64,000 nucleotides of DNA from Actinomycetospora termitidis. Its GTDB lineage: Bacteria > Actinomycetota > Actinomycetes > Mycobacteriales > Pseudonocardiaceae. The notes below the pieces were generated by a model, which ran no database searches, had not been told where the DNA came from, and saw only the letters and a program-made list of their open reading frames with translations. Shown here one piece after another: positions 1-64,000 of this stretch. Within the stretch, counting starts at the first letter, position 1. The number at the start of each line of letters is the position of its first letter. The translations under genes were made by a program, and so were the position numbers. Where the stretch lies: positions 310,001 to 374,000 of the forward strand of contig NZ_JASVWF010000005.1 of NCBI RefSeq assembly GCF_030286555.1, read 5' to 3'.

Positions 1-776
1 AGCAGCCCGCTCATCCCGACGTCGTACGGATTGTCGTACTGGATCCACTCCTTGCCGCCCAGGGAGTGCCCGACCGGGGCCTTCACCTTCTCGGCGAGCT
101 GGAGGACCTCGGGGCGCGCGTCCCGGGCCCCGGCGCCGACGAACAGCGTGATCCGACGGGCGCGGTTCACGTGCTCGGCGAGCGCCTCGACCCGGTCGCG
201 GGCCGGGACGACGACGGACGACGGCGCGACGAGGTCGCCGGTGGCGGTCGGGTGCGCGGCGGCCTCGGCGGTGACGTCGCCGGGGACCACCAGCACGGCG
301 ACGCCGCCGTCGGCCAGCGCGGTCTGCATCGCGACCCGCTGCAGCCGGGGCAGCTGCGCGGACCGGGAGATGAGCTCCACCCACGACGAGCACTCGGCGA
401 ACAACGCCGTCGGGTGCGTCTCCTGGAAGTAGTTCGTCCCGATCTGGGTCGACGGGATGTGCGAGGCGATCGCGAGCACGGGCGCACCGGAGCGGTGCGC
501 GTCGTAGAGGCCGTTGACCAGGTGGGTGTTGCCCGGGCCGCAGCTACCGGCGCACACCGCGAGGGTGCCGGTCAGCTGCGCCTCGGCCGCGGCCGCGAGC
601 GCCCCGGCCTCCTCGTTGTGCACGTGGATCCAGTCGATCCCGCCCTGCGCGGACCCACCGGAGCGGCGGACCGCGTCGACGATCGGGTTGAGGCTGTCCC
701 CCACCAGCCCGTAGATCCGGCGGACGCCGGCCTGGACGAGCAGTTCGATCATCTGGTCGGCGACCGTGGATGCCAT
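1..776 (-). CDS. poxB: Pyruvate oxidase / quinone-dependent pyruvate dehydrogenase, 3' end outside window
   Basis: Thiamine-diphosphate enzyme of the PoxB type, which oxidises pyruvate to acetate and CO2 at the membrane and passes electrons to quinone. About 258 N-terminal residues are present and the gene runs off the left edge. Visible are the pyrimidine-binding domain with the catalytic Glu in HNEEAGALAAAAE (about residues 54-56), the family signature CAGSCGPGNTHL, and YFQETHP and GKEWIQYDNPYDVGM. These align closely with E. coli PoxB as I remember it. The start at 776 gives MASTVADQMIELL. It is followed on the same strand by nothing visible; upstream lies a small secreted protein gene. 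A generic TPP-dependent enzyme is the alternative, but the signature motifs favour PoxB. Confidence 0.85.
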   Translation of the reverse strand, partial: MASTVADQMIELLVQAGVRRIYGLVGDSLNPIVDAVRRSGGSAQGGIDWIHVHNEEAGALAAAAEAQLTGTLAVCAGSCGPGNTHLVNGLYDAHRSGAPVLAIASHIPSTQIGTNYFQETHPTALFAECSSWVELISRSAQLPRLQRVAMQTALADGGVAVLVVPGDVTAEAAAHPTATGDLVAPSSVVVPARDRVEALAEHVNRARRITLFVGAGARDARPEVLQLAEKVKAPVGHSLGGKEWIQYDNPYDVGMSGL

Positions 777-816
777 GGCCGTGATCGTGTCAGGTGGCCG
801 CGCCTCGTGACGCGAC

Positions 817-1098
817 CTATTCGAACGGACCGTCCTTCAGGAGCCCACCGGCCGGGCCCTCGACGAAGCGGGGGTCGGCGTTCGGCACGCGGGTGTCGGT
901 GCCGTCGGCGGTGTCGGGGCGGTCGCCCTGGACGTTCGACGCGTCGGCGCCCTGCGCCAGGAGGTCGGTGCCGATCGCGGTCACGGCGGACACCCCCTGG
1001 AGCGGGCTCTGGGTCTCGTCGGCCTGCGCCACGCCCGCGAGCAGCGGGAGGGCGGCGCCGGCCAGTCCGAGGGCGGCGAGGGGCTTGCGGAAGGTCAC
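817..1098 (-). CDS. Small secreted protein of unknown function
   Basis: A 93-residue protein with a clear Sec signal peptide: basic start MTFRKPL, hydrophobic core to about residue 22, and an AQA-type cleavage site near 24-26. The mature part is acidic and polar with no domain I recognise and no cysteine. The GTG start at 1098 is preceded by AGGAGA four bases upstream, which decides this start over longer readings. It lies just downstream of the molybdenum hydroxylase pair on the same strand (23-base gap), so it may be co-transcribed with it. It could be a periplasmic accessory of that enzyme, but nothing in the sequence shows this. Confidence 0.75.
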   Translation of the reverse strand: MTFRKPLAALGLAGAALPLLAGVAQADETQSPLQGVSAVTAIGTDLLAQGADASNVQGDRPDTADGTDTRVPNADPRFVEGPAGGLLKDGPFE

Positions 1099-1121
1099 GG
1101 TGTCTCCTGGTCTTCTCGACG

Positions 1122-1601
1122 TCACATGTTCTCCGCGCCGGCCTTGATGGCCTCGCGGATGCGGTTGTAGGTGCCGCAGCGGCAGATGTTGCGGAGCTCC
1201 TCGATGGCCTCGTCGTCGACCTCGCGGCCCTCCGCCCGGCACTGCCGCACCTTCGCGACGGCGGCCATGATCTGGCCGGGCTGGCAGTAGCCGCACTGGG
1301 CGACGTCGTTGGCGATCCACGCGTCCTGCATCGGGTGCAGGCCGTCACCGGGCGCGGTGTCGGCGAGGCCCTCGATCGTGGTGACCTGGTCGTTCGGCTG
1401 GATCGCCCCGACCGGTACCGAGCACGGGTTGAACGCCTTGCCGTTGATGTGGCTGGTGCACGCCTTGCAGACGTTGATGCCGCAGCCGTACTTCGGGCCG
1501 GTGACCCCGAGCAGGTCGCGGAGCACCCAGAGCAGGCGGACGTCGTCCTCGACCTCGACGGTCACCGACTCGCCGTTGAGTTGGAAGGTGTGGTTCGGCA
1601 C
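1122..1601 (-). CDS. [2Fe-2S] small subunit of a molybdenum hydroxylase (IorA/CoxS type)
   Basis: A 159-residue electron-transfer subunit carrying two [2Fe-2S] clusters. The plant-ferredoxin-type cluster uses C40, C45, C48 and C60 (GCGINVCKACTS), and the C-terminal helical-domain cluster uses C103, C106, C140 and C142 (CGYCQPGQ, CRCGTYNRI). Length and cysteine layout match the small subunits of isoquinoline 1-oxidoreductase, aldehyde and CO dehydrogenase. The GTG at 1601 has GGAG six bases upstream and lies 12 bases after the stop of the large-subunit gene. There is no FAD subunit gene nearby, as in the two-subunit IorAB type that delivers electrons to a cytochrome or membrane acceptor. The substrate is unknown. 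Confidence 0.9.
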   Translation of the reverse strand: MPNHTFQLNGESVTVEVEDDVRLLWVLRDLLGVTGPKYGCGINVCKACTSHINGKAFNPCSVPVGAIQPNDQVTTIEGLADTAPGDGLHPMQDAWIANDVAQCGYCQPGQIMAAVAKVRQCRAEGREVDDEAIEELRNICRCGTYNRIREAIKAGAENM

Positions 1602-1613
1602 GGGGGCTCCGTC

Positions 1614-3971
1614 TCAGAACGTGGTCTCGAGGCCGTTGGTCGGCGACGGCGGAACGGGCGGCGACGTCGGGTAGGGGGTGAAGGGCAACGGGTCCTTGTG
1701 GTCGAGCGGGAAGTAGGTCGGCTGCTCCCCCGTCGCCCGCGCGTAGGCGCAGGCGATCGCCCCGCAGGTCGCGGCGACGCCGAACTCGCCGACGCCGCCG
1801 GGCTCCGGGGCGTCCGAGTCGTCGACGACGATGATGTTCATCTCGGGCGGGGTGTTCCACTGCCGGGTGTAGAAGTAGTTGTCCCAGCTGGCCTCGACGA
1901 AGTGCCCGTCGGTGAGGTGCAGGCTGGAGGTCAGCGTCATCGCGAGGGCGTCGTTGATCCCGCCCATCATCTGGGCGCGGACGCCGCGCGGGTTGATGAC
2001 GAGGCCGACGTCGACCACGTAGGTCACCCTGGTCACGCGCGGACCGGTGCGGGCCTGCCGGATCTTCCGGTTGACGGTCTCCGGGCGGCAGTCGAGCTCG
2101 ACGACCGCGCAGGCCACGCCCTTGTACTCGACGTGCATGCCGATGCCTTGGGCGGTGCCCTCCGCCATCGACTTCCCCCAGTCGCCCTCCTGCGCGGCCC
2201 GGTCGACGACCTTCTTCCAGCGCTCGAGCTTGGTGAACTCGCTGCGGAACTCGTAGGGGTCCTTGCCCATCTGCGCGGCGATCCGGTCGACCATCAGCTC
2301 GCGGGCGGTGGCGACGTCCGGCGAGTAGATGTTGCGCATCGAGCTGGTGTTGAAGCGCATGTCGACCTCGCTGAGGAGGCGGGTCGAGGCCCCGACGTTG
2401 TAGGGCGTGACCTGCGTGGTCTCCCAGATGCTCTCGGAGACCGTCAGGTTCCCGCCCGGCGCCTTCTGCGCCGTCGCCGTGATCGCCTCGGACAGACCGG
2501 GGTTGGTCTCGGTCGCAACGCTGGTGTGCCGGATCTCGAAGCTCGCGACGGCATCGGCCGTCACGTTCGCGCGGATGCGGGTCGTCGCCATCGGGTGCAC
2601 GCGACCCTGGCGGGAGTCGTCGGACCGGGTCCACATCAGCTTGACCGGCTTGCCCATGGCCTGCGAGACCTCGGCGGCCTCGAGGGCGGCGTCGAAGAAC
2701 AGCTTGCGCCCGAACGAGCCGCCGCCCTCCATGACGTGGAAGGTGACCGCGTTCTGGGCGATGCCGAGCTTCTTCGCGATCTCGTTCTGCGCCGCGATCG
2801 GGCTCTTCGACGGCCCCCAGATGGTGGCGCTGTTCGCCCGCACGTCAGCGATGGCGCAGTTCGTCTCCAGCGAGGAGTTGCTGCGGAAGTAGAAGACGGT
2901 GTCGCTCTCGAGCGTGGTCCCGACGCCCTTCGGGACGGCGAGCGGCAACTCGCCCCGGCGCAGCTTCCGCAGCACGGACTCGTCGTCCTCGCCGGCGACG
3001 GTGCCGGCGGCCCACCGGGCCTCGACCGCATTGACCGCGTCGACGCACTGGCCGTAGGTCCTCGCCCGCACGGCCACGCCGTTGCCGACCTCCACCACGT
3101 CGGTCACGCCGGGCATCGCCCGGATCGCCTCGAGGTTGCCGACCGATCGCGGGTATCCGTTGAGGTCCGGGGCCCGGCAGATCACGGTCGGCAGCGCGTC
3201 GGGGATCTTCAGGTCGGTGGTGAACTTCTTCCGGCCGGTCACCATGGCTAGCGCGTCGGACTTCGTGCGGTTCTTCCCGATGACGGTGAACTTCTCGCGG
3301 TCCTTGAGGACCACGTTCGCCGCCTCGGTGACCGGGGCAGCGGCCTTCGTCGTGAGGTCGCCGAAGGGCAACGACTTCCCGTTCGGCCCGGTGATCAGGC
3401 CCTGGCGGCTGGTCAGCACGGAGATGTCCTGGTCCAGCTCGTTGGCCGCCGCACCCAGGAGCCGGCCCTGCGCCAGTGCCGCCGCGACCCGGATCGGCGT
3501 GTAGGTGCTGAACGTGGTGCTGGACCCGCCGGTCAGCTGGTTGAACACCAGCTCCGGCCGCGCGTCGGCGAGGGTCACCTCGACCTGGTCCGGGTCGAGG
3601 TTCATCTCCTCGGCGATGATCATCTGGGTCGAGGTGATGATCCCCTGCCCGTTCTCCGACCGGGGCAGCGCGAAGGAGACCGTGCCGTCCCTGTTCACCT
3701 TGACGGTGATCAGGTTGGCCGTCGGGCGCGCGCTGTCGCGGATGACGTCGAGCAGGTCGTAGACCTCGGCCGGCTGCGGCGGCGAGGGCACGGCCAGGGC
3801 CGACGCCTCCGGGACCGAGTCGAACACCGTCTGGCGGCCGATCTCGGCCGCGGTGACGAGGACCGGCGCGGCGACCAGGAGCCCGAGGAAACTCCGGCGC
3901 TTGACGTCCGCGCGGTGGGCCGGCTCGCGGGTCGGCCTCGAGCGTGTGGTGACCGCTCGGTGAGTGGGCAT
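1614..3971 (-). CDS. Molybdopterin-binding large subunit of an exported hydroxylase (IorB type)
   Basis: A 785-residue molybdenum-cofactor subunit of the xanthine dehydrogenase/isoquinoline 1-oxidoreductase beta family, which hydroxylates aldehydes or N-heterocycles with water as oxygen donor. A twin-arginine signal is visible (R25-R26 in KRRSFLGLLVAAPVL), so the heterodimer is probably exported with the small subunit. FGRKLFFDAALEAAEV and VGEFGVAATCGAIACAYA match the molybdopterin contacts; the Glu near residue 729 is the expected catalytic base. I chose the ATG at 3971 because GGGAGG lies eight bases upstream; a start at 4055 would put 28 extra residues before the Tat motif. It is first in an operon with the iron-sulfur subunit. 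Maturation would need an XdhC-like factor, not seen here. Confidence 0.88.
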   Translation of the reverse strand: MPTHRAVTTRSRPTREPAHRADVKRRSFLGLLVAAPVLVTAAEIGRQTVFDSVPEASALAVPSPPQPAEVYDLLDVIRDSARPTANLITVKVNRDGTVSFALPRSENGQGIITSTQMIIAEEMNLDPDQVEVTLADARPELVFNQLTGGSSTTFSTYTPIRVAAALAQGRLLGAAANELDQDISVLTSRQGLITGPNGKSLPFGDLTTKAAAPVTEAANVVLKDREKFTVIGKNRTKSDALAMVTGRKKFTTDLKIPDALPTVICRAPDLNGYPRSVGNLEAIRAMPGVTDVVEVGNGVAVRARTYGQCVDAVNAVEARWAAGTVAGEDDESVLRKLRRGELPLAVPKGVGTTLESDTVFYFRSNSSLETNCAIADVRANSATIWGPSKSPIAAQNEIAKKLGIAQNAVTFHVMEGGGSFGRKLFFDAALEAAEVSQAMGKPVKLMWTRSDDSRQGRVHPMATTRIRANVTADAVASFEIRHTSVATETNPGLSEAITATAQKAPGGNLTVSESIWETTQVTPYNVGASTRLLSEVDMRFNTSSMRNIYSPDVATARELMVDRIAAQMGKDPYEFRSEFTKLERWKKVVDRAAQEGDWGKSMAEGTAQGIGMHVEYKGVACAVVELDCRPETVNRKIRQARTGPRVTRVTYVVDVGLVINPRGVRAQMMGGINDALAMTLTSSLHLTDGHFVEASWDNYFYTRQWNTPPEMNIIVVDDSDAPEPGGVGEFGVAATCGAIACAYARATGEQPTYFPLDHKDPLPFTPYPTSPPVPPSPTNGLETTF

Positions 3972-4221
3972 CGTCGTCCCTCCCGACGCTCGACCGAACG
4001 GCGCAGGGGGGAGCGGCCGCTCGGTCGAGGACTGTGTTGGGAGGCACAACGACATGCACGTTTAACGGTCACGGAACTTCTCGACAGGGAGGTGTGGACC
4101 GTTCGGTGCGCGATGTCGGGTTCGCGCGGCCGGCCGCACGTCGGGAGAAGGGTGGTCCCACGCCAGGACGAGACCCTCGACACCCGATCGAGCGACCGTG
4201 TCGGATCCCGGGGGACCGACG
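3972..4221. other. Intergenic region between the Mo-hydroxylase operon and a membrane-protein gene
   Basis: About 250 bases with no convincing gene. It must hold the promoter of the hydroxylase operon (leftward, after 3971) and the end of the membrane-protein gene that stops at 4222. I see C/G-rich patches near 4005-4030 that could pair weakly, but no clear terminator or operator. Confidence 0.4.
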
Positions 4222-4896
4222 TCAGGCGGCGACCCCGACGGCGTTGGCCGCGCGGCGGGCGACGCCGAGGATCTGGTCGCCCGGCTTCTGCTGTTCCCCG
4301 GCCTGCGCGTTCAGGACGAGCAGCGCGCCGGTCAGCGCCGGGACGCTGAGCTGGAGGTAGCGCAGCTGACGCTGGGCCTCGGCGGCCCCGATCGGCAGCG
4401 CCTCCGCGGCCTGGCTGACCGTCTGGCCGGCCTGCTTGTCGAGCTCCTGCACGGCCTGCGCCGCGCCACCGCGCCCGGCCTGGGTCGTCCCCCGGTCCAG
4501 GTGGGAGGTCGCGCTGGAGGACATCCCGGGCGACTGGTGGACGACCTGGTCCTCCACCTTCTTCCCGACGACGCGGGTGTAGGCCGTGGCGGCCAGCGCG
4601 GCCCCGGTGAGGACCAGCTTGGCGACGGTCGTGCCGGTGGCGCCCTTCTGGGCCGCCGCCCGCTTGCGGTTGTTCACGAGCAGGCCGGCACCGCCGACGA
4701 GGTGCGCGCCGATCAGCGCGGTGTTGACCGGCGACCACTTCGCCCAGCCGACGCTGGTGATCCGAGCCGTGGTGCGCTGCTGGTCCGCCTCCGCGGCGGC
4801 GGCGTTCAGGCCGGCGACCCCGAACAGCGAGCCGCCGAACCAGGCGGCGAGGCCGATGTCGTGGAGGGCGCGGAGGCCGGTGTCGCGAGTGCTCAT
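4222..4896 (-). CDS. Predicted multi-pass membrane protein, unknown function
   Basis: A 224-residue protein with four hydrophobic segments: near residues 10-33 (DIGLAAWFGGSLFGVAGL), 57-75 (ALIGAHLVGGAGLLV), 85-105 (KLVLTGAALAATAYTRVV) and 190-210 (LSVPALTGALLVLNAQ). Between the third and fourth is a polar, Gln/Ala-rich stretch. I chose the ATG at 4896, with AGGAG about ten bases upstream, over a longer reading from 5049. The layout resembles actinobacterial membrane proteins of unknown role that I cannot name with confidence. It stands alone: the gene to the left is 250 bases away and the one to the right is divergent. Confidence 0.7.
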   Translation of the reverse strand: MSTRDTGLRALHDIGLAAWFGGSLFGVAGLNAAAAEADQQRTTARITSVGWAKWSPVNTALIGAHLVGGAGLLVNNRKRAAAQKGATGTTVAKLVLTGAALAATAYTRVVGKKVEDQVVHQSPGMSSSATSHLDRGTTQAGRGGAAQAVQELDKQAGQTVSQAAEALPIGAAEAQRQLRYLQLSVPALTGALLVLNAQAGEQQKPGDQILGVARRAANAVGVAA

Positions 4897-5060
4897 GTCG
4901 TTGACTGCTCCTGGGGCGAGAGGGTGGCGCCCCCCGTGCACGGGGTGCGGGGCGCCGGACGTCCCGGCCCTGCGGTGGACCGAGTTGCGCGGTGATGCCC
5001 CCCGCCGTGGTGACCCGAACCGTCGACCTGGGAGCGGCCGGTACGGCACGATCGCGGGCG

Positions 5061-5807
5061 ATGACGACCGGCTCGCAGCGCACCCGGACGGTCCTGCACC
5101 TGCCCTGCCTCGGACCCGACGCGGTGCCGCTGGAGCGGGCGGTCGCGGCGGTGCTGGGCTACGCGCGCGGCCGGCGCTGGTTGCGGTTCCGCTCCCCCGG
5201 TCGGCCGGAGGGCCGGTGGGTGCGGGTGCCGGCGTTCGGGTGGGCCCGGTTCGACGCGCACCCGCCGAGTACCGGGCCGGACGCCGACGTGCTGATCGCC
5301 GAGGGACTGCACGGACGCCTCGACCGCACGGGCTGGCACGCGGTGCACGACGCCCTGGTCGGCCTGGCCCCGGTGGTGGAGGCGGTGGGCGCGCGGGCGG
5401 CCGGGCGACCGTTCTGGGAGCTGCCCGCCGACGAGTTCTCCGTCCTCGACGAGCCCGGCACCGTGGGCGCCCTGCTACGCCACCTCGGGCAGGAGGCGGG
5501 CCCGCACCCCGCGCACGTCCTCGCCGCCCTGCACCACCGGCACCCCGACCTCGTCCCGCACCTCACCCCCACCACGCGGCGTGCGCTGCTGCCGCACGTG
5601 GAGGAGGGCGACAGCGGCGTCGAGGCCGTGGTGCACCGCGAGCTCCGGGCGAACGCCGGGGCCTTCGCCGAGCTCGAGGCCGCCGTGGCCGCGGTCGTGG
5701 GCGACGCCCGGCCGGGCCGCCTGCGCCTGCACGACGTCCTGCTCTGGCTCACGACGACGCTGCGCCTGGCGCACGCGGTCGAGCTCGGCGAGCACGTCGC
5801 GGGTTAG
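5061..5807 (+). CDS. DUF6308-like protein of unknown function
   Basis: A 248-residue soluble protein rich in Arg, Ala, His and Leu, with no signal peptide or membrane segment. From memory the pattern of conserved short helices (for example VLIAEGLHGRLDRTGW and RLRLHDVLLWLTTTLRLA) resembles the actinobacterial DUF6308 family, but I cannot verify this. The ATG at 5061 is preferred to one at 4992, which would add a low-complexity head. Its stop overlaps the stop of the convergent kinase gene by four bases (5804-5807), so no terminator fits between them. Confidence 0.6.
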   Translation: MTTGSQRTRTVLHLPCLGPDAVPLERAVAAVLGYARGRRWLRFRSPGRPEGRWVRVPAFGWARFDAHPPSTGPDADVLIAEGLHGRLDRTGWHAVHDALVGLAPVVEAVGARAAGRPFWELPADEFSVLDEPGTVGALLRHLGQEAGPHPAHVLAALHHRHPDLVPHLTPTTRRALLPHVEEGDSGVEAVVHRELRANAGAFAELEAAVAAVVGDARPGRLRLHDVLLWLTTTLRLAHAVELGEHVAG

Positions 5808-7741
5808 AGGGCCGCCACCGTCGTCACGGTGAGCTGCGGCTTCGCGATCTTGCCGGAGCAGGCCTTGCCCGTCCGGGGGAGCGTCGCGGCCGCCTTCGTG
5901 CCCGGCGCCCGGACCCGCAGCCCCGACACGGCCACGGCCTGGCAGTTCTTCGCGTCGAACTCCGAGACCGGCACGATCTTCAGGGTGGCGGCCACCGAGC
6001 CGCCGGGGGCCAGGGGCACGGCCGGACCCCGCGTGCCGGCCCGGCTCGCCGGCTTCCCGACCGTCTTCCCCCCGCCGACGAAGGACACCGCGGGGAAGCC
6101 GGTCAGCGTGCACGTCGCGTCGCCGCGGTTGGTGAAGACGACGCGGACGCTCGCCCCGGCACCGGTGATCGACGAGACCACGCTGCGGCAGGCCGCGGGC
6201 GGCGCCGGCGCGGGCGGCGCTCCTGGCGCGGGGGCCGGGCCGGGCGTGGGCTGGTCCGGCAGGGCGGCGTCCCCGCCGTCGTCGCCGTCCTCGGCCGCGG
6301 GATCGGTCGGGTCGGCGGCCGACGGCTCCGTGGGCGTCCCGACCGGCTGGGCGGCGGGCGCCGTCCCGGGGACGGCAGGCGCCGGCGCCGCGGCGGCGGG
6401 GACGGCCGGCAGCGGCTCCGGGCCGCCGGGGGTGAGCGGCGACGAGCTGCCCGTCAGGACGACCCCGCCGACCACTCCCCCGGCCAGCACCAGGACGGCC
6501 GCGGCACCCAGCAGGCCGCGCCGGACGGTGGAGCTCCGGGTCGGCGGGGTCACGACGGGGCCGGTGGGCAGGTCGACGGCGCCGCCCGTGACGACCGTCG
6601 GGGCCGCGGCGACCGTGGCCGCCCCGGGGCCGGACGTCAGCGGCGGGCCCGCGGGAACGGCGAGCGGGGCCGGGGCGGCGGGAGCGGCGGGACCGGCGGG
6701 CACCCCGGTCGTCGGCGGGCCGATCACGATCGGCGACCGCGCGGGCAGCCCCTCGGGCGCGGCCGCCAGCGCCGCGGCGGGCACCGCGAGCGTCTCCTCG
6801 TCGAGGCCGAGCACCGGGGCGAGGGCGCGCAGCCGGGCGCGGGCCGCCTCTGCGGAGGGCCGGTCGACGGGAGCGGTCGCGGTCATCGCGACGAGGAGGT
6901 CGCGCAGGTCGTCCGGCAGCTCCGCGGGGACGACGGGGTCCCGGTGCAGGCGCGCCACCGACGACTCCACGGGGCCGCCGGGGAACTCGCGACGCCCGGT
7001 GAGGCACTCGAGGAGCACGAGACCGAGGGCGTAGACGTCCGCGGGCGAACCGACCTCGTCGCCGCGCACCTGCTCGGGCGCGAGGTAGGCGGCCGTGCCC
7101 GTGACCTGACCGTGCACCGTCGTCGCCGTGGCCACGGCGGCCACCCCGAAGTCGGCGAGCACCGGGTGCACCCGCGCCGGGCCGGGTCCGTCGTCCGGTT
7201 CCGCGTCGACCGGGTCGAGCAGGATGTTCGCGGGCTTGACGTCCCGGTGCACGATCCCCAGCGCGTGCACGTGCGCGAGCGCCGCGAGCAGCTCCCCCGC
7301 CAGCCCGACGACCACCTCCGGCGGCAGCGCACCCCGCTCCAGGGTGTCCGCGAGCGACCCTCCGGGGACCAGCCGGGTCACCAGGAACACGCGGTCGGAC
7401 CCGTCCGGGCCGGGTGCCTCCCCGACGTCGAACACCTCGAGCACGCCCGGGTGCGACACCTGCGCGGCCGCCTGCAGCTCACGCCGCACCGAGGCGGACT
7501 CCAGGGTCCCGACGCCCGGCGCGAACAGCTTGACCGCGACGTCGCGGCCGAGCACGCGGTCGTGGGCGCGGTAGACGGTGGCGGAGGCTCCCCGACCGAG
7601 GCGCTCGCCCAGGTCGAAACGGTCCCCGACGGTGGCCGGCACGGCCGCCGCGTCGAGGGTCACGACGGTGCCGCCGTCGCCGACCTCGCCGTCGCGGGCC
7701 CCGTGCTCGGTGTCCGGTTCCACGTCGAGATCGTGACCCAT
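5804..7741 (-). CDS. Membrane-anchored Ser/Thr protein kinase with DUF4232 ectodomain
   Basis: A 645-residue PknB-type receptor kinase. The kinase domain spans about residues 40-320: glycine loop GRGASATV (50-57), ATP-anchoring K71, catalytic HRDVKPANILL (D167) and the DFG Asp at 197. One membrane helix (GLLGAAAVLVLAGGVV) lies near residue 415. A Pro/Ala/Asp-rich linker follows, then an extracytoplasmic DUF4232 domain from about residue 510, with paired cysteines (CRSVVSS, CTLTGF, CQAV, ACSGK). In actinobacteria DUF4232 is common in lipoproteins and kinase ectodomains and may sense envelope ligands. Regulation and substrates cannot be read from the sequence. It starts divergently from the pacL gene. 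Confidence 0.93.
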   Translation of the reverse strand: MGHDLDVEPDTEHGARDGEVGDGGTVVTLDAAAVPATVGDRFDLGERLGRGASATVYRAHDRVLGRDVAVKLFAPGVGTLESASVRRELQAAAQVSHPGVLEVFDVGEAPGPDGSDRVFLVTRLVPGGSLADTLERGALPPEVVVGLAGELLAALAHVHALGIVHRDVKPANILLDPVDAEPDDGPGPARVHPVLADFGVAAVATATTVHGQVTGTAAYLAPEQVRGDEVGSPADVYALGLVLLECLTGRREFPGGPVESSVARLHRDPVVPAELPDDLRDLLVAMTATAPVDRPSAEAARARLRALAPVLGLDEETLAVPAAALAAAPEGLPARSPIVIGPPTTGVPAGPAAPAAPAPLAVPAGPPLTSGPGAATVAAAPTVVTGGAVDLPTGPVVTPPTRSSTVRRGLLGAAAVLVLAGGVVGGVVLTGSSSPLTPGGPEPLPAVPAAAAPAPAVPGTAPAAQPVGTPTEPSAADPTDPAAEDGDDGGDAALPDQPTPGPAPAPGAPPAPAPPAACRSVVSSITGAGASVRVVFTNRGDATCTLTGFPAVSFVGGGKTVGKPASRAGTRGPAVPLAPGGSVAATLKIVPVSEFDAKNCQAVAVSGLRVRAPGTKAAATLPRTGKACSGKIAKPQLTVTTVAAL

Positions 7742-7850
7742 CCCATCCGACCGGGGTCACCCGCCCCCCGTTCGGGGGCACGGCATGCGACCGATCGTGA
7801 TGTGATGGAATCGGGAACCGTTACCAACACGACCGAGGAGACGACCGACG

Positions 7851-8135
7851 ATGGTGGCGTGGGGACCCCTGGCGGCGCGGGCCGTCGGTGCGGTGGCGAG
7901 CGGCGTGGCCGGTGTCGCGGTGGTCGAGGGCGTGCGGAAGCTGTCGGGCGGCCGGGCGGTGCACGAGTCGGCGGTCGCCGTCACGACGCTCGGGATGCGG
8001 GTGTCGCGGGCGGCCGAGGCCGGCGCCGAGAAGGTCCGGCTGAACACCGCCGACGTCGTCGCGGAGGCGCGTGAGCGTGTCGGTGAGCAGGCCCCACCGC
8101 CCGGGGCGGTCGAGAAGCACGACCACGAGCACTGA
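7851..8135 (+). CDS. pacL: PacL-like (DUF1490) metal chaperone of the CtpC ATPase
   Basis: A 94-residue protein with an N-terminal hydrophobic segment (residues 6-25, AARAVGAVASGVAGVAVVEG), an amphipathic helical middle, and a terminal His/Asp/Glu tail, KHDHEH. This is the design of the mycobacterial PacL proteins (DUF1490). PacL1 (Rv3269) sits upstream of ctpC in M. tuberculosis, binds Zn2+ through a C-terminal motif and scaffolds the P-ATPase in the membrane. Here too it directly precedes a CtpC-like ATPase (the next start lies one base after this stop). The tail keeps acidic/His metal ligands. GGAG stands about ten bases before the ATG. The pairing makes the assignment strong; which metal it handles is inferred. 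Confidence 0.85.
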   Translation: MVAWGPLAARAVGAVASGVAGVAVVEGVRKLSGGRAVHESAVAVTTLGMRVSRAAEAGAEKVRLNTADVVAEARERVGEQAPPPGAVEKHDHEH

Positions 8136-8136
8136 G

Positions 8137-10326
8137 GTGGCCGCCGGGGACACGCTGCGGGTGGTCTCGGACGCCGCGGGCCGCGTGCGCTTCGACGCCC
8201 CCGGCCTGCGGGCCGCGACCGGGCTCGCCGTCGCCGTCGAGGAGGGGCTCGACGCCGTGGAAGGCGTCCGCCAGGTGCACGCCTTCCCGCGCACCGGGGC
8301 GCTCGTCGTCTGGTACGACCGCGACCGCTGCTCGACCACGACGATCGGCGCGGCCTACCGCGAGGTGGCGGCGTCGACCTCCCGGGACGAGCCCGCGGCG
8401 CGCCCGCCGCGCTCGGCCGAGGTGGGCAACGGCGACCTGCTCCGCATGGCGGTCGGCGGGATCGCCCTGCTACTGCTCGGCGGCCGGCGGTGGGTGCTGC
8501 GACGTCCGCCGATGCTCGGGCCGACCAGCCGCACCGTGGCCACCGGCGTCACGATCTTCACCGGCTACCCGTTCCTGCGCGGCGCGCTGCGCTCGCTCGT
8601 CGGCGGGCGCGGGGCGGGCACGGACGCGTTGGTCTCGGCCGCCACGGTGGCCTCGCTGGTCCTGCGCGAGAACGTCGTCGCGCTGACGGTGCTCTGGCTG
8701 CTGAACATCGGCGAGTACCTGCAGGACCTCACGCTGCGCCGGAGCCGCCGCGCGATCTCCGACCTGCTGACCGGCGCACGCACCACGACGTGGATGCGGG
8801 TCGCCGCGGCCGACCCGGCCGGCGAGCCGGTCGAGATCGAGGTGCCGATCGAGCGCGTGCGCGTCGACGACGAGATCGTGGTCCACGAGCACGTGGTGCT
8901 GCCGGTGGACGGCGTCGTCGTGGAGGCGTCCGCCCAGGGCTGCCTCGTCGACCAGGCCGCGATCACCGGCGAGAACCTCCCGGTGACCACCGAGGTCGGC
9001 AACGCGCTGCACGCCGGGTCGGTACTGCTGCGCGGACGGCTCGTGGTCCGCGCGACCGCGGTGGGCGGGGACACCGCGGTCGGCCGGATCATCGAGCGCG
9101 TCGAGGCCGCGCAGGCCGACCGGGCGCCGATCCAGACCGTCGGCGAGAACTTCTCCCGCCGCTTCGTCCCGCTCTCGTTCGCGCTCTCCGCCGCCACCCT
9201 GCTGGTCACCCGCGACGTCCGCCGGGCCATGACGATGCTGCTGGTCGCCTGCCCGTGCGCGGTCGGGCTCGCCACCCCGACCGCGATCAGCGCCGCGATC
9301 GGCAACGGCGCCCGCCGCGGCATCCTGATCAAGGGCGGCTCGCACCTGGAGTCGGCGGGGCGGGTCGACGCGGTCGTCCTGGACAAGACCGGGACCGCCA
9401 CCACCGGCCGACCCGTCGTCACGAACGTGGTGTCCTTCGACGACGCCTACTCCCCCGAGCAGGTCCTGGCCCTGGCCGCGTCGTCGGAGATCCACTCCCG
9501 CCACCCGCTCGCGCAGGCGGTGATCCGTTCCACCGAGGAGCGCCGGATCGAGATCCCGCCGCACGAGGAGTGCGAGGTCCTGCTCGGGCAGGGCATGCGG
9601 GTGCAGGCCGACGGCCGGACGCTGCTGCTGGGGTCCCGGGCGCTGTTCAAGGAGCAGAAGGTCGGCGTCTCCCGGAAGGCCTCGGACTGGGTGCGCCGCC
9701 TGCAACGCCAGGCCGAGACGCCGCTGCTGCTCGCCGTCGACGGGACGCTCACCGGGTTGATCAGCCTGCGCGACACCGTCCGCCCGGAGGCCGTCGAGGT
9801 GCTGGCGGCGCTGCGGGCCGACGGCGTCCGGCGGATCGTCATGCTCTCCGGGGACCACCCGGACGTCGCGGCGGCGGTCGCCCGCGAGCTCGGCATCGAC
9901 GAGTGGCGCGCCGAGGTGCTGCCGGAGCACAAGCAGGACGCCGTGCGGGCGCTGCAGGACGAGGGCTGGACGGTCGCGATGGTCGGCGACGGCACCAACG
10001 ACGCGCCCGCCCTCGCACTCGCCGACCTCGGCATCGCGATGGGCGTCGCGGGTACCGACGTGGCCGTGGAGACCGCGGACGTCGCCCTCGCCGGGGACCG
10101 GCTCTCCGCCCTGCTCGACCTGCGCGACCTCGGCCGCCGCGGCGTCGGCGTCATCCGGCAGAACTACGGGATGTCGATCGCCGTCAACGCGATCGGGCTC
10201 GTCGTCTCCGCAGGTGGGGCGCTCTCGCCGGTGGTCGCGGCGATCCTGCACAACGCGTCGTCGGTGGCCGTGGTCGCGAACTCCTCGCGCCTGATCCGCT
10301 ACCGCCTCGAGCCCGCGCCCTCCTAG
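8137..10326 (+). CDS. ctpC: CtpC-type P1B metal-exporting ATPase
   Basis: A 729-residue P1B ATPase, very similar throughout to mycobacterial CtpC (Rv3270) as I recall it, for example LWLLNIGEYLQDLTLRRSRR and NYGMSIAVNAIGL. Membrane metal site CPC is at residues 372-374 (LVACPCAVGLATP), the phosphorylated Asp is D416 in DKTGTATTG, the HP motif is in EIHSRHPLAQAVI, and the hinge is [10 protein letters not shown]. There is no N-terminal Cys-type heavy-metal domain, only a ferredoxin-like fold as in CtpC. CtpC has been linked to Zn2+ and Mn2+ export. I chose the GTG at 8137, whose product aligns with the CtpC start; a GTG at 8071 within pacL is the alternative. It is transcribed with pacL. Confidence 0.93.
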   Translation: MAAGDTLRVVSDAAGRVRFDAPGLRAATGLAVAVEEGLDAVEGVRQVHAFPRTGALVVWYDRDRCSTTTIGAAYREVAASTSRDEPAARPPRSAEVGNGDLLRMAVGGIALLLLGGRRWVLRRPPMLGPTSRTVATGVTIFTGYPFLRGALRSLVGGRGAGTDALVSAATVASLVLRENVVALTVLWLLNIGEYLQDLTLRRSRRAISDLLTGARTTTWMRVAAADPAGEPVEIEVPIERVRVDDEIVVHEHVVLPVDGVVVEASAQGCLVDQAAITGENLPVTTEVGNALHAGSVLLRGRLVVRATAVGGDTAVGRIIERVEAAQADRAPIQTVGENFSRRFVPLSFALSAATLLVTRDVRRAMTMLLVACPCAVGLATPTAISAAIGNGARRGILIKGGSHLESAGRVDAVVLDKTGTATTGRPVVTNVVSFDDAYSPEQVLALAASSEIHSRHPLAQAVIRSTEERRIEIPPHEECEVLLGQGMRVQADGRTLLLGSRALFKEQKVGVSRKASDWVRRLQRQAETPLLLAVDGTLTGLISLRDTVRPEAVEVLAALRADGVRRIVMLSGDHPDVAAAVARELGIDEWRAEVLPEHKQDAVRALQDEGWTVAMVGDGTNDAPALALADLGIAMGVAGTDVAVETADVALAGDRLSALLDLRDLGRRGVGVIRQNYGMSIAVNAIGLVVSAGGALSPVVAAILHNASSVAVVANSSRLIRYRLEPAPS

Positions 10327-10344
10327 CCCGGACACTGGACGCCG

Positions 10345-11769
10345 ATGGACACCGACGACCCGGTGACGGCGCCGATCCCCGCCGCTCCCCCGGTGCACGA
10401 ACGGCACTCTCGCGCCCCTAGAAGCAGCGAGAGTGCCGTTCGCTCGGGTCGGCGAGGCGGTTCCCGACGGCGGGCCGTGCGCGACACGGGTCACGGTCAC
10501 GGTCACGGCCACGGCCACGGCCACGGGCCCGCCCCCGCCGTCGGGACGACCGTGCGCCGGGTGCTGGCGGCGCTGCTCGTGCCGTGCGGGCTGGCGGTGC
10601 TGGTCGGGCTCGTGTTCCTGGCCCCGTCGCCGTCGGAGTACCGCGCGGTGCTCGACGGCAGCCACGCCGCGGCGCAGGGCTCGGCGGGCGGGACGACGAC
10701 CGGGTCGGCCGCGGCGGTCGCCACCCAGCCGCTCGACGGGACGATCGCGCGCGCGGGCGCCGAGGCCGACTGCTCCGACCCGACGCTCGCCGTCGAGGCC
10801 GGCACCGGCTGCTTCCCGCTGCAGGTCCGCCTGGACGAGGGCCCGGCCACGGGGCGCACGATCGACACCCTGCTGCCCGGTGGCCCGGCCACGCCGCGGT
10901 TCGCGGACGGGGACGCGGTCGTGGTGGCCTGGGCGGGCGGGGACCCGGCCGACGCGACGGGCTACCAGGTCGTGGACCGGCAGCGGGGCGGGTCCCTGCT
11001 GGTGCTGGCCGCCGTGTTCGCGGTCGCGGTGGTGCTGCTCGGGCGGTGGCAGGGGCTCGCGGCGCTGGGCGCGCTCGGGATCACGCTGGTCGTGCTCGGG
11101 GTGTTCGTGCTGCCCGCGCTGCTGACCGGATCGGCGCCGGTGCCGGTCGCGCTGGTCGCCGCCGGGCTGATCGTGGCGGTGGTCTTCCCGACGATCCACG
11201 GCTTCTCGGCGCGGACCGCCACCGCCGCGCTCGGGACGGTCGTCTCGCTCGGCCTCATCGGTGTGCTCGCGCTGGTCTTCGGCGGGCTGACACGGCTCAC
11301 CGGGCTCGACGACGCGTCGACCGAGCTGATCGGGGTGCTCGGCGCCGGCATCGACGCCCGCGGCCTGCTGCTCGCCGGGCTGATCATCGGTGCCCTCGGG
11401 GTCCTCGACGACGTCACGGTCACCCAGACCTCGACGGTCTGGGAGCTGCACCGGGCCGACCCGTCGTCGGGAACGAGAACGCTGTACGCCGCAGCGATGC
11501 GCGTGGGGCGCGACCACGTGGCGTCGGCGGTGAACACCCTCGTCCTCGCCTACGCGGGCGCCGCCCTGCCGCTGCTGCTGCTGTTCACGCTGTCCGGGCG
11601 CGGGGTGGGCGACCTGCTGACCGCCGAGGACGTGGCGCAGGAGGTGCTGCGGACGCTGGTCGGGTCGATCGGGATCGTCGCGGCGGTGCCCCTGACGACG
11701 CTCGTGGCCGCGGTGGTCGTGCGGTCGGGGGCCTCTGGTTCCGAGCGAGCGGCCCTCTCGCGCCCGTAG
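10345..11769 (+). CDS. YibE/F-family membrane protein with a His-Gly-rich N-terminus
   Basis: A 474-residue YibE/F-like membrane protein. After a polar head come one membrane helix (about residues 71-92), an extracytoplasmic domain (to about 210) and about seven further helices; the conserved core GALGVLDDVTVTQ fits the family. Residues about 48-60 are a (GH)6 repeat, a likely metal ligand, and the gene follows ctpC by 18 bases, so a role in metal handling is plausible but unproven. Two things are odd. Residues about 18-34 are encoded by an inverted repeat (10398-10447), and the last residues plus the TAG stop lie in a second copy (11741-11795). A shorter start at GTG 10477 is possible. Confidence 0.75.
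   Translation: MDTDDPVTAPIPAAPPVHERHSRAPRSSESAVRSGRRGGSRRRAVRDTGHGHGHGHGHGHGPAPAVGTTVRRVLAALLVPCGLAVLVGLVFLAPSPSEYRAVLDGSHAAAQGSAGGTTTGSAAAVATQPLDGTIARAGAEADCSDPTLAVEAGTGCFPLQVRLDEGPATGRTIDTLLPGGPATPRFADGDAVVVAWAGGDPADATGYQVVDRQRGGSLLVLAAVFAVAVVLLGRWQGLAALGALGITLVVLGVFVLPALLTGSAPVPVALVAAGLIVAVVFPTIHGFSARTATAALGTVVSLGLIGVLALVFGGLTRLTGLDDASTELIGVLGAGIDARGLLLAGLIIGALGVLDDVTVTQTSTVWELHRADPSSGTRTLYAAAMRVGRDHVASAVNTLVLAYAGAALPLLLLFTLSGRGVGDLLTAEDVAQEVLRTLVGSIGIVAAVPLTTLVAAVVVRSGASGSERAALSRP
10398..10447. repeat. Inverted repeat family A, copy 1, inside the YibE/F coding region
   Basis: Perfect 16-base arms at 10398-10413 (CGAACGGCACTCTCGC) and 10427-10442, with a 13-base loop gcccctagaagca. The right arm continues as far as CTCGG at 10447 while the left outer end has diverged. 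It is read in frame by the YibE/F gene as roughly HSRAPRSSESAVRSG. Confidence 0.85.
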
Positions 11770-11795
11770 ACGCTGCGAAGGTGCCGTTCGCTCGG
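11741..11795. repeat. Inverted repeat family A, copy 2, supplying the YibE/F stop codon
   Basis: Arms of 21 bases at 11741-11761 and 11775-11795 (outer end CCGAGCGA) with about four mismatches, and a 13-base loop gcccgtagacgct. The TAG inside the loop (11767-11769) is the stop codon of the YibE/F gene. The MFS gene starts 13 bases further on. It is the most decayed of the three copies. Confidence 0.8.
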
Positions 11796-11807
11796 CAGGG
11801 TGATCGG

Positions 11808-12950
11808 GTGCGCCACGACGTCGAGGTCCGGGTCGGGATCGCCGGGGCGGCCGTCGTCGGGGTCGCCTTCGGGATGGGCCGGTTCTGCTTCGGGCTGACG
11901 CTGCCCGATCTCCGGGTGGATCCGGGCCTGTCGGCGACCGGGGTGCCGGAGGCCGTGCTGGGCCTCATCGCCGGGGCCACATTCGCCGGGTTCCTCGCCG
12001 GCATCGTCGGCGGCCCCCTGCTGGGCGCGCGGCGCGGCCCGCGGGCGCCCACCACGGTTGGCGGGGTCTGCGGGGCGGTCGGTGCGCTGATCGTGGTCCT
12101 CGCCGGCTCGCCCGCGGTGCTGGCCGTCGGGGCGGTGCTCGCGGGCAGCGCCGCGGGCTGGGTGTGGGCGCCCTACTCCGACGTCGTCGCCGCCCTGGCC
12201 CGTCCGGAGGTCCGGCCCCGGCTGATCTCGACGATCAGCACCGGCACCTGCGGCGGGCTCGTGCTGACCGGGCTCGTCGCGATCGCCGTCACGAGCCAGT
12301 GGCGGCTCGTGTGGGCCGCGGTGGCCCTGTGCTCGGCGGCCGCGGCGGTGCTGAACCTGCGCTGGGTCCCCGCGGTGGCGCCGCGACCGTCCGCGGCACG
12401 AGCGCCGGTGCCCTGGCGCGCACTCCGCCGGCCCGCCGTCTACGCGATCACCTACCAGGCCGGGACCGCGGTCGCCTTCACCTACGCGGCCGACGTGGCG
12501 ACCCGTGCCGGCCTCTCCGCCGGGGTGCGCCCGGTGCTGTTCGTGATCATCGGGGTGCTCGGGGTCGCGGGGTTCGCCACGGGCGCGATGGCGGCGCGGG
12601 TCGGACCGCCGCGGGTGGCGGCGGGGTGCCTGCTGACGATCGCGGTGGCGCTGCTGATCCTGGCCCTCGGGGAGCGCTCGCCGGTGATCGCGCTGGTGGC
12701 GGCCGCGGTGTTCGCCCCGCCGTACATGGTCGGGGCGGCCGCGCTCGCCGTGTGGACCGGGTCCGTCGTCGACACCGACCCCGGGCGGGCGCTGTCGGTG
12801 GCGATGGTCGTGGGCGCCTGTGGCGCGATCCTCGCGCCGATCGTGGTCGGCGCGCTGGTCACCACGACCGGCCTGCCCGTGCTGCTCGCCGCCCTCGGCG
12901 TGCTCTGCGCCGTCGTCGGGGTCGGGCTGCTCAGGTCCCGCAGTACGTGA
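11808..12950 (+). CDS. YbfB/YjiJ-type MFS transporter
   Basis: A 380-residue major-facilitator protein with about 12 short hydrophobic segments and no soluble domain. The opening [17 protein letters not shown] and the internal [15 protein letters not shown] fit the YbfB/YjiJ branch of the superfamily, whose substrates are largely unknown. The GTG at 11808 is preceded by AGGG about eight bases upstream, and reading further upstream would run back through the inverted repeat. Its 3' end overlaps the convergent selO gene by 20 bases (12931-12950). Confidence 0.8.
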
Positions 12951-14301
12951 CGAACGGCCCCGAGCCCGGCTCGGTGTAGCGCTCCCGCCCGGGCTGCTCG
13001 GTGTACGGCGCCGACACGACCTCGAGGATCTCCAGGAACGGCGCGAGGTCGCCCTGCTCGGCCGCGGTCAGGGCCTCGTCGACGAGGTGGTTGCGCGGGA
13101 CGTAGAGCGGGTTGGCGTGGTCCCGGTCGAGCTCGGGATGCCAGCGCGCGGCCCAGGCGTCGTAGGCGTCGCGGTCGAGGAACAGGTCGCGTGGGGTCCC
13201 GGCGCGGAAGAAGCCGGTCCAGTCGACCTGTTGGGCGTGCAGCAGGGCGAGCAGGTCGGCGACCAGGTCCGGGTCCGGCTCGCGCAGCCCGAGCTTGGCG
13301 GCCATGCCGGCCTGGAAGTGCCGCTCGTAGACCTCGCCGAACTCCTGGACCACCGCCGTGGCCTTCTCGATCGCCGTGTCGCTGTCCTCGTCGATCAGCG
13401 GGAGCAGCGCCTCGCCGAGACGGGCCAGGTTCCACCGGGCGATCGGCGGCTGGTTCCCGTAGGCGTAGCGCCCGGCGTGGTCGATGGAGCTGAACACGGT
13501 CTGCGGGTCGTAGCGGTCCATGAACGCGCAGGGGCCGTAGTCGATCGTCTCGCCGGAGATCGTGGTGTTGTCGGTGTTCATCACGCCGTGCACGAACCCG
13601 ACCAGCATCCACTGCGCGATCAACGCCGCCTGGGCGTGGACGACGCGGCGGTAGAAGTCGAGGACGTCGGTGGCCTCGGGGTGGTGGCGGGCGATCGCGT
13701 GGTCGGTCAGCGCCCGGACCAGGTCGGGCCCGCCGGTCGCCGCGGCGTACTGGAAGGTGCCGACGCGGATGTGGCTCGACGCCACGCGCGCCAGGACCGC
13801 GCCGGGCAGCAGGCCGGTGTCGCGCGGGACGTCCTCACCCGTCGTCGAGACCGCGAGGCCGCGGCTGGTGGGGATGCCCAGCGCGTGCATCGCCTCGCCC
13901 ATGAGGTACTCGCGCAGCATCGGCCCCAGCGCGGCCCTGCCGTCGCCGCCGCGGGCGAAGCGGGTGCGCCCGGAGCCCTTGAGGTGCAGGTCGTGCCGGT
14001 GGCCCTGCGGGTCGACGATCTCGCCCAGCAGCAGCGCCCGGCCGTCGCCGAGTCGCGGTTGGTACATGCCGAACTGGTGCCCGGAGTACGCCATCGCGAC
14101 CGGCTGCACGCCCTCCGGCACCGTGCCGGTGAGCAGGCCCGACCCGACCAGCTCCCGCGGGTCCAGGCCCAGCTCGGCCGCGAGCTCGTCGTTGACGACG
14201 AGGGCCGAGGGGTTCCGCACGGGCGCGGCGGACCAGTTCAGGACCAGATCCGGGACCGCGTCGGCGTAGGTGTGCTCGAGCTGCGAGACGGCGGTACTCA
14301 C
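12931..14301 (-). CDS. selO: Protein adenylyltransferase SelO (YdiU/UPF0061)
   Basis: A 456-residue pseudokinase-fold enzyme that, in the characterised family members, transfers AMP from ATP to Ser, Thr or Tyr of proteins in redox stress. Visible are [46 protein letters not shown] and the metal-site region [20 protein letters not shown]. The protein ends YCGT: a Cys three residues from the end stands where some homologues carry selenocysteine. The length is near the usual 460-490. The ATG at 14301 gives [10 protein letters not shown]. It is convergent with, and overlaps, the MFS gene. Confidence 0.93.
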
Positions 14302-14356
14302 TCTCCCGACGCTACGCGGGCGGCGCCCCGGCCGCCGTGGTGGCAGCGTGGCGCGG

Positions 14357-15124
14357 GTGACCGCCTACAGCCAGGGCCACGCGGCGAGCGTGCTGCGTTC
14401 GCAGACGTGGCGCACCGTCGCGAACTCCGCCGCGTACCTCGCGCCGCACCTGTCGTCGGGAATGCGGGTTCTCGACGTCGGGTGTGGTCCGGGGACGATC
14501 ACGGCGGACCTCGCCACCCGCGTGCACTCGGTGCTCGGGGTGGACACCGATCCCGGGGTGGTCGAGAAGGCGCGGGCGCTCGGGGTCGACGCGGTGGTCG
14601 GTGACGCGTACGCCCTGCCGGACGGGCCGTTCGACGTCGTGCACGCCCACCAGGTGCTGCTGCACCTCACGGACCCGGTCGCCGCGCTGCGCGAGATGCT
14701 CCGCGTGACGCGACCCGGTGGGCTGGTCGCCGCACGCGACTGCGACTACGGCGGGATCGTGCTGCACCCCCACGACCTGCGGCTGGACCGATGGCTGGAG
14801 ATCTACCGCGGGGTGGCCCGTGCGCACGGGACGGAGCCGGACGCGGGCCGCCGCCTGCTGGGCTGGGCGCACGCGGCCGGCGCGACCGACGTGACCCCGA
14901 GCGCGTCGATCTGGTGCCACGCGACCCCGGACGAGCGTGCCTGGTGGGGCGGGCAGTGGGCGGAGCGGATCGTCGACTCGACCATCGCCGAGCGCGCCGT
15001 GGACGGCGGCTTCGCGACCCGCGCGGAGCTGGCCGACATCGCGGACGCCTGGCGGGCGTGGGCGGACCACCCCGACGGCTGGTTCTCCCTCCCGCACGGG
15101 GAGGTGCTGATCCGCGTGTCCTAA
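14357..15124 (+). CDS. Class I SAM-dependent methyltransferase
   Basis: A 255-residue methyltransferase with motif [17 protein letters not shown] at about residues 40-55, the acidic ribose-binding loop ([12 protein letters not shown]) and [12 protein letters not shown] as the post-motif strand. The start [20 protein letters not shown] matches a mycobacterial methyltransferase pattern I recall, and favours the GTG at 14357; a GTG at 14348 would add three residues. The substrate is unknown. The stop overlaps the convergent HxlR regulator gene by four bases. Confidence 0.85.
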
Positions 15125-15528
15125 CTCCCCGCCCCGGCCGCGCGGTGCGCGTCGACCGTCGGCATGTGCGTCTCGGCCCAGTCGCGCAGGGCGTCCAGCG
15201 GGACGACCAGGCTGCGACCGAGCGGGGTGAGCGAGTAGCGGACCGCCGGGGGCACGGTCGGCTCGACGTGGCGGGCGACGAGTCCATCGGCCTCGAGGTC
15301 GCGCAGCGTCTGCGCGAGCATCTTCCGCGAGATCCCGCGGGCCCGGCGCTGCAGCTCGGAGAAGCGGACCTCCCCGTCCACGTCGGCGAGGGTCTTGACG
15401 AGCATCGAGGTCCACTTGCCGCCGATGCGGTCCAGCAGCCGGCGGGTCGGGCACGCCGGGTCGAAGAGGTCGCCGCGACGGTTACCCGGAGGTGCCGTCT
15501 TCCCGGTCCGGTCTCCATTGGTGACCAT
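15121..15528 (-). CDS. HxlR-family transcriptional regulator
   Basis: A 135-residue winged-helix regulator of the HxlR type: CPTRRLLDRIGGKWTSMLV is the family's opening helix, followed by RFSELQRRARGISRKMLAQT (recognition helix) and the wing DGLVARHVEPTVPPAVRYSL. HxlR proteins often respond to reactive electrophiles. It is divergent from an epoxide-hydrolase-like gene, whose start lies only seven bases away, so it probably controls that gene and itself. An ATG at 15546 would lengthen the protein by six residues and overlap the neighbour's start. Confidence 0.88.
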   Translation of the reverse strand: MVTNGDRTGKTAPPGNRRGDLFDPACPTRRLLDRIGGKWTSMLVKTLADVDGEVRFSELQRRARGISRKMLAQTLRDLEADGLVARHVEPTVPPAVRYSLTPLGRSLVVPLDALRDWAETHMPTVDAHRAAGAGS

Positions 15529-15543
15529 GTTTTTTATGGTAAC
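15521..15543. promoter_or_regulatory. Candidate HxlR operator spanning both divergent start codons
   Basis: GTGACCAT and ATGGTAAC form an inverted repeat with a seven-base T-rich centre and one mismatch. The ATG of the HxlR gene (15528-15526) and the ATG of the hydrolase gene (15536) both lie inside it. No Shine-Dalgarno sequence precedes the hydrolase start. Confidence 0.6.
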
Positions 15544-16393
15544 CACCCGTCACGTCGACATCCCGGGCCTCCGCGTCCACGTCGCGACCGCCGGAGCCGG
15601 TCCCGCGGTCCTGCTGCTGCACGGGTGGCCGCACACCTGGCGCCTCTGGCGGGACGTGATCGATGCGCTCGCGGTGGACCACTTCGTGATCGCTCCCGAC
15701 CTCCGCGGGATCGGCGGCACCGACAAACCGGCCGGGGGCTACGACCTGCACACTCTGGCGGACGACGCCGTCGGGCTGCTGGACGCGCTCGGTGTCGGCG
15801 AGCTGGCGCTGGTCGCCGGGATCGACCTGGGGAGCCCGGTCGCCTGGATGACCGCGGTGCGCCACCGCGCCCGCGTCGCCCGGCTCGCGGTGATGGAGTC
15901 GCTGCTGGGGCGGCTACCCGGTGCGGAGGAGTTCCTCGCCGGCGGCCCGCCGTGGTGGTTCGGGTTCCACGCGGTGCCCGACCTGCCCGAGGCCGTGCTC
16001 GCCGGTCGGACCGACGCCTACGTCGACTGGTTCCTGCGCGCCGGGACCTGGCGGGGGCGCGGGGTCGACGACGACCTGCGCTCGGCCTTCCTCGCCGCCT
16101 ACCGCGACCCGGAGGGACTGCGCGGCGGGTTCGCGCACTACCGCGCCCTGGCCCGGAACGCCGAACTCGTCGCCGCCGCGGCGGCCGGGATCCTTCTGTC
16201 GCAACCGACCCTGGCACTGGGTGGCGCGACGGTCGGCGACGCGCTCGCCCGTCAACTCGCGCCGATCACCCCGGACCTGCGCAGCGAGGTCCTGCCCGAG
16301 TGCGGCCACATCGTGCCCGCCGACGCGCCGGCCGCCCTGGTCGAGCGGCTCCGCGCCCTGCTGCAGGTCTCGCCGACCACCGCGGGCCGCTGA
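15536..16393 (+). CDS. Epoxide-hydrolase-like alpha/beta hydrolase
   Basis: A 285-residue alpha/beta hydrolase. HGWPHTWRLWRDV carries the oxyanion HGWP motif and LRGIGGTDKP the usual next loop. The nucleophile elbow is VAGIDLGSP with Asp, which points to an epoxide hydrolase or haloalkane dehalogenase rather than an esterase, and the catalytic His lies in PECGHIVPADAP near the C-terminus. It is divergent from an HxlR regulator and shares its operator. The in-frame ATG at 15527 is an alternative start. Confidence 0.82.
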   Translation: MVTTRHVDIPGLRVHVATAGAGPAVLLLHGWPHTWRLWRDVIDALAVDHFVIAPDLRGIGGTDKPAGGYDLHTLADDAVGLLDALGVGELALVAGIDLGSPVAWMTAVRHRARVARLAVMESLLGRLPGAEEFLAGGPPWWFGFHAVPDLPEAVLAGRTDAYVDWFLRAGTWRGRGVDDDLRSAFLAAYRDPEGLRGGFAHYRALARNAELVAAAAAGILLSQPTLALGGATVGDALARQLAPITPDLRSEVLPECGHIVPADAPAALVERLRALLQVSPTTAGR

Positions 16394-16403
16394 TCGCTCC
16401 CGC

Positions 16404-16577
16404 TCAGGCGGTCCGGGCGGGTGCCTCCGGGTCCTGCGCCGCGGTCAGCCGGGTCCAGCGGGCCGACGACGTGACGCGGCTCCAGTCCGCGGCCAGCTCG
16501 GCCTCGGCGGTGCCCGCCGCAGCGCTCGCGCCGTCGGCGAGCCAGTCGGTCAGGGCGGAGTACTCGACGTCACGCAT
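16404..16577 (-). CDS. Small hypothetical protein, 57 residues
   Basis: An open frame of 57 residues with an ATG at 16577 preceded by GGAAGGA about nine bases upstream. It is acidic to neutral, rich in Ala, Thr and Trp (ELAADWSRVTSSARW), without signal or membrane segment. G/C use at third positions fits a real gene. It lies between the convergent hydrolase gene (10 bases after its stop) and a DUF1330 gene on the same strand. The function is unknown. Confidence 0.5.
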   Translation of the reverse strand: MRDVEYSALTDWLADGASAAAGTAEAELAADWSRVTSSARWTRLTAAQDPEAPARTA

Positions 16578-16686
16578 CGGCGGAGATCCTTCCCAGCGGG
16601 CTCTCGGGGCAAACCCGAGCAGCGAGGTCGACGTGAGGCAGCTTCCGGGGCGCCGGAACCTGCACTGTGTCGCACTCGCGGCACGC

Positions 16687-17016
16687 TCACCGGTCGTTCA
16701 GCACCGGGCGCAGGTCGTCGAGCCGGTCGTAGGCCCACCAGAGGTAGTTCTCCGTCCCGCCCTCGCGCAGCGGGTGGAGGTCGGCGTGGTCGGGGTCGTC
16801 CTTGAACGCCTGGAACGCCTCGGCGGACGGCCACTCCACCAGCACCATCACCTGCCGGGGCGTCCCGCCGCTGGACTCCGTGTCGGCGCTGAGCCGGCCG
16901 AGGGCGACGACCCGCCCGCCGTGCTTGCCCACCGCATCGACCGACCGCTTCGAGTACTGCTTGTAGTCGTCGTTCGGGGCGAGGTCGAAGAGGTTCAGGG
17001 CGTAGACGGCGCTCAT
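16687..17016 (-). CDS. DUF1330 family protein
   Basis: A 109-residue protein of ferredoxin-like alpha/beta fold type. YALNLFDL, GGRVVALGRLS, VMVLVEWPSAEAFQAF and DPDHADLHPLREG match the DUF1330 pattern of dimeric, EthD-like small proteins. The biochemical role is unknown. The ATG at 17016 follows a weak GGAAG. It lies 34 bases after the end of the permease-pair genes on the same strand, so it may be the last member of their transcript. Confidence 0.75.
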   Translation of the reverse strand: MSAVYALNLFDLAPNDDYKQYSKRSVDAVGKHGGRVVALGRLSADTESSGGTPRQVMVLVEWPSAEAFQAFKDDPDHADLHPLREGGTENYLWWAYDRLDDLRPVLNDR

Positions 17017-17050
17017 GCCCGGAGGCTTCCACACCGGCCGGACGGACAGC

Positions 17051-17776
17051 TCAGTACTCGTAGGCGGGCGTCGGCTCGGCGACCTCGACGGCGTCGACGA
17101 CGGTGACGGTCGGGACGAAGCCGGACTCCCGCGTCGCCGTACCCGGAACGAGTCGGACCCGGGCGGCGACCCAGCGATCGGCACCGCTGCCCGGCCCGCC
17201 GACGACGCCCCGCGGATCGTCCAGCCGGACACGCACCGGGCTCGCGTCGGCGGCGCAGCAGGAGATCACGAGGCGGGCGAGGTCGACGCCCGGCCCGGCG
17301 CGGGCGGGGACGACGAACCCGATCAGCGTCACGTCCCGCCCGGCCAGCGCCCCGCCGTCGGGAGCCGCGGCCGCGCGGGCGACCAGGTCGACGACCGGCA
17401 CGTCCGGCGCCTCCCCGGGCGGCAACGGCTCCTCCGGCGCGCGGCCGACCGCGACCGTCCGCGACCCGGCGAGGTCGACCGCGTCCGACCCCAGCGACGG
17501 CGGCGCAGCGAGCAGCACCACGAGCACCGGGACGAGCAGCAGCCACGCCGACCGACCGGACCCGTGGTCGTGCTCGACGGGCCCGTCCTCCGGGCCCGAG
17601 CGCCGCAGGTCCCGCACGACGTCGAGCAACGCCAGCCCGACCACCACGACCCCGGCCGCCGCCACGAGCGGCGCCATGCCGGGCCGGACGTAGTGCAGCA
17701 CGGTGCCGTCGGCCACGATCAGCACGAGGACGGCCCCGACGAACACCAGCAGCGCGTTGCGCACCTCGCGCGTCAC
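17051..17776 (-). CDS. TIGR03943-type permease partner protein
   Basis: A 241-residue protein with two or three N-terminal membrane helices (residues 8-28, 33-53 and 75-92) and a C-terminal extracytoplasmic domain. Its AEEP-LPPGEAPDVPVVD and GRDVTLIGFVVP segments and the paired cysteines in LVISCCAADASPVRVRL fit the TIGR03943/DUF1980 family, which almost always accompanies a DUF318 permease. A short His run (EHDHGSG) lies between the helices. The GTG at 17776 overlaps the permease stop as GTGA, so translation is coupled. It is thought to act with the permease on a metal or metalloid; the substrate is unknown. Confidence 0.85.
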   Translation of the reverse strand: MTREVRNALLVFVGAVLVLIVADGTVLHYVRPGMAPLVAAAGVVVVGLALLDVVRDLRRSGPEDGPVEHDHGSGRSAWLLLVPVLVVLLAAPPSLGSDAVDLAGSRTVAVGRAPEEPLPPGEAPDVPVVDLVARAAAAPDGGALAGRDVTLIGFVVPARAGPGVDLARLVISCCAADASPVRVRLDDPRGVVGGPGSGADRWVAARVRLVPGTATRESGFVPTVTVVDAVEVAEPTPAYEY

Positions 17777-18750
17777 GGCAGCCCCACCGCCAGACCCGCC
17801 CCGACCCCGCACAGCACCGCGACCACGAACGTCACCGGGGCGAACCGGAGGGCGAACGCCCGCCCGAAGGTCCCGGTCTGCAGCGCGATCAGCTTGAGGT
17901 CCACCGCCGGCCCGACGACCAGGAACACCAGCCGCGGGAGCAGCGGCAGTGCCGAGAGGGACGCCGCCACGAACGCGTCGCCCTCGCTGCACAGCGACAT
18001 CACCACCGCGAGCACGGCCATGACCAGCACGGCGAGCACGACCTGCTCCCCCAGTCCGGCCACCCACGCCGCGGGCACCACGGTCGTCAGCACCGCCGCG
18101 GCGAGACCGCCCAGCACGAGGAAGCCGCCGGCGTCGACGAGGTCGTGCCGGGCGGTGGCCGCCGCGACCCGCCACCGCGGCCCGTCACCCGGCGTCGGGA
18201 CCCGCCGCACCCGCTCGGCGATCCACTCCACCCGGCCCGCCCGCGACCACACCCACCCGACCACGGCCGCCGTCGCGAAGGAGCCCACGAACCGTGCGAG
18301 CACCATCTCCGGCGCGTCCGGGAACGCGACGGCCGTCGCGACCAGCACGATCGGGTTCACCGCGGGCGCGGCGAGCAGGAACGCGAGGGCCACCGCGTCG
18401 GGCACGCCCCGCGCGATCAGCCGGCGCGCCACCGGCACCGACGCGCACTCGCATCCCGGGAGCGCCACGCCCGCCGCCACCGCGACCGGGACCGCCGCCC
18501 CGGTCCGCGCCGGCAGCACCCGCCGCAACGCTGCCGGCGACACGTAGGCCGTCAACACACCGCTGAGCAGCACGCCGAGCACCAGGAACGGCAGCGCCTG
18601 CACCACGACCGCGACGAACACCGTGGCCCCGACCCGCAACTGCGGCGTCACCAGCGGGTCCACCCCGAGCACCCGCAGCCCCAGCGCGACGACGAGCACG
18701 ACGGCGAGGACCTCGACCCCACTGACCCGTCGCACCACGCCCGTCGTCAT
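17773..18750 (-). CDS. DUF318/ArsP-type permease
   Basis: A 325-residue integral membrane protein with about eight helices. GCECASVPVARRLIARGVP and LCSEGDAFVAASL are the conserved Cys motifs of the DUF318/ArsP_1 permease family; both keep the Cys-x-Cys and Cys-Ser pairs. It is first in a two-gene unit with its TIGR03943 partner (GTGA overlap). The ATG at 18750 gives MTTGVVRRVSG. The family includes organo-arsenical and suspected metal exporters; the substrate here is unknown. Confidence 0.88.
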   Translation of the reverse strand: MTTGVVRRVSGVEVLAVVLVVALGLRVLGVDPLVTPQLRVGATVFVAVVVQALPFLVLGVLLSGVLTAYVSPAALRRVLPARTGAAVPVAVAAGVALPGCECASVPVARRLIARGVPDAVALAFLLAAPAVNPIVLVATAVAFPDAPEMVLARFVGSFATAAVVGWVWSRAGRVEWIAERVRRVPTPGDGPRWRVAAATARHDLVDAGGFLVLGGLAAAVLTTVVPAAWVAGLGEQVVLAVLVMAVLAVVMSLCSEGDAFVAASLSALPLLPRLVFLVVGPAVDLKLIALQTGTFGRAFALRFAPVTFVVAVLCGVGAGLAVGLP

Positions 18751-18810
18751 GATCGCGATGGTGGCAGAGGGGTCCGACACCGTGGGCCGGAACGACGACG
18801 GTGCCGCCCG

Positions 18811-18932
18811 GTTCGACCGAAGGGCCCCTTCGGTCGCATAGACGGGCCGTGGGCGCCCATCGCCAGGACGCCGCCGCATGGGCGAGGGGCGCCCCTCGGC
18901 GATAGAGCTGACCGAAGGGGCCCTTCGCTCGG
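18811..18932. repeat. Compound palindromic region
   Basis: Two near-identical palindromes, 18815-18835 (GACCGAAGGG c CCCTTCGGTC) and 18910-18930 (one mismatch), flank a G/C-rich core with its own palindromes TGGGCGCCCA and GGGGCGCCCC. The outer right end reads TTCGCTCGG, as in repeat family A, and TAGA occurs beside each unit. It lies in the 180-base gap between the permease start and the stop of the RibD-like gene. Confidence 0.7.
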
Positions 18933-18933
18933 A

Positions 18934-19686
18934 TCAGGATCGCGTGCGGACGTAGCGCACCAGGATCGTCGAGTCCTCGACCAGCAACGAGTTCACCGCG
19001 AAGCCGCGCGGCGAGTCCAGCGGATCGTCGGTCCGGGCCAGGCGCGACGCCCGCCCGGCCACCGCGGTCGGCACGAAGCTCACGCGCATCTCGTCGACCA
19101 GGTCGGCCGCCAGGAGCTTCCCGGTGAGCCCGGGCCCGCCCTCGCAGTCGATCCGCCGCAGGCCCCGCTCGGCCAGTTGCCGCGTCGCGTCCGCCAGGTC
19201 GACGTCACCCTCACCCGCGACCAGCACCTCGGCGCCCGCCGCTTTCCAGGCCCGCTGCCGGTCGTCCGGCGCCGACGCGCAGGTGATCACGATCGTCGGG
19301 ACGAGGACGTCGACGATGCTCGGCGTGTCCGCCGGCAACGACCCGGAGGTCACGACGGCGAGCGGCGGCACGCCGGCGAGGCCGTGGCGCTCCCGACGGC
19401 GCGCGGACTCCCCCTCCGGCCGCAGCCCCGGGTACTCCTCGGCGACCGCGGTGCCGGAGGCGAGCAGGACGACGTCGGCCAGGTCGTGCCCGAGGTGGAA
19501 GACCTTCCGGTCGGCATCGGTGGACAGGCCCCGGCTGCGCCCCTCGATCTCGATCCCGCCGTCGAGGGAGCTGACGAAGTTCACCGCGACCCAGCCCGAC
19601 CCGTCGTCGGGAACGGGATAGGTGTACAGCTCCTCGAGCTCCGCCGGCCCCAGCTCCCCGGCGGGCAGCGGCCACACCCGGTGCAT
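18934..19686 (-). CDS. Dihydrofolate-reductase/RibD-C family reductase
   Basis: A 250-residue Rossmann-type reductase of the DHFR-like RibD C-terminal family. Markers are VAVNFVSSLDGGIEIEGRSR at about residues 30-50, VFHLGHDLADVVLLASGT, ITCASAPDDR and IDCEGGPGLTGKLLAADLVDEM. Such stand-alone proteins reduce pterins or pyrimidines with NADPH, but the substrate is unknown for most. The ATG at 19686 overlaps the folP2-like stop as TGATG, so the two are translationally coupled, which suggests a pterin substrate. That is inference. Confidence 0.82.
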   Translation of the reverse strand: MHRVWPLPAGELGPAELEELYTYPVPDDGSGWVAVNFVSSLDGGIEIEGRSRGLSTDADRKVFHLGHDLADVVLLASGTAVAEEYPGLRPEGESARRRERHGLAGVPPLAVVTSGSLPADTPSIVDVLVPTIVITCASAPDDRQRAWKAAGAEVLVAGEGDVDLADATRQLAERGLRRIDCEGGPGLTGKLLAADLVDEMRVSFVPTAVAGRASRLARTDDPLDSPRGFAVNSLLVEDSTILVRYVRTRS

Positions 19687-20570
19687 CAGGTCCAGCGCTC
19701 CGCGCGCGACGGCGGGCGGTGCCCGAGCACGCTCGCGACCATCTCCAGCGTCTGGCGCGTCTCCTCGACCTGGTGCGCCCGCACCATCGCGACGCCCGCC
19801 TCGGCGGCCAGGGCGGTGGCCGCGAGCGTGCCGGTGAGTCGGCCCTCCAGCGGGACGTCCAGGGTCTCCCCCACCACGCCCTTGTTCGACATCGCGAGCA
19901 GCACCGGCCACCCCGTGTCGATCAGCCGCGGGAGCGAGCGCAGCACCTCGAGGCTCTGCACGGTGTTCTTGCCGAAGTCGATCGTGGGGTCGAGCAGGAT
20001 GCCCTCCGCGGGGACCCCGGCCTCGACCGCCCGCTCCGCCAGCGCGACGGTCACGTCCACGACGTCGCCCATGACGTCGTCGTAGACCGGCTTCACCGGG
20101 TCGGTGCGCGGTGTCAGGCCACCGGTGTGCGCCGCGACGTAGCCGGCGCCGTACCGGGCCGTGGCGGGGAGGATCTCCTCGTCCCACCCGGCCCAGCTGT
20201 CGTTGACCAGGTCGGCGCCCGCGGCCAGCAGCGCCTCCGCCGCCTCGGCCCGGTAGGTGTCGATCGAGATCGTCAGCTCCGGGAACTGCTCGCGGGCCCA
20301 GAGCAGGGTCGGCCGCACCCGGTCGATCTCCTGGGCGACGGTGACCTCGGGTCCCGGGCTCGCGGGCACGCCCCCCAGGTCCACGACGTCCGCGCCTCCG
20401 GCCACCGCGCGGTCGATCGCGTCCTCGGCGGCCCCGGCCTCCCAGGTCGCGCCGTGGTCGTAGAACGAGTTCGGCGTGCGGTTGACGATCGCCATGATGA
20501 GGGCGCGGTCCCGTCGCAGCGTCCGGCCGTGGATCGTCAGGTCGACCCCCGCGCGGGTCGGCGTGCTCAC
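19686..20570 (-). CDS. folP: Dihydropteroate synthase family protein (FolP2-like)
   Basis: A 294-residue TIM-barrel protein. The start IMAIVNRTPNSFYDHG, DVVDLGGVPASPGPEV, SIDTYRAEAAEALLAAGADLVNDS, ILLDPTIDFGKNT and GWPVLLAMSNKGVVGET give the family pattern. Its details, especially NRTPxSFYD and SNKxVVGET, match mycobacterial FolP2 (Rv1207) rather than true FolP1 (NVTPDSFSDGG). FolP2 of mycobacteria is reported to lack normal dihydropteroate synthase activity, so this may be a paralogue with another role. The ATG at 20570 gives MSTPTRAGVDLTIHG. Confidence 0.88.
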   Translation of the reverse strand: MSTPTRAGVDLTIHGRTLRRDRALIMAIVNRTPNSFYDHGATWEAGAAEDAIDRAVAGGADVVDLGGVPASPGPEVTVAQEIDRVRPTLLWAREQFPELTISIDTYRAEAAEALLAAGADLVNDSWAGWDEEILPATARYGAGYVAAHTGGLTPRTDPVKPVYDDVMGDVVDVTVALAERAVEAGVPAEGILLDPTIDFGKNTVQSLEVLRSLPRLIDTGWPVLLAMSNKGVVGETLDVPLEGRLTGTLAATALAAEAGVAMVRAHQVEETRQTLEMVASVLGHRPPSRAERWT

Positions 20571-20672
20571 GAGACCGTGGTGTCGATCAGGATGGGCATG
20601 CCGCCTTGATACACGGCCGGATCTCGCCGGGCCACCGCACGACTCACGGTGCGGTCGCGGCCGGCCGCGGAC

Positions 20673-22172
20673 TCACACCGGTTCGGTGGTCGCCGCCGCC
20701 CGCGCGCTCAGGCCCCAGTGCGCCACGAAGGCGACGCCCGCGCCCAGGAACCAGGAGAAGGCCGCGACGTCCGAGGACCCGAGCAGCACCAGCAGCATCG
20801 CCGCGACCGCGCCCACCGCCGTGGCCCCGATCGCGACCGGGTTGTAGCCGCGGCGGAAGAAGTACTTCCCGGTCGGGTCGAGCGTGTACATCGCGTCGAC
20901 GTCGATCACCCGGCGCTTGATGAGGAAGTAGTCCGCGATCAGGACGCCGTAGAGCGGGCCGATGAACGCGCCGAGCGTGTCCAGCGTGTAGTGGATGACC
21001 TCCGGGCTGGAGTAGAGGTTCCACGGCGTGAGCAGCACCGAGCCGACCGCCGCGATCATGCCCCCGGTGCGCCAGCTGATCCGCTGCGGTGCGACGTTGG
21101 AGAAGTCGAAGGCCGGAGAGACGAAGTTCGCGACGATGTTGATCCCGACCGTCGCGATCATGAACGTCAGCGCGCCCAGCACCACGGCGGTCGTCGAGTC
21201 CAGCCGCGCGACGGTCTCCACCGGATCGTCGATCATCTCCCCGAACACCGGCTCGGTGGCGGCCGCCGTGATGACGACGAGCAGGGCGAACACCAGGAAG
21301 TTCACCGGCAGGCCGAGGAAGTTGCCCTTCTTGACGGCGGCGAAGCTCTTCCCGTACCGCGAGAAGTCCCCGTAGTTCAGCATCGGGCCGGAGAAGTAGG
21401 AGACGACCAGTGCGACGGCCGTCGCCATGATCGGCACCGCCGCCCAGCCGGTGACCAGGTTCTCGGAGAGGTTCAGGTCGATCGCCGAGAAGCCGCCCGC
21501 CTGCCAGACGAGGTAGCCGGCGAGCAGGAACATGACCACGTAGACCGCGGGGCCGCAGAAGTCGATGAAACGGCGGATGGCCTCCATGCCCTTCCAGAAC
21601 ACCAGGGCCTGCAGCACCCACATCAGGGCGAACGCCACCCACCCGACCAGCGAGAGTCCGGTGAACCCCGTCGAGTCGTCCGCGTACGGGGCGAGCCCGG
21701 GCCAGAGCTTGAGCGCGACGACGACCAGCGAGGCGGAGGCCAGGTAGGTCTGGATGCCGTACCAGGCGACCGCGATCAGGCCGCGGATGATGGCGGGGAC
21801 GTTCGCGCCCAGCACCCCGAACGCCGAGCGGCAGACGACGGGGTAGGGCGTGCCGGTGGCCTGGGACGGGCGGGCCACGAGGTTGCACAGCAGGTAGACG
21901 ATCCCGATGCCGACCAGCAGGGCGACGAGCACCTGCCACGCGGCGAGCCCGAGCGCGAACAGCGAGCCCGCCGTCAGGTAGCCGCCCACCGAGTGGACGT
22001 CGCTCATCCAGAACGCGAAGAAGTTGTACGACGACCAGGTCTGCTCGCGCAGCGGGGCCAGGTCCTCGTTGGTCAGCCGCGGGTCGTAGCCCTCCCCGCC
22101 CACGCCCGCACCGATCGGATGGCCGGCGGCCTCCACCAGATCGTCATGACCTGTGCGCATCTGATCGGTCAT
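20673..22172 (-). CDS. NCS1-family nucleobase/allantoin:cation symporter
   Basis: A 499-residue transporter with about 12 helices. NFFAFWMSDVHSVGGYLTAG, PVVCRSAFGVLGANVPA, LNYGDFSRYGKS and GPLYGVLIADYFLIKRR are NCS1 signatures, a family that imports uracil, allantoin, hydantoins or cytosine with H+ or Na+. The substrate cannot be read directly. The ATG at 22172 has GGAGG seven bases upstream. It is divergent from a degenerate SDR gene 238 bases away; there is no purine catabolic gene next to it. Confidence 0.92.
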   Translation of the reverse strand: MTDQMRTGHDDLVEAAGHPIGAGVGGEGYDPRLTNEDLAPLREQTWSSYNFFAFWMSDVHSVGGYLTAGSLFALGLAAWQVLVALLVGIGIVYLLCNLVARPSQATGTPYPVVCRSAFGVLGANVPAIIRGLIAVAWYGIQTYLASASLVVVALKLWPGLAPYADDSTGFTGLSLVGWVAFALMWVLQALVFWKGMEAIRRFIDFCGPAVYVVMFLLAGYLVWQAGGFSAIDLNLSENLVTGWAAVPIMATAVALVVSYFSGPMLNYGDFSRYGKSFAAVKKGNFLGLPVNFLVFALLVVITAAATEPVFGEMIDDPVETVARLDSTTAVVLGALTFMIATVGINIVANFVSPAFDFSNVAPQRISWRTGGMIAAVGSVLLTPWNLYSSPEVIHYTLDTLGAFIGPLYGVLIADYFLIKRRVIDVDAMYTLDPTGKYFFRRGYNPVAIGATAVGAVAAMLLVLLGSSDVAAFSWFLGAGVAFVAHWGLSARAAATTEPV

Positions 22173-22262
22173 CGCGGTCCTCCCCGGGTCGGCTCCGGGC
22201 GACGCTAGGTCGCGAATGGACGCGCACCGAGCGATGTCCGAACCCTTCACACGATCCTCATA

Positions 22263-22298
22263 CGCATCACGCGCACGCAACAGTCGGAGTGTGATGCG
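22263..22298. promoter_or_regulatory. Possible bipartite operator in a divergent intergenic region
   Basis: CGCATCAC (22263-22270) and GTGATGCG (22291-22298) are perfect 8-base inverted arms 20 bases apart, midway between the NCS1 and SDR-like genes. The remaining sequence of the gap (22173-22410) shows no other clear element. A regulator is not known. Confidence 0.3.
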
Positions 22299-22410
22299 CC
22301 GCACGTCCAACGGCTTCGCGGTCGGCATAGCCACCGACCGTCCGGCGTCGTACTTTCCGCTGCTCACAGGGGTCGAGACCACGCGGAGGAGCGCGGGAAC
22401 GGAGCGCATC

Positions 22411-22983
22411 ATGGGGGCATTGGACGGACGGGTCGTCCTGATCCTGGGTGGCACGGGGGACCACGGCCGGGCGGTCGTGGACGAGCTGGTGGCCGACGGC
22501 GCGACCGTGGAGATCCTCGACGAGGACGCCGAGGCCGCCCGGGCCGCCGCCCGGCGCCACGGTGGCCCGTGGGGTCGGGTCGCGCACCGCCCGCTCGAGC
22601 CCGGGGCGTGCGCGGAGCTGATCCGCGCCGCGGTGGCGCGGACCGTCGCCGACCGCGGCGTGCTGACCGGCATCGTGACCGTCGACCGGTCTCCCGCGGA
22701 GGTCCTGGCCGTGCTGCGCGCCGCCCGCGCGCCACTGCGGGCCGCGCGGTACGCCGCGGTCGTCCTGGTGGGCAGCCCCGAGCAGACCCGGACGCTGGCC
22801 GAGTGGCTCGCCGACGACGGGGTGCGGATCAACTCCGTGCGCCCGAGCGGTGTCCCGCTCGACACCGCCCACGCCGTGCACTTCCTGCTCTCCGACGCCG
22901 CGGCCGACGTCACCGGCACGGACTGGCCCGCGGCGGACCGGGACGCCGCCATCCCGCGCCGGGCGAGCCCGACCGCGCGGTGA
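22411..22983 (+). CDS. Degenerate short-chain dehydrogenase-like protein
   Basis: A 190-residue SDR-fold protein. The N-terminal nucleotide loop is LILGGTGDHGRAVVDEL instead of TGxxxGxG, and the C-terminal half ends with VRINSVRPSG and HFLLSDAAADVTGTDWPA, as in SDRs. The catalytic YxxxK motif is not present where expected: the strand reads RYAAVVLVGSPEQTRTLAEWL. It is shorter than active SDRs (about 240-260). GGAG lies seven bases before the ATG at 22411, favouring it over a start at 22216. It may be a binding or regulatory protein. Confidence 0.65.
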   Translation: MGALDGRVVLILGGTGDHGRAVVDELVADGATVEILDEDAEAARAAARRHGGPWGRVAHRPLEPGACAELIRAAVARTVADRGVLTGIVTVDRSPAEVLAVLRAARAPLRAARYAAVVLVGSPEQTRTLAEWLADDGVRINSVRPSGVPLDTAHAVHFLLSDAAADVTGTDWPAADRDAAIPRRASPTAR

Positions 22984-22990
22984 CCGGACC

Positions 22991-24562
22991 TCAGCTCCCG
23001 GGTCGCGGCACCCTCGCCCACAGCGCCGGAAGCCGGTCCTCGGCGTCCCGGGCGCGGCGCTGCTCCGCGCCGTACAGCAGCCCGAGCGTGAAGGGGTGCG
23101 TGACCTCCCCGGGGCCCTGCCCGTGGCCCGCGAGCTCGAGCAGGGTCGCCCGGGTGACCGCGGTGTCCTGGTGGACGCCGAGCAGTTCCTGCACCGCCTT
23201 CATCCGCTTGCGCAGCCGACGGGCCGGCTTCCCGAGGACCGGCTGGGCGACCTCGTTCGCGTAGCGCAGCCGCTTGGCCTTCTTCCGGGCCTCGTGCAGG
23301 GCCACGTCGCGCTCCGGGCCCTCGGGCGTCGCGTCGGCGGCGTCCATCGCGGCGACCACCCGGCGGTGGGCCCGGTCGACCTCGCCGGGCAGGACCCGGC
23401 GTGCCGCCCGGGACGCCCGCCCCGTCGTCGGCGGGTCGGCCTGCAGCGCGTCCAACGCCTCGAGCAGCGCCAGGTACCGGACGGAGTCGAGCGCGGTCGT
23501 CGCCCGCTCGCGGGCGGCGGCCCCCCGTCGCGTGAACGCCCGGTCCACCTCGGCCGCGACGGGGCCGACGACGAGCGCCGGCGGCGTCTCCGCGAGGAGC
23601 TCCTGCAACCGCGCGAGCATCACCTCGGTGTCGCGGGCCGGGGCGAGCTCGCCCGCGAACCACCGCAGTTCCTCCGTGAGCCCACGGGTCCGCTCGCGCG
23701 CCAGCACCCGCCCGAAGCCCTGCAGGGCACTGCGCAGCCGGCGGGCGGCGACCCGCATCTGGTGCACGGCGTCCTCGCGGTCCAGGCGCACGAGCGGGTC
23801 CTGGTGGCGCAGCGCGCGGGCCTGCTCGGCCAGGTAGCGCAGGACGACCCCGGCGGCGGTGTGCTCGTCCGGCTCGGCGCGCGCGACCGTCGCGGCCCGC
23901 CCCGCCAGGACCCGGCCCACCTTCGACGCCGACGCCGAGCGTCGGATCCCCCGCTCGGCGAGCCGCTCCTCGACCTCGTCCAGGAACCCGTCGGGGGCGC
24001 CGGGCCCCAGCTCGACCTCGATCTCCTGCCAGGCCTGCAGGTCCTCGCGCCCGTCCGCGTGCACCGTCCGGGCGGTGACCTGGTCGACGACGAGCTCCGC
24101 GACCGTCCGCCCGTCCGCGTCCTCGGCCCGCCATTCCCGACGACGGGTCAGCAGCTCGGCGACCGGCACCACCGGCCGGCCGCGGCTGGAGGAACGCAGC
24201 AGCGCCACCACGCCCTCCGGCGGCCCGGAGCCGGCCGGCGTCAGCGGGGCGTGCAGCTCCTCGCGGCGGTCACCGGAGCCGGGCAGCTTGACGTGCCACC
24301 CGTCGTCGCGACCCCCGGTCCGGCGCCGGAGGGTGACCCGGTCGTGGTGCAGCGCGAGGTCGGCGGTGTCCCAGTACTCCGCCTCCTGCAGCCGCTCCGT
24401 CGGCTCGTCCGGCACCGGACGGTCCAGGACCGCGCGCACGTCGTCGGCACCGAGCGTCTCCGCGCCCGCCGCCTCGAACTTCCGCTCGACCTCACCGGCC
24501 GACGTCACGGGCACCTGCGACACCTGCGCCACCTCCGTCACTCCCGTCCCATCGAAGCGCAC
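22991..24562 (-). CDS. CYTH and CHAD domain protein
   Basis: A 523-residue two-domain protein. The CYTH domain (about residues 20-210) carries EVERKFEA, the acidic/basic triphosphate-tunnel residues (TLRRRTGG, WHVKLPG, VDQVTARTV) and IEVELGPG. The CHAD domain (about 230-510) is helical and rich in His, Arg and Lys (VHQMRVAARRLRSALQGF, DTEVMLARL, EARKKAKRLRYANEV). CYTH enzymes act on triphosphates and CHAD binds polyphosphate granules, so a polyphosphate-linked role is likely. It follows kdpE by 33 bases on the same strand. The start is a GTG; a shorter GTG start at about 24541 is possible. Confidence 0.88.
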   Translation of the reverse strand: MRFDGTGVTEVAQVSQVPVTSAGEVERKFEAAGAETLGADDVRAVLDRPVPDEPTERLQEAEYWDTADLALHHDRVTLRRRTGGRDDGWHVKLPGSGDRREELHAPLTPAGSGPPEGVVALLRSSSRGRPVVPVAELLTRRREWRAEDADGRTVAELVVDQVTARTVHADGREDLQAWQEIEVELGPGAPDGFLDEVEERLAERGIRRSASASKVGRVLAGRAATVARAEPDEHTAAGVVLRYLAEQARALRHQDPLVRLDREDAVHQMRVAARRLRSALQGFGRVLARERTRGLTEELRWFAGELAPARDTEVMLARLQELLAETPPALVVGPVAAEVDRAFTRRGAAARERATTALDSVRYLALLEALDALQADPPTTGRASRAARRVLPGEVDRAHRRVVAAMDAADATPEGPERDVALHEARKKAKRLRYANEVAQPVLGKPARRLRKRMKAVQELLGVHQDTAVTRATLLELAGHGQGPGEVTHPFTLGLLYGAEQRRARDAEDRLPALWARVPRPGS

Positions 24563-24595
24563 CGGGTCGTCCGGCGGGAGATCACCGGGAACGGT

Positions 24596-25285
24596 TCAGC
24601 CCGCCGGTTCGAAGCGGTAGCCGCGCCCGGGCTCGGTGATCAGGTAGCGCGGTCGCGACGGTTCCGGCTCCAGCTTGCGGCGCAGGTGCCCGAGGTACAC
24701 CCGCAGGTAGTGGCCCTCGGTGCCGTACTGCGGCCCCCACACCTCCTGCAGCAGCTGCTGCTGGGTGACGAGCATGCCGGGGTGGCGCACGAGGTGCTCC
24801 AGCACGCCCCACTCGGTCGGGGACAGGTGCACCTCGGCCCCGCCGCGCACGACCTTCTTCGCGACGAGATCCACCTCGAAGTCCGGGGTGCTCACGCGCG
24901 GCTCCCCGTCCCCCGCCACGGCAGCCCCGCGCCGGACGGCCGCGCGGATCCGGGCGAGCAGCTCGGGCATCCCGAAGGGCTTGGTGACGTAGTCGTCCGC
25001 CCCGCCGTCGAGGGCGGCGACCTTGTCGCCGGCGTCCGTGCGCGCGGACAGCACGATCACCGGCATCGCGCTCCAGCCGCGGATGCCCTCGAGGACCTCG
25101 AGGCCGGGGAGGTCGGGCAGGCCGAGGTCGAGGACGACGACGTCGGGTGCGGGTCGGGCGGCGGCGGCCCGCAGCGCCGCCGCTCCGGTGGCCACCGGGA
25201 CCACGGTGTGGCCGTGGGCGGTGAGGTTGATCCGCAGGGTGCGCAGCAGGTACGGGTCGTCGTCGACGACGAGGATCCGGCTCAC
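24596..25285 (-). CDS. kdpE: Response regulator KdpE
   Basis: A 229-residue OmpR-type regulator. The receiver domain has the acidic pocket D8-D10 (VVDDDP), the phosphorylated D53 in VVVLDLGLPD, and the conserved Lys in VTKPFGMPEL. The winged helix reads HLSPTEWGVLEHLVRHPGM and RVYLGHLRRKLEPEPSRPRYLITEPGRGYRF (broken here only for reading), typical of KdpE. The GTG at 25285 overlaps the kdpD stop as GTGA. KdpE switches on kdpFABC when K+ is scarce or osmotic stress is high. Confidence 0.94.
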   Translation of the reverse strand: MSRILVVDDDPYLLRTLRINLTAHGHTVVPVATGAAALRAAAARPAPDVVVLDLGLPDLPGLEVLEGIRGWSAMPVIVLSARTDAGDKVAALDGGADDYVTKPFGMPELLARIRAAVRRGAAVAGDGEPRVSTPDFEVDLVAKKVVRGGAEVHLSPTEWGVLEHLVRHPGMLVTQQQLLQEVWGPQYGTEGHYLRVYLGHLRRKLEPEPSRPRYLITEPGRGYRFEPAG

Positions 25286-27945
25286 GACGCGGCGGTCCCG
25301 GCGACGACGGGACGACGCGGGCCGGGGGTCCCGGCCCGGGGCAGCGAGAGCACCATCGTCAGGCCGCCGCCGGGGGTCTCCTCGGGCTCCAGCGTGCCGC
25401 CCATCGCCCGGGCGAACCCCCGGGCCACGTGCAGCCCGAGCCCCAGCCCGCCCGGCGACCCGGCGGTGTCGTGGTCGGCGAGGCGCTGGAAGGCGACGAA
25501 GAGCTCGGCGTCGCGGTCCACGCCGGGCCCGGTGTCGACCACCCGGATCTCGACGCGGTCGCCGTGGGCGCTGGTCCGCACCGCGACCGGCCCCGCACCG
25601 CCGTGGCGGAGGGCGTTGTCGACGAGGTTCGCGACGATCCGTTCGGTCAGGCCGGGGTCGACCTCGACGTCGTCCGGGAACACCCCGCTGTCCACCCGGA
25701 CCCGTGCCCGGTCCTCCGCCCGGGGCAGGGCCGCCGCGGCGGCGAGCGCGATCTCGCCCGCGCACACCTCGGCGCGGTGCGGGGTGACGGCGCCGGAGGC
25801 GAGCCGGCTGGAGTCGAGCAGGTTGTCCACGAGCCCGACGAGCCGGTCCCCCGACTCCTCGACGGTCGCCAGGAGTTCGTCGCGGTCGGACGCCGCGAGC
25901 TCGAGCCCGGGGTCGCGGAGGCTCGAGACGGCCGCCTTGATGGCCGACAGCGGGGTCCGCAGGTCGTGCCCGACGGCGGAGAGCAGGGCGGTCCGCAGCC
26001 CACTCGCCTCGGCGCGCCGCGCCGCGTCGACCGCCTCGGCGCTGATCCGCCGGTTCCGCAGCGCCAGCAGCGCCGGGCCGGCGACGGTCGCGAAGAGGCG
26101 GTTCTCCGCCGCGGTCAGGGTGCGCCCGCGCCCGACCAGGTGCGAGCCCTCGTCGATCTCGACGTCCGCGTCGGCGTCGGACGGGTCGGCGTCGGACGGG
26201 TCGGTGCCCGGGTGGTCGGCCTCCACGGGCACCTGCGCACTCACCGTCCACGACGACTTCGACCCGCGTTCCAGCACCGCCACCGAGTCGAACCCGAACG
26301 CCTCCCGCACCCGCTCGAGGAGCCGGGGCAGCGGGTCGGACCGCGAGATCACCACGCGCGCGAAGGACGCGAGCAGGGTCGCCTCCGCGCGCGCCTGCGC
26401 GGCCTGGGCCGCCCGCCGGTCGGCGCGGTCGACGACCGCGGCCACGAGCACGGCGATCACCAGCATCGTCGTCACGGCGACGAGGTCCTCGAACCGGCCG
26501 ATGGTGAACGTGTGAAGCGGCGGCGTGAAGAAGTAGTTGAGCAGCGCCCCGCCGAACAGGGCGGCCACGACGGCCGGGGCCAGGCCACCGATGATCGCGG
26601 TGAGCACCGTGGCGAGGAAGAAGGCGACGGTGTCCGTGGAGAGGCCCACGATCGGGAACAGCCAGCCGAAGCAGGTCGCCAGCATCGGGAGGACGACCGC
26701 CGCCGGCCACCCGCGCAGGGCCCGCCGTCCCCGCAGCAGGGTCCCGAGCCACGGCCCCCGTCCAGGGTTCTCGGCGCCGCCGTCGGACCGGGGCTCCACG
26801 TGCGAGACCAGGTGGACGTCGATCGCCCCGGAGGCCGCGACCGCCCGCGCCCCGATCCCGGGGTCGACGAGCCGGGCGAGCCGCGACCGGCGGGAGGTCC
26901 CGAGCACGAGCTGGGTCGCGTTGGCGCCGCGCGCGAACTCCAGCAGGGCCGCGGCGACGTCGTCCCCGACGACCGTGTGGAACGAGGCCCCGACCTCCTT
27001 GGCGAGCCGCCGCAGGTCCCGGCCCGTTCCCCGCCCGCCGTCCCGCACGACCACGCCGTCGCCTCGCAGCACCTGCACGCACAGCAGGTCCGCCGAGCCG
27101 GCCCGGCGGGCGATGCGGGCCGCGCGCCGCAGCACCGTGAGGGACTCCGGTCCGCCCGTCACGGCGACCACGACCCGCTCGCGCGCCTCCCAGACCTCGT
27201 CGATGTCCTCGTCGGCGCGGTAGCGGCGCAGCGCCACGTCCACCTGGTCGGCCACCCACAGCAGCGCGAGCTCGCGCAGCGCGATGAGGTTGCCGGTGCG
27301 GAAGTAGTGCGCGAGCGAGGCGTCGATGCGCTCGGCCGGGTAGACGTTGCCGTGGGCGAGCCGCCGTCGCAGCGCCTCCGGTGTGATGTCGACCAGCTCC
27401 ACCTGCTCGGCGGCGCGGACGACGTCGTCGGGAACGGTCTCGTGCTGGCGGGTGCCCGTGATCCGCTCGACGACGTCGTGCAGCGACTCGAGGTGCTGGA
27501 CGTTGACCGTCGAGATGACGTCGATCCCGGCGGCGAGGATCTCCTCGACGTCGGAGTACCGCCGGGCGTGCCGGCTGCCCGGCGCGTTGGTGTGGGCGAG
27601 CTCGTCGACCACGACCACCTCGGGCGCCCGCTCGAGCACCGCGTCGACGTCGAGCTCGGTGAGGGCCGTGCCCCGGTGCACCACCGTGCGGCGCGGGAGG
27701 ACCTCCAGGCCCTCCAGCAGCTCCGCGGTCCGGGACCGGCCGTGCGTCTCGACCAGCCCGACGACGACGTCGGTGCCCCGGTCCCGGCGGCGGCGGGCCT
27801 CGCAGAGCGCCGCGTAGGTCTTGCCCACGCCCGGCGCCGCGCCCAGGTGGATCCGCAGCTCGCCCCGGGCGGGGTCGCTGCGTACCGACTCCCGGCCCGC
27901 GGGCCGGGAGTCGTACCGCTGCGCCGGGTCCTCCACGTCGTCCAT
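25282..27945 (-). CDS. kdpD: Osmosensitive K+ sensor histidine kinase KdpD
   Basis: An 887-residue sensor kinase with the standard KdpD layout. The cytoplasmic KdpD domain has Walker A GAAPGVGKT at 35-43 and DELAHTNAPGSRH; a universal-stress-protein domain follows (about 250-370), then four membrane helices (DUF4118, about 400-510), a GAF-like domain, and the kinase core. The phospho-acceptor is near H660 in VGHDLRTPLSAIK, with NLVDNALRHG and DTGPGVD in the ATPase part. It senses K+ limitation and turgor and signals to KdpE. Its ATG at 27945 lies nine bases after the kdpC stop. Confidence 0.95.
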   Translation of the reverse strand: MDDVEDPAQRYDSRPAGRESVRSDPARGELRIHLGAAPGVGKTYAALCEARRRRDRGTDVVVGLVETHGRSRTAELLEGLEVLPRRTVVHRGTALTELDVDAVLERAPEVVVVDELAHTNAPGSRHARRYSDVEEILAAGIDVISTVNVQHLESLHDVVERITGTRQHETVPDDVVRAAEQVELVDITPEALRRRLAHGNVYPAERIDASLAHYFRTGNLIALRELALLWVADQVDVALRRYRADEDIDEVWEARERVVVAVTGGPESLTVLRRAARIARRAGSADLLCVQVLRGDGVVVRDGGRGTGRDLRRLAKEVGASFHTVVGDDVAAALLEFARGANATQLVLGTSRRSRLARLVDPGIGARAVAASGAIDVHLVSHVEPRSDGGAENPGRGPWLGTLLRGRRALRGWPAAVVLPMLATCFGWLFPIVGLSTDTVAFFLATVLTAIIGGLAPAVVAALFGGALLNYFFTPPLHTFTIGRFEDLVAVTTMLVIAVLVAAVVDRADRRAAQAAQARAEATLLASFARVVISRSDPLPRLLERVREAFGFDSVAVLERGSKSSWTVSAQVPVEADHPGTDPSDADPSDADADVEIDEGSHLVGRGRTLTAAENRLFATVAGPALLALRNRRISAEAVDAARRAEASGLRTALLSAVGHDLRTPLSAIKAAVSSLRDPGLELAASDRDELLATVEESGDRLVGLVDNLLDSSRLASGAVTPHRAEVCAGEIALAAAAALPRAEDRARVRVDSGVFPDDVEVDPGLTERIVANLVDNALRHGGAGPVAVRTSAHGDRVEIRVVDTGPGVDRDAELFVAFQRLADHDTAGSPGGLGLGLHVARGFARAMGGTLEPEETPGGGLTMVLSLPRAGTPGPRRPVVAGTAAS

Positions 27946-27954
27946 TCTGGCCCG

Positions 27955-28629
27955 TCAGCGCAGACCCGGGCGGGTGGCGACGAGGCCTGCGTTGAGCTCC
28001 GAGGTGTTCACGGTCGGCTCGCCGAGGACGCCCAGGGCCCGCCCCGAGGTTGCCTCGGCGACCAGGGCGCGCACCTCGCTCTCCGGCAGCCCGGTCACGC
28101 GCGCCACCCGGGGGACCTGGAGGGCCGCGTACTCCGGGCTGATGTCCGGGTCGAGACCGGAGGCCGAGGCCGTGACGGCGTCGTCGGGGACCTCGGCGGG
28201 GGCGACCCCCTCGCGGCCGGCGACCACCGCACGGCGCTCGGCGACGGCCGTCACGAGGTCCTCCGCGGTCGTCGCCAGGTTCGAGCCGCCGGACGTCGAG
28301 GGGTCGGCCGGGCCGAGATCCGCCGTCGCGGAGTCGGGGGCCGACGCCGAGGGACGCAGGTGGAACCAGGGGTCGGCGGCCGGGTCCGCGGGCACCGGGT
28401 CGATCCCGATGAGCGACGAGCTCGCCACCGGGCCGTCGAGCACGGAGCCCTCGGCGCGGTCCACAAGGCCGGGCAGCCGGGAGACGCCCCAGACGACCCC
28501 GGGGTAGAGGACCCCCAGGACGAGGGTCGCGACGAGGACCAGACGCAGGGCCGGCCCGAGCTGCCGGGCGAGGCCCCGCCACACGGACGTGCGCCCGGTG
28601 CTGCTGTCGATGGTGCTCACGTGGTTCAC
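27955..28629 (-). CDS. kdpC: Potassium-transporting ATPase subunit C
   Basis: A 224-residue KdpC with one N-terminal membrane helix (about 25-45, [21 protein letters not shown]) and a periplasmic domain. [15 protein letters not shown]-type segments and [10 protein letters not shown] and RALGVLGEP match KdpC, which stabilises the complex and catalyses ATP binding with KdpB. The GTG at 28629 overlaps the kdpB stop as GTGA. Its length is slightly above the usual 190-200. Confidence 0.93.
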
Positions 28630-30734
28630 CCGATCCCCGGGATCAGCCGGACGACGAGGTCGATGAGAGGGATGGCGAGGAAGGGCACGACGACCCCGCC
28701 CACGCCGTAGACCAGCAGGTTGCGACGCAGCATCTGCTCGGAGCTCACCGGCCGGAAGCGCACGCCGCGCAGGGCGAGCGGGATGAGCGCGACGATGACC
28801 AGCGCGTTGAACACGACCGCCGAGAGGATCGCCGACTCCGGCGTCGCCAGACCCATCACGTTGAGCAGGCCGAGCTGCGGGTACAGCGCGGCGAACATCG
28901 CGGGCAGGATCGCGAAGTACTTGGCGAGGTCGTTCGCCACCGAGAACGTGGTCAGCGCCCCGCGGGTCACCAGCAGCTGCTTGCCCACCTCGACGATGCC
29001 GATGAGCTTGGTCGGGTCGGAGTCCAGGTCGACCATCGACCCGGCCTCCTTCGCGGCGCTGGTCCCGGTGTTCATGGCGACCCCGACGTCGGCCTGCGCG
29101 AGCGCCGGGGCGTCGTTGGTGCCGTCACCGGTCATCGCGACGAGCCGGCCTCCGGACTGCTCGCGCCTGATCAGGGCGAGCTTGTCCTCGGGGGTGGCCT
29201 CGGCGAGCACCTCGTCGACGCCGGCCTGCTCGCCGATGGCTCGGGCGGTCACCGGGTTGTCGCCGGTGACCATCACGGTGCGGATCCCCATGGCGCGCAG
29301 GTCGGCGAACCGCTCCGCGATCCCGGGCTTCACGACGTCCGAGAGCTCGACGACCCCGCCCAGCTGGACCGCATCGCCCGACACCCGCCCGCAGACCAGC
29401 GGGGTGCCGCCGCGCCCGGAGACCTCCGCGGTGACCCGGGCGACCTGCTCGCGCGCGGCCGGGTCGACGGTGCCGTGCTCGTCCAGCCACGCCAGCACCG
29501 CGGACACGGCGCCCTTGCGCACCCGGACCGTGCGCCCGCGCTCGTCGACGTCCACCCCCGACATCCGGGTGGTGGCGGAGAACGGCACGAACTCCGCGCG
29601 CGCCTCGTCGGCCGACGCCTCGGCGGGGAGCCCGTACCGGGCGGCGCACAGGGCCACCACGGACCGCCCCTCGGGTGTCTCGTCCGCGAGCGAGGCCAAC
29701 CGGGCCAGACCGGCGAGCTCCTCGACGGACGTCGGGCCCGCGGGGTGCAGGGCGGTGGCCTGCCGGTTGCCGTAGGTGATGGTGCCGGTCTTGTCGAGCA
29801 GCAGCGTGGACACGTCCCCCGCGGCCTCGACCGCCCGCCCGGAGGTGGCCAGCACGTTGCGCTGCACGAGCCGGTCCATGCCGGCGATGCCGATCGCGGA
29901 GAGCAGCGCGCCGATCGTCGTCGGGATGAGGCAGACCAGCAGGGCGACCAGGACGACGAGCGACTGCGGGCTGCCCGAGTAGACCGCCATCGGCTGGAGC
30001 GTGACGACGGCGAGCAGGAAGACGATCGTGAGCGTCGAGAGCAGGATCGACAGGGCGATCTCGTTCGGCGTCCTCTGCCGCTGCGCGCCCTCGACCAGCG
30101 CGATCATCCGGTCGACGAACGACTCCCCCGGCTTCGCCGTGATCTCGACGACGATCCGGTCGGAGAGCACGGTCGTCCCGCCGGTGACCGCCGAACGGTC
30201 GCCGCCGGACTCGCGCACCACCGGGGCGGACTCGCCCGTGATCGCGGACTCGTCGACGGTCGCGATCCCCTCGACGACGTCACCGTCGCCGGGGATCGTC
30301 ATGCCGGCCTCGACGACCACGCGGTCCCCGGGGCGCAGCTCGGTGGCCGGCAGCTCGGCGCCGTCCTCGCGGCGGGCCACGGTGCCGGTCCGCGTCCGGC
30401 GCAGCGCGTCGGCCTGCGCCTTCCCCCGACCCTCGGCGACGGCCTCGGCCAGGTTCGCGAACAGGACCGTGAACCACAGCCACACCATGACGAGCCAGGC
30501 GAACACGCTCGGGTCGACGACCGCGGAGGCGGTGACGACGACCGACCCGACCCACACGACGAACATGACCGGGTTGCGGAGCTGGACCCGGGGATCGAGC
30601 TTGCGCAGCGCGAGCGGCATCGCCTCGAGCAGCGCCCGCGGCCGGAAGGCCCCCGTCGGGACCGCGCGACCCGCGGCCCGGGAGTGCTCGGGCGGAGTGT
30701 CCGCGGTGGGCGGGTCGATCACCGAGGAGGTCAC
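28626..30734 (-). CDS. kdpB: Potassium-transporting ATPase subunit B
   Basis: A 702-residue P-type ATPase (P1A) that supplies the energy for K+ uptake. It has the phosphorylated Asp in [16 protein letters not shown], the TGES loop in ITGESAPVV, the nucleotide site KGAVSAVL, and [21 protein letters not shown] is the KdpB nucleotide-binding loop. The GTG at 30734 overlaps the kdpA stop as GTGA, so subunits are made in step. A long Pro/Ala-rich N-terminus precedes helix 1. Confidence 0.95.
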
Positions 30735-32398
30735 GGGAGGGCTCCGATCGGGACGGCCGCCAGGCCCTCGGCGATCGGGCTCAGGGCCAGGGCGGGCAGG
30801 AAGGTGATGGCGCTGACGAGGACGACCGTCGCGGTCACGAGGCCCGCGAACAGCGGCGTGCCGGTCCGCAACGTGCCCGCCGACTCGTCGCGGCGTGGTT
30901 GTGCGGAGAGCAGCCCGGCGAGGGCGAGGACCGCGATGATCGGCAGGAAGCGCCCGAACAGCATCGCGGCGCCCAGCGCGATCTGGAAGAACGGCGAGGT
31001 GACGGTGAGCCCGGCGAACGCCGAGCCGTTGTTGTTGGCCGCCGAGCCGAAGGCGTAGAGCACCTCGGAGAGTCCGTGGGGCCCGCTGTTCGTCATCGCG
31101 TCGCCGGTGCCGGGCAGCACGATCGCCGCTCCGGTGCCGAGCAGCACGAGGGCGGGCATCGTGAGCACGACGATGGCCGCGCAGGTCACCTCGCGGCGCC
31201 CGAGGGACGTGCCGAGCAGCTCCGGGGTCCGGCCGACCATGAGGCCGGCGAGGAACACCGCGATGATCGCGATGACCAGGATCGAGTAGAGGCCGGTGCC
31301 CACCCCGCCCGGTGAGACCTCGCCGAACAGCATGTTGAGCAGGACCCCGCCCCCGCCGAAGGCGGTGTAGGAGTCGTGCATCGAGTTGACCGCGCCGGTC
31401 GACGTGCCGGTGGTGGAGTTGGCGAACAGGACCGAGGACGGGATGCCGAACCGGACCTCCTTGCCCTCCATCGCCCCGCCGGTGGCGCCCGGTCCGTGTG
31501 CCTCCGCGGTCCAGACCACGGCGAGCATCGCGCCCCACAGGGTCGCCATGACCGCGAGCAGCGAGTACCCCTGCCGCATCGACCCGACCATGCGGCCGAA
31601 GGTGCGCGTCAGCGACACCGGGATCAGCAGGAGCGCGAGGATCTGCAGCAGGTTGGTCCAGCCGTTCGGGTTCTCGAACGGGTGCGCGGAGTTCGCGTTG
31701 AGGATGCCGCCACCGTTGGTCCCGAGCTCCTTGATGGCCTCCTGGGAGGCGACCGGGGCGATCGCGGCCGGGTGGGTGGAGCCGTCCGCGGCGACCAGGG
31801 GGACGTTGGCGCGGACGCTCATCACCACGCCGCTCGCGATCAGGACGACGGCCAGGACCGTGGCGAGCGGCAGCAGGATGCGCACGACGGCGCGGGTGAG
31901 GTCCACCCAGGCGTTCCCGACGCGTCCGCTGCGCGAGCGGGTGAAGCCCCGTACGAGTGCGACCGCGACGGCCATGCCAACCGCTGCGGACAGGAAGTTC
32001 TGCACCGCGAGCGCGAGTGCGTTCGAGGCGTGGCTCATGGTCGTCTCGGGGATGTACGACTGCCAGTTCGTGTTCGTGACGAACGAGATGGCGGTGTTGA
32101 ACGCGACCGACGGTTCGACCGCGTCCTTCGCGAACGGCAGGAGCCCCTGGACGCGCTGGACGAGGTAGGTGACGAGCACGCCGACCAGGGAGAAGGCGAG
32201 GATCGCCAGCGTGTAGGTGACGGCGCGCTGGTCGGAGTCCGGGTCGACGCGGCCGACCCGGTAGACCGCCCGCTCCACGCGCCAGTGCCGCTCGTCAGTG
32301 AAGACGCGGGCCATCCAGTCGCCCAGGGGTCGCCAGGCGGCCGCGAGCAACACCAGGAGCACGAGGAGCTGCAGCAGCCCGGCTGCCGTGTCCGACAT
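30731..32398 (-). CDS. kdpA: Potassium-transporting ATPase subunit A
   Basis: A 555-residue K+-selective channel-like subunit with ten membrane helices and four selectivity loops, for example [10 protein letters not shown] and [19 protein letters not shown]. It forms the translocating pore with KdpF, B and C. The ATG at 32398 shares one base with the kdpF stop (TGATG), showing tight coupling; an upstream ATG at 32407 would overlap kdpF more. Confidence 0.95.
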
Positions 32399-32493
32399 CA
32401 GAACCACTCCGGGCGCAGCAGCGACACCACGAGGTAGAGGAGCAGGGCGAGCGCGACGATCCCGCCGACGACGTCGCCGAGGGTCGCGCTCAC
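32398..32493 (-). CDS. kdpF: KdpF small membrane subunit
   Basis: A 31-residue single-helix peptide. It opens MSATLGDVVGGIVALALLL and ends LLRPEWF, the typical KdpF tail. KdpF stabilises the KdpABC complex like a lipid. The GTG at 32493 has GGAG five bases upstream and overlaps the upstream micro-ORF's stop (GTGA); its own stop overlaps kdpA. It is too short for ordinary gene finding. Confidence 0.9.
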   Translation of the reverse strand: MSATLGDVVGGIVALALLLYLVVSLLRPEWF

Positions 32494-32573
32494 AACCGCT
32501 CCAACCCGCGCGCCGCGAGCACCAGGACCGCGAACATCGCGATCACCAGGCCCACGTACAGGAGGTCCGCCAC
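32490..32573 (-). CDS. 27-residue membrane micro-ORF heading the kdp operon
   Basis: A tiny open frame, GTG at 32573 and TGA at 32490, that opens MADLLYVGLV and ends ARGLERL. It has a single predicted membrane helix, few charges, and a GTGA overlap with kdpF like the overlaps further down the operon, so it is likely translated. I recall similar unnamed peptides upstream of kdpF in other actinobacteria, but cannot check. No strong Shine-Dalgarno sequence precedes the start. It could be a leader that couples translation or an extra small subunit. Confidence 0.65.
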   Translation of the reverse strand: MADLLYVGLVIAMFAVLVLAARGLERL

Positions 32574-32659
32574 GTCCGCCGTCCGTTCCGCTCCTGGCGG
32601 CCCCGGGTGGGCCGCCGTGCGGACGCCACCCTGCGCCGGGGTGGGGTCGGTGGACCGGA

Positions 32660-32682
32660 CGTTGACGCGTCGTTGACGCCCG
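32660..32682. promoter_or_regulatory. Candidate KdpE operator (11-bp direct repeat)
   Basis: CGTTGACGCGT at 32660-32670 is repeated as CGTTGACGCCC at 32671-32681: nine identical bases, period 11. Regulators of the OmpR type bind such head-to-tail repeats. It lies about 90-110 bases upstream of the first kdp start. A looser third copy (TGTTCACGC) is at 32692-32700. Confidence 0.5.
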
Positions 32683-32777
32683 TCGCGCGGGTGTTCACGC
32701 GCCCGCGACGATCACCGCCACGAGCGAGCACTCCCGGCGGTGTGGCCCTCCGGGCCGCCGCCGAAGGTGCTCGGTGA

Positions 32778-33320
32778 TCACGACCGGGGTGGTCCCGAGC
32801 CTGCGGCCCGCAGCAGCGCGGCGATCACCGGCGCCTTGGCCCGCCGGTAGGCGGCCAGGTCGCGCCACTCCCCCGACAGACCGCGCCGGACGTCGGTGTA
32901 GCGGCGGCCGGCCTGGGGGTCGGCGCGGAGCAGGTCGCGGAAGCGCACCGCATCGCCGATCGCGGGATCGTCGGTCGACAGGACGCGCACCTCGACCGCA
33001 GTGGGGCACGACCCGTCGTCGGGAAAGGTGGGCCGCCGCCACAGACTGGCGCCCACGAGGCCGAGGTCGTGGGCCTCCAGGAGCCCGTCGTCGTCGGGCA
33101 CCTCGCCGACGAGGAGGAGGTCGAGCTGGGCGACGGCGGGCAGTCCCGGCACCGCGGTCGCGCCGACGTGCTCGACCCGGCCGAGCGGGGCGAGCCGGTC
33201 CACCCAGATGCGCGCCTCGGCGGGCCAGCCCGGGTCGGGAGGGACGAGGGCGACCCGCACCGGGCGCGGCCACGCGGCCGACGCCCGCTGCAGGTCGAGG
33301 TCCAGCCCCTCCTCGCTCAC
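32778..33320 (-). CDS. GrpB family protein
   Basis: A 180-residue protein of the GrpB/UPF0157 group, a nucleotidyltransferase-like fold. VRVALVPPDPGWPAEARI, RVEHVGATAVPGLPAVAQLDLLL and the C-terminal YTDVRRGLSGEWRDLAAYRRAKAPVI fit. The characteristic HVGSTAVPG appears as HVGATAVPG. The function is unknown; some relatives are fused to dephospho-CoA kinase. It sits seven bases beyond the stop of the next gene upstream on the same strand. Confidence 0.82.
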   Translation of the reverse strand: MSEEGLDLDLQRASAAWPRPVRVALVPPDPGWPAEARIWVDRLAPLGRVEHVGATAVPGLPAVAQLDLLLVGEVPDDDGLLEAHDLGLVGASLWRRPTFPDDGSCPTAVEVRVLSTDDPAIGDAVRFRDLLRADPQAGRRYTDVRRGLSGEWRDLAAYRRAKAPVIAALLRAAGSGPPRS

Positions 33321-33327
33321 CGGCGGG

Positions 33328-33750
33328 TCAGGCGACCGCCGGCTCGAGCGTCCCGGCCTGCTCGACCTTCTCCTGCTGGACGACCTCGGGGCGGTAGTGC
33401 TCGATGACCGCCATGAACTCCTTCGTCTCGGCCTCCGGCACGCCCAGGAAGCGCAGGGTCGCCTCGATCTCGAAGTACACGGCGTCGAACTGCTCGTCGG
33501 TGATGTGCAGCTTCGTGTGGGCGGCGATCATGTCGAGGCCCGGGTAGCACTTCGGGCCGCCCGCCGCCTCGATCGACCAGGCGGTGACCAGGAACTTGTA
33601 ACCGGGCCCGTTCGCCGCGACGTGGTGCTCGGCAACGGCCGGGTTCGCGACGACGCCGGCGTTCTCGAAGAGCCGGTCGACGAGGACGTCGACCGCACCG
33701 GCGATCGCGTAGGTCCCGCCGAGGCGCTCGAAGAGCGAGGTGCTGGGCAT
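33328..33750 (-). CDS. Group I truncated hemoglobin
   Basis: A 140-residue truncated globin. SLFERLGGTYAIAGAVDVLVDR is the family opening with the Gly-Gly and Gly-Thr turns, and the proximal His is in AAHTKLHITDEQFD. The usual group I functions are NO detoxification or O2 binding. A short C-terminal extension (EKVEQAGTLEPAVA) follows. GGAGG lies about eight bases before the ATG at 33750. Confidence 0.9.
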   Translation of the reverse strand: MPSTSLFERLGGTYAIAGAVDVLVDRLFENAGVVANPAVAEHHVAANGPGYKFLVTAWSIEAAGGPKCYPGLDMIAAHTKLHITDEQFDAVYFEIEATLRFLGVPEAETKEFMAVIEHYRPEVVQQEKVEQAGTLEPAVA

Positions 33751-33864
33751 GGTGGTGGCCTCCACAGCGTCGTGAGTGATCCGGCTCACTGTCACACGCG
33801 AGCGGATCGCGCACAACCGGGCCGACCGTTGCCCCGCAGGACCCGCTGGACGAGGCTGTCCGCC

Positions 33865-34650
33865 GTGCCGATCCGCGTCGAGGACGACCCGGACGACGAC
33901 CGCGTCGTCGTCATCACCATCGACCGCCCCGAGGCCCGCAACGCGCTCGATCCCGAGCACCAGCGCGACCTCGGTGCCGCCGTCGCCGCCTTCGAGGCCG
34001 ACGACCGGCGCCTGGCCGCCGTCCTCACCGGGGCCGGGAACACGACGTTCTCCGCAGGCGCGGACCTCAAGAAGCTCATCCCGGCCTACCGCGAGGCCGT
34101 CCGTGCGGGCGACGACCCGGAGTGGAACTTCGGCGGGTTCACCGCGACCGAGCGACGCAAGCCGCTGATCGCCGCCGTCAACGGGCACGCCCTGGCGGGC
34201 GGCCTGGAGATGGCGTTGGCCTGCGACATCCGGCTGTGCTCGCCGAACGCGACGTTCGGGCTGGCGGAGACGAAGTGGGCCATCATCCCGGGGGCCGGCG
34301 GCACGGTGCGGCTGCCGCGGGCGGTGCCGCTGGGCCTGGCGATGGAGATGATCCTGTCCGGGGAGCCGATCGACGCGGCCGAGGCGTACCGGACCGGGCT
34401 GGTGAACCGGGTCGTCGAGCCGGCGGAGCTCGTGCCGGCCGCGTGCGCGCTCGCGCGGTCGATCGCCGCGAAGGGTCCCCTCGCGGTGCGGGCCGCGCGG
34501 GCGCGGGTCCTGGACGGGCTCGGTCTGGACCACGAGACCGCGATGGCCCGCGAGCACGAGGCGTTCCTCGCGGTCATGCGAACCGACGACGCCGTGGAAG
34601 GGCCGGCGGCGTTCGCGGAGAAGCGTCCCCCGCGCTACCGGGGCGCCTAG
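33865..34650 (+). CDS. Enoyl-CoA hydratase/isomerase family (crotonase)
   Basis: A 261-residue crotonase. The oxyanion hole is formed by SAGADLKKL and NGHALAGGLEMALACDIRL, and the acid/base Glu sits in FGLAETKWAIIPGAGGT. It probably acts in fatty acid or aromatic degradation. The chosen GTG at 33865 gives MPIRVEDDPDDDRVVVITI; longer readings cross the divergent globin gene. It is 114 bases from the globin start, with which it shares a promoter region. Confidence 0.87.
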   Translation: MPIRVEDDPDDDRVVVITIDRPEARNALDPEHQRDLGAAVAAFEADDRRLAAVLTGAGNTTFSAGADLKKLIPAYREAVRAGDDPEWNFGGFTATERRKPLIAAVNGHALAGGLEMALACDIRLCSPNATFGLAETKWAIIPGAGGTVRLPRAVPLGLAMEMILSGEPIDAAEAYRTGLVNRVVEPAELVPAACALARSIAAKGPLAVRAARARVLDGLGLDHETAMAREHEAFLAVMRTDDAVEGPAAFAEKRPPRYRGA

Positions 34651-34697
34651 GTAGTTCCCCGGTCCCGACGGCGGGTCGGCGCGGTCAGGGTCTCCCC

Positions 34698-35039
34698 ATG
34701 CTCCTCGAGACCCGGCCCCATCCCGCCGTCGTGACCCTCTCCGCCGTCCACGCCGTCGTCCTGCTCGTCGCGGGCGGGTTCGTCGGGATGGTGGCGCTGC
34801 TGCCGATCGCGATGGCGGCGGACTCGTGCACGTCGAGCAGCGCGGCGCTGCTGTGCACCGGGCTCCCCCAGCTCGTCGCCCTCGTCGTGATCGGGCTGGG
34901 GGTGCTCGGCGCCGTCGTCGTCGCGGCGCTCGGGGCCCGCCGCGGAGGGTGGGGCGCGCTGGCCCACGCCCTCGGCGGCTGGGTCACCCTCGCGACGAGC
35001 CTCGTGCTCGCGGGCCTCGTGCTCTTCCTGTCGGCCTAG
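34698..35039 (+). CDS. Small membrane protein, unknown function
   Basis: A 113-residue protein with three hydrophobic segments at about residues 15-40, 55-78 and 88-112. Two cysteines (DSCTSSSAALLCTG) probably lie outside the membrane between helices one and two and could form a disulfide. CAGGG stands about nine bases before the ATG at 34698. It ends one base before the stop of the convergent monooxygenase gene. Confidence 0.6.
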   Translation: MLLETRPHPAVVTLSAVHAVVLLVAGGFVGMVALLPIAMAADSCTSSSAALLCTGLPQLVALVVIGLGVLGAVVVAALGARRGGWGALAHALGGWVTLATSLVLAGLVLFLSA

Positions 35040-36536
35040 TCAGGAGTACTTGAGCGACCCGTCGTCGAGATCGGCCGCGGGCAGCGTGTGCCGCTCCTCG
35101 GCGAACTCGTGCATGTGGGTCCACGGGGCGCGGTCGCCCTGCTTGAACATCCGGTCCTGCGAGCGCATGACGTACCCGGGGTTGAAGTTCTCCGGGTCCG
35201 ACCAGGGCCGCAACTCCACGTCCGGGCCGGCCACCGGGGTCACCGAGCGCACCCCGAGCGAGTCCATGTGCTGCATCAGCCGCAGGACGAGGTCGGAGAT
35301 GAGGTCCGCCCGCAGCGTCCACGAGTGCCGGAAGTAGCCGAACACGAACGCCATGTTCGGGACGCCGTCGATCATGATCCCGCGCCACGTGACCCGCTCG
35401 GAGAAGTCCACCGGCTCGCCGTCGACGGAGAACTCGACGTCGCCGAAGCAGGACAGGTTGAACCCGGTGGCCGTCACGATGATGTCGGCCTCGAGCTCCT
35501 CCCCCGAGGACAGGCGGATGCCGGTCTCGGTGAACGTCTCGATCGAGTCGGTGACGACGGAGGAGCGCCCCTCCTTGATCGTCGCGAACATGTCGCCGTC
35601 GGGCAGCAGCGCGATCCGCTGCTGCCAGGGGCGGTAGGCCGGGTTGAAGTGCTTCTCGATGTCGAAGCCCTCGGGGAGGTGCGGTCGCATCTCGTCGAGC
35701 AGGTATTGCCGCGCCGCCTCCGGTTCCTCCGCGGACAGCCGGGTCAGCTCGTTGAACTGCTCGATGTAGGTGCGGCGGAGGATCTCGTAGGTCCACTCCT
35801 CCGGGATGTCCAGCGCCCGCAGCTGGATCGCGAGCTCGTGGGTCTTCGGGGCCGCGATCATGAACGTGGGCGTGCGCTGCAGCATCGTCACGTGCTCGGC
35901 GGTCTCGGCCATGGCCGGCACGACGGTGGCCGCGGTGGCCCCGGAGCCGATGACGACGACCTTCTTGCCCGTCCAGTCCAGGTCCTCGGGCCAGCTCTGC
36001 GGGTGCAGCACCGGGCCCGTGAAGCGCTCCCGGCCGGGGAACTCGGGGGTGTAGGGCTCGTCGTGCTTGTAGTAGCCCTGGCACATCCAGAGGAAGTTGC
36101 AGGTCAGCCGCACGTCCTCGCCGGTGTCCTCGCGGCGGACGTCCACGGTCCAGCGGGCGTCGTCGGAGGACCAGCTCGTGGCGACCACCCGGTGCTGGTA
36201 GCGGATCGCCTCCTTGAGGTGGTCCTCCTCGATGACCTCGTCGAGGTAGTTGAGGATCTCCCCGGACGACGCGATCGACGGCCCGCGCCACGGCTTGTGC
36301 CGGTAGCCGTAGGTGAACAGGTCGGAGTCCGAGCGGGCGCCGGGGTACCGGTGGGTCCACCACGTGCCGCCGCGGTCGGGGTGGGTGTCGAGGATGAGGA
36401 AGCTGCGGTCGGGGAAGGTCTCGCGCAGGTGGTGTCCGGCGCCGATGCCGGCGACGCCGGCCCCGACGACGAGGACGTCGACGTGCTCCACCCCACCGGC
36501 CTCGGTGGGTTCCGGACGGGTCTCGGTGACGGTCAT
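35040..36536 (-). CDS. Flavin-containing monooxygenase, Baeyer-Villiger type
   Basis: A class B flavoprotein monooxygenase of about 498 residues. It has the FAD-binding Rossmann motif (VLVVGAGVAGIGAG), the Baeyer-Villiger fingerprint FxGxxxHxxxW as FTGPVLHPQSW, and the NADPH site VVVIGSGATAATVVP. It oxidises ketones or heteroatoms with NADPH and O2. The ATG at 36536 has GGAGGG nine bases upstream; the ATG at 36545 overlaps the esterase stop (ATGA) but has its SD too close. The adjacent esterase gene suggests one route: ketone to ester, then ester cleavage. Confidence 0.9.
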   Translation of the reverse strand: MTVTETRPEPTEAGGVEHVDVLVVGAGVAGIGAGHHLRETFPDRSFLILDTHPDRGGTWWTHRYPGARSDSDLFTYGYRHKPWRGPSIASSGEILNYLDEVIEEDHLKEAIRYQHRVVATSWSSDDARWTVDVRREDTGEDVRLTCNFLWMCQGYYKHDEPYTPEFPGRERFTGPVLHPQSWPEDLDWTGKKVVVIGSGATAATVVPAMAETAEHVTMLQRTPTFMIAAPKTHELAIQLRALDIPEEWTYEILRRTYIEQFNELTRLSAEEPEAARQYLLDEMRPHLPEGFDIEKHFNPAYRPWQQRIALLPDGDMFATIKEGRSSVVTDSIETFTETGIRLSSGEELEADIIVTATGFNLSCFGDVEFSVDGEPVDFSERVTWRGIMIDGVPNMAFVFGYFRHSWTLRADLISDLVLRLMQHMDSLGVRSVTPVAGPDVELRPWSDPENFNPGYVMRSQDRMFKQGDRAPWTHMHEFAEERHTLPAADLDDGSLKYS

Positions 36537-36541
36537 GGTGC

Positions 36542-37474
36542 TCATCCCTCCAGGGCGGGTCGCAGGGCCGCGACGGCGTCGTCGACCAGCCGGGCGCCCG
36601 ACGGCGTGGCGCCGAGGGTCCAGAGGAAGCCGTGGATCATGCCGTCGTAGCGGGTGGACGTGACGGAGACGCCGGCCGCGCGCATCGACTCGGCGTAGGC
36701 CTCGCCCTCGTCGCGCAGCGGGTCGAACTCGGCGGTCGCAACGAAGGCGGGCGGCAGGTTGCCGAAGTCGGTGGCCCGGGCCGGGAAGACGGTCTGGTCC
36801 TTCTCCGGATCGGTGGCGCCGAGGTAGTGCGCCCAGAACCACTGCATCGTCGCGCGCTGGAGGAGGTAGCCCTCGCCGTTCTCGGAGTGCGACGGCGTCG
36901 TGAAGGCGAAGTCGGTCACCGGGTAGATCAGCAGCTGGAAGGCGATGGCCGGGCCGCCGTGATCACGCGCGTGCAGCGACACCGCCGCGGCGAGGTGGCC
37001 GCCCGCGGAGTCGCCGCCGACCGCGAGGCGGGAGGCGTCGGCGCCGAGTTCCTCGGCGTGCTCGGCGACCCACTGCGTCGCGGCGTAGCAGTCCTCGAAC
37101 GCCGCGGGCTGGCGGTGCTCCGGGGCGAGGCGGTAGTCCACCGAGACGACCACGACGTCGGCGGCGTTCGCGATGCTGCGGCAGGGCCGGTCGACCGTCT
37201 CGAGGTCGCCGATCACCCAGCCCCCGCCGTGGAAGTACAGCAGCACGCCGCGGGTCTTCTGACCGTGCGGGACGTAGATGCGCACCGGGATGTCGCCGGC
37301 CGGGCCCGGGATCGCGCGGTCGGAGACCGTCCCGACCTCCTCCGCGGGCGGCTGCAGGTCCAGGAAGGCGGAGGTCGCGAGGCGGGCCTGCGGGACCGTC
37401 ATGCTCTCGAAGGGCGGACTGCCCTGGGCGGCCATCGCTTCGAGCAGGGCCTGGGCCTCGGGGTGCAGCGGCAC
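36542..37474 (-). CDS. Hormone-sensitive-lipase family esterase
   Basis: A 310-residue alpha/beta hydrolase of the HSL (GDSAG) class. YFHGGGWVIGD is the oxyanion HGGG, VGGDSAGGHLAAA holds the nucleophile Ser, EFDPLRDEGEAYA the catalytic Asp and DGMIHGF the His. It hydrolyses short acyl esters. The GTG at 37474 has GAGGAGA seven bases upstream. It lies just upstream of the monooxygenase and overlaps its start, so the two are co-translated; this fits degradation of a ketone or steroid-like substrate. Confidence 0.9.
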   Translation of the reverse strand: MPLHPEAQALLEAMAAQGSPPFESMTVPQARLATSAFLDLQPPAEEVGTVSDRAIPGPAGDIPVRIYVPHGQKTRGVLLYFHGGGWVIGDLETVDRPCRSIANAADVVVVSVDYRLAPEHRQPAAFEDCYAATQWVAEHAEELGADASRLAVGGDSAGGHLAAAVSLHARDHGGPAIAFQLLIYPVTDFAFTTPSHSENGEGYLLQRATMQWFWAHYLGATDPEKDQTVFPARATDFGNLPPAFVATAEFDPLRDEGEAYAESMRAAGVSVTSTRYDGMIHGFLWTLGATPSGARLVDDAVAALRPALEG

Positions 37475-37627
37475 GGGGGGTCTCCTCGCGGTCGAGATCG
37501 GGCCTCCCACCGTGACCCCGACCACACCTGCCGCGCATCGTCCCGTGGGGACGATTCCCGGACGCTGGTTTGTCCGCGACCCGGGGGTTACGGTCCTGGG
37601 TGGCGGCTGTCACAGGGTGGTGATCGC

Positions 37628-38905
37628 GTGCGGGAGCGCAACGGGACGCTCGTGCGCCCGGACGTGGGGGCTCCGGACCGCCGCGTGGCCACGGTGGCGT
37701 CGGCGCTGGCCCGGCACCGCGAGGAGATCAGCGAGGCCATCCGCGACCTGCTGGCCTCGCGCATCGACGAGCTCCGTGGCGACCCCGCCCTGATCGACCT
37801 GCTCGGGGCGAGCGTCGAGGGCAACGTCGAGACGATCCTGCACGTGCTGGCCCACGACCTGCCGCCGCGCGGGGTGGAGCCGCCCCCGGCCGCGGTGGAG
37901 TACGCCCGCCGGCTCGCGCAGCGCGGCGTCCCGGTGAACGCCCTCGTGCGGGCGTACCGGCTCGGCCAGGCCCACCTCATGGAGTGGGCGTTCTCGTGCC
38001 TGGACCAGGTCGGGGTCGGGCCGGACGACGTCGCGGCCGTGTCCCAGCACGTCGTCCTGACCGTGTTCGAGTACGTCGACCACGTGTCCCAGCACGTGGT
38101 GGCGGTGTACGAGGCCGAGCGCGACCGCTGGCTGGAGAACCGGCACGCGATCCGGGTCGCGCGGATCCGGGACGTCCTGGACCGGCGGGCCCCGGCCGGG
38201 CCGGACGAACGGCTCGCCGTCGAGAACGTCCTCAACTACCGCTTCGGACCCGTGCACCTCGGCGCCGTGCTCTGGCTCGACGAGCCCCCGACGGCGGGTC
38301 CCGGCCTGGTCGTGCTGGAGCGGTGCGCGGACGCTCTCGCAGGAGCGCTCGGGGCGAGCGGGCGGGCTCTCGTCGTGCCGTGGGACACCGAGAGCGCGTG
38401 GGTGTGGCTACCCGGTGTCGAGCACGTGTCGCGGGAGGCGGTGACCGCCGCCGTCGGGCGCGGGGGCGAGCCCGTGCGGGTCGCCTGCGGGGCGCCGGCC
38501 GACGGCGTGGAGGGCTTCCGGACGACGCACGAGCAGGCGTTGCGGGCGCGGGCCGTGACCCTCGCGGCCGGGGAGGTCGCGCCGGCGGTGACGCTGTTCG
38601 ACGAGGTCGGCGCGGTCGCGCTGCTGTGCGCGGATCTCGACGCCGCCACCGCCTGGGTGCGCCGGGTGCTGGGGCCGCTGGCGGAGCCGGGTCCGACCTG
38701 CGAGCGGCTGCGCGACACGTTGCAGGTCTTCCTCGCGACGGGCGGGAGCAACGCCGCGACCGCGACCCGGCTCGGGGTGCACCCCTCGACCGTCAAGTAC
38801 CGCGTCCGCCGGGCGAAGGAGGTCCGCGGGCGGCCGGTCGAGAGCGACCGGCTCGACGTCGAGCTCGCCCTGCTGGCCTGCGCCTGGCTGGGCGCCGGGC
38901 GCTGA
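37628..38905 (+). CDS. PucR-family transcriptional regulator
   Basis: A 425-residue regulator. The N-terminal helical sensor (RsbRD-type, about 20-180) carries NALVRAYRLGQAHLMEWAF. A GGDEF-like mid-domain follows and the C-terminal PucR helix-turn-helix is LQVFLATGGSNAATATRLGV, then HPSTVKYRVRRAKEV. It is divergent from the esterase-monooxygenase pair (153-base gap), so it is a likely regulator of it. The GTG at 37628 has AGGG about ten bases upstream. Confidence 0.85.
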   Translation: MRERNGTLVRPDVGAPDRRVATVASALARHREEISEAIRDLLASRIDELRGDPALIDLLGASVEGNVETILHVLAHDLPPRGVEPPPAAVEYARRLAQRGVPVNALVRAYRLGQAHLMEWAFSCLDQVGVGPDDVAAVSQHVVLTVFEYVDHVSQHVVAVYEAERDRWLENRHAIRVARIRDVLDRRAPAGPDERLAVENVLNYRFGPVHLGAVLWLDEPPTAGPGLVVLERCADALAGALGASGRALVVPWDTESAWVWLPGVEHVSREAVTAAVGRGGEPVRVACGAPADGVEGFRTTHEQALRARAVTLAAGEVAPAVTLFDEVGAVALLCADLDAATAWVRRVLGPLAEPGPTCERLRDTLQVFLATGGSNAATATRLGVHPSTVKYRVRRAKEVRGRPVESDRLDVELALLACAWLGAGR

Positions 38906-38921
38906 GCCCGCGTCCTCCGTT

Positions 38922-38988
38922 CAAGATCATCGGAACGTGGGAGATCTGGACGCCCAGCATCCAGATCCCCCACGTTCCGATGATCTTG
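38922..38988. repeat. Inverted repeat family B, copy 1
   Basis: Arms of 29 bases at 38922-38950 (CAAGATCATCGGAACGTGGG and 9 more) and 38960-38988, with one mismatch and a 9-base loop. It lies between the convergent ends of the PucR gene (38905) and the AbiEi/DUF559 gene (38998), where it could end both transcripts. Confidence 0.85.
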
Positions 38989-38997
38989 CCAGGGGAC

Positions 38998-39888
38998 TCA
39001 GCGGGCGAGTCGGTGCGCCAGGGTCCGACGAATCTGCTCGACCACCTTGTCCGGGTGCTCCTCGAGTTCCTTCCAGGCGACCTCGGCGACGACCCAGCCG
39101 TCGGCCACCAGTGCGCGCGTCCGTGCACGCCGGTCGATGAAGCGCTCCGGATCGGAGTGGAAGGCCCAGCCGTCGACCTCGAGGGCGAACCTCGCACCCT
39201 CGAACGCGATGTCGATGACGGCTTCCCGACCGTCGGACAGCATGACGGCCAGGTTCACCGCCCACCCGCTGATGCCCGCGTCCCGCAGCAGGGCGATCAT
39301 CACCCGCTCGGCCTTCGACGCGGCCCGGTCCGCGGCCTGCACCAGGAGTTCATGGGCAGCCGCCGACCCGCGCCGTCCGAGATGACGGGACTGCATCGCC
39401 CGCAGCTCGTCGAGAGTGACGGTCCGCTGCTGCAGCGCGCGGTCGAGAAAGGCCTGGCCGCCTCTCCCCAGCGCCACGGCCGCATCGAGGACCGTCAGAG
39501 CCCGACTCGTCACCCAGAGCCCGCGGTGCTGCACCCGGTCGCCACGCAGGTCCCGGTGCACCACGGAGAACCCGGACGGCCGCGAGCGTGAGTTCCCGGG
39601 CGGCAACGCCACGACGATCGGGTGCGGGTTCACGACCCCGAGCCCCAGCCACCAGGCTGCCGACACCCCGATCAACGCCCCGACGGGGCGGACCCACTCG
39701 GCAGCGATGCGGACCCGGGCCGCCGCGGTCCAGGGCCATGCCGTCACGAAGTAGACCCCGGGTGCGCGACGGATCCACTCGCCGCTCGCGACCTTGCGTG
39801 CGATCTGGTCGTCACTCATCCCGCACCGCCTGGCCTGCGTACGGGAGATGACGCCGTCGTGGGATGCGATGAACTCGTCGACCTTCAC
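38998..39888 (-). CDS. AbiEi-like/DUF559 putative endonuclease-domain protein
   Basis: A 296-residue protein with two parts. The N-terminal part (about 1-60) is like the AbiEi antitoxin winged helix: HDGVISRTQARRCGMSDDQIARKVASGEW. The C-terminal part (about 200-296) is DUF559, of the Vsr/PD-(D/E)XK-like fold: AVIDIAFEGARFALEVDGWAFHSD, then ARTRALVADGWVVAEVAW. Such solitary proteins are abundant and uncharacterised in actinobacteria; no AbiEii toxin gene is next to it. The GTG at 39888 starts MKVDEFIASHDGV. Large inverted repeats of one family flank the gene (38922 and 39933). Confidence 0.75.
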   Translation of the reverse strand: MKVDEFIASHDGVISRTQARRCGMSDDQIARKVASGEWIRRAPGVYFVTAWPWTAAARVRIAAEWVRPVGALIGVSAAWWLGLGVVNPHPIVVALPPGNSRSRPSGFSVVHRDLRGDRVQHRGLWVTSRALTVLDAAVALGRGGQAFLDRALQQRTVTLDELRAMQSRHLGRRGSAAAHELLVQAADRAASKAERVMIALLRDAGISGWAVNLAVMLSDGREAVIDIAFEGARFALEVDGWAFHSDPERFIDRRARTRALVADGWVVAEVAWKELEEHPDKVVEQIRRTLAHRLAR

Positions 39889-39932
39889 ATGGGCTCGGAG
39901 TGTCGGCGGCGCCGATCGGTTCCGACCATTTT

Positions 39933-39999
39933 CAAGATCGCCGAAACGTGGCGGATCCGATGGCCCCGCGTCCGGATCCTCCACGTTCCGATGATCTTG
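39933..39999. repeat. Inverted repeat family B, copy 2
   Basis: Arms at 39933-39960 and 39971-39999 with several mismatches. The right arm's complement, CAAGATCATCGGAACGTGGA, matches copy 1 in its first 19 bases. It lies between the divergent starts of the AbiEi/DUF559 gene (39888) and the acyl-CoA dehydrogenase gene (40052). Confidence 0.8.
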
Positions 40000-40051
40000 G
40001 TCGAGTGGATCGGGACGCGACACACGGCGGGCGCGTGCGAGGCTGGTGGTC

Positions 40052-41800
40052 GTGAGCGACTCCCGCATCCTCTCGCGCCAGGACCTCGACTTCCTGCTCC
40101 ACGACTGGCTCCGCGTCGAGGACCTGCTGGCCCGCCCGGCCTTCGCCGAGCACGACCGGGACACCCTCGACGCGATCCTCGAGCTCGCCGAGCAGATCGC
40201 CACCGAGCGCTTCGAACCGCACAACCGGACCGCCGACGAGGCCGAGCCGCACCTCGACGCCGACGGCCACGTGGTCCTCGTCGACGGGGTCCGGGAGGCG
40301 ATCGCGGCCTTCGCCGAGGCGGGTTTCGTCGGCGCGTCGGTCCCCGTCGAGCACGGTGGCACGGGTCTGCCGTTCACGGTCGCGCGCGCCGCGCTGGCGT
40401 GGTTCCAGGCCGCCAACATCGGCACGGCGTCCTACCCGTTCCTGACGACGGCCGCCGCCAACCTGCTCCTGACGCACGGGACGCCCGAGCAGGTCGACAC
40501 CTGGGTGCCCGCCATGCTCGACGGGCGGGTCTCCGGGACGATGTGCCTCTCCGAGCCGCAGGCCGGGTCGTCGCTGGCCGACATCACCACGCGCGCCGAG
40601 CCGCAGCCCGACGGCTCGTACCGGGTCATCGGCACGAAGATGTGGATCTCCGGCGGCGAGCACGAGCTGACGCCGAACATCCTCCACCTGGTCCTCGCGA
40701 AGGTCCCCGGCGGTCCGCCCGGGGTGAAGGGCATCAGCCTGTTCGCCGTCCCGCGCCTGCTCGCGGACGGCTCCCCCAACGACGTCGCACTGGCCGGGCT
40801 GAACCACAAGATGGGCTACCGCGGCACCGTCAACACCCTGCTGAACTTCGGCGAGAGCGGCGGCGCGGTCGGCCACCTCGTCGGCGGCGAGCACGGCGGC
40901 CTCGCGGCGATGTTCCACATGATGAACGAGGCCCGCGTCGGCGTCGGGATGGGCGCCGCCGCTCTCGGCGTCACGGGCTACCTGCACTCGCTGGAGTACG
41001 CCCGCACGCGCACCCAGGGCCGCGCGGTCGGAGGCCGCGACGTCACCAGCCCGATGATCCCGATCGCCGAGCACCCCGACGTCAAGCGGATGCTGCTCGC
41101 GCAGAAGTCCTACGCCGAGGCCGCGATGGCCCTGGGGCTGTACTGCTCGCGGCTGGTCGACGAGAAGGACACCCATCCCGACGACGAGGCCCGGGCGCGG
41201 GCCGCGCTGCTGCTCGACGTCCTGACCCCGATCGCGAAGAGCTGGCCGTCGCAGTGGTGCGTGACGGCCAACGACCTCGCGATCCAGGTCCTCGGCGGGT
41301 CCGGCTACACGCGGGACTTCCCGCTCGAGCAGTTCTACCGGGACAACCGCCTCAACCCGATCCACGAGGGCACCCACGGCATCCAGGCGATCGACCTGCT
41401 CGGGCGCAAGGCCGTCATGCGCGGCGGAGCCGGTCTCGAGCTCCTGACGACGACGGTGCGCGAGACCATTGCCCGCGCCGACGCGCTCCCCGAGGAGGCC
41501 GCCGCCCTCGAGGCCGCCGTGGTGCGCGTCGAGAAGACGACCGCCACCCTGCACGCGACCGGCGACCCCGATGTGACCCTCGCGAACGCGAGCATCTACC
41601 TCGAGGCCGTCGGCCACGTCGTCGCGGCGTGGATCTGGCTGGAGCAGCTGCTCGCGCTCGGCGACCGCGACGACACCTTCGCCGTCGGCAAGCGAGCGGC
41701 GTCGCGCTACTTCTTCCGCTACGAGCTCCCGCGGACGGGGCCGCAGTTCGACCTGCTGGACTCGCTCGACACCACCACGCTCGACTTCTCGGTGGGCTGA
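40052..41800 (+). CDS. Acyl-CoA dehydrogenase, FadE5/DmdC-like
   Basis: A 582-residue FAD-linked dehydrogenase, longer than classic ACADs because of an extra N-terminal segment and a C-terminal domain, as in FadE5 and DmdC. MCLSEPQAGSSLADITTRA and KMWISGGEHEL are the FAD and substrate loops, and the likely base is E439 in PIHEGTHGIQAIDLLGRK. It introduces the 2,3 double bond in acyl-CoA. The GTG at 40052 (MSDSRILSRQDL) has GAGG nine bases upstream; a GTG at 40046 is possible. Confidence 0.92.
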   Translation: MSDSRILSRQDLDFLLHDWLRVEDLLARPAFAEHDRDTLDAILELAEQIATERFEPHNRTADEAEPHLDADGHVVLVDGVREAIAAFAEAGFVGASVPVEHGGTGLPFTVARAALAWFQAANIGTASYPFLTTAAANLLLTHGTPEQVDTWVPAMLDGRVSGTMCLSEPQAGSSLADITTRAEPQPDGSYRVIGTKMWISGGEHELTPNILHLVLAKVPGGPPGVKGISLFAVPRLLADGSPNDVALAGLNHKMGYRGTVNTLLNFGESGGAVGHLVGGEHGGLAAMFHMMNEARVGVGMGAAALGVTGYLHSLEYARTRTQGRAVGGRDVTSPMIPIAEHPDVKRMLLAQKSYAEAAMALGLYCSRLVDEKDTHPDDEARARAALLLDVLTPIAKSWPSQWCVTANDLAIQVLGGSGYTRDFPLEQFYRDNRLNPIHEGTHGIQAIDLLGRKAVMRGGAGLELLTTTVRETIARADALPEEAAALEAAVVRVEKTTATLHATGDPDVTLANASIYLEAVGHVVAAWIWLEQLLALGDRDDTFAVGKRAASRYFFRYELPRTGPQFDLLDSLDTTTLDFSVG

Positions 41801-41826
41801 CGCGGACTGCGCGTCGGTCGGCGAGA

Positions 41827-42591
41827 TCAGTCCTGCGCGCCGACCGCGGGCGCGGTCCACAGGGCCCGCCCCATGATCAGCCCGAAGGCGAACATCAGGC
41901 CGAGCGTGATGAGGAAGCCGATCGGCCCCAGGTCGTGGGCGGCGACGAACAGCACGGTGGAGATCGTCGGCAGCGCCACGGCCCACCAGGGCAGCACCCG
42001 GCCCCGGGCCAGCCCCGCGGCGAGCAGCACCGGTCCGAGCGCGAACCCGACGATCATCGGGATCTGCCACCCGGCGGTCATGGCGGGCATCCCCAGCGCC
42101 TTCTCCGCGATCGCCATCGCGGCGTCCGGCCCGTACGCGGCCGCGATCTGCGCGTCGAACCAGTCCTCGGCGACGGAGCCGGAGAGGTTGGCGAAGCCGA
42201 GGAAGCCCAGCGCGCCGCCGAGCGCCGTCAGGACCCGGCCCCGTCGGGACGCGAGCGCGACGCCGGCGAGCAGCAGACCGACACCCAGGAACAGGAAGCC
42301 GTAGTGGAGGATCGTCGCCGCGATGTCGGCGCCCGCGGGATCGGCCCCGTAGGCGACGTACATGCCGCGCGGCTCGGGCTCACGCGACGGTGGGTCGAAG
42401 ATCGTGCTCACCACGGACAGCACGGCGCCCAGGGGAAACGTGATCGCGGCACCCCGACCGGCGAGGGCGTACACGCGGCCCGGAGGCGCTCCTGCGGGGC
42501 TGGTCGGACCTGACTCCGCGGCCAGGTGGCGGGGCGCGGTCGTGGCAGGCGGAGTGGCGGACGGAGTGGCGGAGGGGCTGGTGACGGTCAT
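41827..42591 (-). CDS. Predicted membrane protein, unknown function
   Basis: A 254-residue protein with a low-complexity Ser/Pro/Ala/Thr N-terminus (to about 35) and about six membrane helices, for example ILHYGFLFLGVGLLLAGVAL and PMIVGFALGPVLLAAGLARG. A conserved-looking extracytoplasmic loop (AEDWFDAQIAAAYGPDAAMA) lies between helices 3 and 4. I recognise no family with confidence. The ATG at 42591 has GGAG about ten bases upstream. Confidence 0.6.
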   Translation of the reverse strand: MTVTSPSATPSATPPATTAPRHLAAESGPTSPAGAPPGRVYALAGRGAAITFPLGAVLSVVSTIFDPPSREPEPRGMYVAYGADPAGADIAATILHYGFLFLGVGLLLAGVALASRRGRVLTALGGALGFLGFANLSGSVAEDWFDAQIAAAYGPDAAMAIAEKALGMPAMTAGWQIPMIVGFALGPVLLAAGLARGRVLPWWAVALPTISTVLFVAAHDLGPIGFLITLGLMFAFGLIMGRALWTAPAVGAQD

Positions 42592-42673
42592 GAGACTCAC
42601 GCTCCGGGGGTCGGTCGGCATCGACCGCACGAGCGTCGCGCAGGCCGCCGACGGCGTCCGTCCCGGTGACGAC

Positions 42674-42705
42674 GGTGGGAGTGTCGCGGTCGCGACACTC
42701 CCACC
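42674..42705. terminator. Perfect 15-base-arm palindrome, likely terminator or operator
   Basis: GGTGGGAGTGTCGCG and its exact complement are separated by GT. It lies between the stop of the TPR gene (42715) and the start of the membrane-protein gene (42591) on the same strand. There is no U tract, usual in high-G+C hosts, so the role could instead be an operator. Confidence 0.55.
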
Positions 42706-42714
42706 GGGTTCCGT

Positions 42715-43032
42715 CTAGCCGACGCCGAGCGCGGACGCGAGCCGCATCGGGCCCGCGGCCTCGTCGTGCCGGCTCTGGCGCTGCAGCGTCCGTCCCAGCA
42801 GGAGCTGGGCGTACCCGTCGTCGGGACGATCGGCCACGAGGCGGCGTGCCTGCTCCTCGGCCCGATGCAACTGCGCGGAGTGGAAGTACGCCCGCGCGAG
42901 CAGCGTGCGGGGCGCGGACGCCTCCGGCTCCTCGGCGACGAGCGGCTCGAGTTCGCGGGCGGCCTCGATCCAGCGGCCCAGCTCGGCGTGGAAGGTCGCG
43001 CGGTCCCACCGGCTCCCGATGGTCGCGGTCAT
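42715..43032 (-). CDS. Small TPR-repeat protein
   Basis: A 105-residue protein made of about two and a half tetratricopeptide-like repeats: RATFHAELGRWIEAARELEPL, then PRTLLARAYFHSAQLHRAEE, then AQLLLGRTLQRQSRHDEA. Such repeats give protein-protein contacts. AGGAG lies about eleven bases before the ATG at 43032. A 6-base inverted repeat lies just upstream. Confidence 0.75.
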   Translation of the reverse strand: MTATIGSRWDRATFHAELGRWIEAARELEPLVAEEPEASAPRTLLARAYFHSAQLHRAEEQARRLVADRPDDGYAQLLLGRTLQRQSRHDEAAGPMRLASALGVG

Positions 43033-43050
43033 GGGTCGATCAGCTCCTTC

Positions 43051-43066
43051 AGTTGAACTGTCAACT
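43051..43066. promoter_or_regulatory. Candidate operator upstream of the TPR gene
   Basis: AGTTGA and TCAACT form a perfect dyad around ACTG, 19-34 bases before the TPR start. The reverse strand also reads TTGACA and TTTGTAAG nearby, so the site may overlap a promoter. The style fits a TetR, MarR or PadR-type repressor; none is adjacent. Confidence 0.4.
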
Positions 43067-43096
43067 TACAAACCGGGCCGGACCACCGGGCATTCC

Positions 43097-43133
43097 CGGG
43101 CCCGCCACCTCGGAGGGCGGCGAGCCCGGGGAG
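43097..43133 (-). terminator. G/C-rich hairpin after the secreted-protein gene
   Basis: Just after the stop at 43139 the minus strand can fold CCCGGG...CGCC against GGCG...CCCGGG with a short loop around ctccga. No U tract follows. It is a plausible terminator for the leftward secreted-protein gene. Confidence 0.5.
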
Positions 43134-43138
43134 CCGGC

Positions 43139-43501
43139 TCAGTTCTGCGCGTCGACGCCGTTCGAGCAGCTCTTCGCGATCGAGGCGGAGTTGCCGTGGT
43201 CGACCGCGTGGCCGTCCAGCCCGAGCAGGTCGGAGACGATCGGGATCTCGCCGCCGGAGAGGACGGGCACCGACGCCGCGTTGTCCTGCACCGGCACCTG
43301 CACGCCGCCGCCGTTGACCGGGGTGTCGTTGCCGCAGACGTTGATCGGCGTGTTGGGCGCGGTGTCGGAGAGGTTGACCAGGCCCTTCTGGACGGTCGGG
43401 CCGTCGCCCGCGTCGTCCGAGGCGAACGCCAGACCCGTCGTCGAGACCAGACCGGTCCCGATCAGCGCGGTCGCGAGCACGGCCTTGCGCAGGAGCGCCA
43501 T
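43139..43501 (-). CDS. Small secreted protein with a weakly chaplin-like motif
   Basis: A 120-residue protein with a signal peptide: MALLRKAVLATALIGTGLV then a cleavage site after about residue 30 (AFAS). The mature chain is polar with two cysteines (INVCGND and AKSCSNG); the PINVCGN piece recalls the VNVCGN motif of chaplins, but the rest does not match that family. The ATG at 43501 has AAGGAA nine bases upstream and is preferred to a longer start. Possibly a cell-surface protein. Confidence 0.65.
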   Translation of the reverse strand: MALLRKAVLATALIGTGLVSTTGLAFASDDAGDGPTVQKGLVNLSDTAPNTPINVCGNDTPVNGGGVQVPVQDNAASVPVLSGGEIPIVSDLLGLDGHAVDHGNSASIAKSCSNGVDAQN

Positions 43502-43661
43502 GAGGAGAGTTCCTTCCGGGGGGAGCGGATCACCGACCACGAGTGTCGGTATTCGGGCGGTGAACTTTCCGGACGCATTCCCGGTCACGGTTTCCGACGC
43601 CTCGTCCGCCGATCGTGTGGTCCTCGCCGAACCGCGAGCCGACGGCCGCGACCACCGGCCC

Positions 43662-44261
43662 TCAGGACGGGGCAGCTCCGTCGATCAACGCCCGGGCGGC
43701 CCGGCGTGCCCGCACCGCCGTGGGTTCGTCGGTGACGCGGTCGGCGGTGAGGAAGCCGTCGGCGTCGAGGGTCGCGTAGCCGTGTGCGAGGGCCACGACC
43801 TGCTCGGTGAGCTCCAGCGCGCGGTCCCCGGCGATCTCGCGGGCGGGCTCGAGGAAGAGCTCCATGAGCGCCCTGCCGGCCTCGGCCAGCCCCGGGTCCC
43901 GGGCCGCGCGCAGGGCCGGCGAGAAGATCACGTCGAATCCGACCCGGCGCTCGGCGACCGCGGCCGCGTACGCCCCGCCGGCCGCGGCGAGGCGTTCGCG
44001 GGGGTCGTCGTCGGTCGCCGCCGCGCGGACGGCGTCCGCCAGGCGCTCCGCCGCCCGGGCGGCGACCGCGGCGAGGAACCCGTCGCGATCGGCGAAGTGG
44101 CGGTAGGGGGCGGCCGTCGAGACCCCGACCCCCCGGGCGACCTCCGCCACCGAGAAGCGCGCCGGACCGACCGCGGCCAGCTGGTCGAGCCCGGCGTCGA
44201 GCAGGGCCGGCGCCAGATCGCCGTGGTGGTAGCGGCCGCGCTGCCGCGGACCTCCGGGCAT
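43662..44261 (-). CDS. TetR/AcrR-family transcriptional regulator
   Basis: A 199-residue repressor. The DNA-binding domain (about 12-60) reads HHGDLAPALLDAGLDQLAAV, ARFSVAEVARGVGVSTAAPY, RHFADRDGFLAAV. The C-terminal part is a helical ligand domain (WHG-type, FDVIFSPALRA). GGAGG lies five bases before the ATG at 44261. It is divergent from a short-chain dehydrogenase gene with a palindromic operator between them. Confidence 0.88.
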   Translation of the reverse strand: MPGGPRQRGRYHHGDLAPALLDAGLDQLAAVGPARFSVAEVARGVGVSTAAPYRHFADRDGFLAAVAARAAERLADAVRAAATDDDPRERLAAAGGAYAAAVAERRVGFDVIFSPALRAARDPGLAEAGRALMELFLEPAREIAGDRALELTEQVVALAHGYATLDADGFLTADRVTDEPTAVRARRAARALIDGAAPS

Positions 44262-44302
44262 CGACACCTCCGCGATGTGAGAGGGCTGTTACTCTAGCGA
44301 GT

Positions 44303-44314
44303 GATAGCACTATC
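44303..44314. promoter_or_regulatory. Candidate TetR operator
   Basis: GATAG CA CTATC is a perfect dyad in the 69-base gap between the divergent TetR gene and the SDR gene. Autoregulation and control of the SDR gene is the simplest reading. Confidence 0.55.
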
Positions 44315-44330
44315 GCATTGGAGGCCCTTC

Positions 44331-45050
44331 GTGGACGCACCCGTCGTCGTCATCACCGGAGCGAGCAGCGGGATCGGGGAGGCGACCGCCCGCCTGCTCG
44401 CCGGGCGCGGAGCCCGTCTCGTCCTGGGCGCCCGCCGGACCGATCGCCTGGAGGCCCTGGCCGGCGAGCTCGGCGGCGAGGTCCGCACGCTGACCACCGA
44501 CGTCCGTCGTCGGGAGGACGTGGCCGCGCTCGTCGACCTGGCGGTGGAGGCCTTCGGCCGCCTGGACGTCGTCGTCGCCAACGCCGGCGTGAGCCGGATC
44601 GGGCCGCTGGACGAGCAGACCGTGGACGACTGGGACGCGATGATCGACGTCAACCTGCGCGGGGTCCTGCACGCGGTGGCGGCCGCGCTCCCGGTGTTCC
44701 GGGCCCAGGCCGCGGGCCACCTGATCAGCATCGTGTCGACGTCCGGCCTGAAGATCGTCCCGGAGCAGGTCGTCTACGCGGCGACGAAGAACGCCGTCCG
44801 GACCCTCTCGGAGGGGCTCCGCCAGGAGGCCGGTCCGCACCTGCGGGTCACCGCGATCTCCCCCGGCTTCACCGCCACCGAGCTCGTCGACGCGGTCGAG
44901 GACCCCGAGCTGCGCGAGCAGTACCGCGCCCGCATGGCCGAGCTCGGGATGCCGGCGGACGCGATCGCCCGCGCCGTCGCATACGCCATGGACCAGCCGC
45001 CCGGGGTCGACGTGGGCGAGATCGTCGTGCGACCCACCGCCCAGAATTGA
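44331..45050 (+). CDS. Short-chain dehydrogenase/reductase
   Basis: A 239-residue classical SDR with TGASSGIGEATARL (NADP loop), NAGVSRIGPL, the catalytic Ser and YxxxK in SIVSTSGLKIVPEQVVYAATKNA, and SPGFTATEL. Arg residues after the first strand (GARRTDRL) suggest NADPH. The GTG at 44331 has GGAGG six bases upstream, so the ATG at 44301 within the operator region is not used. It is probably the target of the divergent TetR regulator; the substrate is unknown. Confidence 0.88.
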   Translation: MDAPVVVITGASSGIGEATARLLAGRGARLVLGARRTDRLEALAGELGGEVRTLTTDVRRREDVAALVDLAVEAFGRLDVVVANAGVSRIGPLDEQTVDDWDAMIDVNLRGVLHAVAAALPVFRAQAAGHLISIVSTSGLKIVPEQVVYAATKNAVRTLSEGLRQEAGPHLRVTAISPGFTATELVDAVEDPELREQYRARMAELGMPADAIARAVAYAMDQPPGVDVGEIVVRPTAQN

Positions 45051-45097
45051 ACGCTCTCCTCACGGCACGTTCGCCGATCCGGGCGCACCATGGAGGC

Positions 45098-45511
45098 ATG
45101 GACGACGACCACGCAGGGGTCCCGGCCGAACCGGCGCGGCTGCGGGTCGGCCACGACGAGCGCACCGCCGCGATGAAGGCCCTCGACGAGCACCTCGAGG
45201 CCGGGCGGCTCGACGTCGCCGAGTACAGCGACCGGTCCGCCACCGCGGGTGCGGCGGTCTACCGCGACGAGCTCGACGTCCTGTTCCGAGACCTGCCCGA
45301 GCCGCACCTCGCGCCCGCCGGCGCCGCGGTGGTGCCGACGCAGCCCCGCCTGCCCGAGCGCCACGCGGCCCGCGCGCTGGCCGTGATCCCGATCCTGCTG
45401 GCCGTCGGCATGGTCGTGCTCGTGGTCACCGGCAACGGCGCGGGGTTCGTGCTGTTCCCGCTCGTCTTCCTGCTCATGGGGACGATCGGACACCGCCACC
45501 GGCGCTTCTGA
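45098..45511 (+). CDS. DUF1707 domain membrane protein
   Basis: A 137-residue protein with an N-terminal DUF1707 domain (about 14-65): RLRVGHDERTAAMKALDEHL and GRLDVAEYSDRSATA. A linker follows and then two membrane helices (about 90-132). The DUF1707 domain is common in actinobacteria and its role is unclear. GGAGG stands just before the ATG at 45098. Confidence 0.8.
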   Translation: MDDDHAGVPAEPARLRVGHDERTAAMKALDEHLEAGRLDVAEYSDRSATAGAAVYRDELDVLFRDLPEPHLAPAGAAVVPTQPRLPERHAARALAVIPILLAVGMVVLVVTGNGAGFVLFPLVFLLMGTIGHRHRRF

Positions 45512-45557
45512 GCGAGTACGTTCCTCCCGCCGCAACGCCGAGGCCGGGAGGTCCACC

Positions 45558-46451
45558 GTGAGCCGCGAGATCCGCACCGTCGTCGACGGGATGTCCTTCA
45601 CCGAGTGCCCGCGGTGGCACGACGGGCGGCTCTGGTTCGTCGACTTCTACACGCACGCGGTCTACTCGGCCGCCGGGGACGGCTCCGACCGGCGGACCGA
45701 GCTCGAGATCCCGGCCCAGCCGTCGGGCATCGGCTGGCTCCCCGACGGCCGTCTCATCGCGGTCTCCGCCCGCGACCACCGGATCCTGCGCCGCGAGGAC
45801 GACGGGTCGGTCGTGACCCACGCGGACCTGTCCGGGCGCGTGCCCGCGCAGCTCAACGACATGATCGTCGACGAGGCGACCGGGCGGGCCTGGGTCGGGA
45901 ACTTCGGGTTCGACCTCATGGGCGGCGCGCCGGTCGGGCCGACCACCCTCTACCGCGTCGACCCCGACGGCTCGGTGACCGCCGCGGCCGAGGACCTCTG
46001 GTTCCCCAACGGCAGCGTCCTGTCCGGGGGCGTCCTGCTGGTGGACGAGACCTTCGGCAACCGGATCAGCGCCTTCGACGTCCACGACGACGGGTCGCTC
46101 GGCCCGCGTCGCGACTGGGCCCGTTTCGGCGACCTCCCGACGGCGTCGGACCTGGAGAGCGTCCTCGGCGGCCAGCTCACCGTCGCCCCCGACGGGTGCT
46201 CCGTGCTCGACGCCGAGGGCTGCCTCTGGGTCGCGGACGCTCTCGGCGGGCGGGCGATCCGCGTCCGCGAGGGCGGCGAGATCGTGGACTCCGTCGAGCC
46301 CGGCACCGGCGTGTACGCCTGCGGACTCGGCGGCGCGGACGGCCGCACCCTCTACCTCTGCGCCGCCCCGGACTTCCTGGAGCACAACCGCCGCGACACC
46401 CGGGAGGCCGCCGTCCTCGCGACGACGGTGGACGTGCCGGCGGCGGGTTGA
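45558..46451 (+). CDS. SMP-30/gluconolactonase-family protein
   Basis: A 297-residue six-bladed beta-propeller lactonase-like protein. The metal ligands typical of the family can be seen: E in FTECPRWHDGRLWFVDF, N in LNDMIVDEATGRAWVGNFG, and D in DAEGCLWVADA. It probably hydrolyses a lactone and binds Ca2+. The GTG at 45558 has GGGAGG six bases upstream. It ends next to family A repeat copy 3, which lies between it and the convergent lpdA gene. Confidence 0.85.
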   Translation: MSREIRTVVDGMSFTECPRWHDGRLWFVDFYTHAVYSAAGDGSDRRTELEIPAQPSGIGWLPDGRLIAVSARDHRILRREDDGSVVTHADLSGRVPAQLNDMIVDEATGRAWVGNFGFDLMGGAPVGPTTLYRVDPDGSVTAAAEDLWFPNGSVLSGGVLLVDETFGNRISAFDVHDDGSLGPRRDWARFGDLPTASDLESVLGGQLTVAPDGCSVLDAEGCLWVADALGGRAIRVREGGEIVDSVEPGTGVYACGLGGADGRTLYLCAAPDFLEHNRRDTREAAVLATTVDVPAAG

Positions 46452-46463
46452 GGCTCCCCGATC

Positions 46464-46518
46464 CGAGCGAGCGGCACTCTCGCGCGCCTAGATGCTGCGA
46501 GAGTGCCGTTCGCTCGGA
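46464..46518. repeat. Inverted repeat family A, copy 3
   Basis: Arms of 21 bases at 46464-46484 and 46498-46518 (CCGAGCGAgCGGCACTCTCG...) with one mismatch, and a 13-base loop gcgcctagatgct. It lies between the convergent SMP-30 and lpdA genes, as a bidirectional terminator would. Confidence 0.85.
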
Positions 46519-46521
46519 GGG

Positions 46522-48309
46522 TCAGGCCTTGGCGGGCTTGCGCTTCGGCAGGTATAGGTCGGTCAGGGTGCCCTCGAACGCCTCGGCGGCCATCCCGACC
46601 GTCTCCGAGAGGGTCGGGTGCGGGTGGATCGTCAGCCCGATGTCGGCGGCGTCGGCACCGAGCTCGATGGCGAGCGCGGCCTCGGCGATGAGGTCGCCCG
46701 CCGCGGGCCCGACGATGCCGGCGCCGATGATGCGGTCGGTCTCGGTGTCGAACAGGACCTTCGTCGAGCCCTCCGACCGTCCCAGCGACAGCGACCGGCC
46801 GGACGCCGCCCACGGGAACGTCCCCGACCCGTAGGACAGGCCCTGCGCCTTCGCCTCGGTCTCGGTGACGCCGACCCACGCGACCTCGGGGTCGGTGTAG
46901 GCCACCGACGGGATCACCCTCGCGTCGAAGGCGCTCTTCTGCCCCGCGGCCACCTCGGCGGCCACCTTGCCCTCGTGCACCGCCTTGTGGGCGAGCATCG
47001 GCTGTCCGACGATGTCGCCGATCGCGAAGACGTGCCCGACGTTGGTCCGCATCTGCTCGTCGACGGTGAGGAATCCGCGGTCGGAGACGTCGACCCCGGC
47101 CGCGTCGAGCCCGAGCACCTTCCCGTTGGGTACACGCCCGACCGCGACGAGCACGGCGTCGAAGGTGTCCTGCTCCGGCGCCTTCTTCCCCTCCATCGAG
47201 ACGACGAGACCCTTCTCGGTCGCCTCGACGTTCGTGCACTTGGTGGAGAGGAAGACGTTCTCGTAGCGGGCCCCGATGTGCTTGGCCAGCGGCTTGACGA
47301 GGTCCTTGTCGGCGCCCGGGATGATCTGGTCCATCAGCTCGACCACGGTGATCCGCGAGCCGAGCTCGGCGTAGACCGTGGCCATCTCCAAGCCGATGAT
47401 GCCGCCGCCGAGCACCAGGAGCCGTTCGGGCACCTCGGCGAGCTCGAGGGCACTCGTCGAGTCCAGCACCCGTGGGTCGTCGTGCGGGACGAAGGGCAGC
47501 TGCACCGGCTCCGACCCGGCGGCGACGATGACCTGGTCGAACCCGACCACGGTCGTCGTGCCGTCGGCGCCCGCGACCTCCACGCGGTGCGGGGAGAGGA
47601 AGCGACCGGTCCCCTGCAGCGTCGAGACCTTGCGCTGCTTCGCGAGGCCGGCCAGGCCGCCGACGAGCTTCCCGACGACGCCGTCCTTCCAGTCGCGGAG
47701 CCTGTCGAGGTCGATCTCCGGTGCGCCGAAGGAGACGCCGTGCTCGGCCATCTCCTTCGTCTCGGCGATCACCTTCGCCGCGTGCAGCAGCGCCTTCGAC
47801 GGGATGCACCCGACGTTGAGGCAGACCCCGCCGAGGGTGTCGCGGCCGTCGACGACCATGACCTCGAGCCCGAGGTCGGCCGCCCGGAACGCCGCGGTGT
47901 AGCCGCCCGGCCCGGCGCCCAGGACGAGCAGCTGCACGTGCCGGTCCTCGCCGCCGTCGGACGAGGGGGTGGGCGCGGTGCGATTCCGGTCCGGGGCGCC
48001 CGGCTTCTCGGTTTGGGTGGAGGCCTTCTTGGTAGGCGGTGGCGTCGAGGTCTCGGTGTCACCCGCCCCGGACGGGGTCAGGACGAGGATCGGCGAGCCC
48101 TGCGAGAGCCGGTCGCCGACCGCGACCCGCAGTTCGGTGACCGTCCCCGCCACGTCGGCGGGGACGTCCATCGTCGCCTTGTCGGACTCGAGGGTGAGCA
48201 GCGGCTCGTCGAGCGCGACCTCGCTGCCCACCGCCACGTGGATCTCGATGACGGGGACGTCGGTGAAGTCGCCGATGTCGGGGACCTCGACGACGACGGT
48301 GTCAGCCAC
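46522..48309 (-). CDS. lpdA: Dihydrolipoyl dehydrogenase with N-terminal lipoyl domain
   Basis: A 595-residue fusion. A lipoyl domain (about 1-80, lipoyl Lys K44 in ESDKATMDVP) is linked by a Pro/Thr-rich stretch to the E3 flavoprotein (from about 125): LGAGPGGYTAAF for FAD, the redox pair in GGVCLNVGCIPSKALL, the NAD site LGGGIIGLEMATVYAELG, and the His-Glu of HPHPTLSETVGMAAE. It reoxidises lipoamide with NAD+. The fused form is familiar from proteobacteria such as Ralstonia and Neisseria. GGGAG lies seven bases before the GTG at 48309. Confidence 0.93.
   Translation of the reverse strand: MADTVVVEVPDIGDFTDVPVIEIHVAVGSEVALDEPLLTLESDKATMDVPADVAGTVTELRVAVGDRLSQGSPILVLTPSGAGDTETSTPPPTKKASTQTEKPGAPDRNRTAPTPSSDGGEDRHVQLLVLGAGPGGYTAAFRAADLGLEVMVVDGRDTLGGVCLNVGCIPSKALLHAAKVIAETKEMAEHGVSFGAPEIDLDRLRDWKDGVVGKLVGGLAGLAKQRKVSTLQGTGRFLSPHRVEVAGADGTTTVVGFDQVIVAAGSEPVQLPFVPHDDPRVLDSTSALELAEVPERLLVLGGGIIGLEMATVYAELGSRITVVELMDQIIPGADKDLVKPLAKHIGARYENVFLSTKCTNVEATEKGLVVSMEGKKAPEQDTFDAVLVAVGRVPNGKVLGLDAAGVDVSDRGFLTVDEQMRTNVGHVFAIGDIVGQPMLAHKAVHEGKVAAEVAAGQKSAFDARVIPSVAYTDPEVAWVGVTETEAKAQGLSYGSGTFPWAASGRSLSLGRSEGSTKVLFDTETDRIIGAGIVGPAAGDLIAEAALAIELGADAADIGLTIHPHPTLSETVGMAAEAFEGTLTDLYLPKRKPAKA
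48164..48204. repeat. 41-bp direct repeat, lpdA copy
   Basis: Identical in sequence and orientation to 49567-49607. It encodes the strongly conserved heart of the lipoyl domain (TLESDKATMDV). The identity at DNA level, with synonymous positions unchanged, is more than protein conservation alone requires. Confidence 0.85.
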
Positions 48310-48404
48310 AGCGATATCTCCCTGGAGGGGCGGAAGGGTTCGCGCCGCAGGTCGCAGGACCGCGCGACGGAGGAGCGCGGGCGTGCGCATCTGCTGGGCG
48401 CGAC

Positions 48405-49718
48405 TTACAGCAGCAGGCGGCGCTCGTCGCCCATGGTGTGCGCGAGGTGCCGGGTGAAGCGGGCGGCGAGGGCCCCGTCGATGACGCGGTGGTCGTAGGA
48501 CAGGCACAGCGGCAGCAGGTTGCGGGGCTCGAACTCGGTGCCGTTCCACACCGGCGCGATCCGCGAGCGGACGACACCGAGGATGGCGACCTCGGGGGCG
48601 TTGACGATCGGGGTGAACGCGGTGCCGCCGATCCCGCCCAGCGAGGAGATCGTGAAGGTGCCGCCGCGCATGTCGTCGGCGGAGAGCTTGCCGTCGCGGG
48701 CCCGCGCGGAGACCTCGCCGAGTTCCTTCGACAGCTCGACGATGCCCTTGCGGTCGACGTCGCGGACGACCGGCACGACGAGGCCGCCGGGCGTGTCCAC
48801 GGCGACCCCGATGTGGAAGTAGCGCTTGAGGATGAGCGCGTCCTTCTCCGGGGTCAGCGAGGCGTTCAGCGTCGGGTACGCCTTGAGCGCGGAGACACTG
48901 GCCTTCATGAGGAACGCCAGCAGCGTGACCCGGTAGCCCTCGGTCTTGGCCTGGGTGTCGAGCTCCTTGCGGTACTTGTCGGTCTCGGTGATGTCCGCGT
49001 CGTCGTTGTGCGTGACGTGCGGGACGTTGAGCCACGAGCGGTGCAGGAACGGCCCGGAGATGCGGGTGATCCGCGACAGCGGCTGCGTCTCGACCGGCCC
49101 GAACACCGAGAAGTCCTGGGCCGGCACCTCCGGGATGCCCGACCCCTGCTGTACCGGGGCCGGAGCGGCCGCCGGGGCCGCGGCCCCGTCGCTGCCGCGG
49201 ACGAAGGAGAGCAGGTCCTCCTTCGTGATCCGCCCCTTGGGCCCGCTCGCGGAGATCTGCGACAGGTCGACACCGAACTCCCGGGCGAGCTTGCGCACGC
49301 TCGGTCCCGCGTGCGGGGGCAGCTCCGAGGACGACGGGGCCGACGGTGCCGGGGCCGACGACCCGTTGGTGCCGAGGCTGTCGGGCTCCTGCGCGGTCGC
49401 CTCGGCGTCCGCGATCTCGCGGGCGTTCGACGGCGCGGGCGCGGTCGGCGCCTCCTCGACCGGCTCGCCGTCGCCGGCGTCGAGTACGACGACGGGTGTG
49501 CCCTCGCTGACGGCGTCGCCGACCGACACCAGCACCTCGGTGACGAGCCCGGCGTGCGACGACGGCACGTCCATCGTCGCCTTGTCGGACTCGAGGGTGA
49601 GCAGCGGGTCGTCGACGGCGATGGTGTCGCCCGGCGAGACGTGGACCTCGATGATCGGGACGTCGGAGAAGTCGCCGATGTTGGGGACGGTGACTCGGGT
49701 TGCCGCGGGGGCCGACAT
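48405..49718 (-). CDS. aceF: Dihydrolipoamide acetyltransferase (PDH E2)
   Basis: A 437-residue E2 with one lipoyl domain (lipoyl Lys K46 in LESDKATMDVP), a peripheral-subunit-binding domain (SVRKLAREFGVDLSQISASG, GRITKEDLL, about 140-175), and the catalytic domain (about 210-437). The acetyl-transfer motif is DHRVIDGALAARF. It forms the core of the pyruvate dehydrogenase complex. The catalytic region is close to proteobacterial AceF. It is 20 bases after aceE and 95 bases before lpdA. Confidence 0.95.
   Translation of the reverse strand: MSAPAATRVTVPNIGDFSDVPIIEVHVSPGDTIAVDDPLLTLESDKATMDVPSSHAGLVTEVLVSVGDAVSEGTPVVVLDAGDGEPVEEAPTAPAPSNAREIADAEATAQEPDSLGTNGSSAPAPSAPSSSELPPHAGPSVRKLAREFGVDLSQISASGPKGRITKEDLLSFVRGSDGAAAPAAAPAPVQQGSGIPEVPAQDFSVFGPVETQPLSRITRISGPFLHRSWLNVPHVTHNDDADITETDKYRKELDTQAKTEGYRVTLLAFLMKASVSALKAYPTLNASLTPEKDALILKRYFHIGVAVDTPGGLVVPVVRDVDRKGIVELSKELGEVSARARDGKLSADDMRGGTFTISSLGGIGGTAFTPIVNAPEVAILGVVRSRIAPVWNGTEFEPRNLLPLCLSYDHRVIDGALAARFTRHLAHTMGDERRLLL
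49567..49607. repeat. 41-bp direct repeat, aceF copy
   Basis: The partner of the repeat at 48164-48204, 1.4 kb apart and in the same orientation, in the aceF lipoyl domain. Confidence 0.85.
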
Positions 49719-49738
49719 GCTGGGTGTGCCTCTCTCGA

Positions 49739-52462
49739 TCAGACGTGGGCCGGCGCGGGCCGCTCGGGGTCGATGTCGTACTGCGCGATCGCGTCCGCGA
49801 CCACCGAGGGCTCGATCTTCCCGTCGCGGGCCAGCGCGGACAGCGCCGCGACCACGACGTACCGGCGGTCGACCTCGAAGAAGTCCCGCAGCGCCCTCCG
49901 GTAGTCCGAGCGCCCGAACCCGTCGGTGCCCAGCACCTCGAAGCGCCGGCCGACCACGAACTGGCGGATCTGGTCGGGGAACGCCCGCATGTAGTCCGTC
50001 GCGGCCACGACGGGCCCCTCGGGGCGGGTCGCGAGCTGCTGCTCGACCCACGACCGCCGGGGCTCCTCGGTGGGGTGGAGCATGTTCCAGCGCTCGACGT
50101 CGATCCCGTCGCGGCGCAACTCGGTGAAGCTGGGCGCGCTCCACACGTCGGCGACCACGCCCCAGTCGGCGGCGAGCATCTCCGCGGCCGCCTGCACCTC
50201 GCGCAGGATCGTCCCCGACCCCATCAGCTGCACCCGCGGCTTCTGTGCCGCCTTGGACCGCGACCGCCTCGCGGGCACCGGGGCGCCCTCGGAGAGCAGG
50301 TAGAGGCCCTTCACGATGCCCTCGCGCGCGGCCTCCTGCACCGCCTCGTCGTCCAGACCGGGCATGGCGGGGTGCGGGTAGTTCTCGTTCATCAGGGTCA
50401 AGTAGTAGAAGACGTCCTCCTGCTCGACGTACATCCGCCGCAGCCCGTCCTGGACGATCACCGCGACCTCGTAGGCGAACGTCGGGTCGTAGGACACGCA
50501 GTTCGGGATCACCGACGAGAACAGGTGCGAGTGCCCGTCCTCGTGCTGCAGGCCCTCGCCGTTGAGCGTGGTCCGCCCGGCCGTGCCGCCGAGCAGGAAG
50601 CCGCGGGCCCGCAGGTCACCGGCCGCCCACGCGAGGTCGCCGACCCGCTGGAACCCGAACATCGAGTAGTAGATGTAGAACGGGATCATCGGGACGTCGC
50701 TGGAGGAGTACGACGTCGCCGCGGCGATCCACGAGGACATCGCGCCGAGCTCGTTGATGCCCTCCTGGAGCAGCTGACCGCTCTTGTCCTCCTTGTAGAA
50801 CATCAGCTGGTCGGCGTCCTGCGGGGTGTAGAGCTGGCCGACCTGCGAGAAGATCCCGAACTGCCGGAACATCCCCTCCATCCCGAACGTGCGGGACTCG
50901 TCCGGGACGATCGGGACGACCCGCTTCCCGATCTGCTTGTCCCGCAGCAGCGTGTTCAGCACGCGGACGAACGCCATCGTCGTCGAGATCTGCCGGTCAC
51001 CGGACGCCGCGAGCTGCGCCCCGAACGCGGAGAGCTCCGGGACCTCGAGCGCCTCCGAGGTCCGCCGCCGCGCCGGCAGCGACCCGCCGAGCGCCTCGCG
51101 GTGCTCGCGCAGGTAGCGACCCTCCTCCGAGTCCGGCGCGAAGCTCAGGTACGGCAGCCGGTCGATGTCCTCGTCGGAGATCGGCAGGTCGAACCGGTCC
51201 CGGAAGATCGTGAGCTGCTCGCCCGCCATCTTCTTCTGCTGATGCGAGATGTTCTGGCCCTCGCCGGCCTCCCCCATCCCGTAGCCCTTGACGGTCTTGG
51301 CCAGGATCACCGTCGGCCGGTGCGGCTCGGTGACCGCGGCCGAGTAGGCGGCGTAGATCTTCGACGGGTCGTGCCCGCCGCGGGTCAGCGCCCAGATCTC
51401 GTCGTCGGTCCAGTCCTCGACCAGCGCCGCGGTCTCCGGGTACTTGCCGAAGAAGTGCTCCCGGACGAACGCGCCGTTCTTGGACTTGAAGTTCTGGTAC
51501 TCGCCGTCGACGCACTCCTCCATGAGCTGGACGAGCCGCCCGGTCGTGTCGCGCTTGAGCAGCTCGTCCCACCGGCTGCCCCAGATCACCTTGACGACGT
51601 TCCAGCCCGCGCCCCGGAACAGCGCCTCCAGCTCCTGGATGATCTTGCCGTTGCCGCGGACCGGGCCGTCGAGGCGCTGCAGGTTGCAGTTCACGACGAA
51701 GATCAGGTTGTCCAGGTGCTCCCGGCCGGCCAGCGAGATCGCACCGAGCGACTCCGGCTCGTCCATCTCGCCGTCGCCCAGGAAGGCCCACACGTGCCGG
51801 TCGGCGGTGTCGGCCAGCCCGCGGCCGTGCAGGTACTTCAGGAACCGCGCCTGGTAGATCGCCATCAGCGGGCCGAGACCCATCGACACCGTCGGGAACT
51901 GCCAGAACTCCGGCATCAGCCACGGGTGCGGGTACGACGACAGGCCGTTCCCCCCGGTCTCCTGCCGGAAGCCGTCCATCTGCTCCTCGGACAGCCGACC
52001 CTCGAGGAACGCCCGCGCGTAGATGCCGGGCGAGGAGTGCCCCTGCATCATCACCAGGTCGCCACCGTGGTCGGCGGTCGGCGCGTGCCAGAAGTGCTGG
52101 AAGCCGGTGTCGTAGAGCGTCGCCGCCGACTGGAAGCTCGCGATGTGCCCGCCCAGCTCCGAGGACTCCTTGTTCGCCCGCAGCACCGTCGCGACCGCGT
52201 TCCACCGGATCGCCGAGCGGATGCGGTGCTCGATCGCCCGGTCCCCCGGGTGCGGCGGCTCCTGCTCGACCGGGATCGTGTTCACGTACGGCGTGGTCGC
52301 CGAGTACGGCACCGGCGCGCCCGCGCGGCGGGCCTGGCCGATCAGCTCGTCGAGCAGGTCGTGCGCGCGCTCCGGACCCTCCACGGCGAGCACGGACTCG
52401 AGCGCCTCGCGCCACTCGGCGGTGCCCTCGGGGTCGGGGTCGGAGGTGGGGTCGGGGTGCAT
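49739..52462 (-). CDS. aceE: Pyruvate dehydrogenase E1 (homodimeric)
   Basis: A 907-residue TPP-dependent E1 of the homodimeric AceE type. TPP/Mg motif GDGEMDEPESLGAI and NCNLQRLDGPVRGN, active-site ASFQSAATLYDTGFQHFW and GQNISHQQKKMAGEQ all match. It decarboxylates pyruvate and transfers acetyl to the E2 lipoyl domain. The ATG at 52462 (MHPDPTSDPDPEG) has GAGGA nine bases upstream; longer readings extend into the ppdK promoter region. It is the first gene of the PDH operon. Confidence 0.96.
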   Translation of the reverse strand: MHPDPTSDPDPEGTAEWREALESVLAVEGPERAHDLLDELIGQARRAGAPVPYSATTPYVNTIPVEQEPPHPGDRAIEHRIRSAIRWNAVATVLRANKESSELGGHIASFQSAATLYDTGFQHFWHAPTADHGGDLVMMQGHSSPGIYARAFLEGRLSEEQMDGFRQETGGNGLSSYPHPWLMPEFWQFPTVSMGLGPLMAIYQARFLKYLHGRGLADTADRHVWAFLGDGEMDEPESLGAISLAGREHLDNLIFVVNCNLQRLDGPVRGNGKIIQELEALFRGAGWNVVKVIWGSRWDELLKRDTTGRLVQLMEECVDGEYQNFKSKNGAFVREHFFGKYPETAALVEDWTDDEIWALTRGGHDPSKIYAAYSAAVTEPHRPTVILAKTVKGYGMGEAGEGQNISHQQKKMAGEQLTIFRDRFDLPISDEDIDRLPYLSFAPDSEEGRYLREHREALGGSLPARRRTSEALEVPELSAFGAQLAASGDRQISTTMAFVRVLNTLLRDKQIGKRVVPIVPDESRTFGMEGMFRQFGIFSQVGQLYTPQDADQLMFYKEDKSGQLLQEGINELGAMSSWIAAATSYSSSDVPMIPFYIYYSMFGFQRVGDLAWAAGDLRARGFLLGGTAGRTTLNGEGLQHEDGHSHLFSSVIPNCVSYDPTFAYEVAVIVQDGLRRMYVEQEDVFYYLTLMNENYPHPAMPGLDDEAVQEAAREGIVKGLYLLSEGAPVPARRSRSKAAQKPRVQLMGSGTILREVQAAAEMLAADWGVVADVWSAPSFTELRRDGIDVERWNMLHPTEEPRRSWVEQQLATRPEGPVVAATDYMRAFPDQIRQFVVGRRFEVLGTDGFGRSDYRRALRDFFEVDRRYVVVAALSALARDGKIEPSVVADAIAQYDIDPERPAPAHV

Positions 52463-52713
52463 GCGCAGCAGTCCTCGGTGATCGCTGTGGGACGGACTAC
52501 CCACCCTGCCGTGCGGGGCGTCACGACGGAAGCGGGTCGGCGGTGTGCCTGAGCCATCGTTGAGCTTCGACCTCCTACCCGCCGGTTGGACGGACGGGCG
52601 CCGGTCCCACTGGATCGAACCCGAAGAGCGTGCGACCGCTCTCGGGGCATGGTCTCGGCCACCGCGACGTGCCACTTTCCTCGGGTGGCGGGATCCGTGC
52701 GCGGGAGGAACCG
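52463..52713. promoter_or_regulatory. Divergent promoter region of the PDH operon and ppdK
   Basis: About 250 bases separate the starts of aceE (leftward) and ppdK (rightward) and hold both promoters. GAGCG and CGCTC pair around 52627-52642 as a short dyad, and the ppdK start is preceded by GGGAGGAACCG. I cannot place -10 and -35 boxes firmly. Confidence 0.4.
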
Positions 52714-55404
<2,691 letters not shown>

Positions 55405-55414
55405 GTCCGGCCGC

Positions 55415-55445
55415 TTGACCTCGACCTCGGTCGAGGTCGCAGGCT
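55415..55445 (+). promoter_or_regulatory. MerR-family-type promoter with 19-bp spacer
   Basis: TTGACC at 55415-55420 is followed after exactly 19 bases by CAGGCT at 55440-55445. Perfect 9-base arms GACCTCGAC (55417-55425) and GTCGAGGTC (55430-55438) fill the spacer. MerR-family activators bind such dyads in over-long spacers. It drives the methyltransferase gene that starts at 55483. Confidence 0.8.
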
Positions 55446-55482
55446 CGGTGGAGCCAGGTATCCGCCCGTTCCAGGAGGACCC

Positions 55483-56115
55483 GTGACCGCCACGCCCGAC
55501 ACGTTCGAGGACGCCTACCGCCGGGGCGAGCCGCCCTGGGTGATCGGGCAGCCGCAACCCGCCGTCGTCGCGATCGAGCAGGAGGGGGTCATCGCCGGCC
55601 CCGTCCTCGACCTCGGTTGCGGCGCCGGTGAGCACACGATCCTGCTCGCCCGCCTCGGCTACGAGGTGCTCGGCGCGGACGCGGCACCCTCCGCGATCGA
55701 GCGGGCGCGGGAGCGCGCCCGCGTCGCGGGGGTCCACGCCGAGTTCACGGTCGCCGACGCGATGGAGCCCGTCGCCCTCGGGCGCTTCGCGACCGTCCTC
55801 GACAGCGCCCTCTTCCACGTCTTCGACCCCGACGACCGCGTGCGGTACGCCCACGCCCTCACCGGGGTCGTCGAGCCCGGCGGAGCCGTGGTCGTCCTGG
55901 CCCTGTCGACCCGAGGGCCTGGCTTCGGACCGCAGATCGACGACGACTCGGTCCCCCGGGCCTTCACCGGACCGGACTGGGAGGTCGCTGACGTCCGCCC
56001 GACCACCTACCGCGGCCGCGTCACGCATCCCGACCAGGCCTCCGCGCTCGGCCACGACGTCGGTGAGCTGGTGGACCTGCCGGCGACGATCGCGGTGGTC
56101 CGCCGCTCCCTGTGA
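55483..56115 (+). CDS. Class I SAM-dependent methyltransferase
   Basis: A 210-residue methyltransferase with motif I VLDLGCGAGEHTILLARLGY (about 33-53), the acidic ADAAPSAIERA loop and VLDSALFHVFDPDDR. The family members next to MerR regulators are sometimes linked to thiol, metal or toxin defence; the substrate is unknown. AGGAGG lies five bases before the GTG start. The promoter is of the MerR type. Confidence 0.87.
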   Translation: MTATPDTFEDAYRRGEPPWVIGQPQPAVVAIEQEGVIAGPVLDLGCGAGEHTILLARLGYEVLGADAAPSAIERARERARVAGVHAEFTVADAMEPVALGRFATVLDSALFHVFDPDDRVRYAHALTGVVEPGGAVVVLALSTRGPGFGPQIDDDSVPRAFTGPDWEVADVRPTTYRGRVTHPDQASALGHDVGELVDLPATIAVVRRSL

Positions 56116-56408
56116 CCCGCGCCGGCCGTGCACATCGACGAAGATCAACAGGCCCGCAGCGCTGTGGGGCGGCCCTCCGGAGAGCACTGAGGACCCGCTC
56201 GTCGGGCGGAGGGCCTGCCTGGCGAGCGACGACCAGCTTGTCGCGGGCCACCGACGTCCGGGGCACCACCTCGTCGCTGTGAATCCGAACGACAAGATCA
56301 TCCGGCGGACGAAGGAGCCCGCGACAGGATGCGCGCCGTCCTCCTGTCGTTGCGGTTCGCCGCGACAAGCCGACGGACGGGCGGGGCGGGACTGCAGCCG
56401 ACCCGGGG
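56116..56408. other. Non-coding region with several hairpins
   Basis: About 290 bases between convergent genes. Visible are GGCCCTCCG with CGGAGGGCC (near 56174-56208) and CGACAGGA with TCCTGTCG (near 56321-56348), either of which may be a terminator. A 10-base piece CAAGATCATC at 56293-56302 equals the outer end of repeat family B but has no partner. I see no gene. Confidence 0.45.
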
Positions 56409-56699
56409 TCACGGGAACGGCGACCGCTCTCCGGAGGCGTCGAACATGCTCACGTCGACGGCGAGGAAGGCATCGCCCACGTCCGGCGCGTCGCACCGCG
56501 CCCGCCACGCGTCCAGTTCCTCCCACGACCGCCATCGCTCGAAGTTGTTGATGCGCGACGGATCGACCGAGTCGGCCGTCAGCGCGGCGTCGAGACACCC
56601 GGGCGCCTCCCGGGACCGTCGGACCAGATCGGCGAACCTCTCGACCAGCTCGTCGCGCTCCTCGGGGTCGACCGTCACGTGACCGGCGATGATCAGCAT
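56409..56699 (-). CDS. Antibiotic biosynthesis monooxygenase (ABM) domain protein
   Basis: A 96-residue dimeric alpha/beta-barrel-type protein. MLIIAGHVTVDPEERDELVE, SREAPGCLDAALTAD and NNFERWRSWEELDAWRA fit the ABM domain. Such proteins are cofactor-free oxygenases or binding proteins of varied role. AGGA stands about eight bases before the ATG at 56699. Confidence 0.8.
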   Translation of the reverse strand: MLIIAGHVTVDPEERDELVERFADLVRRSREAPGCLDAALTADSVDPSRINNFERWRSWEELDAWRARCDAPDVGDAFLAVDVSMFDASGERSPFP

Positions 56700-56785
56700 C
56701 GATACATCCTAGCAATCGCCTGATCCTGATGTAGGACCGATCGTCGGCCGGAGACCGTGACCACAGCCCGCCCGCGAGCCGTTGA

Positions 56786-56816
56786 CCCGCCGTCGGGAAC
56801 CTGGTGAAGATCGACG
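56786..56816 (+). promoter_or_regulatory. Possible promoter of the leader peptide and monooxygenase
   Basis: TTGACC near 56792 and a GAAGAT-like -10 about 18 bases on precede the leader peptide start by about 30 bases. The -10 is weak, so the call is tentative. Confidence 0.35.
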
Positions 56817-56843
56817 GCGCATCGCAGGACGAGGAGGACCGAG

Positions 56844-56915
56844 ATGGGCGTGTTGGTGAGCCGCCGCTTCCTCGACCTCATGTTCCTCTGCAGCTGCGCC
56901 TGTCGCCCCTTCTGA
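56844..56915 (+). CDS. Polycysteine leader peptide (cysteine-responsive attenuator type)
   Basis: A 23-residue peptide with ATG at 56844 and TGA at 56913-56915. It has basic residues R7-R8, D11-L12, and a cluster C16-S-C18-A-C20-R21. This is the layout of actinobacterial leader peptides ahead of sulfur genes (RRxxDL, then several Cys), which in mycobacteria act as cysteine-responsive attenuators. GGAGG lies six bases before the start. The next gene, 70 bases on, is a flavin monooxygenase of the sulfur-scavenging class, which fits. Confidence 0.8.
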   Translation: MGVLVSRRFLDLMFLCSCACRPF

Positions 56916-56985
56916 TCGGCCTCGACCGCGCCCGGGCCCGGTGCCCGCGGCAGCGTCCTCCTGCCTGCGATCCGAAGGACCTCCC
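56916..56985 (+). promoter_or_regulatory. Putative attenuator between leader peptide and monooxygenase
   Basis: The 70 bases between leader stop and the next start include G/C-rich complementary runs (CCGCG, CCCGGG, CCCGCGG near 56925-56951), which can form alternative hairpins that mask or free the following AAGGA. Low cysteine would stall ribosomes on the leader and change the fold. That is inference. Confidence 0.4.
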
Positions 56986-58302
56986 GTGACCCGTCAGCTC
57001 CACCTCGGTGGTTTCCAGATCGCCTCGCACGTGCCGCACTCGCACGCCGCGTGGCGCCACCCCGCCTCCGACCTCGACTTCCTCGGCCCCGACTACTGGC
57101 ACCGCGTGGGTCGCACGCTCGAGCGCGGTCTGTTCGACTTCGTGTTCTTCGCCGACCTGCTCGCTGTTCCCACCAACTTCGGTGGCGACGAGGCCGAGGC
57201 CCTCCGGCGCGGGACGCAGGCGAGCGCGACGCTGGACCCGTCGCTCGTCGTCGCCAGCATCGCCGCGGTCACCCGGCACCTCGGCGTGGCCATCACGAAG
57301 AGCACGACCTACTTCCACCCCTTCGAGCTCGCGCGGATCTTCGCGAGCCTGGACCACCTCAGCCGGGGTCGGGCGGGCTGGAACATCGTCACCTCCCTGT
57401 CGAGCGCCGAGGCGCACAACTTCGGGCTCGAGAAGGCCCTCGACCACGACCTGCGCTACGACCGGGCGCAGGAGTTCGTCGAGACCGCGGTCGCGCTGTG
57501 GGAGAGCTGGGAGCCGGGCGCCCTGGTCGGCGACAAGAAGGCCGGCTTCTTCGCCGACCCCGACAAGGTGCACCGCGTCGACCACGACGGCGCCTTCTAC
57601 AAGACCCGCGGCCCGCTGCCGACCCCGCGCTCGCCGCAGGGCCGCCCGGTCCTCTTCCAGGCCGGGGCGTCGCCCAAGGGCAAGGCCTTCGCGGCCCGCT
57701 GGGCGGACGCGATCTTCGAGATCGACCCGACCCCCGAGGGCCGCCGCGCCTACTACGACGACGTCAAGGGCCTCGCCTCGGACGCCGGCCGCAACCCGGA
57801 CGACGTCAAGATCCTGCCGTCGTTCATCCCGTTCGTCGGCGAGACCAGCTCCATCGCGCGGGAGAAGCAGGCCTTCCACAACGAGCTCGCCGACCCGGTG
57901 TCCGGGCTGATCACGCTGTCCGTGCACACCGACCACGACTTCTCGACCTACGACCTCGACGCCCCCGTCGAGCAGGTCGAGGTGCCCGGCTCCCAGGGCC
58001 TGTTCGACGTCGCCCGGCGCCTGTCCGAGCGGGACAGCCTGACGCTGCGCGACATCGGCCGGCTGTACGCGCAGGGGATCCTGCTGCCGCAGTTCGTCGG
58101 TACGGCCTCCGAGATCGCCGACGAGATCGAGGCGTCGTTCACCGGTGGCGAGGCCGACGGCTTCATCCTCTCGGCCGCCCAGCTCCCCGGGACCTTCGAC
58201 GACTTCGTCGACCAGGTGGTCCCGGAACTGCAGCGTCGGAAGCTGTTCCGCGAGGAGTACACCGGGACGACGCTGCGCGCCCACCTGGGGCTCGACGGCT
58301 GA
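56986..58302 (+). CDS. LLM-class flavin-dependent monooxygenase (NtaA/SnaA/DszA group)
   Basis: A 438-residue luciferase-like FMN monooxygenase. LHLGGFQIASHVPHSHAAWR, FADLLAVPTNFGGD, VAITKSTTYFHPFELARIF, GRAGWNIVTSLSSAEAHNFG and VLFQAGASPKGKAFAARWAD are markers of the NtaA/SnaA/DszA group, which oxidise nitrilotriacetate, organosulfur compounds or dibenzothiophene sulfones with FMNH2. The Cys leader peptide upstream supports a role in sulfur acquisition. AAGGA lies seven bases before the GTG. Confidence 0.9.
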   Translation: MTRQLHLGGFQIASHVPHSHAAWRHPASDLDFLGPDYWHRVGRTLERGLFDFVFFADLLAVPTNFGGDEAEALRRGTQASATLDPSLVVASIAAVTRHLGVAITKSTTYFHPFELARIFASLDHLSRGRAGWNIVTSLSSAEAHNFGLEKALDHDLRYDRAQEFVETAVALWESWEPGALVGDKKAGFFADPDKVHRVDHDGAFYKTRGPLPTPRSPQGRPVLFQAGASPKGKAFAARWADAIFEIDPTPEGRRAYYDDVKGLASDAGRNPDDVKILPSFIPFVGETSSIAREKQAFHNELADPVSGLITLSVHTDHDFSTYDLDAPVEQVEVPGSQGLFDVARRLSERDSLTLRDIGRLYAQGILLPQFVGTASEIADEIEASFTGGEADGFILSAAQLPGTFDDFVDQVVPELQRRKLFREEYTGTTLRAHLGLDG

Positions 58303-58344
58303 GACCGGCATGATGGCCCGCCTGCGAGAGGACGGGGGACCTTC

Positions 58345-59208
58345 ATGCGGGTCACGACGGACGACGGGGTCGGCCTGGCGGTGTACGACACCGGCGCCGG
58401 AGACGAAGCGCAGCGGAGCTCGACCATCGTCGACGAGGCCGACCCCGGCACGCCGATCCTCTTCCTGCACGAGTTCGGCGGCGACCACCGCTCGTGGGCC
58501 CCGCAGTTCGGGCACCTCGCCGGGCGGTCCCGCTGCGTCACCTACGACGCCCGCGGCTACCCGCACTCCGACGTCCCGACCGACCCGGCCGCGTACTCCC
58601 AGGAGCGGGCGGTCGCCGACGCCGTCGCGGTGCTCGACGCGCTCGGCATCGAGCGCGCGCTCGTCGTCGGGAACTCCATGGGCGGGTTCGCGACGCTGCA
58701 CCTGGGCCTGACCCACCCCGACCGTTGCGTCGGGCTCGTTGTTGCCGGCTGCGGCTACGGCGCCGCCCCCGAGCGGGCCGAGGCGTTCCGGGCGGACGCC
58801 CTCGCGCTGGCCGACGCCTACGAGCGGGACGGCTCGGCCACCGTCGCCGCCGACTACGGCAACCGACCCGCCCGGCTCAGCCTGCGTGAGCGGGACGAGC
58901 ACGCCCACGACGAGCACCTGCGCATCCTCGCCGAGCACGACCCGGTCGGCGCGGCCCTGACGATGCGCGGGGTCCAGGCCGCCCGACCCTCGCTCTACGA
59001 CCTGCGCGAACAGCTCGCGACCATGACGGTGCCGACCCTGCTCGTGGTCGGGGACCGCGACGACGAGGCCATCGACGCGACGCTCATGCTGCGCCGCGCC
59101 CTACCGGTCGCCGATCTCGCGGTCCTCCCCCGCGCCGGGCACCTGACCAACCTCGAATACCCGGAGATCTTCACCCGGCTCGTCGAGAACCACCTGGCCG
59201 GACGCTAG
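58345..59208 (+). CDS. Alpha/beta hydrolase
   Basis: A 287-residue serine hydrolase: HEFGGDHRSW (oxyanion), the nucleophile in VVGNSMGGFATLHL, the catalytic Asp in VVGDRDDEAID and the His in RAGHLTNLEYP. The ATG at 58345 has GGGGGA five bases upstream. It is 42 bases after the monooxygenase gene and probably shares its transcript, perhaps cleaving its product. The substrate is unknown. Confidence 0.88.
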   Translation: MRVTTDDGVGLAVYDTGAGDEAQRSSTIVDEADPGTPILFLHEFGGDHRSWAPQFGHLAGRSRCVTYDARGYPHSDVPTDPAAYSQERAVADAVAVLDALGIERALVVGNSMGGFATLHLGLTHPDRCVGLVVAGCGYGAAPERAEAFRADALALADAYERDGSATVAADYGNRPARLSLRERDEHAHDEHLRILAEHDPVGAALTMRGVQAARPSLYDLREQLATMTVPTLLVVGDRDDEAIDATLMLRRALPVADLAVLPRAGHLTNLEYPEIFTRLVENHLAGR

Positions 59209-59266
59209 GCCGCGGTCGTTCACCTGCGCGCCGGACCGGCGACACCTCGCTGCGGAACCGTGCAGC

Positions 59267-59728
59267 GTGAGCTCCGCCGTGACCGCCTTCCACCGGCTGC
59301 GCGACACGATCGGCCGGGTCTGCCCGATCCCGGTGCGACCCCGGATGGTCGGGTTCCTGCTGATCAGCGGCACCACGTTCACGATCGACCTGCTGCTGAT
59401 CACCCTGCTGCGCGACCTCGCCGGGTTCCCCGTCTGGGCTGCGTTCGGCCTCGGGTACGCGTGTGCGCAGAGCCTGAACTTCCTGCTCAACAAGACCCTC
59501 AACTTCGACGCCGGCGACCGGCCGGTGGGCCCGGAACTCGTCCGGTACGTCGTCGTCGTGGCGATCAACTACGTCGGCGTCATCGTGGGTCTGGGCGTGC
59601 TGCTGGTGCACCTCGGGCTGCTCGACCAGGTCGCGCGGGTGCTCGTGGCGTTCGTCGAGGTCGTCTTCCTCTACAGGGCGATGCGGTTCGTAGTCTTCCG
59701 TGATCGGGGCCGCAAGCGAATCTCCTAA
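59267..59728 (+). CDS. GtrA-family membrane protein
   Basis: A 153-residue protein with four membrane helices (about 28-48, 54-76, 92-114 and 120-140). FLLISGTTFTIDLLLI, AAFGLGYACAQSLNFLLNKTLNF and YRAMRFVVFRD are GtrA marks; this family flips or positions lipid-linked sugars in cell-wall or O-antigen glycosylation. The GTG at 59267 gives MSSAVTAFHRLRD. It is the last gene before base composition changes. Confidence 0.87.
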   Translation: MSSAVTAFHRLRDTIGRVCPIPVRPRMVGFLLISGTTFTIDLLLITLLRDLAGFPVWAAFGLGYACAQSLNFLLNKTLNFDAGDRPVGPELVRYVVVVAINYVGVIVGLGVLLVHLGLLDQVARVLVAFVEVVFLYRAMRFVVFRDRGRKRIS

Positions 59729-59865
59729 GTCCGCCATGGCTACTATCGCCGTGCATCAGCAAGGCGCGGGAAAGAGCCACCTCCCTCTCGACCCGCGCAC
59801 AAACAAGAATCCGAGCGTCTAGCGCGGGAAAACACCAAGTGTTGCAAGCAACATCATCTTGGGCA

Positions 59866-60912
59866 CTAAGACGAAGCGGGACCGCTTCGAGTTTCTCCCT
59901 CGTCGTCCGGAACGGTCTCGCCCGCTGGTCCATCGGTCGAGGGGAAGCCGACTGCGGTGGGCACAACCTCGACGCTGCGCCCGGACTCAGGTTGGGGTGA
60001 GGCGGACTCCCCTACGGGTGAAGGACCCGAAGCAAGATCGTCCGCTCCTCCGCGCCGCTGCTCCGGTACATGCTGGGCCGACGCTGGCGAGTCCTGGAAG
60101 ACACACGCGGCGTACGAGGTCAGCAGTCCAAGTAACGCCACGATAACAAGTTCAGAGAAGGGAACAATGTCAGGAACAACAGACGATGGACTGAGGAACG
60201 ATACAAGTCCGCCGGTGACTAGGGTGGCCAAGATTGCGGTCGTCACCCCCGGTACCGAAATGACGTCTACGCCTGATCGGTAGCGATGCATTCGCTTGAA
60301 AACCAAGCCAAAGGCGATTCCGATGAGTCCACTGACCACCACCGCAAGAATTGCTGTGTTCCTTAGGAACGGCGACCCCGCCGGCGTTCCGTATGCAATA
60401 AGCGAATGATCTCGGATCGCCGGCAGGAACAGGATGACGAACAACGGAGGTATTACAGCGACCAACAGTCTGCGAACGAGCGAGACCGCTTTATCGGCAT
60501 TCTCATTTCTGATCTTGCGGCCTGTTTCTACCGAATCCAGGGTCACAAAGATCGAGAAAATTAGCAAGCACCCCGCAGCGCAGAAGCTGACTCCGGCGGT
60601 CGCCTCAATTGCTGACGCCAGACCGTTTCGCTCCTTCATGCCCGCAACAATGCTGTAATTCAAGCTTGCCGCAACAAGGCCGAAGAATGAGCACATCAGA
60701 GGTCTGTAGGCAGCAGTGATTGACTCTTCGTAGGGGCTGTTTCCCGCCAGTCTCACCGATGCGATCGCTATGAGAGCGGCGAAAGCGAAGCCAGCAAGTA
60801 CACCGGCCAGCTGTGCGTACAGCTCCGCAACTTGACTGAACTCAATAAACGCTTCCCGAACCAAAGCCGCCCCCAGCCCGAAGCAAGATCTCCGGCCACG
60901 TCGCCGGCTCAT
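59866..60912 (-). CDS. Predicted membrane protein in a lower-G+C island
   Basis: A 348-residue protein of unknown family with about seven membrane helices between residues 25 and 270, for example YAQLAGVLAGFAFAALIAIA and NTAILAVVVSGLIGIAFGLV, and a polar C-terminal tail (from about 275) rich in Pro, Glu, Ser and Asp. Codon use differs from neighbours: third positions are often A or T, and 60301-60360 holds only 31 G/C bases in 60. This suggests transfer. The start at 60912 is uncertain. Confidence 0.65.
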   Translation of the reverse strand: MSRRRGRRSCFGLGAALVREAFIEFSQVAELYAQLAGVLAGFAFAALIAIASVRLAGNSPYEESITAAYRPLMCSFFGLVAASLNYSIVAGMKERNGLASAIEATAGVSFCAAGCLLIFSIFVTLDSVETGRKIRNENADKAVSLVRRLLVAVIPPLFVILFLPAIRDHSLIAYGTPAGSPFLRNTAILAVVVSGLIGIAFGLVFKRMHRYRSGVDVISVPGVTTAILATLVTGGLVSFLSPSSVVPDIVPFSELVIVALLGLLTSYAACVFQDSPASAQHVPEQRRGGADDLASGPSPVGESASPQPESGRSVEVVPTAVGFPSTDGPAGETVPDDEGETRSGPASS

Positions 60913-60970
60913 CTGCAGGAACGGATTGAGCCAGTTCGAAGTGCCCAGAAGCCGGGCTCCCGGCCCTAGT

Positions 60971-61819
60971 TCACTCAGGAAGAGCAGTCAGCTGCGCCGA
61001 TCGGGCGTGCGACTGCGTCGTGTCTCCTGGGTGCGACTTCTTGGACTGAAGTCGAGGCAGATACTCCTCGATCGCCCGCGTCATCTCGAGCGGCTGTTCA
61101 ATCGGAACCTCGTGGCCCGAGAAGACAATCTTCAATAGACTTGACGGGATGCGAGCAGCTAATTCCACTGCTTGCCCCACGGGAAATTGAATATCATTAC
61201 GGCCGTGAACGATCAGCACCGGACATATAATCTCACCCAGCCGCTCGAGGACGTCAAACTTCAGCATTGACCGGTATGCCGATCTCACCATCGTCGCAGG
61301 GAGCCACAGAGCAATGCGCGCATACCGCGCCACTTCCGTACGCGGCGTGTCCCTCTGGAAGGCTCGGTAGACATTGATACGAAGGAAAACAGAGTGCGGA
61401 AGCATCAGTGCGACAATCGCGAGTACTCGGCGTCGAAGACTGAAGAGCATTTTCCCAACCGAGCCGATGATCACTAAACCGTCGACTAGTTCTGGGAAGT
61501 CGAGGGCGATAGTCAGGGCTGTCATCCCCCCCATCGAATGACCTACAAGCACCGCCTTTCGAACGCCCAGTTCTTGCATTAAGAAGACAGAATCAGCAGC
61601 AAACCGCTCGATCTGGTAGGGCCCAGGGACGCCAACGTTCGCACCGTGTCCGCGAAGGTCAAACCTAATTACTCGATAGTCCTGCTGCAATTTTGAATAC
61701 GGAACGTCCCATCGATGTCGGTCGGCAGTCCAGCCGTGAATAAAGATGATTGCCGGGGCGTCGCGGGGACCGTCGTCGTCATATCGATATTCTGAGTCTG
61801 CAATAGCGATCGATGGCAT
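60971..61819 (-). CDS. Alpha/beta hydrolase in a lower-G+C island
   Basis: A 282-residue serine hydrolase: HGWTADRHRWD, LRGHGANVG, nucleophile elbow LVGHSMGGMTAL, LIVHGRNDIQFP (catalytic Asp) and FSGHEVPIEQP (His). Codon use is like the neighbouring membrane protein, not the host. The start at 61819 is preceded by three tandem TAGGGG units, the last acting as SD (AGGGG, about seven bases). It is likely part of the same acquired segment, 58 bases from its neighbour. The substrate is unknown. Confidence 0.85.
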   Translation of the reverse strand: MPSIAIADSEYRYDDDGPRDAPAIIFIHGWTADRHRWDVPYSKLQQDYRVIRFDLRGHGANVGVPGPYQIERFAADSVFLMQELGVRKAVLVGHSMGGMTALTIALDFPELVDGLVIIGSVGKMLFSLRRRVLAIVALMLPHSVFLRINVYRAFQRDTPRTEVARYARIALWLPATMVRSAYRSMLKFDVLERLGEIICPVLIVHGRNDIQFPVGQAVELAARIPSSLLKIVFSGHEVPIEQPLEMTRAIEEYLPRLQSKKSHPGDTTQSHARSAQLTALPE

Positions 61820-61824
61820 AGAGA

Positions 61825-61844
61825 ACCCCTACCCCTACCCCTAG
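61825..61844. repeat. Tandem TAGGGG repeats at a ribosome binding site
   Basis: On the minus strand three copies of TAGGGG precede the hydrolase start, forming its SD sequence. Slippage could change SD spacing and so expression. Confidence 0.7.
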
Positions 61845-62252
61845 TACCGCACACCTGACGTAGGACTTGAACCTCATGACACGGTACCCCCGCCCCTGCA
61901 GTACGGACAGACCTTGGCATGTAAATTCTTCGCGCCGCCAGCGACACCTACATCAACAGGGGCGACCGAGCCGGCCGCGCGCTCGCCACGATCACCGCTA
62001 GACCACGCCTGTCCGTTAGAACGATGGATGTCTTCGAAAGCCAGTCTCCTCAACATTGAAAGAAGGGCGACAACACGAATCAGATGCTTTGCTAGCGAGC
62101 CGTCCGAAGATTAGGAGAGAGCCGCTACAGTCGACCCATACAACCCAGGCCGAAGCCTTACTCTGGCCACCTACTCGATAGCTCGCGCCCAGCAAGCCGT
62201 ACTTGCACATCGCATATGTCTGATTTACCCCAAGACGGTAGAGCGCGACTTC
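61845..62252. other. Lower-G+C stretch without a convincing gene
   Basis: About 410 bases from the hydrolase 5' region to the end of the monooxygenase gene. Open frames of 60-66 residues exist on both strands (for example 61874-62056 and 61914-62114), but none has a good ribosome site or recognisable domain. It looks like remnant or regulatory DNA of the acquired segment. I found no tRNA, integrase or direct repeats. Confidence 0.45.
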
Positions 62253-63878
62253 TTAACCGAATTGCATTGAGCTTGCCTTATGCCGTTGCGTCTTTGTCCA
62301 TCCGGGATATCCACCATCTGCTTCTTCACAGCAGATCCGACGGTAGCGGGCGTAGCCCCCGGCGTAGGGCAGGAAGACCCGGGCCTTCCCGGGCACGTTC
62401 GCGCCGAGGTACCAGGAGCTCGCGGCCTGCGGCAGCAGCGTCGCGTCGGCGGCCCGGGCGACCTCGCGCGCCCAGTCCTCCTCGGCGTCGCGGGTCGGTT
62501 CTGCGGTCTCGCCGGTCGACCGCAGCCGCTCGAGCAGGTCGGCGATCCAGTCGACGTGCTGCTCGATGGCGGTCGGCATGTTCGTCAGGACGGAGGGGCT
62601 GCCCGGGCCGGTGATCGTGAACAGGTCCGGGAAGCCGGCGATGCCGAGCCCGAGGTGGGTGTGCGGCCCGTCGCGCCACGCCTCCCGCAACGAGCGGCCG
62701 TCCCGCCCGCGGATGTCGAAGGACAGCAGCGGACCCGTCAGCGCGTCGAACCCGGTGGCGAACACCAGCACGTCCAGCGGGTGCTCGGCCCCGGACTCCA
62801 GCCGGACGCCGCCCGGCGTGATCGCGGCGATCGGGTCCGCCTTCACGTCGACGAGGGAGACGTTCGGCCGGTTGTAGGTCTCGAAGTAGTGCGTGTCGAT
62901 CGGCGGGCGCTTCGTCGCGAAGGGATGGTCGCGCGGGGTGAGCGTCTCCGCGGTCGCCGGGTCGTCGACGATCTCGGCGATCTTGTCGCGCAGGAAGTCG
63001 GACGTGACCTCGTTGACCGCCGGATCGGTGAGCACGTCCTTGACCGCGGCGCGGAACCGCAGGCCGCCGCGCTCCCACGCCGCCTCGTACAGCTCGCGCC
63101 GCCGGTCGGCGGGCAGGTCGAGCACGTCCACGTCGGAGAGGACGAACGGATGCCCGTTCGTCGACCCCTGCTGGACCCGGCGGATCGCGGGGTAGTCGGC
63201 CTTCGTCGCCGCCATCTCGTCCTCGGACAGCGGCGCGTTGCGGGCCGGGATCGAGTAGTTCGCGGTGCGCTGGAAGACGGTCAGGTGCCCGGCCTGCTCG
63301 GCGAGCACGGGGATCGCCTGGATGCCGGTCGAGCCGGTGCCGATCACCCCGACCCGCTTCCCGGCCACGTCGACGCCGTCGTGCGGCCAGTGGCCGGTGT
63401 GGTGCCACTCGCCGGCGAAGTCGTCGAGCCCCGGGATGTCGGGCACGTTCGCGGTCGACAGGCAGCCGACCGCCGTGACCAGCCAGCGGCAGCGTCGGGA
63501 CGAGCCGTCCTCGGAGGTGACCGTCCACCCCGTGCCGTCCCACGCGGCCACCGACACCCGCACCCCGAGGGCGATGTCGCGGCGCAGGTCGTAGCGGTCG
63601 GCGACGTGCTCGAGGTACCCGCGGATCTCCTCCTGGCCCGGGTAGCGCTCCGACCAGCGCCACTCCTGCTCGAGCTCGGGATCGAACGAGTAGCAGTAGT
63701 AGTAGCTCTCGGAGTCGCACCGCGCGCCCGGGTAACGGTTCCAGTACCAGGTGCCGCCGACCCCGTCCGCCTGCTCCAGGACCTGCACGGAGAACCCCCG
63801 CGACCGCAGGCGGTGCAGCGCGTACAGGCCGGAGAACCCGGCGCCGATCACGATCACGTCGGTGTCCGGCTCACCCAT
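62253..63878 (-). CDS. Flavin-containing monooxygenase, cyclohexanone-monooxygenase type
   Basis: A 541-residue Baeyer-Villiger-type enzyme: VIVIGAGFSGLYAL for FAD, the fingerprint FxGxxxHxxxW as FAGEWHHTGHW, VGVIGTGSTGIQAIPV for NADPH, and GTWYWNRYPGARCDSESYYY typical of CHMO/phenylacetone monooxygenases. The last 17 or so residues (TKTQRHKASSMQFG) lie in lower-G+C DNA beyond the usual C-terminal GGYPG, so the 3' end may be chimeric, fused at the island junction. The start at 63878 gives MGEPDTDVIVIG; an ATG at 63890 is possible. Confidence 0.9.
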   Translation of the reverse strand: MGEPDTDVIVIGAGFSGLYALHRLRSRGFSVQVLEQADGVGGTWYWNRYPGARCDSESYYYCYSFDPELEQEWRWSERYPGQEEIRGYLEHVADRYDLRRDIALGVRVSVAAWDGTGWTVTSEDGSSRRCRWLVTAVGCLSTANVPDIPGLDDFAGEWHHTGHWPHDGVDVAGKRVGVIGTGSTGIQAIPVLAEQAGHLTVFQRTANYSIPARNAPLSEDEMAATKADYPAIRRVQQGSTNGHPFVLSDVDVLDLPADRRRELYEAAWERGGLRFRAAVKDVLTDPAVNEVTSDFLRDKIAEIVDDPATAETLTPRDHPFATKRPPIDTHYFETYNRPNVSLVDVKADPIAAITPGGVRLESGAEHPLDVLVFATGFDALTGPLLSFDIRGRDGRSLREAWRDGPHTHLGLGIAGFPDLFTITGPGSPSVLTNMPTAIEQHVDWIADLLERLRSTGETAEPTRDAEEDWAREVARAADATLLPQAASSWYLGANVPGKARVFLPYAGGYARYRRICCEEADGGYPGWTKTQRHKASSMQFG

Positions 63879-63940
63879 ACCCAGCAGCATCACCCGGTGC
63901 GCGGTGCAACGCCACCGCACTGCGCGGGGTTCCGGGGGAC

Positions 63941-64000
63941 ATGACCGACGACCTCGGGACGCGCCTCGACGACCAGGGCTTCGCGACGATGCCCGGACTG
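63941..64000 (+). CDS. Start of a gene, possibly phytanoyl-CoA dioxygenase-like, cut by window end
   Basis: Twenty codons from ATG at 63941 to the window edge, reading MTDDLGTRLDDQGFATMPGL. A GGGGGA precedes the ATG closely. The opening D-x-Q-G-F-x-x-x-P-G-L resembles the start of Fe(II)/2-oxoglutarate dioxygenases of the phytanoyl-CoA type, but this is too short to confirm. Confidence 0.45.
   Translation, partial: MTDDLGTRLDDQGFATMPGL

Follow-up and report, generated by a model that had tools for sequence, protein, structure and literature searches.

A putative cysteine-responsive leader peptide with a conserved UGU codon ahead of a DszA-class monooxygenase gene in Actinomycetospora termitidis

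Introduction

A short reading frame rich in cysteine codons that stands directly ahead of a flavin monooxygenase gene raises the question of whether it is a genuine regulatory leader and, if so, how it could control the gene behind it. In mycobacteria, Cys-rich uORFs have been proposed as attenuators (PMC4633059), and according to PMC9031893 and PMC13236596, Canestrari 2020 showed that in M. smegmatis sORFs with Cys codons attenuate the genes behind them. The cysteine sORFs described in PMC9094748 lack the usual G/C skew, which was related there to their cysteine codons, and PMC8079986 lists eight leaders of S. lividans, none of them named for cysteine. The reading frame studied here was found in a stretch of 64,000 nucleotides of Actinomycetospora termitidis DNA, analysed as a whole and referred to below as the window; positions are those of its forward (+) strand.

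The leader ORF and the genes behind it

The leader ORF (56844..56915, + strand) runs from ATG to TGA, comprises 23 codons plus TGA and encodes the peptide MGVLVSRRFLDLMFLCSCACRPF. Its cysteines lie at residues 16, 18 and 20, encoded by TGC, TGC and TGT and spaced by Ser and Ala (C-S-C-A-C), so that the Cys codons are not contiguous, and R7-R8 and D11-L12 are also present. The length, the cysteine positions, these two residue pairs and a strong Shine-Dalgarno sequence had been named in a first-pass annotation, and all were confirmed in the sequence. The Shine-Dalgarno sequence AGGAGG, read from the sequence at 56832..56837 (+), is located 6 nt upstream of the ATG. A candidate promoter (56782..56813, +) consists of TTGACC at 56782-56787 and GGTGAAGATCG at 56803-56813, with TTGACC plus GGTGAGGATCG as its counterpart in A. 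soli; it is a weak candidate, since the alignment was judged by eye only and a consensus scan found no sigma-70 site. A leaderless start seems unlikely given AGGAGG 6 nt ahead of the ATG and TTGACC upstream. On the minus strand, a small frame beginning at 56699, by eye similar to ABM-type monooxygenases, has its upstream region in common with the leader, and the stretch 56385-56699 contains a stop.

The leader stop is followed by a G/C-rich spacer of 70 nt and then by the GTG start of an FMN-dependent monooxygenase of the NtaA/SnaA/DszA class (56986..58302, +; 438 aa), with the Shine-Dalgarno sequence GAAGGA at 56974-56979. The protein scores 521.1 bits against TIGR03860 (NtaA/DmoA family; cut-off 279.7), and its closest solved chain is DszA (PDB 5tlc, E=9.6e-129), which together suggest that the gene directly downstream of the leader is sulfur-linked; its best plasmid relative shares 49.1% identity. 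An alpha/beta hydrolase (58345..59208, +), 43 nt 3' of the monooxygenase, is a possible operon partner. The first-pass annotation had tied this hydrolase to the leader as well, and this part of the proposal is weak, as in A. soli the gap is ~300 nt wide, and of 80 ortholog loci searched by tblastn only that of A. soli gave a homolog; none was found at the A. endophytica locus within 3 kb on each side. The hydrolase was therefore rejected as a conserved partner.

Family membership and conservation of the leader

To place the peptide, a profile of the actinobacterial cysteine leader family (A1) was built in this analysis, with most rows coming from the window's own genome; a non-circular test profile retained 14 rows of A1, without the window leader and its two orthologs. 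With the latter profile, the window leader ranked first among the 1067 six-frame ORF ends of the window (26.9 bits, E=1.6e-7), and the runner-up reached an E-value of 0.087. The sole NCBIfam match of the peptide is NF042936 (leader_Ms4527A, Cys-rich), with 22.6 bits (E=5.6e-5) over residues 4-22, below the curated cut-off of 45, against which the A. soli ortholog scores 30.8 bits. For NF042934 (cis_reg_atten putative leader peptide, cut-off 27 bits), the peptide is not listed up to E 10 and stays below the cut-off, and a search of the window's genome up to E 1 returned nothing at the leader's place; the A. endophytica leader reaches 27.6 bits, above the cut-off, and the A. soli leader 21.2. 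By sequence comparison, the window leader is thus related to, though diverged from, the actinobacterial leader peptides modelled by NCBI as NF042936 and NF042934, and lies below the cut-offs of both.

At the same place, A. soli has the leader MRVLVSRRFVDLMRTCSCACRPF and A. endophytica the one-Cys leader MFLAVRRRHVDLLRTASDGCRA. The window and A. soli leaders differ by four synonymous and four replaced codons, and the tail CSCACRPF and its TGC, TGC and TGT codons are unchanged between them. The expectation that cysteine would be conserved at the codon level across relatives was therefore borne out in full in A. soli and for the last TGT in A. endophytica, and failed for the other two positions in the latter, which has only one Cys. 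Among these three sister species the locus has three cysteines in two and a single one in A. endophytica, the last UGU being kept throughout, which offers a natural comparison of sensor strength.

A chance reading frame in an ordinary 5' untranslated region could also be short, fall below the NCBI cut-offs and be missing, as this ORF is, at 78 of 80 close monooxygenase orthologs. However, such a frame can hardly be reconciled with the rank and E-value under the non-circular profile, with conservation in A. soli despite four synonymous differences, or with a recognisable relative in A. endophytica, and we regard it as hardly credible. Because the profile rank, the independent NF042936 match and the same-place conservation in A. 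soli and A. endophytica agree, the window ORF is confirmed, as far as sequence comparison goes, as a genuine cysteine-type leader beyond chance. The reading of the locus as such a leader ahead of an NtaA/SnaA/DszA-class monooxygenase is upheld by the NF042936 match, the profile rank and TIGR03860, and its kinship to mycobacterial leaders, in another host (Actinomycetospora) and ahead of another gene, is likewise supported.

How far the leader extends depends on whether the peptide or its pairing with this enzyme is followed. The monooxygenase orthologs examined were the best 80 of 141 confirmed, with DNA searched up to 3 kb upstream and less for some (72 bases in one case). Among these best 80, only two loci, both from Actinomycetospora, combine the leader with the orthologous monooxygenase; the leader profile had no match within that distance ahead of the other 78, none of which is named Actinomycetospora. 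One further match, on the opposite strand (E 0.54), was judged spurious. As 78 of the 80 orthologs show no such leader in the DNA searched, the sulfur link of the window monooxygenase is one that rests on three Actinomycetospora and on likeness to DszA, and the pairing of the leader with this monooxygenase looks genus-special. As for the leaders as such, every one of the 80 family genomes searched, among them that of the window, has an A1 match (E 0.001), as have 14 of 246 genomes of the phylum, again including its own (E 0.0001); in the latter search scoring stopped at 35 candidates per genome, and a miss therefore carries little weight. On these profile searches, the leaders are widespread in the family; together with NCBI's general 'putative leader peptide' model, this refutes the idea that the window is a lone case outside mycobacteria.

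Related leaders and a sulfur regulon in the same genome

The genome of the window holds 19 leader-like A1 matches, the window's included, at E <=0.01 among 150 scored candidates, a census that is partly circular because most A1 rows were drawn from this genome. Fifteen of the 19 lie inside a single island of ~80 kb (contig C30, 138-218 kb). NF042934 alone finds eight places above its cut-off in the genome, two of them only with neighbours in frame, and is above cut-off in none of 14 control genomes, and NF042936 has no match above its cut-off in the window's genome. Matches below the cut-offs of NF042934 and NF042936 also occur in unrelated control genomes (6/14 and 9/14, respectively).

Of the 17 called proteins downstream of these leaders, 15 were submitted to NCBIfam, and nine of the 15 are sulfur-linked by their best match: SfnG, SfnB, DszC, an SsuA family protein, two SsuC proteins, an alkanesulfonate monooxygenase, an adenylyl-sulfate kinase and a mercaptopyruvate sulfurtransferase. 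Only SfnG and the adenylyl-sulfate kinase are above a cut-off, and the other seven matches are below. A tenth protein is of the nitrite/sulfite reductase kind, with nitrite reductase as its best match, and the remaining five comprise four non-specific matches (an ABC binding-protein type, two luciferase-like enzymes and an MFS carrier) and one protein without a match. Within the island (C30:138000-218000), the genes behind the leaders include sulfonate, DszC-like, nitrite/sulfite reductase and adenylyl-sulfate kinase genes, and leaders are also clustered in other genomes of the genus. Control by cysteine is thus probable for a DszA-like monooxygenase, whose genus has islands of sulfur genes that such leaders appear to control.

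Start-site pairing and the proposed mechanism

The first-pass annotation had also described a G/C-rich spacer able to refold. The spacer is G/C-rich and its predicted structure covers the monooxygenase start site; its stability is less convincing, as 56889-57000 folds only slightly better than shuffled sequences (z -1.32; 15/200 as stable), and the longer stretch 56815-57010 gives z 0.95, with 166/200 as stable. In the minimum free energy fold of 56889-57000, a leader-end arm (56902..56917, +) is predicted to pair with an opposing arm (56969..56990, +) in three blocks: 56902-56906 with GUGAC at 56986-56990, which includes the start codon, 56908-56912 with GAAGG of the Shine-Dalgarno sequence at 56974-56978, and 56914-56917 with GAUC at 56969-56972. 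Between the arms lies a G/C-rich internal spacer hairpin (56924..56957, +) without a T run. The segment CGATCCGAAGGA of the opposing arm is identical in A. soli, and the main pairing blocks are the same in both species, so that they provide no covariation.

On this basis, we propose that the window leader is probably a ribosome-controlled cysteine leader that acts as a translational attenuator of the monooxygenase. A ribosome would translate the 23-codon leader and, when Cys-tRNA is ample, would reach the leader stop and depart, after which the leader end, from the last Cys codon to the stop, would pair with the monooxygenase Shine-Dalgarno sequence and GUG and close the gene. When cysteine is scarce, the ribosome would stall at Cys16, Cys18 or the UGU-coded Cys20 and cover the leader-end arm, so that the monooxygenase could be translated and sulfur freed from an organosulfur compound, the presumed class of substrate.

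The stall was modelled by blocking 27 nt, as covered by a ribosome at Cys20. Opening the start site in the window costs 12.9 kcal/mol, which falls by 7.5 kcal/mol on blocking, an effect equalled by 0/200 shuffled leader ends and 0/200 synonymous recodings and second among the 53 leaders folded. In A. soli the effect is 4.3 kcal/mol (equalled by 0/200 shuffles and 17/200 synonymous recodings), and in A. endophytica it is -0.2, equalled by 123/200 recodings. Resting closure is less distinctive, with synonymous recodings equalling it in 43/200 cases for the window, 53/200 for A. soli and 151/200 for A. endophytica; because this closure is within the range of synonymous controls, confidence in the mechanism was slightly lowered. 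In these models, the pairing is thus weakly supported by A. soli and is not supported by A. endophytica or by the family as a whole.

The family-wide comparison used filtered leaders: matches more than 12 residues from a stop and leaders below 17 bits were dropped (126/149 kept), followed by nine of the 126 without a called gene, and by pairs that were separated by more than 180 nt or had a weak Shine-Dalgarno sequence (82/117 kept), of which 53 were folded with a maximum of three members per gene group. Averaged over 25 gene groups, the saving is 0.48-0.65 kcal/mol when the leader end is blocked and 0.08-1.07 at other positions, with no peak at the leader end; native duplexes of leader end and start site scarcely outdid mismatched ones (p values of 0.045 and 0.063) and did not outdo shuffles (p 0.5). 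Pairing between leader ends and the Shine-Dalgarno sequence of the next gene was therefore unsupported as a general rule and was rejected as such. Since no leader-end peak was seen and the duplex tests were marginal or negative, start-site closure would be a property of the window leader and a few others and is not shown for the family in these models.

This restriction bears on a second reading, in which the cysteine sensor acts on transcription, with Rho-dependent or RNA-polymerase-coupled termination in the spacer after the ribosome leaves. The leaders kept have peptide and codon features in common, no common downstream RNA architecture was found among them, and the 82 with a usable gene pair lie anywhere from ~30 to 180 nt ahead of the gene; moreover, start-site pairing is not general across leaders, and Rho-linked premature termination at uORFs has been reported for mycobacteria. 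Against it, the pairing in the window covers the start codon as well as the Shine-Dalgarno sequence, and blocking it has a larger effect than in the synonymous controls. An intrinsic terminator is also absent: 56600-57100 contains no terminator-like site, 56840-57000 nowhere has three or more consecutive Ts, and of 82 leader-to-gene stretches just one has a T run of at least four, all of which disfavours intrinsic termination. Overall, control of transcription seems rather unlikely here. Rfam gave no match at gathering for the whole window and none up to E 1 for 56700-57100.

A strong leader Shine-Dalgarno sequence would also suit a leader that merely feeds ribosomes to the gene by reinitiation or translational coupling, without cysteine sensing, as has been proposed at leader peptides (PMC4833913). 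But the leader stop and the start codon are 70 nt apart in the window, and as much as 180 nt elsewhere among the leaders kept. Coupling would also give no reason for a conserved Cys, for its UGU codon or for the sulfur regulon; this makes it improbable, and cysteine-responsive attenuation of translation remains the preferred reading.

A rare UGU codon at the conserved cysteine

The conserved sensor Cys codon of the window leader (56901..56903, +) is the rare TGT, as it is in A. soli and A. endophytica. Codon choice at this position was followed in a genus set of 126 leaders from regions of 13 genomes, less five leaders that ended before the aligned Cys; the regions were chosen around best-scoring matches and the orthologs are non-independent, and the leaders were found by protein profile, leaving codon choice unselected. 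The conserved Cys, nine residues after Asp, is TGT in 102/121 leaders of the genus, in 41/61 elsewhere in the family and in 25/25 farther away (from 27 leaders of 13 genomes, seven of one genus). By comparison, TGT accounts for 4-9% of Cys codons in nearby genes: it makes up 9/215 in 115 downstream genes of the genus, 33/472 in island ORFs and 92/1033 in a looser ORF set, and 1/11, 3/41 and 5/64 in nearby genes of the family and farther genomes. Leader Cys codons other than the last are TGT in 7/72 cases. TGT is the majority in all 17 peptide clusters (single linkage) and is found in 17/18 aligned leaders of the window's genome, the window's included. The lone exception there, with TGC, is the leader at C30:217845-217946 ahead of the nitrite/sulfite reductase.

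Several origins of this preference were considered. Before Arg codons (CGN), TGT is used in 75/83 leaders against 8/24 in genes and 24/95 in the looser set, and before Pro in 17/28 leaders against 14/95 before CCN in genes. Codon-pair bias was therefore rejected as the cause, as TGT before CGN is raised in genes but stays below the leaders; codon context may still form part of the preference. A hairpin within the leader, in which CGAC at the Asp codon would pair with the GUCG made possible by UGU, was rejected for want of covariation (C/G by G/C counts 105, 44, 34 and 11; p 0.57). A distinct RNA partner for the third base was also rejected: the likeliest partner is A in 27/46 U-ended cases and G in 7, is unclear in 12, and is spread over the leader, spacer and start site. 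Changing U to C at the sensor codon costs 0.47 kcal/mol on average, and changing C to U elsewhere 0.69; with scattered partners and a cost no larger than that elsewhere, the third base appears to have no distinct structural role. Separately, the Arg four residues before Asp in the genus set has a third-position G+C of 0.52 (CGT 38 and CGA 21 of 124) against 0.95 in downstream genes, which may reflect how close this Arg lies to the start codon.

The motif R-x-x-x-D-L is kept at the peptide level across leaders, many of which have one Cys. This could mean that the peptide itself acts, by nascent-chain arrest or by redox or metal sensing through CxCxC, and not through Cys-tRNA supply, and cysteine homeostasis or redox status was offered as an alternative for the mycobacterial uORFs in PMC4633059. 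The single-Cys ortholog of A. endophytica implies, however, that a CxCxC metal site is not required, and the codon-level bias at Cys fits tRNA supply better, so that action of the peptide itself is very improbable.

tRNA-Cys reads UGU by wobble, and rare Leu codons in leu leaders are known to tune the attenuator. In line with the preferred reading of a sensor of Cys-tRNA supply, selection on decoding may hold the sensor Cys to the rare UGU, a slow codon that would let a small drop in charged tRNA-Cys stall the ribosome, and the window would be a variant, within a single genus, with extra UGC cysteines ahead of the shared UGU; we consider this explanation evenly poised between right and wrong. 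The UGU bias would allow one synonymous base change to show whether the sensitivity of the attenuator depends on codon choice as well as on the amino acid. Judged by titles and abstract openings, a reading that did not take in Canestrari 2020, no paper was recognised as dealing with a preference for UGU in such leaders. As no report was found, the UGU-coded sensor Cys is presented as a new observation and as the part most deserving follow-up.

Comparison with known systems

DszA (PDB 5tlc) is the nearest solved relative of the window monooxygenase; the dsz gene neighbours are not matched, as the window gene adjoins genes for the hydrolase and a GtrA-like protein. Among leader families, the Ms4527A family (NF042936) resembles the window peptide over residues 4-22 and differs in that the window has F-L before D in place of the common H-V, in keeping with 22.6 bits against 45. 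NF042934 covers the A. endophytica ortholog and the eight other places in the window's genome, with the window peptide outside. The uORFC-8-2 cysS leader of Rhodobacterales is likewise a short ORF with Cys codons for which stalling-based control has been proposed (PMC8632094); it differs from the window leader by tandem Cys codons, in which UGC is dominant, and by an intrinsic terminator. The mycobacterial polycysteine sORFs, described as leaderless with contiguous Cys codons (PMC9031893), likewise place their Cys codons late in a short ORF that precedes the controlled genes, and attenuation there is described as depending on cysteine supply, whereas the window leader has a strong Shine-Dalgarno sequence, spaced cysteines and a DszA-class monooxygenase downstream.
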